The position numbers and the translations under genes were made by a program. From the NCBI GenBank assembly GCA_000697475.1, contig JNEU01000989.1:175687-239686 (forward strand): a stretch of DNA of 64,000 nt, written 5' to 3'. The notes under the pieces are model-generated. The model was not told the DNA's origin and searched no databases. It was given only the letters and a program-made list of their open reading frames with translations. This document shows positions 1 through 64,000 of this stretch, in pieces. Within the stretch, counting starts at the first letter, position 1; each line of letters opens with the position of its first letter. This DNA comes from Lichtheimia corymbifera B2541 (Eukaryota > Mucoromycota > Mucoromycetes > Mucorales > Lichtheimiaceae).

Positions 1-718
1 AGCATGCATCGGACGCTTAGACCATCACTGCTTTTGGATCAATCGCTGCGTTGGTGTGAACAATCACCGTTTCTTTTTCATCTTTCTGTTTACACTGGTC
101 CAATTTTGCGCCTATGGTGCCTACTTGTGCTTCCAGATTTATCGTGGCATGATCATCGAATGGGGATTGGATGCAGCTTACGTGATCGATAAGAAAACAG
201 GACAACATTCTCCCATCACTTTTCGTAAAGCATTCTTGGTACGTAGGTCATGTTAGCTTACATAGATCCATTGCTCATTCGTTCCCCCCCTTTCCTCGGC
301 TTAGCATGTGTTGCAAAAGGATCGAATCATTGGAGCAATTGGTATCCTTGCGACGGTAGTCTCGTTGGTGGTATTTTTGTTTTTCCTTTACCAGTAAGTT
401 GACATCAAGAGGTATCCATGCATAATCAAGCTAATACGTTAGCACTATAGGCTTTATCTTGCTGGCCGTGGAATAACGACCAATGAAGCATTCAAATGGG
501 AATTGATTGAAGATTCTATTGATCGTGGTGAACTTTGGCTTGAAGAAGAGAAGACCGCGACGAATGATAAAGACAAAGTCAAGAAACGCATGGATGGTTC
601 CAAGAAACGACAACGCAAGGTGGAAAGTTTAGAAGAGTTGGATAATATTTATGATGAAGGCTTTTATCGCAATCTGTATAATGTATTCTTTCCGCCTCGA
701 ATGAAAAAGGCAGCATGA
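1..718 (+). CDS. SWF1: DHHC palmitoyltransferase, SWF1/ZDHHC4-like (3' part)
   Basis: Protein S-acyltransferase of the DHHC family, expected to sit in the ER membrane and palmitoylate cysteines next to transmembrane segments. The window cuts off the 5' end. Three exons are visible: <1-238, 305-393 and 451-718. The catalytic signature DHHCFWINRCVGVNNHRFF starts at base 20, with the catalytic Cys at 29-31, followed by a hydrophobic segment (FIFLFTLVQFCAYGAYLC). Exon 2 encodes another hydrophobic stretch. The tail has the TTNE-x-FKWE motif common in SWF1/ZDHHC4-type enzymes and a basic, lysine-rich C-terminus with YDEGFYRNLYNVFFP near the end. Both introns keep phase with GT..AG ends. The stop lies 74 bp from the stop of the convergent TSR1 gene; a (CTA)n run at about 757-780 lies between them. 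The family call is strong; the SWF1 subgroup is inferred from the TTxE motif and tail. Confidence 0.85.
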
Positions 719-792
719 TAAACAATGGGATAAACAAAAATGAAAACAAATATACTACATCTACTACTACTACTACTACTTTTTTAATGCAT

Positions 793-3460
793 TTAATCGG
801 TCATCTTGTCCGATTCATATTGGCTCTTGTCCAGGCCACCTTGCCAGATCTGGGTGTTCCACTTTGGATAGACACGTTTGTAAAGGTTCATGAGGATAGT
901 ATCTTGTTGTGTTATTGGGCCATCAAAGATACACTTCATGTAGCCGTGCGTACCCAAAGATTCGCGAATATGACCGACACGACCGTATTTCGTAGTAAGT
1001 TGGATAGGCTTGAAATAGTTGATATCTTCTGGATTGAAGAACATGTATCGAATAACAGCGGATCGCTTGTGAATCTTGTAAGGATGACCACTGAGGATAA
1101 TACGCTTGGCAATGATACGCTTGACATCCGTGTTGACAAAAACACCCTTGGAGACAAGAATGGGTTCATTGACATTGTCAGTTTCCTTGTAAAGCTGACA
1201 AGGGACCTTGCCAAAGACAGTGGGACCATAGATGGTAGCAATAGCTGACTTGCCCATTTCCAAGAATCGCTCAAATTTGTGGACATGGTTGGTGCCCTTG
1301 TTCGTGTTTTGGGAATAGATGGGACGTACAGCGTATCGTCGGAAACCAACATGAAGCACCATGGGGTCTTTGGACTTGACAGGCTCCTCATAGGCATTGT
1401 CACGTTGGATTTGGAAGTTGAGAAGCGACATCTTGTGCTCATACTGCAAGAGACCAAACACAATGTAGGGACGCTGTTTATCATATGCAGCATAGGCTTG
1501 TGGAGGTACATCCTTGATCCAAATCGTGATACGGGTACCAGGTTTTACTTGACCAACAATGGCCTGGCTAACCACTCTGCTCTTGGTGCGTTTGTAATTT
1601 TCAAACTGGAAGATGCGTGCATAATCAATGGGCAGGTTTTCATAAGGATCCCAAGCTGAAGTGCGGAATGACTGAAGACCACGATAACGGGCAAAGCGTT
1701 CACGAGCAGGTCGATCAATAGGAGTATCAATTTCATCAGGGAATTCCTTATTGTCCTCAAATTGCTTTTCACGTTGCTTCATGTATTCTTCATAACTAAA
1801 ATACACATATCCAATCAGTGTCTGTGTCATTCTTATCACCATTCTATGATCAACTTACGCTTGTCTCTCCTCTTCAGCAGTCAATTCATCCTTGTATTCT
1901 TGACGGCCTTCCAGTTCAAGCTGTTCGGATTCTTCATCGTCACGGGGGAACTCGGCGGCTGCAGGTACGACCTCCTCTTCATCTTCTTCAACCATATCCA
2001 TATCACCATCTTCATCTTCTTCGTCTTCACTGTAGTCCTCGTCTTCAGAATCGACAATCCATGCTGCCTGATATTGCGAAGTACCCTTAGGCACACGCTT
2101 GGTCTTGATAGCTTGGGGACGATCCTCGAACATCTCATGTCCCATGGCACGCATACGCTCTGTAAAATGACTCCACGTCAATTCCCCATTTATGGATTGG
2201 GTGCTGTCACATACCGTCAGCTTCTGCTAATTCTTCTTCGGTTGGCCAGGTTTGTTCATTGTCCATGAAATCGGGTTCGTTCTCGGCAAGAAGATCGTCT
2301 TGTTCTTCCGGATTGGGTGTATCAAGTACTTGATCATCCTCATCCATACCATTCGATTGTTCATTGCCGATGTGTGCTGAAGTGATCTATAGACAGGTAG
2401 TGTCAGGTATCATATTACCCAATCTTTGCTTTCCTTTTACTCACCTGCTCAATCTGGAAATCACCAAAGTTTTGCAAATGAACCAAGCGATTGGCGTTGA
2501 ATGGATTACCACGAGCATAACCAGTGACCTTTAAAGTGCCCTTTTCCTAATAACCCTGATATGAGCATCCATTGCCCATTTTCCAAACCAGAGAGATTTA
2601 CCTCATTGTATGGAGCATATTCTACTTGTTCAGCAAGCATGTAAGGATGAAGATCACGCCAAGCGAGAGGCTTAGGTCGTTGAGATGTGATATAGCGGAT
2701 GACATTGATGGTATCTGATTCATTGTCGAGTGTAAACAGATGTTCCTCGGTGGGGAAGAATTGTTGATTGAATGCGACCAAAGACTTTTTGACGGCTGGT
2801 TGTAACTTGGGAGCCACCTTATCCAAATGCTACAAGGGATGCAAGGTTAATATATAAAGTTGCATGGATGCATGCATGAACCTCTGACTACTTTACCTGA
2901 ACCACGGGTGCGACATTGACTTGACCTTGATTGAGAATACCAAGTAAACAATTGATACCAAATTGATCTACTTCCACAGTAGCTGACAAGAGCAAGATGC
3001 CCATATCGGCAACCTTGAAAGCATCCAGGACATCCACAAAGTTACGGCGCAAAGGAACGAATTGGATCTTTTGTTTGAAGCGATCTACATGCATGATAGA
3101 GGACTCGTATTCGTTCTCTGGTGGTTCCTGGCCGATGGAGCGATACAAGGAGGCAATAGCAACATGAACGTCGGTGTCAGGCGAGAGTGAAAGCACAGGA
3201 ATGATCTTGGGTGCACCATGACGACCTTCGAATATACGATTGACTCGAGTCAACTCTTCTCGCTTCCTCTGTTGTTCCATTTTGGCAGCATGGCGGCGAT
3301 CGTTCTTGTTGAGCACCTTGCCTCCTCCTTGTTTGACAGCAGAGCGATTCACTTTGCCTTTGGACTTTTCCTTGAGCGAACTCTTTGACGCATGGCGCGA
3401 TTTGAATGGTTTGTTGCTTTGGTGAAGGTGACCCGGCCTATGTCGTTGCTGAACTCCCAT
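793..3460 (-). CDS. TSR1: Ribosome biogenesis protein TSR1
   Basis: Predicted 789-aa pre-40S maturation factor, related to the GTPase BMS1 but without GTPase function; it acts in late cytoplasmic 20S pre-rRNA processing. Six exons on the minus strand: 2897-3460, 2602-2829, 2445-2546, 2215-2386, 1859-2159, 793-1795; all junctions are GT-AG and in phase. The N-terminus (HHHRS-like, KPFKSRHASKSSLK) is the conserved basic TSR1 start. The next segment matches the AARP2CN region (GTLKVTGYARGNPFNANRLV), and the C-terminal exon carries the FPDEIDTPIDRPARERFARY and NLPIDYARIFQFEN motifs typical of TSR1. An acidic stretch lies in exon 5. The length is close to yeast TSR1 (788 aa). I chose the ATG at 3460 because upstream in-frame sequence is not conserved-looking and has histidine runs. 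The identification is very secure. Confidence 0.95.
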
Positions 3461-4224
3461 ACTGCGACTATTTGTACTAGGCTCGTGCCGATCGAGGTAA
3501 AAGGGTTGAAGGTGCAAGAATCCATTGCTGAAACTTTTTTTTCTGGCTGAGATGCTGGGAATTTTTAAGGTCACGCTACAATGCTCTTGGTGAAACATCC
3601 ACATTGAACAATGAGGTGCTGCTGATCCATCGTGTATTTTGAGAATCCCATAGTATGCCAGTGGTAGCCTTTTGATTGAATAGTGGTCTCCAGCTATGTT
3701 ATGAATAAAATGATGATGATGATGGTGATGATGATATTGCTCGCCCAATGACTTGACAATTTATTGTTGTTGTATGCATTAAAGAAACAAATTGGATCGA
3801 GACGCTCTGTCCCTTTTCTCACTTTGCATTCGTTAAAACTTCTCACTTCAGTGATACAATACCATATACAGTAGCAAACAATAAAACTCATAGTGATGGT
3901 GCTCACCAATAGTGCTTGATGCAGAAGCTTTGATTCATTGTTAGCTTAATTCATGATGATGCTCATGCGTGAGAGAGTGGCTTCAGGCACAGTGTGACAT
4001 GAGTATATGATGGCATACCATATCTTATATACCTGTACAGTCTTACATATGAATGAGCCCTGAAGACAAACAACGTCATCATTCCCTCACTATACATTTT
4101 TAGCTTATTACCCATACCATGGTAGAAGTGGAAAAGATGCCATACGGGCCATCGTAGATGGATGTTACTACAAGTAATCATCATCATGCATTCTCCAACA
4201 ATAGCATTGCCCTTCCAAATCTAC
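3461..4224. other. TSR1 upstream region, no gene seen
   Basis: Presumed TSR1 promoter and leader. It holds a short (ATG/CAT)n run near 3705-3735 and the left copy of a dispersed repeat (3785-3955). No convincing coding sequence was found on either strand. Confidence 0.5.
3785..3955 (+). repeat. Dispersed repeat, second copy at about 8195-8385
   Basis: The two stretches share TCGAGACGCTCT, an AATAAAMYCATAGTRATGGT block, and AAGCTTTGATYCATTGTWAGCTTAA in the same order and spacing. The second copy lies inside the giant palindrome near its centre. Its nature is unknown; it may be an old element end or the 3' region of a duplicated gene. Confidence 0.45.
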
Positions 4225-4735
4225 CCAATCAACTGTGTTACACAAAGAAGTACCTCTGCATCTTTGGCAATATCAGGGTCTGGCTACTTGACAATGAATA
4301 AAGACCACTTCTCAAATAGCATACATATGTAAAACATAAAGACAGCCATATCTCTAAACTTTATAATCAAGCGTGGGGTCTCTAATAGAACAAAGTTGCT
4401 CGTCGGGGTCGAAAGCACCCTGTGTAGAAGTTTCACGATCGTCGCGGCCGATCTCAGATTCACCCAATGTCACCACCGGCCAAAGTGAATCGGGTCGACC
4501 TCTTGAATTTTTTTTCGACGAGGCTGGTGGTGACATTGCGAAATCTAGGATCGCCGAGCCTGATCGTGAAACTTTTACACAAGGTGCGCTTGACCCTGCC
4601 GCGCAACTTTGTTCGATTGAAGACCCCACGTTTCATTGTAAAGTTTAGAGATACAGGCATCTTTTTGTTTTTACTATGCTGTAAGCTTGATGTTATATGA
4701 AAGGTGGTGTTTGTTCATTAAGAAGTATCATGCAA
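4225..4735. mobile_element. Small foldback (MITE-like) element, copy 1
   Basis: A palindromic element. The left arm, from CATATGTAAAACATAAAG (about 4324) through TCTCTAAAC..GTGGGGTCT..AACAAAGTTGCTCG..GTTTCACGATC, is mirrored by 4500-4680 ending GTTTAGAGATACAGGCATC. The centre lies near 4490-4510. Short ORFs in both directions are consequences of the mirrored sequence and are not called as genes. The same arm sequence recurs in copies 2 and 3, and degenerate versions form the modules of the giant palindrome. Confidence 0.7.
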
Positions 4736-5325
4736 ATGAGCTGAGTTACACAAACATGCCGCTCTGCATCTTCGGTACTATCAGGGTCTATCTACTTGAC
4801 AATGAACAAAGACCACTTGTCATATAGCATCATGGTTACAGCATATGTAAAACACAAAGATGCCCATAACTAAAAATTCTACAATGAAACGTGGGGTCTT
4901 CAATCGAACAAAGTTGCGCGGCAGGGTCAAGCGCACCTTGTCTAGAAGTTTCACGATCAGGCTCGGCGATCCTAGATTTCGCAATGTCACCACCAGCCTC
5001 GTCGAAAAAAAATTCAAGAGGTCGGCCCTGATCTACTTTGGCTGGTGGTGACATTGCGAAATCTAGGATCGGCGAGCCTGATCGTGAAACTTGCACCCAA
5101 GGTGCGCTTCACCCCGACGAGCAACTTTGTTCGATCGAAGACCACACGTTTCATTGTAAAGGTTAGAGATACAGGCACATTTCCGTTTTTACATATGCTG
5201 AAAAGCATGATGCTATATGACACGTTATGTTTGTTCATTACGAAGTAGCTTGACTCTGATAGAGCAGAAGATGCGCAGGGGCGTGCTTGTGCAACACAGC
5301 TCATTTGCATGATACTTCGCAATAA
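4735..5325. mobile_element. Small foldback element, copy 2 (most intact)
   Basis: The best preserved copy. The left inner arm at about 4843-5010 (GCATATGTAAAACACAAAGA..ACAATGAAACGTGGGGTCTT..GTTTCACGATCAGGCTCGGC) is mirrored at about 5040-5205, ending GGTTAGAGATACAGGCAC..TTTTTACATATGCTGAAAAGC. Outside these lies an 85-bp segment that appears in opposite orientations on the two sides (see findings). No transposase is encoded, so it must be non-autonomous if mobile. Confidence 0.7.
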
Positions 5326-5690
5326 ACAACACTACTTGCCATATAGCATCACGCTTTCAGCATATGTAAAAACGGAAATGTGCCTGTATCTCTAACCTTT
5401 ACAATGAAACATGGGTTCCCTTATAGAACAATATTGCTCGTCGTGGTTAAGCGCACCTTGTGAATCGGGTTTCACGATCAACGTGCCAATCCTAGATGCA
5501 GGCACATTTACGTTTTTACATATGCTGAAAGCGTGATGCTATATGACAAATGGTGTTTTTCATTGCGAAGTATCATGTAAATGTGCTGTATTATACGAGC
5601 ACGCCCCTGCGCATCTTCGGCTCTATCGTGGTCAAGCTACGTGACAATGAACAAAGACCACTTATCATATAGCATCACGCTTACAACATC
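5325..5690. mobile_element. Small foldback element, copy 3 (internally deleted)
   Basis: It starts with the same terminal block (CATATAGCATCACGCTTTCA, then GCATATGTAAAAACGGAAAT) and ends with its mirror (CGTTTTTACATATGCTGAAA at about 5511). Most of the right inner arm is missing, so the loop is short. It abuts copy 2 directly, giving a cluster of three related palindromes. Confidence 0.65.
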
Positions 5691-5709
5691 TCGAAAGAAA
5701 GAAAAAATA

Positions 5710-6400
5710 TCCCTGAAGTGCACCGTAGTGCTTGGCAGTGCACTGCTTGATAGGCGTGAAAAGTTTATGTTACATGATGCACTCGATTGCACTTCATATC
5801 ACTGAAACACAAGAGCAGTGCAAGGCAGTGCTTGGCAGTGCTAGTCTTTACACTAGTAGTGCCACGCAGTGATATTCAGTGCTAGGCAGTGCTAGGCTCT
5901 ATACTGTAATGCAAGGCAGTGATAGGCAGTGCTAGTCTTTATACTAGTAGTGCCACGCAGTGATATTCAGTGCCACGCAGTGCTAGGCTCTATATTGTAA
6001 TGCAAGGCAGTGATAGGTAGTGATAGGCAGTGCTGGTCTCTATATAAGTAATGCAAAGCAATGATAACCAATGGTAACTATGCATGATAACGTTATCACC
6101 ATGCACTGAGCGATGGTGGTGGGGGCTTTCAAAAAATATCGTCTGCCTATCACTGCCTATCACTGCCTTGCATTACTTATATAGAGACTAGCACTGCCTA
6201 TCACTGCCTTGCATTACAATATGGAGCCTAGCACTGCGTGGCACTGAATATCACTGCCTGGCACTACTAATAGAAAGACTAGCACTACCTAGCAATTTTA
6301 CTATATGGCCTGGCATTGAATGGCAACACAGTGCAAGGTGAGGAATTCCTAGCACTTAAGTGCCAGGCATTGCCTTTCTATTATATTGAAGTGCTTTGCA
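5710..6400. repeat. GGCAGTG-rich large inverted repeat
   Basis: The left arm (about 5800-6060) consists of many short, imperfect copies of AGGCAGTGATAGGCAGTGCT and GTGCCACGCAGTGATATTCA interspersed with CTATAYT-type spacers. The right arm (about 6140-6370) is its reverse complement (CACTGCCTATCACTGCCTTG etc.). The unpaired centre is about 6060-6140 and contains GATAACGTTATC, itself a perfect palindrome. The whole could fold into a hairpin of more than 500 nt. No ORF of interest. Confidence 0.75.
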
Positions 6401-7822
6401 ATGATATTTTATCTTTCTTCCGAGATGAACATATGTAAAACACGAAGATGCCTGCTTCTCCAAATCTCCATAGCGATGTGTAGAGGCTTTGTGAGAACGA
6501 TATTGATCAGCATGACCGAGAGAACCTCCTGATCAAGTTTCGACGTCCCCACCAGCAATATCGGCGTGCACGGCCGTACACCCTATTTATGTTTCCGTCC
6601 ATTCGTCGTCTCTCCTACATTCAAGGTTTTCATAATGAACTCTGGGGTCTTTATGGGAACGAAATTGCTCGGCGTGGTCAAAAGGATGTTGTGTGTAAGT
6701 TTCAGGTTCGAGGTGGGCAATCTCGGTGAGCAGGAGCGTCTACCCTACTTTCTCCTACATTTGAGCTGGCCGGCATTCAAAATGTTCATAATGAACCATG
6801 CGGTTTTTAAATGAATGAAGTTGATCAGCATGTGCGAGAGTACCGTCTGACCAAGTTTCAAGTGCGAGATGGGGAATCCCAAGAAACTACATACTAATTG
6901 ACTTTTTCATAAATCCGGCGCTTTCCCAATTTTCCTCCGTCACAGTCAACCCCACATTATGCTCTCCCTTTCGAAATTTTCAAATGAAGCGTGGGTTCTT
7001 TCATTAATACAAAGTTGTTCGGAATGTCCTAGAGCATATTGTGTGAAAGTTTGAGGGTTGAGACAGGCAATCCCAATATCATGCATGGATATCAGTGTAT
7101 ATGTGATATGTCTGACTGTCTGACAGATTTAATTTCCACCTCTTCCACATCCACATCCCAGCCTCTTCTTCCCTCTTCCTCCTCCCATTCTCAACTGTTG
7201 CCCCATTCAAGTACAACTACAACCTGCGAACGATTGTCCTGTTTCAACCCATTATGTCAATCCCACAGCTGTCTTGATCCTATTGTCTTTGACTGAATGG
7301 TAACTCCATGGCGCGTGCACCCACTACAACACCGGCGTTTCTTGACACAACACACGTTCTTGCACGCTCCTCTACCACGTTCAGGAATAACAGCGTTCAT
7401 TCCAGCAGTTACTATTAGCAATGACTTTATTGTCTCGAGCAGCGTTCACAATCTTGTCACTCTACTACTACAACACGCTCCTCTGCCACAACCATCCCGT
7501 AACAACAGCTGCCTTTAGCAAGGTCTCCACTGTCTCAAGTTACTTGCGGCCTCTTCACGTGGACAGCTGATAGACATTGTATAAAAGGTATAAAAGCAGC
7601 TTTATTTACGTGTGGCAACTTGCAATGATGCATACGACTTTTAATGGATGATCCCATATGAGCTATCAAGTATCCCGCAATACAAGCACTCTTCGCCTTG
7701 TTGAGCTGCACTGAAAATGACCAAGAAAGAGAGAGATCAACACTCGGATGGAAAAGGAGGCATATCAGCAGCGATCACAGAGGGTCTTTCTTATTGGACT
7801 CGCAACGGTTATGGATGAATGA

Positions 7823-8065
7823 ATGGACGCAATCAAGTGTACTAATGTGGAATTCTGGGATGTTGCTTTGGCTACTTGGCTCGTCGTCAGCAGTAACGAA
7901 CACGTGGATACGGCTGAGGATGATGATGGATTGGATGAATTGGATGGCATGGAAACGAGGGCTTATATCTTTGACAAGAGAGGATTTACCACCATGGATG
8001 ATAATGCAACATTCAAGTCAATGCATGCAACAGCTACTTTTATAAATTTGGATAAGATGCTATGA
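7823..8065 (+). pseudogene. Decayed or unknown coding stretch in left palindrome arm
   Basis: An 80-codon open frame beginning MDAIKC and including HVDTAEDDDGLDELDG and a TMDD motif. The mirrored stretch in the other arm aligns in the same frame (see 8602-8898). An overlapping frame (7698-8045) is also open in both arms, so the original reading frame is uncertain. I do not recognise the family; a remnant of the element's former gene is the simplest idea. Confidence 0.35.
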
Positions 8066-8601
8066 CGGCAGCAATCAAGAATACAATGACACAACGACAC
8101 CTGCTGATTCTTTGTGATCCACTGGTTGGCTTCTGGAAGGAAAGGAAGGATAGAAATTTGAAGGCCGGAAGGGGAGACTGGATTATACCCGCATCATTGT
8201 ATCGAGACGCTCTTGTTCCTTCTGTCATATTACATTCATTACATAAAGCTTCATTGTTCATATACTGATTATATACATGTTTAAATAGACCCTTGTATTT
8301 TCAATGTCAATAAACCCATAGTAATGGTACCCAACAACCCTGCTTGTTACGGAAGCTTGATCCATTGTAAGCTTAAATCACCCAATTTTGCTTCCCGGCT
8401 TTCACATTTGTCTTTCCCCCTTTCAATCCAGAAACCAACCAAGTGATCCACACCTTTCCATACACATGAATTAATGATACCCCAGATATTACGTTGAATT
8501 CAATTTCATTCAAGGAAAAAGACGAATAATAGTGCATGATAGTGTGGAAGTTTATAATATGATAAAGGAACAGAATTGCAATTGGCTAAGGTACCGGTGA
8601 A

Positions 8602-8898
8602 TCACATCGAGGCAACAGGGATAGTCGTGTCATTGTATTCTTGGTTGCTGCTGCTATAATCATCCTTGATCCATGGTTGTAAAATAGCTGCTGCATGCAT
8701 TGAATCGAGTACTCCAATATCATCCATAGCTGTAGAACATTTTTCGTTAAAGATATAAGCCGTTTACTCAATCGCATCCAATCCATCATGATCCGCAGCC
8801 GTATCCACGTAACATGGTCCACCCTTCCTGCTGACGACGCGCCAAATAACCAAGGTGACATTCCAGGGCATCTCATCATTGCACTTGATTGCATCCAT
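8602..8898 (-). pseudogene. Mirrored counterpart in right palindrome arm, with in-frame stop
   Basis: Begins MDAIKC like its partner and keeps YVDTAADHDGLD, AYIF and MDD at the matching places, but has a TAA after about 42 codons, then re-opens to VASM-stop. Divergence from the left copy is large, consistent with relaxed constraint. The family is unknown. Confidence 0.35.
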
Positions 8899-10630
8899 CC
8901 ATCAGATCCAACAATGTTGGTTGAAAAGAGTCATGTGATTGCTGCTGATCCATCATTTTGTTCGTCATTTTCATCGCAGCTCAACCAGGCGTTGTGGCGT
9001 ACTTGATAGCTGATATGGCATCATCCGTTGGAATCCATATGTACCAGAGCAAAGTGCCACGTAAATAAAGCTGCTTCCATCCGATGACCATCTGCTGTTC
9101 ATGTAAAAAGGGTTGTAATATAGGTTGCTGCAAGTAAAGGGACAGTCGAGTAAAAGCCGTGCTAATGGCAACTGCTGCTACGTTTGGTCGTGTCAGATGG
9201 GTGTGCAAGAGTGTGTGTTGCAGTATAGTGACAAGGTTGAGAAGGCTGTAGAAGACAATGCAGTAAATACATTGCTAACAGAACTGCTGGAATGAATGCT
9301 GTTGCGATTGGTTGTGGTAGAGTGCAAGAAGAGAACGTGAAGTGTCAAGAAGCGCGGGTGTTGTAGTGGGGAGCACACGCCATGGACTTCGCCATTCAGT
9401 CAGAGTTTTTCGGATCGAGACAATCGTAGGCTTGGCATGATGGGTTGAAGCAGAACAATCGTTCGCAGTGATAGTTGTACTTGAATGGGGCAACAGTTGA
9501 GAATGGGGGGAGCAAGAGGGAAGAAGCTGAGAGTGGAAGAGCTGGAAAATTAAAGAGGTCAGGCACTGTCAGACATATTCATGCACACTGTAATTAATGC
9601 ATGATCTTGAGATTGCCCATTTCAAACCTCAAACTTTTACACAAGATGCTCTTGGTCATGCTGATCAACTTTGTATTGATAAAGAACCCACACTTCATTT
9701 AAGAATTTTGAATGGGAGGGTGTAATGTGGGGTTTACTATGATGGACGAAAATTCCGCACCCGCCCGGATTCATTGAAATGTCATTTAGTATGCATTATA
9801 TTGGGATTGCCCACTTTGAACTTGAAACTTGGTAAGCAGGTTCGCTGAGTCATTCTGATCAACTCCATTCATTTAAAAACCGTATGCTTCATTGTGATGA
9901 TTCAATGAATCGGAGGGCCCAAATATAGGACGGAAGGAACGCAAGTAGGGTGCATAGTGCACACCCCCGCAATTGCCCACCTCCATCGTGAAACTTGTTC
10001 AGACGGGTGGGCTTCGACATGCTGACCAACTCCATTCAAATAAAAACCATACGCTTCATTGTGAGGATTTGAATGGGGCCGCCGGATGATAAATGGATGG
10101 GTATATATGTATGGGGGACGGCCCATAACATCGAGATTGCCCATTTCGGACCTGCAAACTTCACACAGTATGCTCTTGGATACGCTGATCAATTTTGTTC
10201 TCATAAAGACCTCATGCTTCATTTGAAAATTGGGAATGGGAGGGTATAATGACTGATTGACTATGACCGACGGAAATTCCGCATCCGTCCAAATCCATGA
10301 AATGCCACTAAGTATACATAATCTTGGGATTCCCTCTCTCGAACTTGAAATTTGGTAAGAAGGTTATCTGAGTCATGCTGATCAACTCCATTCATTTAAA
10401 AACTGCATGCTTCATAATGAATTGCACGGTCCAAATATAGGGTATACGATGAATGGACGGGATGGACGGTTCATGACCCCCAAGATTGCCCACCTCCATC
10501 GTGAAACTTGCATACAATGGTATCGACCACGACGAGCAATTTTGTTCCCATAAAGACCTCATGCTTCACTACGAGAATATAGAGAAACATGAATATAGAG
10601 AAACAGGTACCTTTATGTTTTACCTATGCC

Positions 10631-13148
10631 GTAAGCATGATGGAGCTGCGTTCTCCTAATGGATTGTGTCGGCTGCATTAATGGAAAGATAAATAGCTGT
10701 GTGAAATGGCACGTGGTGGTTACACACGCACGTACTTGAGAGGTTGTATGTATCACAAATGGATGACGATGATGATTGTCTTTAGGAAGGTACGTAAATA
10801 AACAACATTCAATAATGAAGGTGTGCCAAGGTATGTGTTTGGTGATTATGGCCCGCCATTGCATAAGGCCTGAAGCCACTCTCTTATCCATAGTAAGATA
10901 TACATATATATTGATTGTCACTCATTCTGAAACTCAATGAAGGATCACTTTGCACTCATGATCAAACCCACTCTTCATTGTATCATAAACGGCAGATACT
11001 TCATACAAGACCGATAACGGAACGATTTTATTCCATCTACGCTACCCTATAATTTACAAGCAAGAAGGGAATAAGCTAGCCAAGTGGAAGTGGATTCAAC
11101 AATGATTCTAGCTACTTGTCCATCATGATCAATCTCCATCAAACCAAGAACAGGCCACCACTCCTCCAATGACTTGACGGCTTGTATGTACCAAAGAAAG
11201 CAATACCGTGGTCCTCTTGGGCGATGATCACCCTTGTGTGTCCGGAGCTCCATTACACATCCTCTTCTCCACATTGCCTAACAAATGGACTGTACCAAGA
11301 GTTGGCAGGCTAGTGCCATTGAGGTCCCTCTTGAAGTGGTCATCGCGGCAACCCCTTTGAAGGCTTTGCACAGCAAGTAGGTTAAGGCCGAAGAGCAGAA
11401 CAAAAGTCCCTAGCACCTCCACAAGGAAAGTGATTGACTACAAATCCCACATACGACCATATACTTGAACAAGCACACAGGACATGGAACCGATGGCACC
11501 TCAACGGGGGGGGGAGATGAAACACCAGTGCAGACAAAAAAAGAATGCCAAACGTATCCCTCATACACCAAGCATAACGTGAGAGAGCTCTGGGTGCAAG
11601 AGAACCACAAGTATCAACTTCCTTTGACAAGCTGAGGAAAAGTCGCTTGTTTGGCCAGGTAGAAATACACATTGATTGTCCTTATGGGCCCCACCCTATG
11701 ACCCGATTGAACCGACACGAATCCGTTTCCCCTTCGATGAACCAGTCTCACGCTTCCCAGTTGGACCAAGCTTGCTGACGATCTCGAATAGGCCAAAAGA
11801 CCACTTGCGATCATATGCGCCGCACCTACTGCGTGAAGCCATAGCCATACGTGCATCTTGCCGCTGGGGGATACCAGAACGATACTAGGGCGAGGGAGTG
11901 TCCTTGGAACAATACGAGCCAGAAGGTGGAAGATTCAATAACATGCAACCCCCATGGCCAACTTTTCCCAGTCATGGTAGTGTCTAAAGTAGACAATGAA
12001 TGAGTGAGAACAGACATCGCTAGGATAGAACAAGCCAACATACCTCTTGAGATGCCAAAAGTACACAGGTCCCAAATAAAGAGCACCCTATTCTCATCCA
12101 ATGCAACCAAGTGAAACAAAGTAGTTGCACCAATCCTTCCCTTCAACTTAACTGTTTACACCTTCCACAAGTGGTCAACAATGACAGTGGTCTTGATCAG
12201 GGGAGAACCTGGTTGGTGGTGGTTGAGAGCAACCGTTGCCATGGCTGCGCAGCGCTGCTGTTAAGAGATGCGCGTAAAACACATTCACACGTTTTACTGC
12301 ACGACCATTTACACACCACGTGATAGTCGCTGTTGTGGCAAGCGTATGTGGCCTGTGCACAGCTAGTTTATATTTCCGAGTACACGAGTAACGTCCATTT
12401 TGACTTCCCGAAGATCATTTGGTGTCACATTGTTCCTCTGGTTTATCTCATTGTCTTAGTTGAAAATGCTCATTGCTGTGGCATGCAGATACAAAAGTAT
12501 CATCCACTGCTTTTTCGAAAGTTATCAAACGAATTCAATAAAGATGCGATTTGCTCTCAACAAAGAAAAAATCTGGTATCATTGTGCTGCATCTGTCAGC
12601 AACTTTTTAAGGACATTGATTATATTCTGACAAAGACACCATGGTGGTTTATCAAAACCATCCACATACACTATAATAAGCACTATATAGAGGTATTATC
12701 ATTGTGATGCGTGCACTAAACACCCAAAATGTGTCTACGGACAAATTTGCAGGCCTGATAGTTGCCATCGAGGATGAACCTGCTTACAACTAAAGATCAT
12801 CATGGTCAACCATATGCGACATAAATAAAGCGGAATCCTGTATCCGCTGTCTCCCGCTTCATGCGTTCAAATGCGATGGTGATCATTTTTTCATTTAGAA
12901 AGACCACCGTGATTACCGACTACATGGCTATCACAAGCACCACACACTAGGGCTGCATATCTTTATAATTGGGTACAATCATAACATTTTATTCGATTGC
13001 CTTCTATTCAGGTAATAGTACTAGTATAACAAAGCAGTTGAAGCTTGCTACTAACTAACTATCATTGTTGTCGGTGTTTGAGAGGAAGCTCTTTGTGGAT
13101 CCCAATTTCCGAGTTGCTTCCTTTTATACTTTGCTCTTTCACAACGCC
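10631..13148. other. Gene-poor stretch, degenerate sequence
   Basis: No gene I can defend. About 11040-12330 is locally richer in G+C than its surroundings and carries several overlapping short minus-strand ORFs (for example 11382-11672 and 11826-12146) that would need frame changes to join. This could be a decayed retroelement or gene, but no reverse transcriptase, integrase or other motif was recognised. 12330-13148 is AT-rich and leads into the RBBP5/SWD1 promoter. Confidence 0.4.
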
Positions 13149-14993
13149 ATGAATTTAGAATTGCTTGGTCAGTATCCCCAGCCCTCGATCGCGTCTGCAA
13201 ATCAAGTAGCGTATTGACTTAACGAACCAGATCCTTGGGAACAGGAGTATCCGCAGACGATCGAAGAAACGCTCGAAGATGGCTATGTCATGACATGCCG
13301 ATTCAACCGACGCGGTACATTGCTTGCAGCAGGTTGCCACGATGGACGATGCGTTGTATGGGACTTTGATACAAAGGGCATTGCAAGAAGCCTTACAGGC
13401 CACGTCAAGTCTATTGCAAGTGTCAGGTACAGGAGTAGCTTTTTCAACCCAAACGACAACTCTGACTATTGACATACCTTTTTGTGAACAGCTGGTCGCG
13501 TAACGGTCGATATCTCTTATCTGCATCAAAGGATTGGACATGTGCCGTATGGGACTTATTAACAGCCGAACGCCTTGTACGTGTACGATTCTCCTCTCCT
13601 CTCATGATGGCACATATGCATCCAAGGAACAAGTAAGCGTCATCTCCATATATGAGCTTTTGATTTTCCTTTTGTTTATCGTGTAAATCCAGCTTTCGCT
13701 TTGTAGCAGCAGTATACCAAGATCGACCCGTGGTTGTGGATATCATCAATGGCAGGACCAAGGTCACAAGACTACTGGAAGATTTGGATGAGCAATCTGG
13801 GAAGAAGTAGGTATTGAGCTATGTTGAGGCAGGTTTTGGGTTACTGAAAGTTCTTTTTCAGCACGACGATTTTCGGATCAGCTGTATCATGGAACAAGAA
13901 TGGGAGCAGGATATATGTGGGAACGTCAAAAGGATATCTCTACGTTGTGGATAGTGAAACGCTCAAGGTATGGTATATCAAAATAGGTGCGTTTCGATCA
14001 CAAGTAATGACGGTGGATGGAATGATATAGGTGGTTTATTCTACGAGGGTGACTAGCACTACCATCAAAGACATACATTGGAGCCGTAATGGAAAGTGAG
14101 TGAGGAAAACGATTAAACCAAAACGTCGTACTGACCCCTATAATATAGAGACATCCTTATCAATGCAAACGATCGTGTCATTCGTTATTATCGGTTGGAG
14201 AAACATGAAGGCACACCGACATTGGAGAACAAGTACCAAGACCTAGTGAACCGGATACAATGGAATAGTGCATGCTTTAGTGCGGATGGCGAATTTGTTA
14301 TTGGAGGTAAATAACGTTGCTTCTTTTCTTTTGAGGTCCATACTTATGATGGTATTATTTGCAGGTTCGGGACACAAAGCAGAGCACAATATCTATATAT
14401 GGGATAAGAAGATGGGAAATCTGCTCAAGATCTTGGAAGGCCCAAAGGAACCACTGGATGATTTGACAGTAAGTGTGTTAATGGTTATATGTAAATCAGT
14501 ACAAGGGCTGATTGTCGTTTAATGGTAGTGGCACCCTGTACAACCAGTGATTGCATCGGTTAGCAGCTTTGGTAATATCTATATTTGGACAAGCAAACGA
14601 GAAGAAAATTGGAGCGCATTTGCACCTGATTTCACCGAGCTGGAAGAGAACTTTGAATACGAAGAAAAGGAAGACGAATTTGATGTGGTAGGTTATCCCA
14701 GGATGAGAAAGTCATGTTTGAGATTTCTAATAGAAACGTAGGTACCAGCAGAGGAAGTGTCTCGTCGCAAAGAGGATGATGAAGAAATCATTGTTGACAT
14801 TACGACGTGTGAGGATGTTCAAGCATTTGTGGACTCTGAGGATGAAGGCTTGGATGATCAGGAGGAAGAGATCACGTATTTACCAGTGCTCGAGAGTGAC
14901 AGTGAAGTGGAAATGGATGACGCAAGGTCAACAGGCACGGATCACCATCAGCGTTCGCACACTCAAATACATGCAACCGAATCCAGCAAATGA
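13149..14993 (+). CDS. SWD1: COMPASS subunit SWD1/RBBP5 (WD40)
   Basis: A 437-aa WD40 protein, core subunit of the Set1/COMPASS histone H3K4 methyltransferase. Ten exons, all in phase: 13149-13167, 13231-13426, 13492-13632, 13693-13806, 13862-13967, 14031-14095, 14149-14306, 14365-14468, 14529-14687, 14742-14993. The start MNLELL, the block [33 protein letters not shown], and [20 protein letters not shown] are diagnostic of RBBP5/Swd1. After the propeller comes an acidic tail (EEKEDEFDV, then [11 protein letters not shown]), where the human protein contacts WDR5 and ASH2L. Yeast Swd1 is 426 aa, so the length fits. The first exon has only 19 coding bases, so the ATG relies on the family-specific MNLELL start. 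Convergent with the kinase gene. Confidence 0.95.
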
Positions 14994-15311
14994 TAGATTA
15001 GAATATCTCATCCACCTTATAGCAATACCACCTTTCTTGTACAGTTATCTTGGCACGCAGAATCAAATCGCTAGAAACATTATCATCCAACATCACCATC
15101 ATCACCACCACCACCAAACAATCCCTCTTTTTCAATATATCGATCGTCAAATGCGCACACTACATCATCTATCGTTGATTGTTTGTTGTGTCTATTGTCG
15201 CGTTTAATACATTTATATTTTTCTCTCTTTCAGTTATGGGATGTACTAGTGCCAATATTATATATAAAATGTTTTGTTGTTGCTTAAGGGTCGTTCGCGC
15301 TGGATAGGATT
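14994..15311. other. Convergent 3' regions of SWD1 and the kinase gene
   Basis: 318 bp between two stop codons. It contains a (CAT/CAC)n run near 15090-15117 and T-rich sequence near 15210-15240. No coding signal. Confidence 0.5.
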
Positions 15312-18824
<3,513 letters not shown>

Positions 18825-19637
18825 AGCACAGACACAGACAGACACACTGGCGGAAAAAAAAGGGGGAACAAGTTACAATAAAAGCAAAAATGAAGTAAAG
18901 GAAGAGAGTGTGTGATTGTGTAAAAAGAGGAGAACGAGTAAGATATGAAAGGACCAACAATGACGAAAGGATGTTGGGGTCAACCACTCTCGGATAATTA
19001 AGCAAACCAACTTTGGCGCGAAAAACGAAAAAAGAGCAAAACGCTAGGATGGTAACAGTATCATCCACAGTGGCACATATGCTAGACAAAGGAATGTGTT
19101 GTATGTGTATATATATGTGGGTGTGTGTTGGTGATGCGTACATACTACAGCATATGTATGTGCACTTGTTTGTGTGTTTATGATGCCTAAGCGAACGCGA
19201 CGTATGGTTGGTGAGAATGATGGCCATCCCCCTCCCCACCAACCAACACCACTCACACGAGAGTCTGTCAACTATCCTGGCCAAAACCGATCATGATTAA
19301 ACCCCATTGTGCCCGCGGAATATGCACTGCAACCCTTCCCTTCATGCACGTTTTCAAATAGGAAGATTTTTTCCTTTCCATCTTCTTCCTTTATTTATGC
19401 TTGCCACGTTCGAGGTGTGGATCTTGACCGGGTAACCAAATCCTTCTTGAATCCGTGATTCAAATACTCACTTGTTACAATAAACAATCATCCGAAGCAA
19501 TATTATTATTAGCAGCAGTATACCTTTGTTGATCTTTTTTATACCACTTTATCAACACTTGTACTCGCTTGATACCAATGACTTTGATGTTGTTTTATAA
19601 AACAGAGACAAGATCATCTTTACTATAGATTTCATTG
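18825..19637. other. Kinase gene promoter and 3' region of the Zn2Cys6 gene
   Basis: Upstream of the kinase start lie purine-rich tracts on the plus strand (pyrimidine-rich on the sense strand), typical of leaders in this window. A (TG/TA)n stretch sits at 19098-19160. No gene seen. Confidence 0.5.
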
Positions 19638-21292
19638 CTACAAATAACCATCACAAAGCATATGGATGAGCTGTTGTATGCTGATGCCTATCTCTGGCTG
19701 AGCACCTAGCTCATGGAAAAGTTGCGATAGTTGTGTCAAACGTGCGTGTGTCCAAACAGCAATATCGTCACGAGCATCACCATGGGTGGTGGTGGTGGTG
19801 GTGGTGGCCAATGAAGTAGGGAGTGAGCTCGTGGCGGTAGCATAAAACAAAGGTACGTATGCAGTGCAAGCTTAAGTGCATGAACAAGCATATGGCTGCC
19901 AAGAATGCAAGCGTGGTGTGTAATAGTACCCAGTAAATGGCTTACATGCTGCTCTATGCGTTCTGCTGCATAAATGTTGTGTGATGATAAGAATGTCATA
20001 TCGTGGATCACACTCAAATAAAGCTCAAAGACGCTTCCGCCTAGTGCTGTTTCTGCTGATGATGTATGAGTATAATAATAATGGTGGGGATGATGGTCAT
20101 CGTGACTAAAGGAGCCATTGCGATAGCGTGTGGTGATTTGTACCAATGCATCCAAACCACGATGTCCAGATGAAAAGTGTTCCAAAGCGCCTTCACAGTC
20201 AGTGCACCATTTGATCCACGTGCTTCTTTGCTCTATCAGTCCAGACCAAAAAGCAATCAAATAGAGCATAGCTCGTATCCTGTGAACTGCTGGATCATGC
20301 ACGTTGAGAGCCCATAGCCGATTATGCATATCCCTGGCTCGATCGAGATAAGAGGGTGTGCTGTACTCCAGAGGAGATAAGCTGCCAGCGATAACTTCTT
20401 GATACTTGTAAAGTATAAGCAGCACTTGGATAGTATCGATATTGGCGGGGGATCGTTCAAGCTGTTCGTTCGCCTGATCAGCATAGGATGATGCTAATGT
20501 CAACATGTTGGGTCGTGCAACTGCACAGGAAAGAGCAAGCAACGCACAGCGTAACAAATGACTCATATAGCCTTGCTGATGGTGTTGGTGGAGGTCACCA
20601 AGGATAGGGAAAAAGGGATGAATATCACAAAAATAAACATCGAGCAACTCGTGTTCCAAATCTTCCAGGGATTGTTGCGGATGACTGCTGTATACAAATG
20701 AAGGCATGCTGTTTGGGTATGTCGTGGCGGTGCATGTGCTATTTACATCAAGAGGTGGGAATACTCCATATATCCATTGCACTAGGTTCTGATAAGATGG
20801 GCTTGGTTTTCCTTCATCATTGACAGCTGCTACTGGTGCTTGTACTTGCGTTGGTGCTGATGAAGTTCCTGTCATTACCAATACACGCTGACGTTTATTT
20901 CTTTTGCTTTTGAAGACGGATGATGCTTTGTCTGATGACACAGCCTTCATCTTGGGTGATGGTGTTGTTGCTGCATGTGGACGATGTTTGGCAAAGATAC
21001 ACACAACACCAGCCTTGCGACAATTGGAGCATGATCGTGATCCTGGAATACCGACATCACACCTTATTATGCCAATGTAACAAAAATGAGACAAAAGTGT
21101 CAATAGCATGTCCTGTCTCACGTGTACAAGGATGATTTACTTTGATTTGCGTCGACGACAAAAGTCGCATGCTTGCGAGACCTTGAGCTTACTAAAGCGA
21201 TCAGGGCTGGCCATGTCAACAAAATAATATTCAATGGGCTTTTTTGCACTGGGGTTTCGGGTAGCAGTAGTAGTCGTTGTATTAGAAGACAT
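19638..21292 (-). CDS. Zn2Cys6 (Gal4-type) transcription factor
   Basis: A 505-aa fungal zinc-cluster regulator, nuclear by family. Exons: 21141-21292, 19930-21062, 19638-19870. The binuclear cluster ACDFCRRRKSKC + CSNCRKAGVVC spans the exon 1/2 junction (CX2CX6CX9CX2CX6C) near residue 40. It is followed by a basic linker and a middle region resembling the fungal-specific regulatory domain (LLDVYFCDIHPFFPILGDL). The last intron (19871-19929) is inferred: the unspliced frame runs into a proline run, whereas GT at 19929 to AG at 19871 joins two frames into a smooth helical C-terminus ending LIHMLCDGYL. The target genes are unknown. Class assignment is strong; the exact 3' exon is moderate. Confidence 0.85.
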
Positions 21293-23489
21293 TGAGAAGG
21301 GTGGAAGGAAAAGGAGCTGCAGAGGTAAATGATGCATCGTCGTCATTTTAAGAGAAAAATATGTGAGGCGGTTCCAGGATGATGGGGCGTATACCCAAGA
21401 AAGGCAAAGTCGAATCCCAATAAACACTTACTATTCCTTGTGGCACAAAAAGCGATACGCGTATGGATCCAGCAATTGGCCATGTCGGCTGATATGATCC
21501 CCCACTGATGTTGCATGTTACACCAAACTCCTATGAAATGTCGTCGTCTTTGACAATGGTAACTCACATTTAGACTATTCTTTGATCGATAATAATAAAG
21601 AGGTGGAGAAAAAATGCAAAACCATGCATGTAATAAGAGTCTATGTTTAACCCATTATGTGGGGTCTCTCCTTGTTCTCACAGATTTCGATTGGATACCA
21701 TTGCTCGGATAATGCATATGTCGAAAGCATGCTGCGCGCTCAAACAGTAAACAAAAAATGTTAAAGAGCACTTTACTATCACATGTTTTTACCCACGGAA
21801 TACTTATTCTTGATGTCCATCGATTGATTGCCGGTTGTCGTAAATAAATGCGATTACTGCAACAAGGTGGGGAATGTAGAGCACCAATCCGGAGAAACTA
21901 AAAAGGAGCCGTAATTGTTTGTGCTTTGTGGGGAAAATGCGGCCCAGACCTTTGAGTCGGCAAAGAATCCGTTGTATTATCTTGTTCTCGCTCTCCCACT
22001 TTTGCTGTCAAAGCGCCCCCATGTCCTTCGTTGCACAATATCGAATTTGCTAGTCCAGTCGGATCGTGGCCGGTCGATAAGATATTGCCTTTTGATTTCT
22101 AGTGTCCATGCGACATGCGATACATAGGCTTAGCACGCACGCACATTCTACTCCTTTGTTTACATTATTCGATCCACCATGGATCGTTTTCCTTCCTTGT
22201 TGGCATCTTTCGTTGGGCTTATCGATATCTGGCTTAATTGGGCACCTGGGGAATTGCAACTACTGACAAGGTGGCGGTTCATTATGATGTGCCGTTCTTA
22301 TTTTTCGCACACCGGGTCAAAAACATTGACATCTACGGCAAAGCTAAAAATGGACATTCTGAGATGCTTGATTTAATAACAATGTATAGGATGCAGATGC
22401 AGATGAGACATCACATTTGTTGGGTAGGTGGTGGTGTTTATACACGCCATATACAGAAGAACACGAGGTAAACGAAGCTTGATAACGACTAGTGCCAACC
22501 TTCTTTAACATAATCACACGCGAGCAACAACAAAACAACGCAACGCAATGAGGTAGATAGACATGGTGTTGATCAATTACTACATATACAGGCTGGATTC
22601 TTATTCTATAATCGAAATTCTTGATCTTGGATCCATATGGACCTACAAGTGATCGGCAGCTGTCGATAATCAAGATTCGAATGCTGTGTAACCATTCTAC
22701 ATACAAGGAAGGTGACCCATCCATGCTTAGCTGCAGTAAACTAGTTTTGATACTTTATTATCAAAGAAGGAGAGCTAGTCATTGTTTATCAGAAAATCAA
22801 CATGTGCACACGGTATTGCCAGCGCAGGAAAATGAGAACTTGCATGAGAAAAGAAGACTCATCTCAAGCAGCATTGATGATTTCCCTCCAGAGGGTGCCT
22901 ACATTGCTTATAATCGTTATCCATGCAATGGATTGACCTATAGAGAAGAGAGGCACCATTTCATTGTAGGGATCATATACAGATACTTTCAAATGATATG
23001 GGGTGCCTTGATTCACTGAAAAGGTCGAGCTACCTCTACTTACTATACCCTTGATGATAAGATTTTTAGCCATCCATGTGATGGTTTACGCCTTCATTGT
23101 TGTTTATGTACTAGAAGCTTCTCGCAATACGAAGAGCAATCATAGAATTTAAGGATTTGAAGCGTGCCATGTATGTGTGACACAACCTTTGTTGGCTGTG
23201 CTGGGCTTGTTATTTGCCATCCTCCGAAAATTTGTACAAGCGGAGGGATGTGGGTGATGGGAAATCTTTCCTTCTCTTTCTTTTCATCCACACAAACGGT
23301 ATGTTATCCATCCATCCATCCATCCATCATCCTCTTGAGTCACTTGCAAAGCATCCATCACAAATATGGATGCCACTTGCTTGAGACGCAGCAGCGATGC
23401 TTTTATGAATCGCTTCCAAAAAGGAAGACGACACTCATTTAAGCGTACGTGCTAATTCCCCTTTTTCCTCCCCTTTACAGTTATAAGCC
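21293..23489. other. 2.2-kb gene-poor interval
   Basis: Upstream regions of the divergent Zn2Cys6 and uS8 genes. ORFs at 22621-23019 (+) and 22864-23073 (-) overlap each other and have no recognisable family or splice context. A (CCAT)n run is present at 23308-23330. A 5'-UTR intron for the uS8 gene is possible, with acceptor CCCCTTTACAG at 23470-23480 and a donor such as GGTATGTT near 23299. Confidence 0.45.
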
Positions 23490-23948
23490 ATGGTCCGTGT
23501 TTCCGTTTTGAACGACTGCTTGAACGCCATCAACAATGCCGAGCGCCGTGGTAAGCGCCAAGTTATGATCCGCCCTTCTTCCAAGGTCATTGTCAAGTTT
23601 TTGTCGGTTATGCAGAAGCATGGTAAGCTTAGAATACGAATCTTGAAATCATGATGTGTATATATCTCTAACATCCTTTATTATCAAGGTTATATTGGCG
23701 AGTTTGAGGAAATTGATGATCACCGCTCTGGCAAGATTGTCATCCAATTGAACGGCCGTTTGAACAAGTGCGGTGTTATCTCCCCTCGCTTCAACATCAA
23801 GTTGCAGGATCTTGAAAAGTGGACCTCCAACTTGCTCCCCTCCCGTCAATTTGGTTATCTTGTTTTGACCACCTCTGCTGGCATTATGGATCACGAGGAA
23901 GCTCGTCGCAAGCACGCTGGTGGCAAGATTCTCGGTTTCTTTTATTAA
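23490..23948 (+). CDS. RPS22: 40S ribosomal protein uS8 (S22/S15a)
   Basis: Small-subunit ribosomal protein uS8, 130 aa as in other eukaryotes. Two exons: 23490-23622 and 23689-23948, GT-AG, phase 1. It starts [20 protein letters not shown] and ends with the invariant GGKILGFFY. The intron falls after the codons for MQKH, so GYIGEFE opens exon 2. Codon use is strongly biased to C-ending codons (ttc, ctc, cgc, aag), as expected for a highly expressed gene. A polypyrimidine stretch with a 3' splice-site look precedes the ATG. A likely polyadenylation signal, AATAAA, lies just after the stop (about 23964). Confidence 0.97.
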
Positions 23949-24042
23949 ACACAATTCAAAAACAATAAAAAACGACCAAAAACAGCACGTCTTGGCTTGT
24001 GTCTTTCTAATGTATATTGGGTTGATGATGACATAAAATGCT

Positions 24043-25256
24043 TTATTGATCATTGTCTTTCATGTCACGATTAAGGATATAGAAACCGACGAGGATAAGA
24101 AGACTTCCAATAATGGTAGCTGTGGGGATCATAACACCAGTCACCAGGACGTCAACAATGGCAACAGCAGGGACCGTGAGCATGACACCGACGGCAGCAA
24201 ATACGGGGTTGGCCAAAGAAATGACACACATAAAGGTGGCGTTGTAAATGACACTCATGGAGCCGACGCACAAAATATAGCCAAAAGTAGCGGGATCAGG
24301 CATTTGAAATGTTTCATATCCGGTCCAGTGCAACAATGGGATCGGTATCCATAGCAGCAACAATGTCGCAAATCCGATGCCGGTGGTGACAACGTTGGCA
24401 AAAAGAACAGAGGGTTGAGGAGGAGAAGCAATCTTTTTGTAAAACACCTCGTAGAATCCATAGGTAGCAGCACATGTTGTAGCAACGAGAATACCCAGTA
24501 GACCCATAATACCCGACTTGTCGTCACCGTTATCATTGTCATTGTCGTCGGCCCAATACGCCATAATGCCGACACCGATGATGCATAACAAGACAGCCAT
24601 GACCTTTGATCTCATGATGGGGTCACCGAGTATGATGATGGAGAATAGATACGCAAAGAAACAACCGGTATTGTAAATGGCGGTGAGTGTGGACATGGTT
24701 GTCAGGTTGACGCTGACAAACCACAAGTAGGCTGGCAGGGTGAGTAGAACAGTGATGGCAATGATGCGATAGATCCATCGTCGTGGACGTGGTTCCAAGG
24801 AAGCAGCTGATTCGATGACCTCTTGTTTACACTCTTTGATTGTCAGTCGGATCAAGTGCACGATATTCTTGTGTGGCATGTGTCGTCGAGCAATACATTC
24901 GGCAACCAGTTGCAAGACTCCCATAAAGATGTATCCACAGTGACCGACCCATCTATCCTCGATATAAAGTATCATGTTGCGATATCACACACCCCCACAA
25001 CCCATCAATAAAAGAGAGAGATAATAAAGGGGGGGATAAAGGATAAAGAGAGACAAGGTGTGGAGAATACTTACAGAATGAAATAGGGCTTTTGATAGTT
25101 GGTGGTTCGTTGGACATACTGTGCTAGCTCTGTTTGAAGGACAAAGGAAACCACACAGATTGTCAGCATGACAGTAGCAAGTAGAGACCGGGATGTTCGT
25201 GCCTGAGGCTCATTCTCTTGAATGGGAACCGCTTGGTAGATGGGAGACGATGGCAT
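24043..25256 (-). CDS. EamA/DMT-family membrane transporter (SLC35F-like)
   Basis: A 363-aa multi-pass membrane protein. Two exons: 25075-25256 and 24043-24952, with a 122-bp intron (GTAAGT..AG), in phase. About ten hydrophobic segments are visible: one in exon 1 (TVMLTICVVSFVLQTELAQY), then pairs including LLTLPAYLWFVSVN, TAIYNTGCFFAYLFSIIILG, VMAVLLCIIGVGIMAYWA, LGILVATTCAATYGFYEVFY, ILVGFYILNRD. The pattern and the conserved AIYNT..F.Y..S..ILG block resemble DMT/SLC35F-type carriers and yeast YML018C; the substrate is unknown. An Asp/Asn-rich loop separates the two halves. The gene lies head-to-head with CLASRP with only 106 bp between start codons. Confidence 0.85.
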
Positions 25257-25362
25257 AACTGCGTGCGGTAATAGAAAATTAGATATATCCAAAAGGAAGA
25301 AAGGGTCTCTTTCTTTAACTTCCAACCAGCTTTTATCTCACCTTATTGGCTACATCGGAACC
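25257..25362. promoter_or_regulatory. Compact bidirectional promoter
   Basis: Only 106 bp separate the divergent ATGs of the transporter (25256, minus) and CLASRP (25363, plus). It includes an AT-rich patch (about 25270-25285), and no TATA box is clear on either strand. Shared control is inferred from spacing alone. Confidence 0.5.
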
Positions 25363-27580
25363 ATGTGGCATGAAGCAAGAGCAAATGAAAAACGGGTACT
25401 TGTGCAAAGACATTTCCTCCATGGAGCCTCCCTTGCAAGATAGCTTATTGTACTTGTATTGAAGATCAAGGAATTGATGGTGGATCACAAGAAGCGTGCT
25501 GAACGACGACGCGCATATTATGAGTCGCGGGTAAATTCGACATAGTGCGTGTGTGTGTGAGTACACTTTCATTGACGCATATCCGAATCTGCTTGTTGAT
25601 AGCTGGGTGATCCACGGCAATTGCTACGTGTTATTGGCTCATCATGCAAGTTGTATCCTGATGCAGAGCAGTATTACTATCACGAGAACACTGATAATTT
25701 GTAAGTCATTGGATGGGAGGTTCTTCATCATCATCATCATGCATTTTACCAACAACAATCCGGTATCTAGGATGCCGTGGCCAGTGGATCCCGACATTAG
25801 AATTGATCGGTATGCAACAGGACATGTATTACACACCAGGTCAGGCTATTCATGACACTTTTTTGTGTACGCAGGTTTGATGGTCGATCACTACTTGATT
25901 ACATCCCTGGTCCCTATACCAAGCAAGAGTTTGCAACAAAGCAAGATAAGGATATTCAGGACGAGCTCAATTTTGAACGATATCATGATTTGGTGGAGAT
26001 GGAACGGCTGCAAGGTAGATAGTATATGACCTAAGGATGAAAATATCATACATTGGGCTGATTGTCCCTTGTAGTGGAAGAGAAGCAACGTCTCATTGAA
26101 GTGGAAACCGAGTGGACCAAATTATTGGATCGACACAAGGCCTTGTTGGCTATGCTAAACAACACCGGCAGGTAAACGTTGCTATGGCTATTTTTGCCCA
26201 TTCCTTGTTAACCCCAAACATTGGTATAGATCAAAATCGCAGAGCTTTCACACCTTTGACTATGGTACAAACGACTCAAATGAGAATATGGATCATGAAC
26301 AAGAATCACAACTATTGAAAGATATCCTTTTTTTATTCAATTGACGGTCCATGTGCGATTCTGGAATATCAATTACCTTGACTGAAATGTTTACAGGCCG
26401 ATATCTTGCAATATGTTGACGACTTGACTGACAAGGACAGAAGGATCTTGAATGATATGGCTGAAAAGTATGGTATCCAAAACTACGGTCGACTTTTGCG
26501 CATGGCCAAGAAGGACCGGGATGATGAACTGCGAGAATTACAAGCAAAACAGGTACAGTAGTAGTAGGAGGATTGGGGTATCGAGTTGGATGATGGGTGG
26601 TGTCTCACACACACATGTGCGGTTAAAGGGCAAGTCGAAAGAACGCGGTGGTCGACGATCACGTGATGCTTCAAGGGAGAGAAGACGATATCGATCGGAT
26701 CGAGATAGCCCTAGGTAAGATCATTGAGGTATCTCTGATAGTTATGTTATATTCACCAGAGCATGATAGACACGATGATAGATATTATCGCAGCAAGAAT
26801 ATGCGGGATGAGAGCTCTGATAGCGATGCATCTGTCGAGGATAACCCCGTGCAATCAGACGTGGTGATTGAATTCAGCTCAGCGCCTTCCGAGAAACAAG
26901 AAGTGGATGTTGAAAAGCCAAAGCGAGTTACAGGAGCATCATCTACAACAAGTAATAGGTATGCAGGTCCATCTTTTCGATATCCCTTGGCTGATCACAG
27001 TAACATTATTATAGCAGGTCAACGACAAAAAGTGAGCCTCCCAAAAAACTGACACCAATGGAAAAGCTGAAACTCAAGATGCGTCAAGGCCTTGAAAAGC
27101 AGAGTAAGTCTACTTGCCATAATCCATCGCTTTATCTTATGGTTGCTTTTAGTTCATTCTGAGGAACGCGAGAAGCGATGGCGTGAGCGTGAGCAACAGC
27201 TGGATGAGATCAGAAGCACGTACAAACAAGATTCAGCGAATGATCAACATGAACGTGAATCAAGTAACCCGACCACTTCCAAAACGACAACACGTCGATA
27301 TTACTCGCCTAGCTCGTCTTCAGCAGGATCACGCTCACCTTCACCACCGCCATCCAAAAAGTCATCCGATAAACGACATCGATCCAGGTCGAGGTCTTAT
27401 TCGCCACGCAAAAAGTCCTCCTCTCATAGACGTCAACGCTCCCGTTCTCGTTCCCGAGATTCAAAAAGATCTAGGAAGCGATCTCGTTCAAGAGAAAGAT
27501 ATTCGAGTTCCAGGAAAAGACGATATTCCCCAGATGACAGATCCCACAGCAGAAGGCGGTCCCGTGATTCGAGGAGATGA
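25363..27580 (+). CDS. CLASRP: CLASRP/SFRS16-like SR-related protein (possible frameshift)
   Basis: Orthologue of CLK4-associating SR-related protein, a nuclear factor tied to alternative splicing. Twelve exons: 25363-25395, 25465-25530, 25651-25700, 25771-25809, 25875-26014, 26075-26171, 26230-26321, 26395-26552, 26629-26714, 26760-26958, 27018-27103, 27153-27580. The start MWHEARANEKR, then MVDHKKRAERRRAYYESR, MPWPVDPDIRIDRFDGRSLL and a DKDRRILNDMAEKYGI block are diagnostic of the family. The C-terminus is a long RS domain (residues about 360-490). Two oddities: the intron 26322-26394 keeps phase only as AT-AC, and the junction 26714/26760 is out of phase by one base with its only GT-AG pair, so the sequence as given would truncate the protein before the RS domain. 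Confidence 0.9.
26322..26394 (+). other. U12-type AT-AC intron in CLASRP
   Basis: A 73-nt intron. The 5' end ATATCCTTT is a full match to the U12 AT-AC donor consensus. TACCTTGAC lies 13 nt (from its A) before the 3' end, at the usual U12 branch distance, and the intron ends TTTAC. Joining 26321 to 26395 keeps the CLASRP frame (..LLK-E-ADILQYV). A normal AG end two bases later would hit a stop within a few codons, and no usable GT exists nearby. Confidence 0.8.
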
Positions 27581-28048
27581 TAGGATGATGCTATTGTATA
27601 GTTTATGCTTCAACGTACCAGAATAAACGAGGGACGCATTAGAGTGGCATTGTTGTAACATATTTGTGTGATGGCACGGTGGTGGGTTGTTGTCAAGATA
27701 CTGCTTGTTTGTCATCTTTGAAACTTTGCATCTCGCCCATTCTTCCCCAAAGTATATGTATAATGGATGCAGTGATTGTGGATGGTCCTGTTTCATATGT
27801 ATGCAGAGTGGCGGATGTACATTGGTGCATGCAAGACGCAATCTTCTGCATAGTCGAATAGATGGCACATGTCATTGAAGTTTATCAATTAAAGTATATG
27901 ACTTATTATTGCAGGTCCTCTTGCAAGGAGGAACCAGGTGACCCGGTTTATTATCAATGTTATGTTACAAGAAAAGACAATAAACGCTCAGCGTGTATTA
28001 CAAGTTATCGGTTATTAGAACGAGGAGCTACATAGAATCCAATCGTTG
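27581..28048. other. 3' region between convergent CLASRP and small gene
   Basis: Two short ORFs overlap here in opposite directions without coding character. AATAAACG at about 27622 may be the CLASRP polyadenylation signal. Otherwise I see nothing. Confidence 0.4.
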
Positions 28049-28390
28049 CTATGGGCAACAACAACTATTTGCTGATGCAGATTGACGTAACCATTCATCG
28101 ATTTTTTGCCTACTCGGACGCCGACCGAGACTGGAACCATTGGAATGATCGTCCTTGACAATGAAAAATGTTGTGGGATTGTTGATTATCACTACACGCG
28201 AAAAAGTGACACGGCGATAGGATGTATCATCGTCCTCCTCCTCCTCCATTATCCTCTCCTCTTTTTCCTCTTGTTGGGTCAATGGAGAGATAGTTGCCGT
28301 TGCTGCACTGCATTGCTGAAGGTACCGTTGTTGTCGCCTTGCCCTGACACGCATATTGTGCACATGACGAGAATGGAGAAATTGAAGCAT
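28049..28390 (-). CDS. Small hypothetical protein with RVTF motif
   Basis: 113 aa, single exon. It begins MLQFLHSRHVHNMRV and has a basic N-terminus, an acidic middle (EEEEDDDTSYRRVTFSRV) and ends SANSCCCP. I do not recognise a family. RVTF fits the RVxF docking motif for protein phosphatase 1, but such short motifs occur by chance. The open frame continues upstream with a strongly hydrophobic stretch but lacks an ATG there. The TATA box at 28458-28467 would start transcription just upstream of the chosen ATG. Codon use and frame length suggest a real gene, but nothing else proves it. Confidence 0.4.
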   Translation of the reverse strand: MLQFLHSRHVHNMRVRARRQQRYLQQCSAATATISPLTQQEEKEERIMEEEEDDDTSYRRVTFSRVVIINNPTTFFIVKDDHSNGSSLGRRPSRQKIDEWLRQSASANSCCCP

Positions 28391-29748
28391 GTAATAAGAG
28401 GAAAGGAGTGAAAAAAGGAGGAGAAATACAACGATCACGAGCACGAGCCACGATCATCTTTTATATACACGCGCGTATATCCACATGCATAAAACACGAC
28501 AACAAGGCCTCACTCTAGTGGTGATGTTCAAGGTGCTTATCCGGCATATGCAATGCATGAACGTGCTCGCATCACAACAAGGAATAAATCGCGCTCGTAC
28601 ATGAAATGGCGAGGTTGCACGCCTATCCTGGTGGAAAAAGCAGTCGTATTCCTAACATGGTGCAAGTAACATCATGGGTAATGCATAAACGCTTAATTCA
28701 TGGAAACAATCGAAAGGTTTGGCACAGGATGGTCATTCACCTTGACCTCTTCATGCAGGGACCCACTATAGACCGTGATGACTGTTTTGCACTTGGATAA
28801 TATAATATATGTACACGTCGTCGATCAGCAGTCTTTATTCTTTTATGCATGCCGCCCACTTGTCATCTATACTGCTATTGCCATGGAAACGGTATCCATG
28901 CTCTTCACATCCAAACGGTATTTGTGATATTCCATCATCATCCCTCGATACGTCGTCATTATGGCAAGTTCGTCACGGCATCAATGGCGGTATCATTTTC
29001 CACACCATGTCTGGACCCTCCTCTTGTACACATACGTGCAATTAAAGGAAGAAGCATCCTGTTTCATAGTAATTATACTTGTTGCTGCATGTGCTCGATA
29101 AGCCTGCATCCACGCAGGCGCTATTACATCTTTGTACTTTTTGCCCGCCCTGGTGCATGTAAGTTTGCTATGGCATGTGTTCTCCCACATTGGTCCGTTT
29201 GGCATGACGTTCATCATTATGCTGCAGCTTTTGACACTGACGAATGTAAAACGTAAGCCATATTTCAGCTTGCAGATCATTTATCCAAGGTGCTTTATAT
29301 AAGAGATAAAATCAGTTTTTGTTGCTATATAATAAGGGCTCCACTGTACTACTATGTTCAATGTGATGAGGACCTGCACTGTTGTTGATGATGAGGAATA
29401 AAGGATCATCCCGTTTTTCCATGCATCAATCCGGCCATGCGACAAACAAAAAGAAATACCATGGTTTGTTTTACAATTGGTATGCATCTCCTATGCGAGT
29501 ATAAGCCTATGCTAATATCCCCATATCCATCCTAACCATCCGAACAGGCAGCAACAGCAGCAGCAGCAGCAGCAGCACACGACTGGTAGCATTCAATATC
29601 GCCACCTTGGCCACAGTATCAGCCACTTTATAATCCAGGCCAAAGTAGATATGCCTACATATCACCGAGTTGTTGTTTTGCTTTATTCTTGGTGCGTATA
29701 TTACTACTAGTATAGATGACAGAATCTTCACAATATGTTGTATCCATG
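28391..29748. other. Gene-poor interval
   Basis: Apart from the TATA box, nothing is supported. A (GCA)n run lies at 29548-29577. ORFs at 28849-29256 (+) and 28993-29280 (-) are mutual shadows. Confidence 0.4.
28458..28467 (-). promoter_or_regulatory. TATA box of the small gene
   Basis: TATATAAAAG on the minus strand, about 70 bp before the ATG at 28390. It is one of the clearest TATA elements in the window. Confidence 0.5.
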
Positions 29749-31268
29749 TCAGTAGTCAATGTCCTATAAAGAAGCATGCACATCTGTGAGCACCACTCTC
29801 CTTCTCCTCATGGGTATAATCCTTCCTTACCTTTGCATCGCAATGTGCACGGACCCTTTCAAACGTTTTAAGCATTTTCCGCCGAGCTCCTAATGCAGCA
29901 ACACCTCTCGCTTCCAATTGGGCATCATCCATTTTGATGATCTCCTTCCAGTCGAGTTTTTCAAATAAACTTGTGTACTTGTGTAAACGTAAACGCCTAA
30001 ACCAGCCTGGGATATCTACAGTAGTAATAATGTCAATGGATCATCCTTCCTCTGCTTTGATGATGTTCATGTACCTTCCAATTCTTTCAAATCAATCGTC
30101 GATGGCTCGGCTGGTTTCTTGTTGTTATTGTTGCTGCTGGATGTTACGCTGTTGTTAGAAACTGATGTTGTTGATCCACCACGTTGACTTGAAGAAGACG
30201 ATGATGAAGTTGATGAAGCGTCATGATGCTTATCCCATGATGATGGCAATGGTGAATGATGCTGCTGCTGCTGCATATGAGTTGACTTTGCATTGTTCTT
30301 TTTTTCATCTCGACCTCCTCCCATGGCGAATGTCAAATCGGGACGTTTTGTCCAAGCAGAGATATCAACTGATTGGGGTCGTGGTCTGCGATCGCCAATA
30401 CTTCCCACAGATGATCTGGCACCTGATGAGGAGGATGACATGGATGCTGAACCTGCAGCAGCAATGGATGTTTGTATCCCAAGATCTCCTCCCCAAGTTG
30501 ATCCTCCTCCACGCAAAAGATAACCGCTGCCTTCAATCACAGATCGGGGTCGGCCATTATTAGTAGTTGTCGTAGTAGCAGAAGAAGAAGAAGTAGGGGG
30601 AACAATTGAGGATCCACCAAAGAGGTCCGACGACATTAGAGGATGGTAAAGTCGGTGATCGCCAAGTACATCATTTCCAAGTTTGTTGCTGACATTAGTA
30701 GAAGTAGAAAATGCTGCTACTGGATGACTCAATCTCCTTGAAGCGAATGCTTGTTGTTGTTGTTGTTGAATGTATCCTAATATATGCGTTGAATGAAATG
30801 AATTCATTGTCTTCAATGTCAATAATGAAATTACCTGCAGGGGATGATGATTCAAAATCACCCGACATTTGCTTCAAGACCTTTGTGAAGAATCGTGCAT
30901 TGTCCTTTGACATGTGCTGAAGCAATGTGTAGACGGCGGCCAATTGCTCTGTGTCACTCAGTAATCGAAACCAATGATCAACATGGTTGAGATCCCCCTT
31001 GAAGCCCTAGGGATATTATATATAAGTATCCTGCAGCAGCAGCAATGTTGAATCGAAGTTTACCTGCTCCATTGTAGCATTGATGATGCCAGCCATCTTT
31101 TGATCATACTCTTGCGATTCGAATGATAAGCCATTATTGTTACCTATTTGATGTATATATATTAGTTGGAATCCATCATGTCAATAAGAACAACGTACGG
31201 TGCTGGTGTAGACGGGGATCAGCCAATGGAGAGTGAGAATTGTAAGCAATGTGTGGCATGTAGTCCAT
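29749..31268 (-). CDS. VTS1: VTS1/Smaug-type SAM-domain RNA-binding protein
   Basis: A 407-aa post-transcriptional regulator. The SAM domain binds Smaug recognition hairpins in mRNAs and recruits deadenylases in the cytoplasm. Six exons: 31199-31268, 31064-31143, 30835-31006, 30075-30776, 29831-30015, 29749-29763; all in phase. The N-terminal module (WFRLLSDTEQLAAVYTLLQH) is typical of VTS1. The middle is Ser/Gln/Thr-rich. The SAM domain (IPGWFRRLRLHKYTSLFEKL..GVAALGARRKMLKTFERV) is in exon 5. The last intron (29764-29830) is optional: reading through adds about 20 residues before a stop, while splicing ends DIDY. The leader before the ATG is a long pyrimidine tract on the sense strand. Confidence 0.92.
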
Positions 31269-33181
31269 TGATCCCGGGAGTTTGGTAATCCAAGAGGGAT
31301 GTGAGTAAAAAAAGAAGATAAAAGAGAGAGTGAGAGAAAAGAAAGAGAAAGAGAGAAAGAACGTGTACGTTTGCAAGTGTGTGTGAGTGAGTGAGTACGA
31401 AAAAAGGAGGATGGAGTAGAAAATGAAAAAAGTGTCGCGGGAACCTGCCATATCCCAGTTGCAATTCGTTCATGCAGGTCTTACCCAATCACAACTACGT
31501 AACACATGGCCGTGAGCACTACTATACTCTCATCCCCTTCCCTTACCCCAATCAGATCCATCCATCCATCATCATCATTATCATCATTATCCACAGACAA
31601 CATGTGCATATCAAAAGAAAACTTTAATATTCCCCTCTTCTTCATTATCCCCTTTTTACTTCTCCTCCTGTCTATATTTTATGAACGTAATATATAATAT
31701 CGTTGTTGGTGGTTGACCAGGAGGATAAAGGTGGGTCGATATATATATAAAGTTTGACACGAGTGCCCCAAACAACCCAAATGGATAATACTATACATGC
31801 GTGTGCGTGGGATTCAAAACTTCTTTTCTTTTCGACAAATAGGATGATATCTCTCTCCCTACTTGCTCACATCAATAACCACTACCACACACGCACACAG
31901 CAACAGCATTTAGCTGCATTGCATCATGCGTGCGTATCATTCCATCATGTATGCCACAAAACACAAGCAAGTGCCTATCCGCTTTGGTGGGTGACTGTCC
32001 AAATATGTGTATCGAATTTTGACTATGCTACCCATCATCATGGTGACCACCAATGTCCCATGGGCAGCATGTGTTACACAAGTGGGCTGTTGAATGGTGC
32101 CACATCCACAAACTCCAACCCACCCGTCAATTTCTGACATACGATGGATGTGTGCAAGCAATGTTTTTAATTTGTGCTGCATGTTGCAAAAAGTGAAAAT
32201 GCTGTCAGTCGAGATCTTGATAGGTTGACATATTTTTGTTAATGATGACCTTCTAGATAAGATTTCAGAATCAGGGGGTTGGTAGAGCGAGAAGGCGGGC
32301 TATAATCACGGCGAACCAACGAAATCATATGCGAACGGTTGATATTTATCGGCGGAAGTGTACCGGTCCTTGAATATGAAATCACTGCATTATCATCGGA
32401 TCAAGACAAGGGAATACTCAGGTTCTTTTTCCCAAGAATGTAAAAGTGGAGTGTGCAATGAGGTCCGGGAACAAGAGCAGTGCGTCTATATATATAAAAG
32501 TACATATACATGTATTATGCATAAGCGTGCAGACCCATGGGGGTAGAAGAGTGTGAATGAGTGTGGGATAGATATAACCCCGTCTCGATTTATGGAGAAG
32601 GATAAAGAATTAAAGAGATCCAACTTTTAGTGAATGCATCATCCAATGCAGCGTCGATCATGGGGTGTGTTCTTTATTCATAGAGTTAGAGGAAAGAAAT
32701 GTGATTGTGAATGTCATGTAGCAATGTGGCAAACGAGTTGAAAAAGATATGTCTGTTTTGATATGTACAAGAACTATAATAATCATGAAACGGGGTAACT
32801 ATGTTATGTTAAGCGTGCGTGGTGTGGTGTGTAAGTGCCATCCACCATTAAGGGGGGGAGGGAAGAGAGGACCACCCTCATCTTGCCCCCCGATCTTTTG
32901 TATCATTTTCCCTTTCTCATTCACACTTGTACTCTTTTTCACTTTTTTCCCAACGCTTCTTTTCCTTGCTTTCTTTCTCTCTCTCTTTCTCCCTTTTTGT
33001 TATCCAACCACATCTTGTATCTACAAAGCAATACTTTATTACTATTACTACAACTTTCTAGTACTACTACTACTACTACTACTACTACTACACTACAACA
33101 GCGCACGTTTATCATCCACATCTTGCCAGGAACATCTATATACTCTGGTCTTGTACACACAACACACACCCACATATATCC
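31269..33181. other. Divergent upstream region of VTS1 and the F-box gene
   Basis: 1.9 kb without a supported gene. On the VTS1 side there is a GA-rich block (31300-31420). On the F-box side there are CT-rich tracts (32900-33000) and a (CTA)n run (about 33062-33091), both probably in the leader. Confidence 0.45.
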
Positions 33182-34870
33182 ATGTTGCAGTTGAACGATT
33201 CGTCGTCGTGCGTGAATAGCAGCAGTGCCCTAATGGGCCTACCCAATGAGTTACTCCTGTACATTCTTAAAGAGTTTCTTGATTTGGGTGACTTATGGCG
33301 ATTGTTACAGGTGTCAAGAGCGTTCCGGTACTTTGCCGTGCACACCATTCACCGTCGTTGGAAGATTGAATTGTCACCAGAGACGACCATGAAGATTCAA
33401 TGTCGAGCTGCTCTTATTGCGTTGGAAGGTTTATCTTGTCAGCTGTCTACAACCCAGACCAAAGTCTCCACTCCAACAGCTTCTTTTGCATATTCATCCA
33501 ACCCCGCCGCCGCCGCCGCTGCAGCAGCAGCAGCAGCCTCTTCTTCTTTCTCCGCATCCGCCATGATGGATCTCTTGGAAGATGAAGACGATGATGATGA
33601 TGATGACCCAATTGATCAAGGTACAACCACTACTACAACAGCAACAACAACCATGTATCCACAAGAGGATGAGGATCAAGTAATGGCAGATGATACTGGT
33701 TTCATACATCATCATCATCATCATCACCATAGCAACAACAATCATCACCGCCATCATCAACATGCAGCAACAGCATTGAATCCACAACGTCTATTGCTAT
33801 TGGATGACGATGACGATGATCATCACGTGTTTGATACGAGAATCAATATACATCAACGACGGGAACAACGACGAGGGGATATGATGGAAGAAGAATCAAG
33901 TCATCATGAGGAAGAGGAAGAAGAGGAAGAGGATAAGCATTTCCAACAATTGATGCGACGCGAGGAGCGATTACATCAACGTATCATTGCCGGCATTTCA
34001 TCCTACAAGCACAAGTATGTTCTTATTGAGGACATTGATATCCGCAATCGTATTCGCTCAGCAGTGGATGTTGTCTTTCATCATGCTGTGTTCGTTGCTG
34101 CAGTGTCCCGTGCACCTGTACGTTTGGCTTGTACCCATGCCAGTTCCACCAACCGTGCTCAAGCTGCCATGATGGTGCGTTTACTCACTCGTCTCGATGC
34201 CGCATTCCCAGCTTGTTGTCGTGAAATCACCTTTACTCTGGCAGACAACATAAAGGCTTTTCTCGAGTACACGGGCTATAAGCTATTGGCGATTGCTGAT
34301 AAATCCAAGGGTGGTGCCGTTTCAGCTGAGCATATTTATTCCATGGTATTTGGTCCTGCTTGTCAATCATCCATCTTGTGTTGCAGTTTCAATCACAATG
34401 CACCATCAAGGCGACCCTCATCTTCATCTTCATCATCATCATCCACCTCCAGCACAAAGAAAACAACGCAGCAAATATCACAGAGCTTACTAGTGACATT
34501 ACACAGCATATCAGCATGCTTTGATTTGATGGGTGCAGCCTTTGTAGGCAAGCTCTTGAGCGAAAACCATATTGAATGTGCAGTACAACGAACATGTGAA
34601 TTGCTCTCGGATCCACATTTACGACCTGTCAAACGAGCACTCTTGGTGGATTTACTCGAAGGTTGGCTTACTATCAAGCGTGGTTTGGTTGCAAGTGAAT
34701 TGTGTAGGTGGGTCAGGCTGGAAATTGAGAGATGTGATCAACAACAAGCGGCGGCTGTAGCAACATCTTCTTCTTCGGCTTCAGCTTCCTCAGCACCTTT
34801 TACACGACAATCCACAACAACTTCTTTACCGCCACTCGCTGATATTTTCACCCAGTTGCCATTAGCTTGA
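33182..34870 (+). CDS. F-box protein with long homopolymer tracts
   Basis: A 562-aa single-exon protein. The F-box near residues 16-60 (MGLPNELLLYILKEFLDLGD..LLQVSRAFRYFAV) should bind Skp1 and make this a substrate adaptor of an SCF ubiquitin ligase. It is followed by Ala, Asp, His and Glu runs (residues about 100-260), then a conserved-looking helical region (IRSAVDVVFHHAVFVAAVSR.., VCSFNHN, HSISACFDLMGAAFVGKLLS). No WD40 or LRR repeats were seen, so the substrate is unknown. The lack of introns is unusual among its neighbours. Confidence 0.8.
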   Translation: MLQLNDSSSCVNSSSALMGLPNELLLYILKEFLDLGDLWRLLQVSRAFRYFAVHTIHRRWKIELSPETTMKIQCRAALIALEGLSCQLSTTQTKVSTPTASFAYSSNPAAAAAAAAAAASSSFSASAMMDLLEDEDDDDDDDPIDQGTTTTTTATTTMYPQEDEDQVMADDTGFIHHHHHHHHSNNNHHRHHQHAATALNPQRLLLLDDDDDDHHVFDTRINIHQRREQRRGDMMEEESSHHEEEEEEEEDKHFQQLMRREERLHQRIIAGISSYKHKYVLIEDIDIRNRIRSAVDVVFHHAVFVAAVSRAPVRLACTHASSTNRAQAAMMVRLLTRLDAAFPACCREITFTLADNIKAFLEYTGYKLLAIADKSKGGAVSAEHIYSMVFGPACQSSILCCSFNHNAPSRRPSSSSSSSSSTSSTKKTTQQISQSLLVTLHSISACFDLMGAAFVGKLLSENHIECAVQRTCELLSDPHLRPVKRALLVDLLEGWLTIKRGLVASELCRWVRLEIERCDQQQAAAVATSSSSASASSAPFTRQSTTTSLPPLADIFTQLPLA

Positions 34871-35235
34871 TTTCTTCATCCATTCATCCATATCCATCCT
34901 CCTTCATCCTTGTCGCCAACACACACACACACACACGTCACATAACATGCTCTTTATCTCTTCCTGTCTCTCTCTCAAGAACATATATAATTATACCCCT
35001 CCGCCTCTTTATATTCTCTTTTTTGTGTTTCTTCATCATCGTAGTAAAATAATAAAAAAAGAGAGAATTTCATGATTCGTATAATAACGCCGCGGGAACG
35101 TGAGAGATAATCAATAACATTGTACAACTACTACTACTGTATTCAATAAGAGGAAAAGGGAAGGGAGGGAGAGAAAAGAAAAAGACATCATAGGTAAAGA
35201 GAAAACGTCCCCCGCCTTGTTTGAGCCATTGTGCA
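34871..35235. other. 3' regions of convergent F-box and FAR1 genes
   Basis: 365 bp containing an (AC)n run at 34918-34936 and AATAAAAAAAG at about 35049. No coding signal. Confidence 0.45.
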
Positions 35236-35550
35236 TTATACAGCCCATTGTGGTGGTTGCGATGTGTCGCCAGGCATAGCATGATGATGATAGTGATGCG
35301 TGGTTGTGGTGGTTGTGGTTGTCGGTACTGCTTGACTCGTCATAGTGGTCGAAGTAGGATGATGCGGCATCATTGCCGGATGAGTGGATTGAATAATCTG
35401 CTGGTGCTGCTGTAGTGGGTCATCATAGCCGAATAGCTTGGCGTCAGTTACCGCTCTTGTAGGATCCCAATCAAACCCAAAAGGTTGCACTGGATAAGGT
35501 CCCAAACTATACGTATTACCAGGTGGTGTAGCAGATGGAGGATGATTTCT

Positions 35551-35582
<32 letters not shown>

Positions 35583-36978
35583 GAACAAGCAAAATGTCGT
35601 TTGTAGATGGTGCCTGCTGTTGATGCTGCTGTATAGTAGGTGATTGATACTGCTGGAAAGAAGAACCCGAAGAAGAGGATGCAACAGGAGATGAAATCAA
35701 TGGCTGTTGCTGTTGCTGTTGCTGTTGTTGTTGTTGCCGGTGTCGTTGCTGTAATTGCTGCTGCTGTGGTTGTTGTTGCTGTGGTGGCAAAGGTGGCAAA
35801 GGATCCGCTTGCTGCTGTTGCTGCTGCTGCTGACTATGACGTGCTGTGGATGGTGACGCACGATGAGGTTGTGGTCTCACATAAAGCGTGTAACTAGGAA
35901 CATGTACTGGTTGACCCGACCTGAATGTTTGTGGTGGCGAAGATGCTGTACTAAGAGGAGGGGTTGGCGTTGTAGATGTTGAAGACGATGCCGATACCCT
36001 ACGTTTCTTGACATGTTGTTGTTGTTGTTGCTCGTCTGGTGGATTGGTGCTAATATGGATTGCCTCAGGGACCAAATCAACAAGAGTATCACTATCCTGC
36101 ACATGAGCCAATTGTCGATAATGATCAAACAAGCGCATCATTTCCGATTCTACATGCATAGCCCAGGTATCATGCATAGTGACAATGGAGCATAATTGTG
36201 CAGATAGCAATGTCAATCGTCGACTCCTTTCAAGCACATCGCGTTGTCGTATCCGTTTACGTTCCTCAGTAAGGCGATTGTAGAATCGACGCTCGTTCCA
36301 AGAGATATGTGGATAATGTTGCTTGACGGTTTCACGGATCTCGCTTGTTTGCATGCGTTGTTGTGCCAATTGGATAATAAGATCATTGACTTCGTTGGGC
36401 CAATTATGCATCATTTCATCAGGTGACATCATTTCGTGATTGTGCTCAGATGCATTGGGGTTCAAAAAGCGTCTAAATTCCCATTGTCCACTATCCGTTT
36501 CTGATAATACCACTCGCCATCGACAATTGCATCGTTTGGAAGGTCTACGTCGTTGGGGTGATGTGCGTGGTCGTCGTTGTGAATCAGGGAGTCCTTCCCG
36601 AGAACAATACACGTAAATGTGCTATGATAATAATATCCACCTTAGCACCCACTTCTTCTTGATGACACCACTATATACTATATTTACATACCTTGTTGGC
36701 ACTGGCTTCTTGCTTGACAGTGAATCCAAACTCACTACACAATGATCGGCAAAACTCAACAGCGGATGCACTGTCGTTGAATGATTTCGCCAATAGCCGT
36801 TCGTAAAGTGGTTCCATCTAAGTAGCGGCATTGTTAGATACACCTTGGTCCGTGCTCTCTGGTGACAACAACAACTTACAGCTTCTCGGCTACCGGATAA
36901 CACTTTTCCTTGCTGCTGTGGATCTAATGCAATGGGAGGGGCTGTGGCTGCTGCTGTCATGGCTGTCAAATCTGTCAT
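35236..36978 (-). CDS. FAR1-type (WRKY-GCM1 fold) DNA-binding protein
   Basis: A 536-aa predicted transcription factor. Three exons: 36880-36978, 36692-36817, 35236-36621, GT-AG and in phase. The FAR1 DNA-binding domain runs from about residue 42 to 130: FNDSASAVEFCRSLCSEFGF, then CSREG, a basic patch, SKRCNCRWRVVL and a final HNHE. Cys and His are spaced as in WRKY-GCM1 zinc fingers derived from Mutator-like transposases. The C-terminal half is dominated by polyglutamine and proline, a possible activation region. No transposase DDE or SWIM region is present, so this looks like a domesticated stand-alone factor. The start is the first ATG of the open frame. Confidence 0.85.
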
Positions 36979-38948
36979 GGCAACGACCGATCGTTTTCCA
37001 AATTGACACGCAACGTGGATTCTGGCAGGGTAACTCGCTACCACCGCGAAGATGGCACTTCGAATGTGGAAACTATTGACTACAGGTACTGTTCAACACG
37101 CCAGTCAACGACTGTGAGTTTATGCAGTAACTGGTTGTATACGTAGAAAATATTGGTGGGCGTGTGTATATATGTCGCGCGTTGTCTTGTCGTCCTCGTG
37201 AATATAAAAAGTGCAGGTGGCTTTTGGTTATCGCGTGGCAACAAGAGCAGTAGATACGTAGATAGAAAGGTAGTGGCTCTGTATGTATATCTCTCTCACA
37301 CGCTGTATATATGGTCCAACGCACGAGCAATAATAAAGAAAACCAAATATAAGAGCGGGAAAAGGAAAGCAAGAGGGAGAAAGTGGAACAAGAGAGTGGG
37401 TGAAAGAGAAAAGGGGTAAGCACCAAAGCAAAAGAGAAAGGGCTTTTTTTTGTGGAGAGAGAATGGCTTAAAAGGGGTTGGCACACAAGAACACAGGAGA
37501 GAGAGAAAGAAAGAGACTCTGTGTGTGTGCGTGTGTGTGTGTGTGTAAATCGATACCTCAAGACAACATACATGCATTAACCCCTCTTTTGCCCCGCCTT
37601 CTAACATACTCACATGGGCGCATTTACACATGTCCACTTGCTCTCTCAGGTCCCAAACAAATTTGTCAATATAGAAAATAAAACATTCTAGGACGCAATG
37701 AATGATGATAACGTTGACGATGATGAGCACTGCCATATCGAGATAAGCAACCAATTTTTTGGTATGGCGACATACATATTGCATCAGCTTTTAAAAACAC
37801 CCGCCAAAACAGCAATCACTATGATGATGAGCATGCGCTTCTTTACGCTGTGAATATGGACTCTATATTCATATCATTGTAATTGACAAATAATAAAAAA
37901 ACGGATCGGACCCCAGCAATGAAGATGGTAATGTTTCTTTCTCCTTTTCCGCTCTTAACATGTGCGAGTGAATGATATCCATTATCTCGGTACACCTCTT
38001 TCAGTAGTCAATCAAGAAGGGAATGAGTGGGTTATGTTTCATAGTGTCATTTGCACATAGCCATTGGTAAACCCGCAAAGTATATCCGCAACACATTACG
38101 TTGGACATGGTGCAACAACGGGATGTAGGTTACGCACTCGCCATTTTAGACACATATGCGGCGCACTGCAAGCAAAGAAAAGTCATAAGATCCCCACCAC
38201 CACCTACCTACACCGGCGCACTAGGAGTATAGCATGAATCCACAACCCTGAACATTCTATTTTTCATTCTCACGCCCTTTTTTCTTTCATTCTCGAATGC
38301 TTCGTATTATCCATATAGGCTTAACAAGAGTCTTTTACATACATACGTCATGAGATCGAGACTGGAATTCCATTTGTACATACACGTATGTGTGTATGAG
38401 AGAGAGTTACAACGCTTGGATACATCATACGAGAATGATGGATTGTTTTTAAGGGGTGGTTTGTTTTGGGGGAGATCTCAAGGAGGTGTTTGGCGGTATG
38501 TTAACAGGGGGAGAGTGTGCTACGTCTATGATTACAAAAACAGATTATTCCTTGTTGCAGCACGTCTGTGCTTGCTTCAATGCTACTTTTGAATGCATGT
38601 CCATCATTGCTGCTATTATTGCCAATATGCCAAAACAACAACTCCAAATCATTTGTAACCTTTTCGGGATGTTGCCACTGGCTACCAGGTCACCATGGCA
38701 ACTATTATATCATGCATGGTATGCATAACAGGTATGCACCCTACAACATGTTACTACCACCAGGGTTGTTTTACATGTGGTTTATGCGTCATGTTGCAAC
38801 AGAAATCTTGAATGGGGTTGCACAAGGGCATCCTGAACCCATCACCACCACCAGATAAGTTGGTTTCAACAGCAGCCCAGCTGCCATACTTTATTGTTGG
38901 TTGTGCGCACATTCTATATTTTACCCAACCCACGCCGCCTTCCACCCC
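36979..38948. other. 2-kb upstream interval
   Basis: The FAR1 leader side has GA-rich (37330-37520) and (GT)n (37519-37546) tracts. 37570-38948 shows no convincing gene; ORFs at 38350-38858 are short and overlapping. Confidence 0.4.
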
Positions 38949-39519
38949 ATGAGATTGCCGACACTGAGCGAGGAATTGGACGCCATTACCCACAATTACG
39001 ACTACGGTGAGGAGAAGAGACCAACGCGTGTGTGAGACTATAATGACAGCTATAATGACTATGAGCAATAATAGGTATAGTGCCTGGATCAGCTACGGTG
39101 TTTGTTCATGACGAGTTGGAAGGAATTGGCCGCCTGGATCTCACACTGCTGGAGGGAGTTATGATTGTTATCGAAGTAGGGGACCAAGGATACAAGGTAA
39201 TAACGAGTGTAGCTTATTCATATGTGGTCTCACCCTCTTTTGATTCCAGATCACATCCTACTCGCCTTTATACAGCACATCAGACACAGTAGCGGCTACT
39301 CAATCCGTCGTTGCCAACCTTAATCAACCCTTTGAAACTATGGAAAGCCTTCTCATGACTATATCGCCCATGTTTTCTCAACGCTTCCAAGAGTTACTCT
39401 ACCAAAAACTGGATGATATACGGGAGCAGCAGCAACCATCCAATGGTGACAATGATACTATCCTTCAACAACAGCCATCTTCTTCATACAACACATTATC
39501 CGAGCAGGAAGGATTATAA
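38949..39519 (+). CDS. GSKIP-domain protein
   Basis: 149 aa. Three exons: 38949-39006, 39075-39196, 39250-39519. In animals GSKIP binds GSK3 and PKA; fungal members are uncharacterised. The domain covers most of the protein: GRLDLTLLEGVMIVIEV (strands), GYKITSYSP, then ETMESLLMTISPMFSQRFQE, which matches the SLLDTLSPxYR..F signature of the family. The C-terminus is Gln/Ser-rich. A second acceptor six bases into exon 2 (39080) would drop two residues without changing frame. The start MRLPTLSEELDAI is the only ATG near the domain. Confidence 0.8.
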
Positions 39520-39856
39520 TCCTCAGCATCAATTGCATTTCATCTTACGTTACTTTTCACCTTCCTCATTCATTCATATACCACCCCCACCAACCATTAC
39601 TTGTACTACTATTACATTACCTGTATTATTTGATATCCCAATTTAAATTGCTATGGTAAACTCTAAATGGTATCTTTGAATGTATTGGGTGTTGGGAATT
39701 TGCGGGTATATATGTGCATTGGGATGTCAGTAACGTCTCTGTACTACCTACAATCTATAGGGATCACTCATCTTCCTCTCCAACAACGTAAATCTCGGAT
39801 AAAACAAATCTTTATATACAATGCTTCATGCTAAAAGTAATCCATGTCACGCTCTT

Positions 39857-40584
39857 CTATTCTTTTTTCCCTTGTTGTTGATCCCCTGATTGACTCCAAT
39901 CATCGGCAATGGTCCGTAAAGTTTGAGTGACCTTGGCTTGCACCGATTCTGCCAGTCAACTTTAGCATGAAATCCTGTGCCTTCCATCATTCCACATACC
40001 CATTTCTCGTACAGCTGCCTCATATTCTTCATTTGCCTGCTTGTTCTTTTCTTCCAGCTCCTTGAGCAGTTCCATCTATCACGTGATATTCAGTAACAGC
40101 GCACTCCCCTTCATCATCCTATGCCATACCTGCTCCTCTTCTGTATGCTTGATGCCTGGTAACACCTCGATTAATGCATCGATTTCTTTTGCCTTTTTCA
40201 CGAGATCGCCAGCGAGCTCATGCAAGTTTTCTGATTATAAAACGATGAGTGTGTGCGTGTGTAAGCTAAGGATCGCATGAAAATGCTTACGTTGAAAGAC
40301 TTCAGGTGGATCAGCTTGTACTATATATCAATCATGAGTCAGTGGGTTTTGTGTGTGGCTCGACAAGTGTGTGCATAAATGTACCTTTGGGTTGTGCTAT
40401 GGGTATACTGTCATTGAGTTGGGCCATGGACGACTTTTCATGAACGTAGAATAGACTGTTGGTCAACATGCGTGCCATCTAGAAGCACATTAGTAATAGA
40501 TAGAATACGGATCGTTCCTCTCTCCCCCCTCGTTGTTCTACGCACAGCGTCAATGCCGTCTTGTAATTGTGTTAATCGGTCCAT
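39857..40584 (-). CDS. MED21: Mediator subunit MED21 (SRB7)
   Basis: 143 aa, a helical subunit of the Mediator middle module that pairs with MED7 and contacts RNA polymerase II. Six short exons: 40546-40584, 40385-40478, 40291-40320, 40130-40230, 40000-40075, 39857-39948. The start MDRLTQLQDGIDA is the near-invariant MED21 N-terminus. Then come NSLFYVHEKSS, PPEVFQ, NLHELAGDLVKKAKEIDALI and LPGI, all in family order. The final exon is placed by frame: acceptor GGCAG at 39949 gives ESVQAKVTQTLRTIADDWSQ, a typical MED21 end. The first donor is GTGCGT, slightly unusual. Confidence 0.92.
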
Positions 40585-41060
40585 GGTATAAAGAGAGCTG
40601 GATTGTGTGCAAGTGAAAAGAGACAAAGAAAAGCGCGCTCAAAGTCTCAAAGTGTAGGGCGGTGATAGATTTGATGTAATAACCATGGCCTCCGGTGCAC
40701 CTTTTTATTTCACGGTTACAGCAATCATAGATACGGAAGGGAAGGTGCAGCCTTCTTTTTTTATGTTTGGACAAGGACATCGTTACCGTTGATCAGCTGC
40801 CTGTTGCTCCAGTCCAAAGCGGTTCAAAAGCTATCAGCAAGGCCAATGCTTCAAATTATAGTCTTCACTGTTATGGTTGTCATTGATTAATTGCATATCT
40901 AACCTTAATTCATTATGTTGATAACAAGAATAGTTTATTATATTCCTCTATAAAAAGCAATGAGAGCCATGATAGCTACTAATGGTGTGTGGGATGATTC
41001 CAAATTTCAGTCGGAAAGGTTTGGCCGGGCAATCGGGTTTCTCTATTTCTTTTGTTTGAC
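40585..41060. promoter_or_regulatory. Divergent promoter of MED21 and SHE9
   Basis: 476 bp between two start codons. It includes AT-rich sequence at 40900-40960. No clear TATA box was assigned. Confidence 0.4.
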
Positions 41061-42228
41061 ATGACCACAGCATCTCGATTACGACCCGCAGTATTGCCAT
41101 GGTTACGACCACGACGTGCACCTCGACTTGGTTACTATTATTCAACCGAGAACAACAAACCTCCAATGACGTCTGCCAATGAATATTTGGAAAAGCTCCA
41201 AGCGACGATTCAGCCTCGATTGACCCCTGTCTTGCTCAAGGTCAGGAACGCTAGCGATACCCTGCGTAATATTACACGCGACCTTAATGATCCCAAAGAA
41301 GCGATACAACGAGCGGGTGTGGCTTTAAATCAGTTGACTGGATATGATCAAATTGAAAAAGTCAAGCAGCATGTTACAGACCAAGGTGTGTGTTTATCGG
41401 CAAATATCGGATGGGTTATTGATTGACTCATGTACGTTGTATATAGCCAAAGCCTTTGAAACATCGAGAGATCAAATGCAACAAGCCAAAAGGGCATACG
41501 AGAGTGCGATTGATACACGATCCTCGACACAACGGGAAATCAACGAGTTGTTGCAACGCAAACATCTTTGGTCAGGCGAAGACGTGACCCGATTTACGGA
41601 ATTGTATCGATTGGAACATGAACATTCTCAGCGAGAGATTCACGCCAAAGAAGCATATCAGCATGCTGAGAAGCAGATGGATCGAGAATACATGGGATTA
41701 GCACAATCCATCATGGAGCGATATCACGAAGAACAACTCTGGAGTGACAAAATCCGTAGCGTCAGCACTTATGGTACATGGGCCCTTATGGTACTCAACT
41801 TGGTCTTGTTCATCATGATGCAATCCATTTTTGAACCTTACAAGCGCAAACGGCTCACGGATCGATTTGAAGAGTTGCTCATTGCCAAAGTCGATGAAGA
41901 AGAAGCTAGATTCCGTGGATTGATGCAGGATCGTGATGATACTCAGCTATCTGTGCTTAATGCAGTAAACGAACTTGCAGCTGCTGTCGCATCGGGCAAC
42001 CAACATCTCGAATCACAATTGAAACTCACTACTTCTCAACCACAACAAGAACCTGATACACAACCATCCTCCTCATCCTCATCATCACTTCCTTTACCAA
42101 CACAAGAACAACAGTTATCATCAGACGAGAACCTCGTTTTGCGTAAACGGGATTTGATCCTGTATTCAGTAGAAAGTGCAGTAGCCGGTGGAGTTATTGC
42201 TAGCTTAGCCATGTTCCTCTGGAAATAG
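41061..42228 (+). CDS. SHE9: Mitochondrial inner-membrane protein SHE9/MDM33
   Basis: 368 aa. Exons: 41061-41385 and 41447-42228, GT-AG, phase 1. The family shapes the mitochondrial inner membrane; overexpression in yeast causes fragmentation. The N-terminus is Arg-rich with no acidic residues (TTASRLRPAVLPWLRPRRAP), as for a matrix-targeting presequence. A long coiled-coil region follows (about 110-230: KAFETSRDQMQQAKRAYESA.., LLQRKHLWSGEDVTRFTELY). Then come a membrane segment (WALMVLNLVLFIMMQSIF) and a second one near the C-terminus (SAVAGGVIASLAMFLWK). The stop lies 62 bp from the stop of FZO1, another mitochondrial membrane gene. Confidence 0.93.
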
Positions 42229-42290
42229 ACAACAGAAATCATATACTGTTTTATTTATCATTCTAGTAAATATCATGCATAATGGCATAC

Positions 42291-44651
42291 TTAGTTATAA
42301 AGACGTGTGGTGCTATCTGTTTGAATGCTGGCAACCTTGTCGAGTAGCTGATCTGATTTCTCGAGGAGAGCAGTAAAGTACTCAATGCTTTCTTGGGAAG
42401 TATGAACCACCTCAGTCATCTCGTTACGTTGACTCTCCTTGGTTTCAATAGCCTTTTGCAAACGAGCTTGGATATCCCATCCTTCAACACGCAACACCTT
42501 ACGTGACTCACGAGCCATACGGCGTGCTTGTTGTTCAGCGTGTGCAGAATCACGAGCAGCGGCTTGGAATTTGCGAACGAGCTTACGTTCAAGAGCTGAG
42601 CGCATATCGGACACCACGTACAATAAAAGACCAGCACTGGCAATACCAAGAGCAGGGATCACCATACGACGGATATTGTTGACACCACCAAGGCTTGAAA
42701 CAACATCCTTGACGCCCATCATGCGACTACCGACAGCAAGAGCAGCACCAAGGGATATAGCACATCCAGAAAGCTTCTCATCCAAATCGAAAAAGTCCGT
42801 AGCCTCAACGTCAATAGTGACACAGTGACGATTACGTTTCATGCCATCCACATCCGCGCGCACAGGGAACTCTCCAAGGTGTTCAACAGCCATGGTATGG
42901 ATACTTTCAAGAGCAGCAGCTGTTTCACGTCGAGTCATATTCTCTTGTTGACGCACCTCCTTAAAGAGACGTTGCGACATACAATCCGCCAAGTCTTGAG
43001 CATATTGCCAAATAAGCAAGATACCTGGATATTCAAGCTGATCGATCGTGTGTTCACCAATGGCTTGCACAGCTGCTTCAAGACGTGCAGCAGCTTGGCG
43101 TTGGATTTGGGATGTTGCCATGCCAGCCATCTTTTCAACACGGTGCAACAAGCGGTCACGTAACTGCAACAGGTGTTCATAGGCAGGTTGATCCATTTCA
43201 AGTTGTCGTTGTGCATCTGCACTGGCTTGTGCTGCATTGGTTCGGTTGCTTTCGGATAGCAGAGAGACATCTCGCAACAAGTTGACCATGTAGTGCTTGG
43301 CAGGCTGAAGCTTAGACTTGGCTCGGTTCTCAAGCACAAAAGCACGTAAGCGTTGTTCCATACGTGCAAATTCAGGTGCATCGACAGACTTGGGAGTGGT
43401 GCCATCCTCTGAAATATCAATGCTGCCTGCACTCACAAAGTGCACAAGATCCTCGGCATCGGCATAAGTAGCGGGTGATAGTTGGCGAATTTGTTCAAGC
43501 ACAAGACGTTTGCATCGTTCCTTGTCACGAATGGAATCAAAGCGGTTGACAACGATAAAGATATGTGTCTTTTCATTGGCAGCATTCAATAAAAACTCCT
43601 TGCCCTATATGTACACGTTAATATCTCAATAACAAATGGCAATGATGATCCTTACCGAGAGAGTGAAATGATTCTCAGCACTGACGACAAAGACAACAAC
43701 ATCAATTTCTTCTTGGCGTGCAAAGATAGCGGTAGTCTTTACGGAATCGGTATTGAGACCTGGCGAGTCAATAAGAGCAATGTCGACCACACCATTGTGT
43801 AATAAGCTCTCATTGGTAGCACGACGATCAGAGGTATAGACTTTGAGCATCTGGTATCGAGACGAGGGTTGTTCATCCATGATGATCTTGTTGAGATGCC
43901 GCATTTCAATCACGTGGAAAGTGGATGAGTCAAGACGGTTATATTGTGTCACGTCTGGGATAGCGTGAGCTTCTTCAACGCCATCATTGAGTGTAGCATC
44001 AAGGACTTCACAAAACATGTTGGTGCATGGTTGCTGATCAGCTGGCATAAGTTCACGCTTGAGCAAGGCATTGACAAAAGTGGATTTGCCCGAGTTGAGG
44101 TCACCTGTCACCAACACTTTGGATGATGTGTCGGCTACTCTTCCACGTAAATTGTCGAGATGACTAAGGCAATGCGATAACTTGTCTTCCAAAAGCAATG
44201 ATGAAAGGGTGCCACTCTCGAGTTTGTGGATGTCGTTGACAGCTTGATGACCCATTTTCATATCCAAGCCAAGTACAGAAAACGGCTGCTTGGGGTATTG
44301 AACCGGGAATCGCCGTTCACGTTTCAAATCTTCACAAATGCCCATCACCGTACCAATGTGACCCAAAAGACGTTGACGGCTATCTTGATAAGTGCGCTGC
44401 TCTTGAGCTGCATTCAAACGATGCTGATGGGTGCGTGCTGCTTGCATAGAAGGAGTCGGTGTTGGCACGGGGGGTGTGCTGCTGGCTGCTGCAGATGGCG
44501 CCTTGTCAAGGACTGTAGAACGTGATAGCATAATCGATGTTGCTGGTATCACTCCAAAGTCGGCTGCATCAGCTCCTTGAATACCATCGATACTCGGTGC
44601 AGAGTTACGTCGAAGGAACTGCTTAGTTGGTCTTGTTTTATATTGCTCCAT
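42291..44651 (-). CDS. FZO1: Mitofusin FZO1 (outer-membrane fusion GTPase)
   Basis: A 769-aa dynamin-like GTPase that fuses mitochondrial outer membranes. Exons: 43656-44651 and 42291-43604, GT-AG, phase 0. GTPase motifs: G1 GDLNSGKS at residues 183-190, G3 DSPG at about 295-298, G4 NRFD at about 352-355. Helical regions follow. Two hydrophobic segments (about 613-628 and 644-665) flank a short Gly/Asn loop (LGGVNNIRR), as in yeast Fzo1. The C-terminal coiled coil (ESIEYFTALLEKSDQLLDKV) ends in TTRLYN. The protein is shorter than yeast Fzo1 (855 aa) mainly at the N-terminus, which is Pro/Ala/Ser-rich here. Confidence 0.95.
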
Positions 44652-46959
44652 CCTGAACGAATGGTACAGCTGAAATGGTCGTCGTTGTTGTTGTTGTTCA
44701 AGTAAGAGAGGGGTTGTTCAATCGTTCAACAAAAAAAGCTAAAGCGAATCTCAGTGTAAATTGGCTTGCAATGTTGAGTATTAGCAATGGTGGCTATTAC
44801 TTACAATGTAGGGGTTGCTTGCTTTGTTGGAAGAAAATAGAAAAGCACAAGGCAAAAAAAATGAACAGCCGGCCATTTTCGTCCTTGCAACTGGTGTAAC
44901 ATCACCTGGCCTCCGCATACACACAAATGGCATGATTTGGACTTCTGTCTCCGGTTATGCTATGTTTCACTATGCTTATATGAAAGCAATTCAATTACAC
45001 ACTACAATCGACAAATAAAAGTATCCTAGTATTTATGAACACTGCTGGTCAGAAATCTGTAATAGTCCTACTCCCATTAATGCTACTGCTGCGAGCTCAG
45101 CCTCGATAATGCACACCAGGATATCAACATGAGGAGGAGAAGCCTATTCAATTCTCGAACAGTGAATTGTCATCCGTTTACGATGCAAGAAAGTAGGGTC
45201 ATACTGCAAGGAAAATGCGGTTATATTCACACAGCGTAGGTTAAACAACGGCTGCGTTTGCTCTTAGGGAGTAAAAGTTAACATTCGATATTAGGAAAAT
45301 CATTGAATGGAAAACGACAATGAATCCATCACATGGTCGTAATCTTTATTATTAATAAAATGATTCCTTTTGTTTTCCACTGCTATCAAATGATTACATA
45401 GGTTACATGCATGCAGAATTGCGCTTCAGTAGACATTGGAGACAATGAGAAAGAGCCTTATTGTATGAGAATCATATATGATATGCAAGAAAAGAGGGTC
45501 ACTTTCGAATGAAACATGATATGGATCCATGTTAGCAATCTTTTTAAAATTGGGTGGGGAGCAAACGACCATGTATGTCTATCTAATCTTCCATTCTTGT
45601 ATTGCTTCACCGAAAGGATCCTGGCTTCATCCCAAGAAGCTTTACATCCAACCACGCTAATGCAGAACGACCAAAGATCAAACGTGCATGATGGGAGTCG
45701 AATTCAAGGAGATGATGATGATGATGCCAATGTTGCACTACCTGACCGAAATCTATTCAAATAATGGCATCCTTTAGCGCACGCCCATATTCGCTCACTG
45801 CTGCACTTGCCGTTTCATTTGCTGCATGAAGACATTTACTGTTGGTGGTTACTGGAAACCGAGGACCATGGTGCACCGTAATCAAGTCGAATCAAAAGCC
45901 TAATGAGCCACCGTCTTTGCGATCGAGTCTTGCCGTCTATGCAGGCTATTGTCAATGGAACAAGTTCGGCCGTGACATGGGACTTTGAATGTACCTGTTG
46001 CACCAAACGTAGAGCGGCATAGCAACGAAGAAGAGCAACGATATCACCTCCACTGCGGCACTTGCACACTCCCTACCTATGAATAATTCAGTACTGTATT
46101 GGTCACTCACAATCAATAAGGGAATTACCTTGGCGGGATGCCTATGGATCGGGTCAAAAGGAGAAGCGTTTGTCTATCGAGTCGTGCAGCTGCTGGTCCC
46201 CGAATTAGATTTCAACGCACTCACCCACACTACACATCATCATAGTGATGATAATATTGCATCTATGTAAACAAATAAATCAAATCATTCTCACTTATAG
46301 CGTAAAGGTGTCATTTATATGATATAGTCCAACAACAACAACAACAATCACCAAATCCTAAGCATATCTTTATTCACCATGTTATAAACCCATAAGCACA
46401 TCTAGAAACCTTGTATTGCAAGATGGTGTTCAGTAAAATTTCCGGGGCGATCATCTCCATGGAAGGAAAGAATGCATGCATTGAAACTACCACCGTATCG
46501 CATTCGACTCTCCCGGTAAATAATGCATGCAAAATGCGCCATTTGCCAAGATACTGCGTATGTGGTCTCAAAATATGCTAGGCTATCTGACACAAACAAT
46601 TTACTCTTATACTCGCTCACAAGAAGGGTCTATGCACACACATGAAATAGCTTAGAGCATGATACAGGCCAAGAAGGAAGAGAACGTATAATAGCTGGCA
46701 GATTGCATTCAAGTGGGTGATTCTAGGTATTCATGTTCTCCGTACATGCCTGCCGTCAATCACTATTTTGAGATAGTTTTGCGTATTAAGACTAATGCTT
46801 GCCATCAGCTGTACCAGGACGCCTGCTGGATACCCCTTGTAAGGATTCGATGGTCTCCGTTTTGCATCTTTCAGCCCAAGGTCTTGCAGGCACTAGAATA
46901 TTAAAACGAGAGCATGATCAACCAACTTTATACGTTCCTTCAACCATCTTTTTTCCATC
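44652..46959. other. Gene-poor interval upstream of FZO1
   Basis: The first 300 bp include a (TTG)n run at 44682-44698. The remainder has no identified gene apart from the decayed coding stretch listed at 45540-46270. Confidence 0.4.
45540..46270 (+). pseudogene. Possible decayed gene, family unknown
   Basis: One frame reads RILASSQEALHPTTLMQ..DANVALPDRNLFK, then a TAA, then continues WHPLAHAHIRSLLHLPF..DIYCWWLLETEDHG with protein-like composition. Further on, 46136-46270 encodes GITLAGCLWIGSKGEAFVYR..stop after a plausible 3' splice site. The single in-frame stop and missing junctions suggest decay, but an unrecognised intron is possible. Confidence 0.25.
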
Positions 46960-47329
46960 ATGATACTAGCCACTCTCTTTGGGATTGCCTTGGTCAGCGT
47001 ACCGGTGTTTACTACTCCACTAGCCCGGGCTCCTGCTACTAAAGATACAGGCAAATGTGCTGAATTGCCCACCGTACAAATGTAACCCTGATCCTTGTCG
47101 TCAGCAGATGTGGTCGGGCACTATAAATGACAGAGGTATTGGTAAGTTTTGAAAAATAAACAACCAAGAAGGATATGATGGTTCAATAGAACTATATATA
47201 GTCGCAATCCATCCATGCATCCGACCACCCGTGGACCTTGGCTGCAGCACTCTGAAAGGTCGGAAGGAATGCTTAACGAACTGTTGCACGTTTATAGCAG
47301 CTTTTGCAGCCCCAGAAATTAGTGAGTAA
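46960..47329 (+). CDS. Candidate small secreted cysteine-rich protein
   Basis: ATG at 46960 opens a clear signal-peptide-like start (MILATLFGIALVSVPVFTTP), followed by KDTGKCAELPT. The next block, CNPDPCRQQMWSGTINDRGIG, is in the +1 frame and ends at a good donor (GTAAGT at 47142). Acceptor TATATAG at 47195-47201 joins, in phase, to a last exon (47202-47329) encoding HPCIR, LGCSTLKGRKECLTNCC and a stop. Up to eight cysteines would be present. The link between the first two blocks is unresolved: either a one-base frameshift (decayed gene) or a 31-nt intron (47074-47104, GT..CAG), which would be very short and would remove two cysteines. A TATA-like CTTTATACG lies about 30 bp before the ATG. 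The family is not recognised. Confidence 0.4.
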
Positions 47330-48445
47330 TCGAACATCACAAAAATACTGACGTGTAGCATTTCATTGATTAATACTTTGGAACTCTTCAGAACATGGTT
47401 CATGTCTAAGTGATTTACCCAACAACATCAAGCATCTCAGGCTTTTACCAGGCAAACGCTGGAGGTAGTAGTAAATTGCACATCAAAGAATTGATGATGC
47501 TATTCTTACGATATGCTTGCCATGAGCAAATAAAATGAACCACAACGTTACCGCTCGTATACCACCGCCCAAGATAACATATGTACGGGATTGGGCAGCA
47601 TATAATGCAGGCAGCAAGTTATATGATGTTTGGTCTAGTACACTTGCACAGCAAGTAGTAGCAAGCAGCCTGATGCCTAGTGACATGTGATAGAGTGCTT
47701 CCAAGAATGTGATTGTATAGCAGCATCACCGAGACACGACATGTTATATATCCATCGATGCAGACAGTCATGCGGAGCAAGAAGCACAAATAAAATCCAA
47801 CATATTGTCGGCCATCATAGAGCAGGAGCCCCATCCACTTTATCTAGAGCGAATACCTCATCCAGTATCATATGATGGCCTTCCTTCAACAGGAGAATGA
47901 ATGTGATATGGGCAATGGAGGAACAAGGAACATGCAGGTTTTGTGCATGTGGTAGCGTATATATACGCTAATAAAGAGCACCCTTTTAAAGAACTGATAT
48001 CGTCTTCAAACGGTTTTTTAAAGCCACTCTATGGTTGTATGTATGCCGGTTCTTCCTTTGAATGGAGTCATCATGCTAGTGATTCGAGTGGTTGAGAGTA
48101 TTTCATAATACTGCATGTTAGATGTCGTCATGATGCATTATTTCCCATGTCGTCCATCTTAAGGATGCTTTCATGACGTAAGCTTCAAAGCAATACAATG
48201 CATGAATGACCAAGATAGACTATCTCACTTGCCCAAGTATCATTGATCTTTTAACATGTCAAAACAATCAACTTAAAAAAAAAGGAATAGGCATATCTTT
48301 ATATGCTGTGCAGGTTTCGTATCATGTTGTAAGGCTTGATGAGAGATTTAAAAAGATAGGGAATAGAGAGGAAAGATGAGGGAATCGAGAAAAAAGGCTA
48401 TATACACAGTAGGTGGGTGGTTGGAGAGAGACATTATTAATGGGT
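47330..48445. other. Gene-poor interval downstream of the secreted-protein candidate
   Basis: No supported gene. ORFs at 47483-47875 overlap in both directions. The last ~150 bp are the 3' region of GID4. Confidence 0.4.
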
Positions 48446-49593
48446 TCAACGAAATTCAAAGTTGCCAAAGGAACGTTGTTGGACATGGTTCAATTTCAAT
48501 TCTTGATACCTATGTAGTAGTAGTAGTAGAAGAAGAAATATTGGAGTTAGATATATATATATATATATATCGAATCAATGGTTGCTAGGATACATACAAT
48601 TCGTAATGGTGTCTGTAAAAGTAGTAACCAGAAATCTCGTTGGTGGATCGCCGGTAGCAAATATAATAAAATCCTGCAAAGCTTGCGCCATCAATGTTGT
48701 TGACACGGTGATCTGGTACAAGAAAGTGTTCTTTCCATCGCATATAAACGTAATCCTTATCGGTTGGATCATAGACAAAGCCATCTTGATTGAATACATC
48801 AGCATAGGGCTTGAACGAAGGGAACCGTTCCTGAGCGAAACAATGAGGTTTCAGTTGAAAAGTTTTTGCTTTTTGTCTCAATCCACCTTACTCACCCAAT
48901 GAGCTGAATCGATTTTTTGATAGGCTTGCCATTTACGAGTCAGGAACGAGTATTTCGGCCCCACAATTTCACCTTGGAAAAAGGTCTATTATGTGCCATT
49001 GTTAATACCAACATCCATATTCATTGCTATCGATAGTATCATTACTTGCCGTCAGCTCAGGAAACTCGGTTGTGAGGCCTTTGATATTCAAATATCCACT
49101 CAATGTGCTTTCTTTCAAATCAACGTGCTACATAAGGCCGAGAGAGAACATTGAGATTTTTGCTGCATAGTAGTAACGATGCCAACCATTCCCACGCAAC
49201 TCGATCTCCCTCCCTCCCCTTTGGTCTTGATCTTGGGCATACCTGGATATCGACAACCACTTCATAACTCGTGCTACCGCACTCTTGAATACCAACAAAA
49301 CGTGATCCTGCGTAGAGGGCACCGAGACGGGAATTGGGCAATCGCTTGTTTGAAATGTCGACCCACAGCTCATCTTCGTTGCGTGCTGTCAGTGATGTAA
49401 TGCACCGTTTCTTGCGCATCGTTTTATCGTCTTTGTCGTTTGAGTCATGGGGAGTACTTGGGTTGGTGTTATCGGTGGTCTGATTGGTATCGGCGATCGT
49501 TCTTGGTGCAAGTCGTTTGGATTGTTTGGTGGAGCACACAGTGCGGTCTCTTGTTGATACTGAAGACTGCCGAGAAGTATTGGTGGATGGCAT
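48446..49593 (-). CDS. GID4: GID4/VID24, substrate receptor of the GID E3 ligase
   Basis: 271 aa. GID4 recognises N-terminal proline degrons for the GID/CTLH ubiquitin ligase (gluconeogenic enzymes in yeast). Five exons: 49243-49593, 49050-49127, 48896-48985, 48598-48830, 48446-48509. Conserved blocks: SLYAGSRF-like LGALYAGSRFVGIQ, VDLKESTLSGYLNIKGLT, FFQGEIVGPKYSFLTRKW, DYVYMRWKEHFLVPDHRV, GASFAGFYYICY and a C-terminal LNHV..YEFR-like end (LKLNHVQQRS..FEFR). The intron between exons 2 and 3 has a GC donor (GCAAGT), the only one found here. The last intron contains (AT)10 at 48551-48570. The N-terminal ~70 residues are Ser/Thr-rich and probably disordered. Confidence 0.93.
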
Positions 49594-50183
49594 ATTTGTG
49601 TATGTGTATATGTGTATATGTGTGTGTGAGAGTGTGTGCGTGTATGCGGGAAAGGTGGAAGAGTTGTAAGAAAAGAGGGAAAGCCAAGGAAGGATGCAAA
49701 ATGAGGAACAGAAACCAAATAGGTCAGGTCACGTGTATCAGATCTTCCCACTCCTAATCAAGCCCTGCATCAGTAATACCCAACAATTGTAGCTACCGCA
49801 GAGTGATCATTTAGACAAATAAAAGCTATATTTGAAAATGATACGAAATGGACTAAAGGAGACCGTACCTTCATTGGATTCTGGGTTGCCGTATGATAAA
49901 ACGGATCCATGATAACGTGTTTATATATTCTTGGCTACTCGTCTCATCATTAATAGACCTAAGACTACCCCATTTCCATACATCATACCACTTTTTATTG
50001 CGTCATTCGACGATCCTTAGGGTGTTCCTTAACAACAAAGATAATAAATGGATTTATTCAAAGAGATCGAGAGAAGCTGACAACAATGCGTCAATTGATA
50101 ATCTACGCGTGGTAAGAAATTAAAATGACCGCGAACGAGTGGGGGTCGCTGTTTCTTTTACCTTTCACTACTACAAGCCAACT
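49594..50183. promoter_or_regulatory. Divergent region between GID4 and the ArsC-family gene
   Basis: 590 bp. A (GT)n-rich leader lies on the GID4 side (49596-49650). AT-rich sequence at 49880-50110 is next to the ArsC gene. No specific site assigned. Confidence 0.4.
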
Positions 50184-50588
50184 ATGTCTTCGCTTCCCAC
50201 GACCGGTATCACTATTCTTCATAACCCGCAATGCAGCAAGTGTCGTAATACCAAGACATTGCTCGAGGATGAGAATCTGCCCATTGACATTGTCCAATAC
50301 AAAAAGATGCCACCCACACGCGAGATGCTGCAGGCTCTAGTTGACTATTTGGGTATGAACAACGAAGCTAATACGGACCGTCCTTGGAAGAATGATAGAC
50401 CTTGGGATTATCTTTTGCGTCCGGAGGCTCAAGGCAAGGTATCTTCTTTTGAGGAGGCTTTCGACCTTATTGAACAAGATCCAGCTGTGCTTGAACGTCC
50501 TTTTGTCATTGATTGGGATCACAAGGTAGCCGCTCTCGGACGCCCAGATATGAGTCGTGTAGAAAAGATTATTGCAGCTCACAAATAA
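50184..50588 (+). CDS. ArsC/Spx-family arsenate reductase-like protein
   Basis: 134 aa, intronless. A glutaredoxin-fold protein of the bacterial ArsC family, in which the N-terminal Cys reduces arsenate using glutathione/glutaredoxin. The motif ITILHNPQCSKCRNTKTLLE holds the nucleophile Cys position of E. coli ArsC (NPxC) and a second Cys three residues on, a CxxC not usual in classical ArsC. Arg residues of the anion site appear to be kept in RPEAQ, LERPFVI and LGRP. The C-terminus ends RVEKIIAAHK. In-frame codons run upstream of the ATG at 50184 without another ATG. Whether it reduces arsenate or has another redox role cannot be told. Lack of introns and a bacterial-type family hint at transfer. 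Confidence 0.85.
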   Translation: MSSLPTTGITILHNPQCSKCRNTKTLLEDENLPIDIVQYKKMPPTREMLQALVDYLGMNNEANTDRPWKNDRPWDYLLRPEAQGKVSSFEEAFDLIEQDPAVLERPFVIDWDHKVAALGRPDMSRVEKIIAAHK

Positions 50589-51210
50589 AGTTACGGTTTG
50601 TTGTTGGCATCTGGCTCGCTTCGCTCGCAAAACGTCGATTTTCTGTGGAACGGCTTATCACTAAGACACTACATGTGCTGCAATCACCCACTCACCCCAC
50701 AACACACACACACATATCAACAACACCCACCAACACCCATCACCAAATAAGATTTGCTTTGCTTATTCCATATTGGTTTATATGTTGCTTTTATTTACCT
50801 GCAACGTTACGCTTGGAAGTGTGTTGAAAGATGGGTTTCATTTTTTGGATATTTGAAGGGGTAACGCATGAACATGTATATAGTGTAACACATCATTTGC
50901 TTGCTAGATGGCCTCCCTTTGACACGCCATTGCACTTTTATCACCTTTATTCATATTAAACGATTAACGAAATGTCATTCAGAATGGTCTATCGCTATTG
51001 ATCAATGCTATATCCTTCAAATGGGCGCAATTTATTATTGATAGAGAGGGGATTGTTCAAACAATGACTGTAACCATGCCACGTACACGTGATACAAGAA
51101 AAAGAATATCGTATCTATCCCAGGAGATGGTACATGGTAGACGATGACTACCAAGCATTAAAACAGATGGAGTATACAATGAAAGGAATTGATTCTAATC
51201 TTGGGATACC
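50589..51210. other. Repeat-derived spacer between ArsC and Fanzor
   Basis: It starts with CTGGCTCGCTTCGCTCGCAA (about 50609), a motif repeated at 63471 and, degenerate, at 63617. A (CACAC)n-rich stretch follows (50690-50745), and then a single diverged monomer of the 59570-62470 satellite (next entry). Any Fanzor guide RNA would be expected near the gene ends, so the part next to 51211 deserves attention. Confidence 0.5.
50920..51085 (+). repeat. Isolated monomer of the 270-bp satellite
   Basis: Shares TTTGACACGCC, ACGAAATGTCATTCAGA, TCGCTATTGATCA, GCTATATCCTTCAAATG and GACTGTAA, in order, with monomers at about 59790-59955, 60070-60215 and 60430-60580. The match stops near 51085, about 125 bp from the Fanzor stop codon, and could mark an insertion boundary. 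Confidence 0.65.
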
Positions 51211-54200
51211 CTACAACTTTGACGCTAAAAGAAAGCTACCAATGTTACGTTCCATGCCATTGATGATTCGTCCTTGCGTTGACGCCACTCCTTTAACACT
51301 AATATTGGTAGCTGCCATGGTATCGCGACCAGAAGCGGCACGCCCATTAAAAAATGAAACGCATCGTGGGTTGATGCAAAGGCAACCACCTTGTGACTTC
51401 TTCTTATTTGCCGTTCGGGGTCGCTGGATCTGCCATCCACAGAACGCACATACCTGGGACGTTCTGTATTCATCCACGACGAGTACTGGCCAATGATAGG
51501 AATGTTTGATGCGTAACCATTTTCCACCATAACGAATGAATCCTTTGATGGTAGAGCCGTATCCCATGCCGGAACCACCGATCATGAAGATTGCTGAAGA
51601 CAATGGTGTGCCTGCCTTCTTCGCTTCCTGTGTCAACGCCTTTTTCATACATTTCCTCTCAAATGACAATACACGGTCTTTCCATTTTTGAACGCGATAT
51701 TCTTGTTGACGTTTTTCTCGTGTCATGGATTTGGAATGGTAAAAACGTCTGAGTGTGTCCTTATGGGCATCCCGTACCTGTCAAACCTGTCAGTATCCTT
51801 GTCAAACGCATGTGACGATAATATTACCTCCTTCGCATGTTGTATGTCTCTCTCATTGATTGTCATAGCAATGGGCGCTTTTGCAATTTCAGCCTCGGCC
51901 GTAAAGACATTTGAACTCTATAAAAGTATCAGCCTGGGTTTATTATCACATGGACGCACGTACCTCATTTTTTTTGGCTTCAAGGCGACGACGACGTCTC
52001 AACTCTCCAGTCTGATGGGCGATTGTGTGGCTCTTTGTCGTGATAGGTTTAACAAGCGCATGAAAGGCAGTATCCTTGGTGGTGGATTCCTTGTAGGGTG
52101 ATACGAGATCCAAGTGAGCCGATACATGTTCTTCTATCATTGCCACCGAGGTTGATAGAGTGTGAAAGCCATAATCGACTCCCACAAAACCAAGTTGTTT
52201 TCCCTCGTCTTGCAATTGTGAAATATCAACCGTATGAGAAGGCGCTAAGCACCGCATGTTGTCTGCCGTCAACACGATCTTTTCATCCTCACGATCCTTC
52301 TTCTTTTCACGGGATTTCGCTGATGCATTTGATGCCTAAATACATCTTGGTCAACTTGAGATCACCGACATGTACCTTTGGCTTACCGTATTAAGCGTTG
52401 ATATCTTCTTTTTTTGTACTCTCATTTCTTCGTCTTGGCGGCATATGTCGAATTGCATGTCGTGTAATTGCTGCTTCAATTCCTTTACTGCTTTCTGAGC
52501 ACGCACACAGTCGTCATCGTTCGGATTGAAATGGTTGCCAAGATCCATGCGCTCCTTGTCCCAATGTGACAAAAGGCTCGCGTAAGCCTCTCGCTTTTCT
52601 TCAATCTCTTTAGATTGTCGCTTCAAGTCGTCATTAATGTTGCTGATTTCATCTGCTATCTCTTGTTTAGATAACGATAATAGCGGCTTGGGTTGTGATG
52701 TTGGCTTGTAAGTAGGTGCTAATCGTGATACATCCTCGACGGTGCCTAGGATACGGGCTAAACCATGGTTGGTCATTGTAATCCGATGTGCGGGTTGCAA
52801 TCGCCGATCCTTGCACACGTCCTTCACTTTGTCTGTGGCAAACAATAAACCCATCACTTCCTCCTTATGGTCTTTGGCTTTTGCAATTGCAATTGAATCA
52901 GGGTTTGGTACCATATCGCCGAGGATCTCCAGTAAAGTAGTCGGTGTTATTGGCAAAGAATGTATAGACGCGACAGCTGGAAATGGTGTCAAGGCTCTGG
53001 TTTGCTTTTGGTTTCCTGTTGCAATCAGAACCCTGTTTGCAAGGTGGCAGAAGGGAATTTGCGACGCAATAGCACAATTGGTGTTGTAAACATGGCGTAG
53101 AAGGGGTCTCAAAGAGTGATATATCTTGACGATAACAGCCATTTCATGAGTAGATAATGATTTGCCATCCCATAATGATCCAAACTCGGCTCTGTCCACT
53201 TCGTTTTTCTGCATGAGAATCTTCTTCAAGAAGCCTTTCACTTTTGTTCTCCTTGCTTTAGTATCTCCAAGACCATATCGGAAAACTGACACACGCTTCT
53301 TGGTTGGTTTTGATACTTGTTCTGCTTCATTTGATACAATAGTGCCCGCAGCAGCTTGTTGCTTACGTGCTTCGGCCTTCAATGGACTCTGTATTAGATT
53401 CATATTTGATGATGTCAAGAGTACAACATACCTCAATGCGAAATTTTTCATATTCACCTTCCAACGCTTCTACGCGATCGCGAACAGCTTCCATACGCTT
53501 GATTTTGCTTTGTGATAGACTCTCCGACTTCGCTCGTTCCTCCAGTTTTGATTTCTCATGTTTCTTCGATCGCAATGTATCACGGATTCGTTGTCTACGT
53601 CGGCGTCGTGATGTTGGGGAAGATGCGGGTACAGCTCTTTGATCTTCTTCAGGACATAGCACAACCGCTGTTTGCACCTCGTCCTTCACTGACATAGGCT
53701 CGGGTAAGGCAATTCGTTGTTCGTCAGCTGGTAACAACATGGAAGGAGATAAAACGGGCACCACCAAAGTCGAAGATGGTATGGTAGTATAAGCAGGAGA
53801 GGCGTCAGGATCATTGACTGTTGAAGGTACAACGACGTCTGCATGAGCTTGTGTTGGATAATCAGCAGCGATATTGGTAAAGTCGATGTCATCGTCGTCG
53901 TCTGCAGGCAAGTGAATATCCAGTAAGACCTTTAGCAGGTTCTCCAGTAATTTCCGTATAAGCTTGCCGTCGTTGTACATATTCGAAAGATTTGTCGCTA
54001 GTTGCTGGATCACCTCGTGTGCTGTATATGACTTGATGCTGTTTTGCTTCTTGGTGACTTCACCCTATATTCTAATGTCAATACATGTGTATTATTTTGG
54101 TGACAGTCAAATTCTAATTACCATTATAGTCTTCCAGATGGGGTATTTCTTGTGTGTTTTCTCCCGAGCTCCAATCATGCCAAAATGATTCGTATACAAG

Positions 54201-55013
54201 TATTGGATGTGCTGCATAGTGAAAAGCAAATTGGTGTCGGCTTGAGGGGACTCTGGATAAGTCGTCACCTTGACGTCATCTCGGTCGAACATGGTATCGT
54301 CAAGCCCTCTTGGAACCAATTCTTTGATTGAAATGCATGTTCCGTTGTCACCCAAAGCCGCATATCTCAACATGTTGATATGTACAATTGTACACATATT
54401 GTCATATAAGTCAGTGCAATCAATAGCCGTTGTCTGCAGTCTGGCGAGGATGTCATTCTTGTTTTTGAGATCTGCCATACAAGCAATGTTAAATATTGGG
54501 GTGTCTCGATGTACTCATAATGTTGTTACCTTCTCTGATAATGCTGTTGAATGGACAAGACGCGGTTCGATGGCAGATATCATGCTTTGAATCATTGAAG
54601 GTCGTTTCATTCCAGTCGTTGATGGTGAACCTCTTGATAGCCTCCATGAACACTGAATCGACATTCACTTTGGCAAGGTCTTCCAATATAGTATCCTTGA
54701 TGTTCTTTTTGCTGGCAATCTCCCTACTGGTAGCGCCTCCAGATAGTCCACGGAGTTCATCCATCTTATCATACAATCCTCGAGGAGCACGTTGTTTCTC
54801 GCCTTCGAGTTGATCCTTTGCCGCTTTACACGCTTTCTTCACGGCGTCCGAGCTTTTGACATTCTCAACGTCGTCGTCCGTAATCTGCACTCCATCGGTC
54901 TTCTTGCCTTCTTTTTTCTTCAAAGCCGTTCTCATGGAAGTAGCTGCACGTGCCGAGATCATTGAACAAAAAGCCTGAACAGCTATCGTGGGTAATGTGT
55001 TGGAAGTTGACAT
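51211..55013 (-). CDS. Fanzor (TnpB-like RuvC nuclease, OMEGA family)
   Basis: A predicted 1165-aa eukaryotic TnpB homologue; the family are RNA-guided DNA nucleases carried by transposons. Seven exons: 54530-55013, 54122-54471, 53432-54064, 52387-53388, 51964-52335, 51828-51917, 51211-51777; all GT-AG and in phase. RuvC-I is FVGVDYGFHTL (Asp877). The canonical RuvC-II position reads IGGSGMGYGS with no acid, but VVDEYRTS supplies a Glu (1080) some 33 residues on, the rearranged active site described for Fanzor. The zinc ribbon has CAFC (1087, 1090) and CLCINPRC (1109-1116). RuvC-III is GRDTMAATNI (Asp1129). The long N-terminal part (1-820) has disordered, coiled-coil and basic regions. No stops interrupt it, so it may be functional. 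No associated transposase or serine recombinase lies nearby. Confidence 0.9.
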
Positions 55014-55126
55014 TTTGAAATATGGTCGAGTAATAAGGACCTCCTTCCTTAGTTTCAAGTTTCAAGTTTCATGCAGTTACCTCAGGATACCAATGAGTTT
55101 TGAACTCAGCGTGTTGTATCCTCACA

Positions 55127-55494
55127 GGAATTATTATGGACACCCAGACGCCTTCCATATTAAGCCTACCTATATAACATAAGTTCATTATCCTCACTCA
55201 CCTTGCATCCTTCATTATCCTCACTCACCTTGCATCTTACTTTATGGAGCCGACTAGATGCTAATAACTGGTCAAGTCAAACCCTTTACTAGATCCAGTG
55301 GTATTAATAACTTGTCGTGCGCAAGGAAACGGCAGCCATCATTACCACTGGATCTAGTAAAGGGTTTGACTTGACCAGTTATTAGCGTCTAGTCGGCTCC
55401 ATAAAGTAAGATGCAAGGTGAGTGAGGATAATGAACTTATGTTATATAGGTAGGCTTAATATGGAAGGCGTCTGGGTGTCCATAACAATTCCTC
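55127..55494. repeat. 368-bp near-perfect hairpin next to Fanzor start
   Basis: The left arm 55127-55304 (GGAATTATTATGGACACCCA..AGATCCAGTGGTA) and right arm 55343-55494 (TACCACTGGATCTAGTAAAG..GGTGTCCATAACAATTCC) pair almost completely. The left arm alone has a 27-bp tandem duplication (TTCATTATCCTCACTCACCT..). The loop is about 38 nt. The very high arm identity indicates a recent origin. It could be a MITE, one end of the Fanzor element or a structured RNA source. Confidence 0.85.
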
Positions 55495-55889
55495 ATGTCA
55501 ACATGCTTTCCCCTATCATCCTATTAGGTGGCCAAAACTATTGCTGTAGTCACAGAGCGTATATACCATTGGAGAACCAATGGTGTTGTTACACTTGTTA
55601 TATAGCACAGGCTGGAGAGGATGGGCGTGATTAATACCTGCTCGATGGTATCAGGAACATAAATCACAAAGGTGCAGGAAATCGATGATAAGAAAATCAT
55701 CATCAACGATGCATGCAAAAGCTTGTAATGTTCGATGGATTACATAATCTTCATGTATTTGAGTTCTTTATAATTACAACACGTGGGGCTAATGGGGTTG
55801 CAGGGATAATTGTCATGGAGCTGGGTGTGATAATGATGATTGATAAAGGGTTCTACTACTATTGCTTTTGCTTGGTTACGATTGATCCT
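55495..55889. other. Spacer between hairpin and Rad52-like gene
   Basis: No gene is supported. The Rad52-like gene ends at 55890 on the minus strand; its 3' UTR should lie here. Confidence 0.4.
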
Positions 55890-56719
55890 TTATGGACATG
55901 CGCTCACAAGATCAGCATCTAATCCTTCGTCTTGGTCGTATTCGTCTGATTGATTATCCGACACATCGATGGTTGTCTCTTTCAATCTCTTTTCAGGTGG
56001 AACATTCTCTTTGTCTTCTGTCGTATATGACAAATTTGATCGTGTTCGACGCAATGATGAAGAGGATGAGCTTTGTTTTTGTTCAGTTGGATGCTGTATG
56101 GCGTCTACCAACGATGATGTTTTGGATTTCTTAGATGTAGATGGTGCTGATGCTGCTGCCACGGGTCGCTGACCTTTTTTTGATGGTGTTGAGACATTGA
56201 TTGATCGTGCTGGATGATCGGTAGATTCGGTTGTTGTAGCCGATGTTGTTGATGATAATGCTCGATTTTCTGTTGCAAGAGTCTCAGTGGTATTTGATGC
56301 TTCCATTGCTGGTCGTAGATTGAAGTAATTGCCAATGGATGAAAAGCATTTTTCTGCCCCGTGCTCGATTGACTTATTCTGCGCCTAGATTATATCATTA
56401 ACATTGTGAACATAAATGGCACTGATCCAATTCACTTTACCACTTGTATTGCTGTCTCTTGGTTTGAAAAGCCTTTGACCACACCGCATCCTTGAAACTC
56501 TCGCGAGTGATTGTTTGCTGTGATCCTCACTTTCGTTGTATACATGCAGTCATAACCGCTGTTTCTATGGTGTAGCTGCTATAAAGATAAGCATCATTGA
56601 TAGTTTGGATCCATGGTACTTACATAATGCTGAACCATTTCTGAATGCTCTTGAGTCCAGTTCATATCACCGAAAACTTCATTAGCTTTCCGTGTGAGTG
56701 TGTCGTATGTAAGTTTCAT
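55890..56719 (-). CDS. Short Rad52/Rad59-like protein
   Basis: A predicted 242-aa protein. Three exons: 56624-56719, 56441-56578, 55890-56384; GT-AG, all phase 0. The first ~105 residues resemble the Rad52 strand-annealing core: KANEVFGDMNW aligns with the Rad52 AN-x-x-FG-x-x-x-W motif. Next come a strand pair (TTKVRITANNHSREFQGCGV) in place of the IVRVTL..G..REDIGYG block and a helix (AIQVAQNKSIEHGAEKCFSS) ending IGNYF in place of the AKK..TDA.KR..FGN block. The remaining ~135 residues are Ser/Thr-rich and acidic at the end. Yeast Rad59 is 238 aa. The assignment is by eye and the similarity is modest; a structure-based search would settle it. Confidence 0.55.
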
Positions 56720-57997
<1,278 letters not shown>

Positions 57998-58522
57998 TCA
58001 CATTGTGTATCGTGAACGTGAATACTTGGGTGTTTTGTAATGCATCTTGGATCCATCAGTGTAGCGTAACCGCATCAGTTTGCCTTGCCAATACGGTTCA
58101 AGCACTTGGAAGTGTTTCATCTGTATGTGTGGTATCCAAATAAATATATGTGCAAATACAGCATACTCGGATCAAGCTTACCACGTAAAGCAAGAAAGCA
58201 TCAAGAGGGTATATCCAAAAAAAAAAGGCTTGTTGTAGGCGTAGCTCACCATACTCCTTCACATCACCAACCACATGCTTGTATCTTGAGCAGATATCCA
58301 TGTCCGTGACCCTGTCCTTGAACAAATCTTCGGCATCACCATTCATATATCTTTCTTGTTGGTTCAGGGCACCATCATCATCATCCAGAAGTCGTCTACA
58401 CCATCATTGTTCGTAGTGATTGCAAAAGGCTCCGTATCCACAAGCAAATCAGATAGCGGTACAGCTGGTCCGTCAGCTTCAAGATCTCGAATGGGCTGGT
58501 CATTGGTGTTGTCATTCAACAT
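57998..58522 (-). CDS. Unknown three-exon gene
   Basis: Predicted 138 aa. Exons: 58402-58522, 58182-58354, 57998-58120; introns of 47 and 61 bp with GT-AG ends and matching phases. The protein reads MLNDNTNDQPIRDLEADG.., LLVDTEPFAITTNND, ERYMNGDAEDLFKDRVTDMD, YKHVVGDVKEYGEL, a hydrophobic stretch (FFFWIYPLDAFLLYV) and a basic end (YWQGKLMRLRYTDGSKMHYK). Protein-like composition continues smoothly across both junctions, which argues for real exons. Family not recognised. The hydrophobic stretch includes a run of T's and might instead belong to an intron. A TATA-like TTATAAAAG lies at about 58731-58739 (minus). Confidence 0.4.
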
Positions 58523-59569
58523 GAGGAGAAGGGTTGTGGACGGTGGGAGATGACAAGACCGAATTGCTGGGCGTTTGCTGGTTGGGAAGGAAGGCAATGT
58601 CAATCGTGTACCGGATTCCTTTGTTCATGGACGACGAGCTGTATGTCCCATTGTGCTCTTTGACCCTTTGGATGTCCCGTTTGCTCACTAGCGCAGAAAT
58701 GAAAATAATGAAAATAAAGAAGTTGACTTTTATAAAACGCGCTGTGCCTGTCCTTATACGTTTCATGCAGCTGCTGGTTACTATCCCCCTTTCTCATTGG
58801 CAGTTACTGTCTCCCTTCTCATTGGCTAAAGCTTTACTATTGAGCATTCTTATTCGTAGTTACTATATCGCGATTTTATTTTGGCTTGAGCGGCCCCACC
58901 CACGCTATCCGTGCCCACTATTACCGATAAATGATCGTGGATGGGTGAGTGGGTGGTGCCACGAACTTCCTTGTGCGCATGATAACCTAAGCCCGACAAA
59001 ATGAGGCACGGATAGCGGCACGGATGTCACTTATAAAAGCCATGGATGTAAATTTCTATACATCATATGAGTAATGGGTGTTATCTTGGTACGCTGGATT
59101 TAATGTTATGGGAATATAAAACGCATGAAAAGATAGTTTACTTGACACTGTAAACGATAGCTACCATCCATACCCACCACACCCACTCACCACCCAGCCA
59201 CACCTTCACACACCCACACACCCACACCCTCACACACCCACATACACACACACACACCATCCACGCCATCCACGCCACCCTAAGATAGTTGCTATGGCAA
59301 CATGGTTGCTGTGGTATGATTGTATGCAAAATAGATTTGACAAGTTGCTGCGGTAAGACGATTGATAAGGCAACAAGGGCCGTTATAGCAATTTTATCAC
59401 CGGTACTTTTGGTGCCTTATACTTGCATAAAGTGCCATCTCCTCACGTGCAGCTTTTCACCTTTGACCCATAGCGATTTTATCTTCCCATTGGATTGATT
59501 TGTTCCCTCTTGATATATCAAATAAAAAAGGTTGAAAGAATACGTTGAGGATCGATGTATGTATTTTAC
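58523..59569. other. Spacer with CA-rich tract
   Basis: Contains a CACCCACAC-type low-complexity stretch at 59155-59280. ORFs are short. No gene supported. Confidence 0.4.
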
Positions 59570-60960
59570 TGCTGTTTACAGCTACAGTTACGACATGCAT
59601 GCCTTATATACGTTTCTATGCGAGAAAAGAGTCCCTCCTTTGAGAATGGTTCGGGGGAAGCGGTGGATGTAATCCAATGCGTCACTGTGACCAGAGAAAA
59701 TGGATCCTTCTTTTGACAACATACTAAAAGGACACCCGCATATGAGGCATCCACCTGATGTTGATTCGGCTGCCATCAACATCCCGTTTTTCTTTTGACA
59801 TCCCCATGCACTTCTATCACTTTGGTTCATGTAATATGGTTGACGAAATGCCATTCACACTAATCCATTGCTATTGATCACTGCTATATCCTTCAAATGA
59901 GAGTGATTCATTATCGATGGGGAGTGTGGAGTGAGCAATGATGATTGTAAATCTGATGTGCCATTGTGATCGGAGAAAAAAGATGCTTCCTTTAACAACA
60001 TGAAAAAGATAACACTCGTGCATGAGACACCCGTCTGATGTTAACACAGCGAGCGTTCTGGTCCTCTTTTTCTTTTGACACACCCATCCACTTCCACCAC
60101 ACTGAATCATGCAATGAGATTATCGAAATGTCATTTAGAATCATGCATGGCTATTGATTATTGCTATGTTCTTCAAATGAGAGTGATAGGGAAAGGGGGA
60201 GCGGGAAATGACTGTAAATCTCGTGCGTCATTGTCATGCGAGAATCTGGATGCTTGCTTTGGGGATCGATAGGAAGAATGTGGGGGATCAAACAATGGAT
60301 GTAATCCAACGCGTCATTGTGATGCTAGAGAAAAGAGTCCTTTCTTTGAGAGCATGGTAAAGAAGACGCCCGCGTTTGAGACATCCACCTGCTGATGTTG
60401 ATGCAGCTGTCATCAACATCCCTTTTTCTTTTGGTACGCCCGCGCACTTCCATCACACTGAATCATGTACTACAACTAATGAAATTACATTCTCAACCAT
60501 CCATCGCTATTGATTATCGCTATACTCTTCAAATGAAAGCGATTTATTATCAGTAGGGAAAGGGGAGTGAGCAAAGACTGTAAATCTAATGCGTCATTGT
60601 GATCCGAGAAAAAGGATCCTTCCTTTGAGAATCGTTGGGGTAGAGTGGGGGAGGGTTGCAAAAGATAAAAGTAATCTAATGCGTCATTGTGATGATGGTA
60701 GAAAAAAGATGTTTCCTTTGACAACATGAAAAAGAAAACGCCCGGGTATTATGAGATATCCGCTTGACATGTGATGCAGCCACCTTTCCTGGATCCCTTT
60801 TTTTGACACGCCCATGCACTTCCATCACATTGATTCATGTAATACGGTTAACGAAATATCATTGAGACTCATCTATCGTCACTAATAGCGATTTGTTATC
60901 GATGGGGAAAGGTAGGTCCTAACATTGAGCGTAATGTGATGTATCATTGTGATTTTGCTA
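59570..60960. repeat. Tandem satellite, ~270-bp unit
   Basis: At least four imperfect monomers. The landmark GCGTCATTGTGAT (or a one- to three-base variant) occurs at about 59681, 59960, 60225, 60318, 60588, 60682 and 60944, giving ~270-bp spacing plus a ~90-bp sub-duplication. Other shared phrases are CGCCCGCGT..GAGACATCCACCTGATG, TCATCAACATCCC, TTTTTCTTTTGACA, and CTATTGATCACTGCTATATC. Minus-strand ORFs of 60-90 codons (for example with SKEGSFFSDHNDALDL) recur in the monomers, but none looks like a known gene. Confidence 0.7.
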
Positions 60961-60999
60961 CAAAGGGCTATCCTCTTTTTTTCTCTTTACTGGGGATAC

Positions 61000-61860
61000 G
61001 TTTGGTTGATGTACTGACCCCACACTCTCTTTTTTCTCGTGCTACGCAAGCTAGAGCCATGTATAGACAATGACACGCCAGCTTACCTCATATGTAGCCT
61101 CGTGATCCAATGGATTTCATGCATCATTAACATTTGCTTTTTCGACACTGGGCCATGTGGGTCGAGATTTGGCTTTTGTCATTTCTCTTTTCTATCCTCG
61201 CTGCTCGGGATAATCTTTGTTTATGTGTTGACCCCCACGGTCTTTTTTCCTGTGCATGAACCTGGAATCCATGATTCAACAATGACACACCACCCTTATC
61301 TCGTAGCTCCGTGAACCAATGGATTCATGCATCAACAATTGTGTTTCTTGTTGGGATCCTGTGTTTGTAGGAGGGGGTAGATTGGCCCCTAGATTTTGAC
61401 ACAATGTATTTTTTTTCTTGGCATCCTTTGATCCATACAGTGACCTGTGCCCATTCCCGTAACGCCTTGACGCCAATCGTTTGTGGATCTACAATGGCAT
61501 ACCCTTCCGATATCTCCTTCTCACCAAGCAATGGTGGATCATCAATAACGTTTTCTTCCTCCAACATGTGGTCATTGGAGGCACTTCCCTCTCCCTTTTG
61601 TCACTCGTGATACTTTTGGATTCATGCATTATTCCCGCAATGTCCCATTGCTTATCTCCTCCTCATACACCAATGAGGGATCAACAATGACACTTTTTTT
61701 TGTACACGCGACCATGTAGGTCGTTGCATACTTTTCGACTCATGTTGTCTCTCGCTTGTCACTCGTGATGCTCTTGAATTCATGCATTCATCCCCAACAA
61801 ATGTCATTTTTACCCTTATCTTATGCTTCTACGAGGGATCCGATAGGTGCGATAAAGTTG
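61000..61860. repeat. Second degenerate tandem repeat family
   Basis: Phrases such as CAATGACACRCCA..CTTAYCTC, CCAATGGATT-CATGCAT and TTGACCCC-CAC recur at about 61069-61120, 61281-61335, 61612-61700 and 61740-61830, with ~200-240-bp spacing and much divergence. Unlike the 270-bp unit, it lacks the CGTCATTGTGAT landmark. Confidence 0.5.
61325..61567 (-). CDS. Small unknown ORF within the repeat region
   Basis: 80 aa from an ATG at 61567: MLEEENVIDDPPLLGEKEIS, then EGYAIVDPQTIGVKALREWA and VTVWIKG. It has balanced, protein-like composition, unlike the neighbouring ORFs, but no recognised family and no conserved splice context. It may be a gene fragment captured by the repeat. Confidence 0.3.
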   Translation of the reverse strand: MLEEENVIDDPPLLGEKEISEGYAIVDPQTIGVKALREWAQVTVWIKGCQEKKYIVSKSRGQSTPSYKHRIPTRNTIVDA

Positions 61861-61999
61861 ACTCATTGTTTTATTTTTCTGTACCCTCTAATGCTGTGAG
61901 GATTGACGCATGAATGAGTGAAAGTGTTTCTTTCGTAGCCATTTATGGGATGGTGCCCATTGAGAAATGATGCATGAATGTATGAATTTGTTTTTGCAG

Positions 62000-62470
62000 C
62001 CTCACATGGGATCGCGCTCGTTGAGGAAACGACGCCCGCGTTAGAGACATCCACCTGATGTTGGTGCAGCTGCCATCAACAACCCGGTTTTCTTTAGACA
62101 TCCCCATGCACTTCTACCACACTGAATCATGCAATAAGTTTAATGAAATGCCATTCAGGCTCATTCATCGTTGTTGATAGCTGCTATATTCTTAAAACGA
62201 ATTCGATTTATTAACGATAAGGGAAGGACAAATAATCAGCAAACGTAAATCTGATGCGTCATTGTGATGCAGGGGAAAAGGATCCTATAATTTGGCCACT
62301 TGCAAAAAAAGCGCACGCGTAGAGAGGAATATGGGGGAGCAAACAATGGTTCCAATTTAGTGCGTCATTGTGATCCGAGAAAAAAGATCCTTCCTTTGAG
62401 AATGTGAAAAAGAACGCCCGTGTATGAGACATCCACCTGATGTTGATGTCATAAAGGAGTTCTGGATCCT
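62000..62470. repeat. Further monomers of the 270-bp satellite
   Basis: ACGACGCCCGCG..GAGACATCCACCTGATG (62030), ATCATGCAATAAG..TTAATGAAATGCCATTCAGG (62125), GCGTCATTGTGAT (62256 and 62360). Same order of landmarks as 59570-60960, so the array was probably continuous before the 61-kb family intervened. Confidence 0.65.
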
Positions 62471-63016
62471 CGTTATCTTTTCTACTTGGATCTACTCCTT
62501 TCCATTTTCACAGCCCCAACTCTATATAAGCAAGATGTGGCACGGACCCTTTTCCATCACTTTCTTCTCGCTCTTCTCTCTTCTCTCTTCTCTATACAAT
62601 CTTACTCTCTTGCTCTATGTATTGCTCTATCACGAAGCGCTGCTCTTACAATCAAGCCATGCTGTTACTCTTCAAGACTGCTGTAGCCCTCTACTATCAC
62701 TGGGTGGTCCTTGCTATTACTTTCAGTTGTGGGTGTCATGTTCTTTGATCCATGGTCCTTGCTCTTGCCATATCATGTCATTGGGTCTGACAGCAGGCAG
62801 CAGTCATTGATGGCGCGTTGTCATCAAGCAGAAAGCGTGGGTGGTGTCATGGTCTCTTGGTATTGGAACCTTGGTGCATTTTGTCTACGGGTCTTGGTCA
62901 TGCACACTATTGCACTGGTGTGACAACATGCAGGCGTTATCTTTTCTGGTGTTATCGTCATCAAGTGAAGGATTCTTTTTGCTCAAGTCGACGGTCAAGT
63001 TCCTTGTTCATGGTCC
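62471..63016. promoter_or_regulatory. TATA and CT-rich initiator region
   Basis: CTATATAAG at about 62521-62529, followed 40 bp later by a long TCTTCTC tract (62560-62600), looks like a strong fungal promoter. Several short ORFs follow, but I could not build a coherent gene until 63017. Confidence 0.35.
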
Positions 63017-63293
63017 ATGGCCAAGATGGTGGTCAAGTTCCTTGTTCAGCAAGGATTGTTCCTATTTATTATTTATTCGGTGTCCCTCGTCTCCACTCGC
63101 CTCCGCCTTTCCCCTTTCCCACTCTTATCCACGTAAGCTTATCGTGTTGGTCTCATGTGTCTACTTGGTTATGCTGACATCTTCCAATAGCAGGGATAAA
63201 ACAACGGCACAGCCACCACCACCGAAGCCCTCCCCTAACCACGGAGAGGCGACGGATGTAGGGTATACCCCTGCGTTCCCTCGGGGTATGTAA
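63017..63293 (+). CDS. Small predicted secreted or membrane-anchored peptide
   Basis: Predicted 72 aa. Exons 63017-63132 and 63191-63293; the 58-bp intron has GTAAGC, a GCTGAC branch-like site and ATAG, and the phase is kept. The start context CCATGG is good. The N-terminus is hydrophobic (MAKMVVKFLVQQGLFLFIIY), then SVSLVSTRLRLSPFPLLSTR, then a proline-rich hydrophilic end (TTAQPPPPKPSPNHGE..). No cysteines. Family unknown. Earlier exons may exist, since the open frame has no ATG upstream and the promoter-like region is 500 bp away. Confidence 0.35.
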
Positions 63294-64000
63294 TGGTATC
63301 TGGGTATTGTGATCTTTCATTATTGATACTAACAACATTCTTTTACTATGGTTCTTCTTCCGTGATCTCTTTGGTCTTTGTTTCCTTTTTGGTTATCTTT
63401 TATTCCTTTTATGGATTACTTCATCTTATCAACATTCAATTATTTTAATAATAAAGACTAGTGCTCCAACTGGCTCGCTTCGCTCGCTAAACGTCGGTTT
63501 TTTGTGGCAGGGCTTAACACTATGTATTCGGCAATGGGCTTGCAATAAGCTCAAATCTTTAAGAAACCACACTTGTGTTGGGGCTACATAAATGTAACTT
63601 GAGAAGCCATCCAACTGATTGCTTCGCTCGTAAACGTCGATTTTGTGAGGAAGGGATTATCATTAGGGGCAAAAGAATGCATTGGGGAAAAGCATGAATA
63701 GGATTGTTGGCTGCAGGATCAATGTGTAACCATGGGGAAAGTAATAGTTCATTGGATGGAGAAGCTCATTGTACCATCCACTCACCCACCACCACCCACC
63801 ACCACTCACCGCCACTCACCGCCACACCCACACCCATCCACTATCGTTCATCGCTTTAGTTAGTTATAAAAGTGTTGCATGTGAAAAGGCGTGCAGCCAT
63901 TGAATTGACGCGATTTATTGAAAGGAAAAAGGTGTCCCTTGATATGGATGCTCATGCCCTCTCCAAAGTTAAAAGCCAAGGATTCAATTGTATGACCTTA
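63294..64000. repeat. GCTTCGCTCG motif repeats and C-rich tract
   Basis: CTGGCTCGCTTCGCTCGCTA at 63471 and CTGATTGCTTCGCTCGTAAA at 63616 are each followed by ACGTCGRTTTT and TGTGGCAGGGCTTA-like sequence, as at 50609. A CACCCACCAC-type tract (63775-63840) follows, mirroring the order at 50609-50745. No gene seen up to the window end. Confidence 0.5.

Follow-up and report, generated by a model that had tools for sequence, protein, structure and literature searches.

A stretch of 64,000 nucleotides from Lichtheimia corymbifera B2541 (here called the window; positions 175687 to 239686 of contig C317 in a 35-Mb assembly of 432 contigs) contains, with a probability of about 0.75, an intact gene whose product belongs to the TnpB/Fanzor superfamily as a divergent, Fanzor1-like member, with a 490-residue extra part at the N terminus of the protein and a Helitron-type 3' tail close behind the gene. 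Fanzors are eukaryotic relatives of TnpB and Cas12. By analogy with the characterized Fanzors, the core of the protein would bind a guide RNA transcribed past the stop codon and, thus guided, would recognize matching DNA and cut it at the RuvC site. More speculatively, the cutting of an element-free site, followed by repair from an element-bearing copy, would favor retention or spread of the element, and at a guess the N-terminal part may add a contact with the host or with nucleic acid.

Gene model and active-site motifs

The gene was reconstructed on the minus strand, from an ATG at 55013 to 51211, as seven exons of 3498 nucleotides in all, and the spliced frame is open over 1165 amino acids, its sole stop being the terminal one. 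All six introns are of the GT-AG type and 43 to 58 nucleotides long, and CTRAY-like stretches were read by eye near their 3' ends. Intron 6 has two close acceptors, of which the second keeps the frame and the first leads to an early stop; the splice sites throughout are predictions from the sequence. The extra N-terminal part starts in exon 1 (54530 to 55013), continues through exon 2 (54122 to 54471), and ends in exon 3 (53432 to 54064). Exon 4 (52387 to 53388) encodes residues 490 to 823, exon 5 (51964 to 52335) contributes RuvC-I, exon 6 (51828 to 51917) belongs to the spliced model, and exon 7 (51211 to 51777) holds the remaining active-site motifs and the stop. An intact seven-exon gene was what the sequence-only reading had proposed, and the model upholds this together with every residue position given there. 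That reading also took the six introns as a sign of long residence in the nuclear genome, which fits a paralogue on contig C330 with introns at corresponding positions; the comparison covers the first four introns, near the ends of open frames, with exact splice sites partly uncertain.

In the spliced protein, RuvC-I is represented by GVDYG with D877 and RuvC-III by D1129, and the RuvC-II segment, IGGSGMG at 1043 to 1049, is glycine-rich and lacks an acid. A displaced glutamate, E1080, lies ahead of a four-cysteine zinc ribbon that opens with CAFC at 1087 to 1090 and has its last zinc cysteine at 1116; six residues separate E1080 from C1087. This is the Ealt arrangement, with a glutamate six residues before the zinc ribbon and none at the canonical place. 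G1044 precedes E1080 by 36 residues, the same distance as from G500 to E536 in SPu-1-1p, and there are 205 residues from D877 to the TS pair and 11 from the last cysteine to RD. The pattern D-X(125,275)-[TS][TS]XX-C4-X(5,50)-RD, the TnpB/Fanzor C-terminal motif of Bao and Jurka (PMC3627910, in the excerpt that also gives G500 and E536), is matched exactly by the window protein and by P0002, a 735-residue hypothetical protein (K492DRAFT_241264) from Lichtheimia hyalospora FSU 10163. Of 411 window stretches that run for 60 or more amino acids without a stop, 1 contains the shorter motif E-[TS][TS]-C4-RD, and 20000 shuffles of the window protein never produced the full motif. At the level of sequence, this exact spacing is the firmest link of the protein to TnpB and Fanzor, and it bears out the earlier claim that E1080 replaces a missing RuvC-II acid.

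The corresponding claim for RuvC-I stood in part. GVDYG and Asp877 are where they were said to be, but the published Fanzor fingerprint at this site, DPG, which is called near exclusive in Fanzors in an excerpt of PMC10711439, is absent; all three sequences that cover the region (window, C330, and P0002) have DYG. Since RuvC-I reads DYG and not DPG, the protein falls outside strict Fanzor membership, and we file it as a Fanzor1-like variant. The same excerpt prints two search patterns that permit 120 to 160 residues after the motif, and both miss the window protein because about 202 residues lie between its RuvC-I aspartate and the glutamate.

Homologues and the long N-terminal part

When PDB sequences were searched with profile A3, SpuFz1 came first (E = 1.8e-4, positions 291 to 499), in an alignment that pairs DEYRTSQVC with DEYKTSSVC and includes the RD motif; Cas12f (0.0052) and unrelated helical proteins (0.021) followed. 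Three other queries put Cas12f first, namely, profile A1 (E = 0.011, with SpuFz1 at 0.032), profile A6 (0.0083, with SpuFz1 at 0.48), and P0002 alone (0.11, with SpuFz1 absent), and the full spliced protein searched alone against the PDB found neither Fanzor nor Cas12f. Pfam TNB (PF07282) gave sub-threshold matches to exon 7 (E = 0.0061) and P0002 (0.00073) and matched each of the four A6 members (best E = 2e-4), none of which was shown to exceed the cut-off. PHROG 506 "transposase" (E = 0.0016), PADLOC Cas12u3 (0.021), and NCBIfam guided_TnpB (0.051, on a relic on C415) fell, like TNB, on the region of the zinc ribbon and RuvC-III; the remaining families in the same match tables were weak and unrelated. 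The profile link to Fanzor/TnpB that the earlier reading implied was thus recovered with A3 but not in Pfam or NCBIfam, where no match reached a curated cut-off, nor with the queries that favored Cas12f. One PDB profile and the exact motif spacing together support the family assignment. An AlphaFold model of P0002 (six rows; pLDDT 49.8, pTM 0.27) was unusable.

In the large protein database, a query of residues 560 to 1165 found no homologue among 8000 candidates scored, profile A1 found three (P0001 to P0003; 7996 candidates scored), and profile A3 found P0002 only (7113 candidates scored). The alignments of P0001 and P0003 are confined to exon 4. P0002 is 37% identical to the window protein across residues 430 to 1155 and shares every catalytic motif as well as DYG, but as deposited it lacks the N-terminal part. 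The longest contig carrying it is 3243 bases, so its start may be cut.

Residues 490 to 1165 make up a normal-sized Fanzor core and residues 1 to 490 an extra part. According to an excerpt of PMC11423790, most Fz1 proteins have 600 to 700 amino acids, although length is not strictly defining; the whole window protein lies outside that range, and the portion from residue 490 on has 676. The N terminus had been called unusually long, and the 490-residue excess agrees with that. Residues 1 to 333, which are 35% identical in the C330 paralogue, are followed by an acidic linker rich in P, S, and T (about 334 to 430) and by a basic stretch (431 to 490) that may hold a nuclear signal. Against Pfam and the PDB, the N-terminal part gave best E values of 0.056 and 0.46, respectively, and the exon-1 piece of C330 matched HisKA_2 at 0.0097, below that family's cut-off.

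The size of the core raises the question of whether there are two genes here, with exons 1 to 3 encoding a separate upstream protein and a normal-sized Fanzor starting in exon 3, for example at M402. P0002 aligns from residue 430 only, the 676 residues are the usual Fz1 size, and two other contigs, C396 with exons 1 to 3 and C340 with part of them, lack the nuclease half. On the other side, no stop separates the two parts in the window, in the gene model of the C330 paralogue the parts follow each other in this order and the N-terminal frame is unbroken, and the start of P0002 may be missing for the reason given above. We consider two genes unlikely.

Cas12f's rank above SpuFz1 with A1, A6, and P0002 bears on another origin, in which an Ealt, non-DPG TnpB was acquired separately from the known Fanzors. 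Such an origin would suit the DYG of all three sequences and a separate Ealt clade, described in an excerpt of PMC10711439, that has a hydrophobic residue there. However, the glycine-to-glutamate spacing is that of Fanzor1, SpuFz1 is the best match of profile A3, and a weak search of bacterial, archaeal, and viral contigs, with two short peptide patterns each, found no relative, so that separate acquisition seems as improbable as a division into two genes. We suggest only tentatively, and with a little less doubt, that the gene belongs to a separate Mucorales Fanzor lineage, perhaps the result of an Ealt TnpB entering eukaryotes independently; the lineage would be Helitron-carried, have DYG and an N terminus matching nothing in Pfam or the PDB, and be missed by surveys built on DPG or on a spacing of 120 to 160 residues. 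In the open-licence PMC literature, Fanzor was not found together with Lichtheimia or Mucoromycota; it does occur together with Mucor, in one paper, and with Helitron, in four.

Copies, selection, and the Helitron-type tail

Other copies and relics in the same genome rule out a single-copy gene. Exon 7 recurs on C106 and C264 at 96% and on C330 at 50%, with weaker relics on C415, C419, and C314, the last decayed. C106 and C264 have about 3.5 kb in common at 99 to 100% and both begin at a contig edge, and they may therefore be one locus. Exons 1 to 3 are found at 93% on C396, part of them at 95% on C340, and exon 1 at 93% on C181; further N-terminal matches, to exon 2, lie at C181:87204 and C391:969. 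The C330 paralogue aligns over residues 13 to 870 at 30% and also in the RuvC exons, and it is the only place besides the window with the RuvC-I exon, there split across two frames. Parts of 54456 to 59215 and piece L038 4273 to 7800 recur at C181 at about 91 to 94%, where the Fanzor breaks off behind exon 1, as a segmental duplication or a second haplotype. A second Fanzor-like family is present as relics (VVDEYNTTKTC, GRDASGAENI; pieces L039 4251 to 4886 and L040 4413 to 4856).

Over 219 codons, the window differs from the 3' copies on C106/C264 by a dS of 0.201 and a dN of 0.019 (dN/dS 0.094), and purifying selection acts on the last two exons. The dN/dS values against C396 and C181 are 0.44 and 0.43. 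Between C396 and the window, the exons are less alike (94.1%) than the non-coding parts (98.0%), for which gene conversion may be the cause. The copies are also mosaic: at 39 columns of 54456 to 55207, C396 and C181 are alike and the window differs from both, and 51600 to 51966 differs from C106 by 1 mismatch in 367, compared with 98 in 1329 for the aligned whole. These patterns indicate gene conversion or recombination among copies. The flanks of C317 and C181 diverge by 49/1437 plus nine indels, and when neutral decay was simulated at these flank rates, with the flank assumed neutral and the nine indels as basis, 0 of 4000 genes stayed intact (stops alone leave 8.1%). Gene conversion can restore a frame, which weakens the argument from neutral decay.

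The tail (50608 to 51073, minus strand) starts 137 bp past the stop of the gene. Its bases 50611 to 51047 or to 51073 are also present, nearly whole, at ten loci besides C106/C264 (C391, C396, C285, C257, C222, C226, C203, C407, C34, and C330), nine of them on contigs with no exon 7 match, and C143 and C163 have partial copies; on C330 the tail lies upstream of that contig's own Fanzor, in the opposite orientation. By themselves, the final 51 or so bases are repeated at many further loci, including C396, C391, and C340, which have terminal bases 3 to 53 of the tail query. On C396 and C391, a Helitron_like_N domain lies no more than about 3.5 kb from the tail end, and the two would form one element. 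The tail thus shares a 3' terminal sequence with RepHel Helitrons, as a non-autonomous Helitron does. Helitron_like_N is whole at C84, C391, and C73, each time interrupted by two in-frame stops, which may represent introns. On C396 (E = 7.6e-10) it covers positions 1 to 59 of 191 only; after the cut come half of a palindrome, exons 1 to 3, and a stretch in which we recognize, by eye, the terminal part of a Helitron helicase and to which Pfam gave no match. Lying inside this Helitron gene, the Fanzor exons indicate that part of the gene was joined into a Helitron.

Within the subset of listed places whose ends were read, CTAG or CTAA closes 5 of 11 long tails (C391, C257, C203, C34, and C396, as against the window, C106, C264, C222, C285, and C226), and CTAG closes 7 of 10 short motifs. 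The window copy has no CTRR 3' end, and since related ends carry CTAG, it may have a damaged one. No 5' end of a carrying element was found at the window locus, and the flank at 49000 to 50620 has no second full copy in the genome that could serve as an empty site. It had been noted earlier that no transposase sits beside the gene. For the eight neighboring ORFs scanned this holds; the part considered ran from 38 kb on, and of the ORFs between 38 and 50.6 kb the scan took in the ArsC-family one. A Helitron-type tail nevertheless follows the gene, and a relic of it interrupts the C396 Helitron_like_N gene.

Several further features surround the gene. An ArsC-family gene (50124 to 50588, E = 1.1e-6) ends about 20 bp before the tail. 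Upstream of the Fanzor-like gene lies a near-perfect palindrome (55126 to 55493), one arm of which contains a tandem duplication of 27 bp. Related copies are on C181, C290, C142, C361, C377, C221, C370, C197, and C247, besides the half on C396; it is a foldback or MITE-like element, probably separate from the gene. A (CAT)n array of 49 units occupies 57085 to 57232, and the region from 59600 to 64000, adjoining the contig end, has several Helitron tail copies and a CTAG Helitron end near 63467.

Directly past the stop, the block at 51096 to 51210 (minus strand) is near-identical in C106, and its position suits a guide RNA. RNA folding past the stop was not unusual in three window pieces and one C106 piece (z = -0.53, -0.09, 0.20, and 0.74). 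The 15 variable bases that follow this conserved block, at 51076 to 51090, were rejected as a guide, as the genome has no exact match to them other than their own site; if one mismatch is tolerated, there are 4 places in all, compared with 8 for a reversed control. An Rfam search over 50400 to 55700 gave one sub-threshold miRNA match, on the palindrome, which we took as chance.

The gene could also have been domesticated by the host and no longer serve a mobile element. The window holds the only copy seen whole and intact (C106 and C264 being cut by contig ends), it has stayed intact through the divergence between C317 and C181, it shows purifying selection, and it lacks a terminal CTAG. Against this stand the 96% identical exon 7 copies with the same tail, the several relics, and the tail still in place at the window, which make domestication distinctly unlikely. 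Least probable of all is that the gene is a passenger without activity, its frame still open through chance or because it is recent: the guide RNA is a candidate only, drawing no support from 3' folding or genome matches, and other copies are broken (C330, C314), but the dN/dS of 0.094 and the 0 of 4000 simulated survivals speak against it.

Comparison with known Fanzors

Taken as a Fanzor1-like gene with a Helitron-type tail, the locus would matter in three respects. An intact variant that breaks both the DPG fingerprint and the published spacing would show that pattern-based surveys undercount the family. The extra N-terminal part may be an adaptation to the host, and so may an insertion in PpFz1 from Parasitella that binds cyclophilin, described in an excerpt of PMC11423790. 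A Fanzor adjoining the end of a rolling-circle Helitron would give eukaryotes a situation like that of TnpB next to TnpA, a single-strand transposase, for which an excerpt of PMC10432273, which also mentions Helitrons, draws a cut-and-copy parallel; the pairing would make that idea testable in a fungus.

Like SpuFz1 and the other Fanzor1 proteins, the window protein is eukaryotic, stands in a transposable context, and has the RuvC D-E-D set with a displaced E, a G 36 residues earlier, a C4 zinc ribbon, and RD. It differs from Fanzor1 in having DYG in place of DPG, a distance of about 202 residues from D to E, and the 490-residue extra N-terminal part, and its gene has six introns, whereas the SPu-1 protein is one open frame in the excerpt of PMC3627910. 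Those Fanzor1 elements from Mucor, Rhizopus, and Phycomyces, of the same fungal order as the window, that the results text of that paper describes are MuDR-like, in part with a Crypton or Harbinger, or unclassified. A parallel in gene structure and Helitron link exists with Chlamydomonas CRe-1, 2, and 3, described in the same excerpt as multi-exon Fanzor1 genes on non-autonomous Helitrons; those elements are Helitron2 with known ends, whereas the ends related to the window's tail are of the CTAG type.
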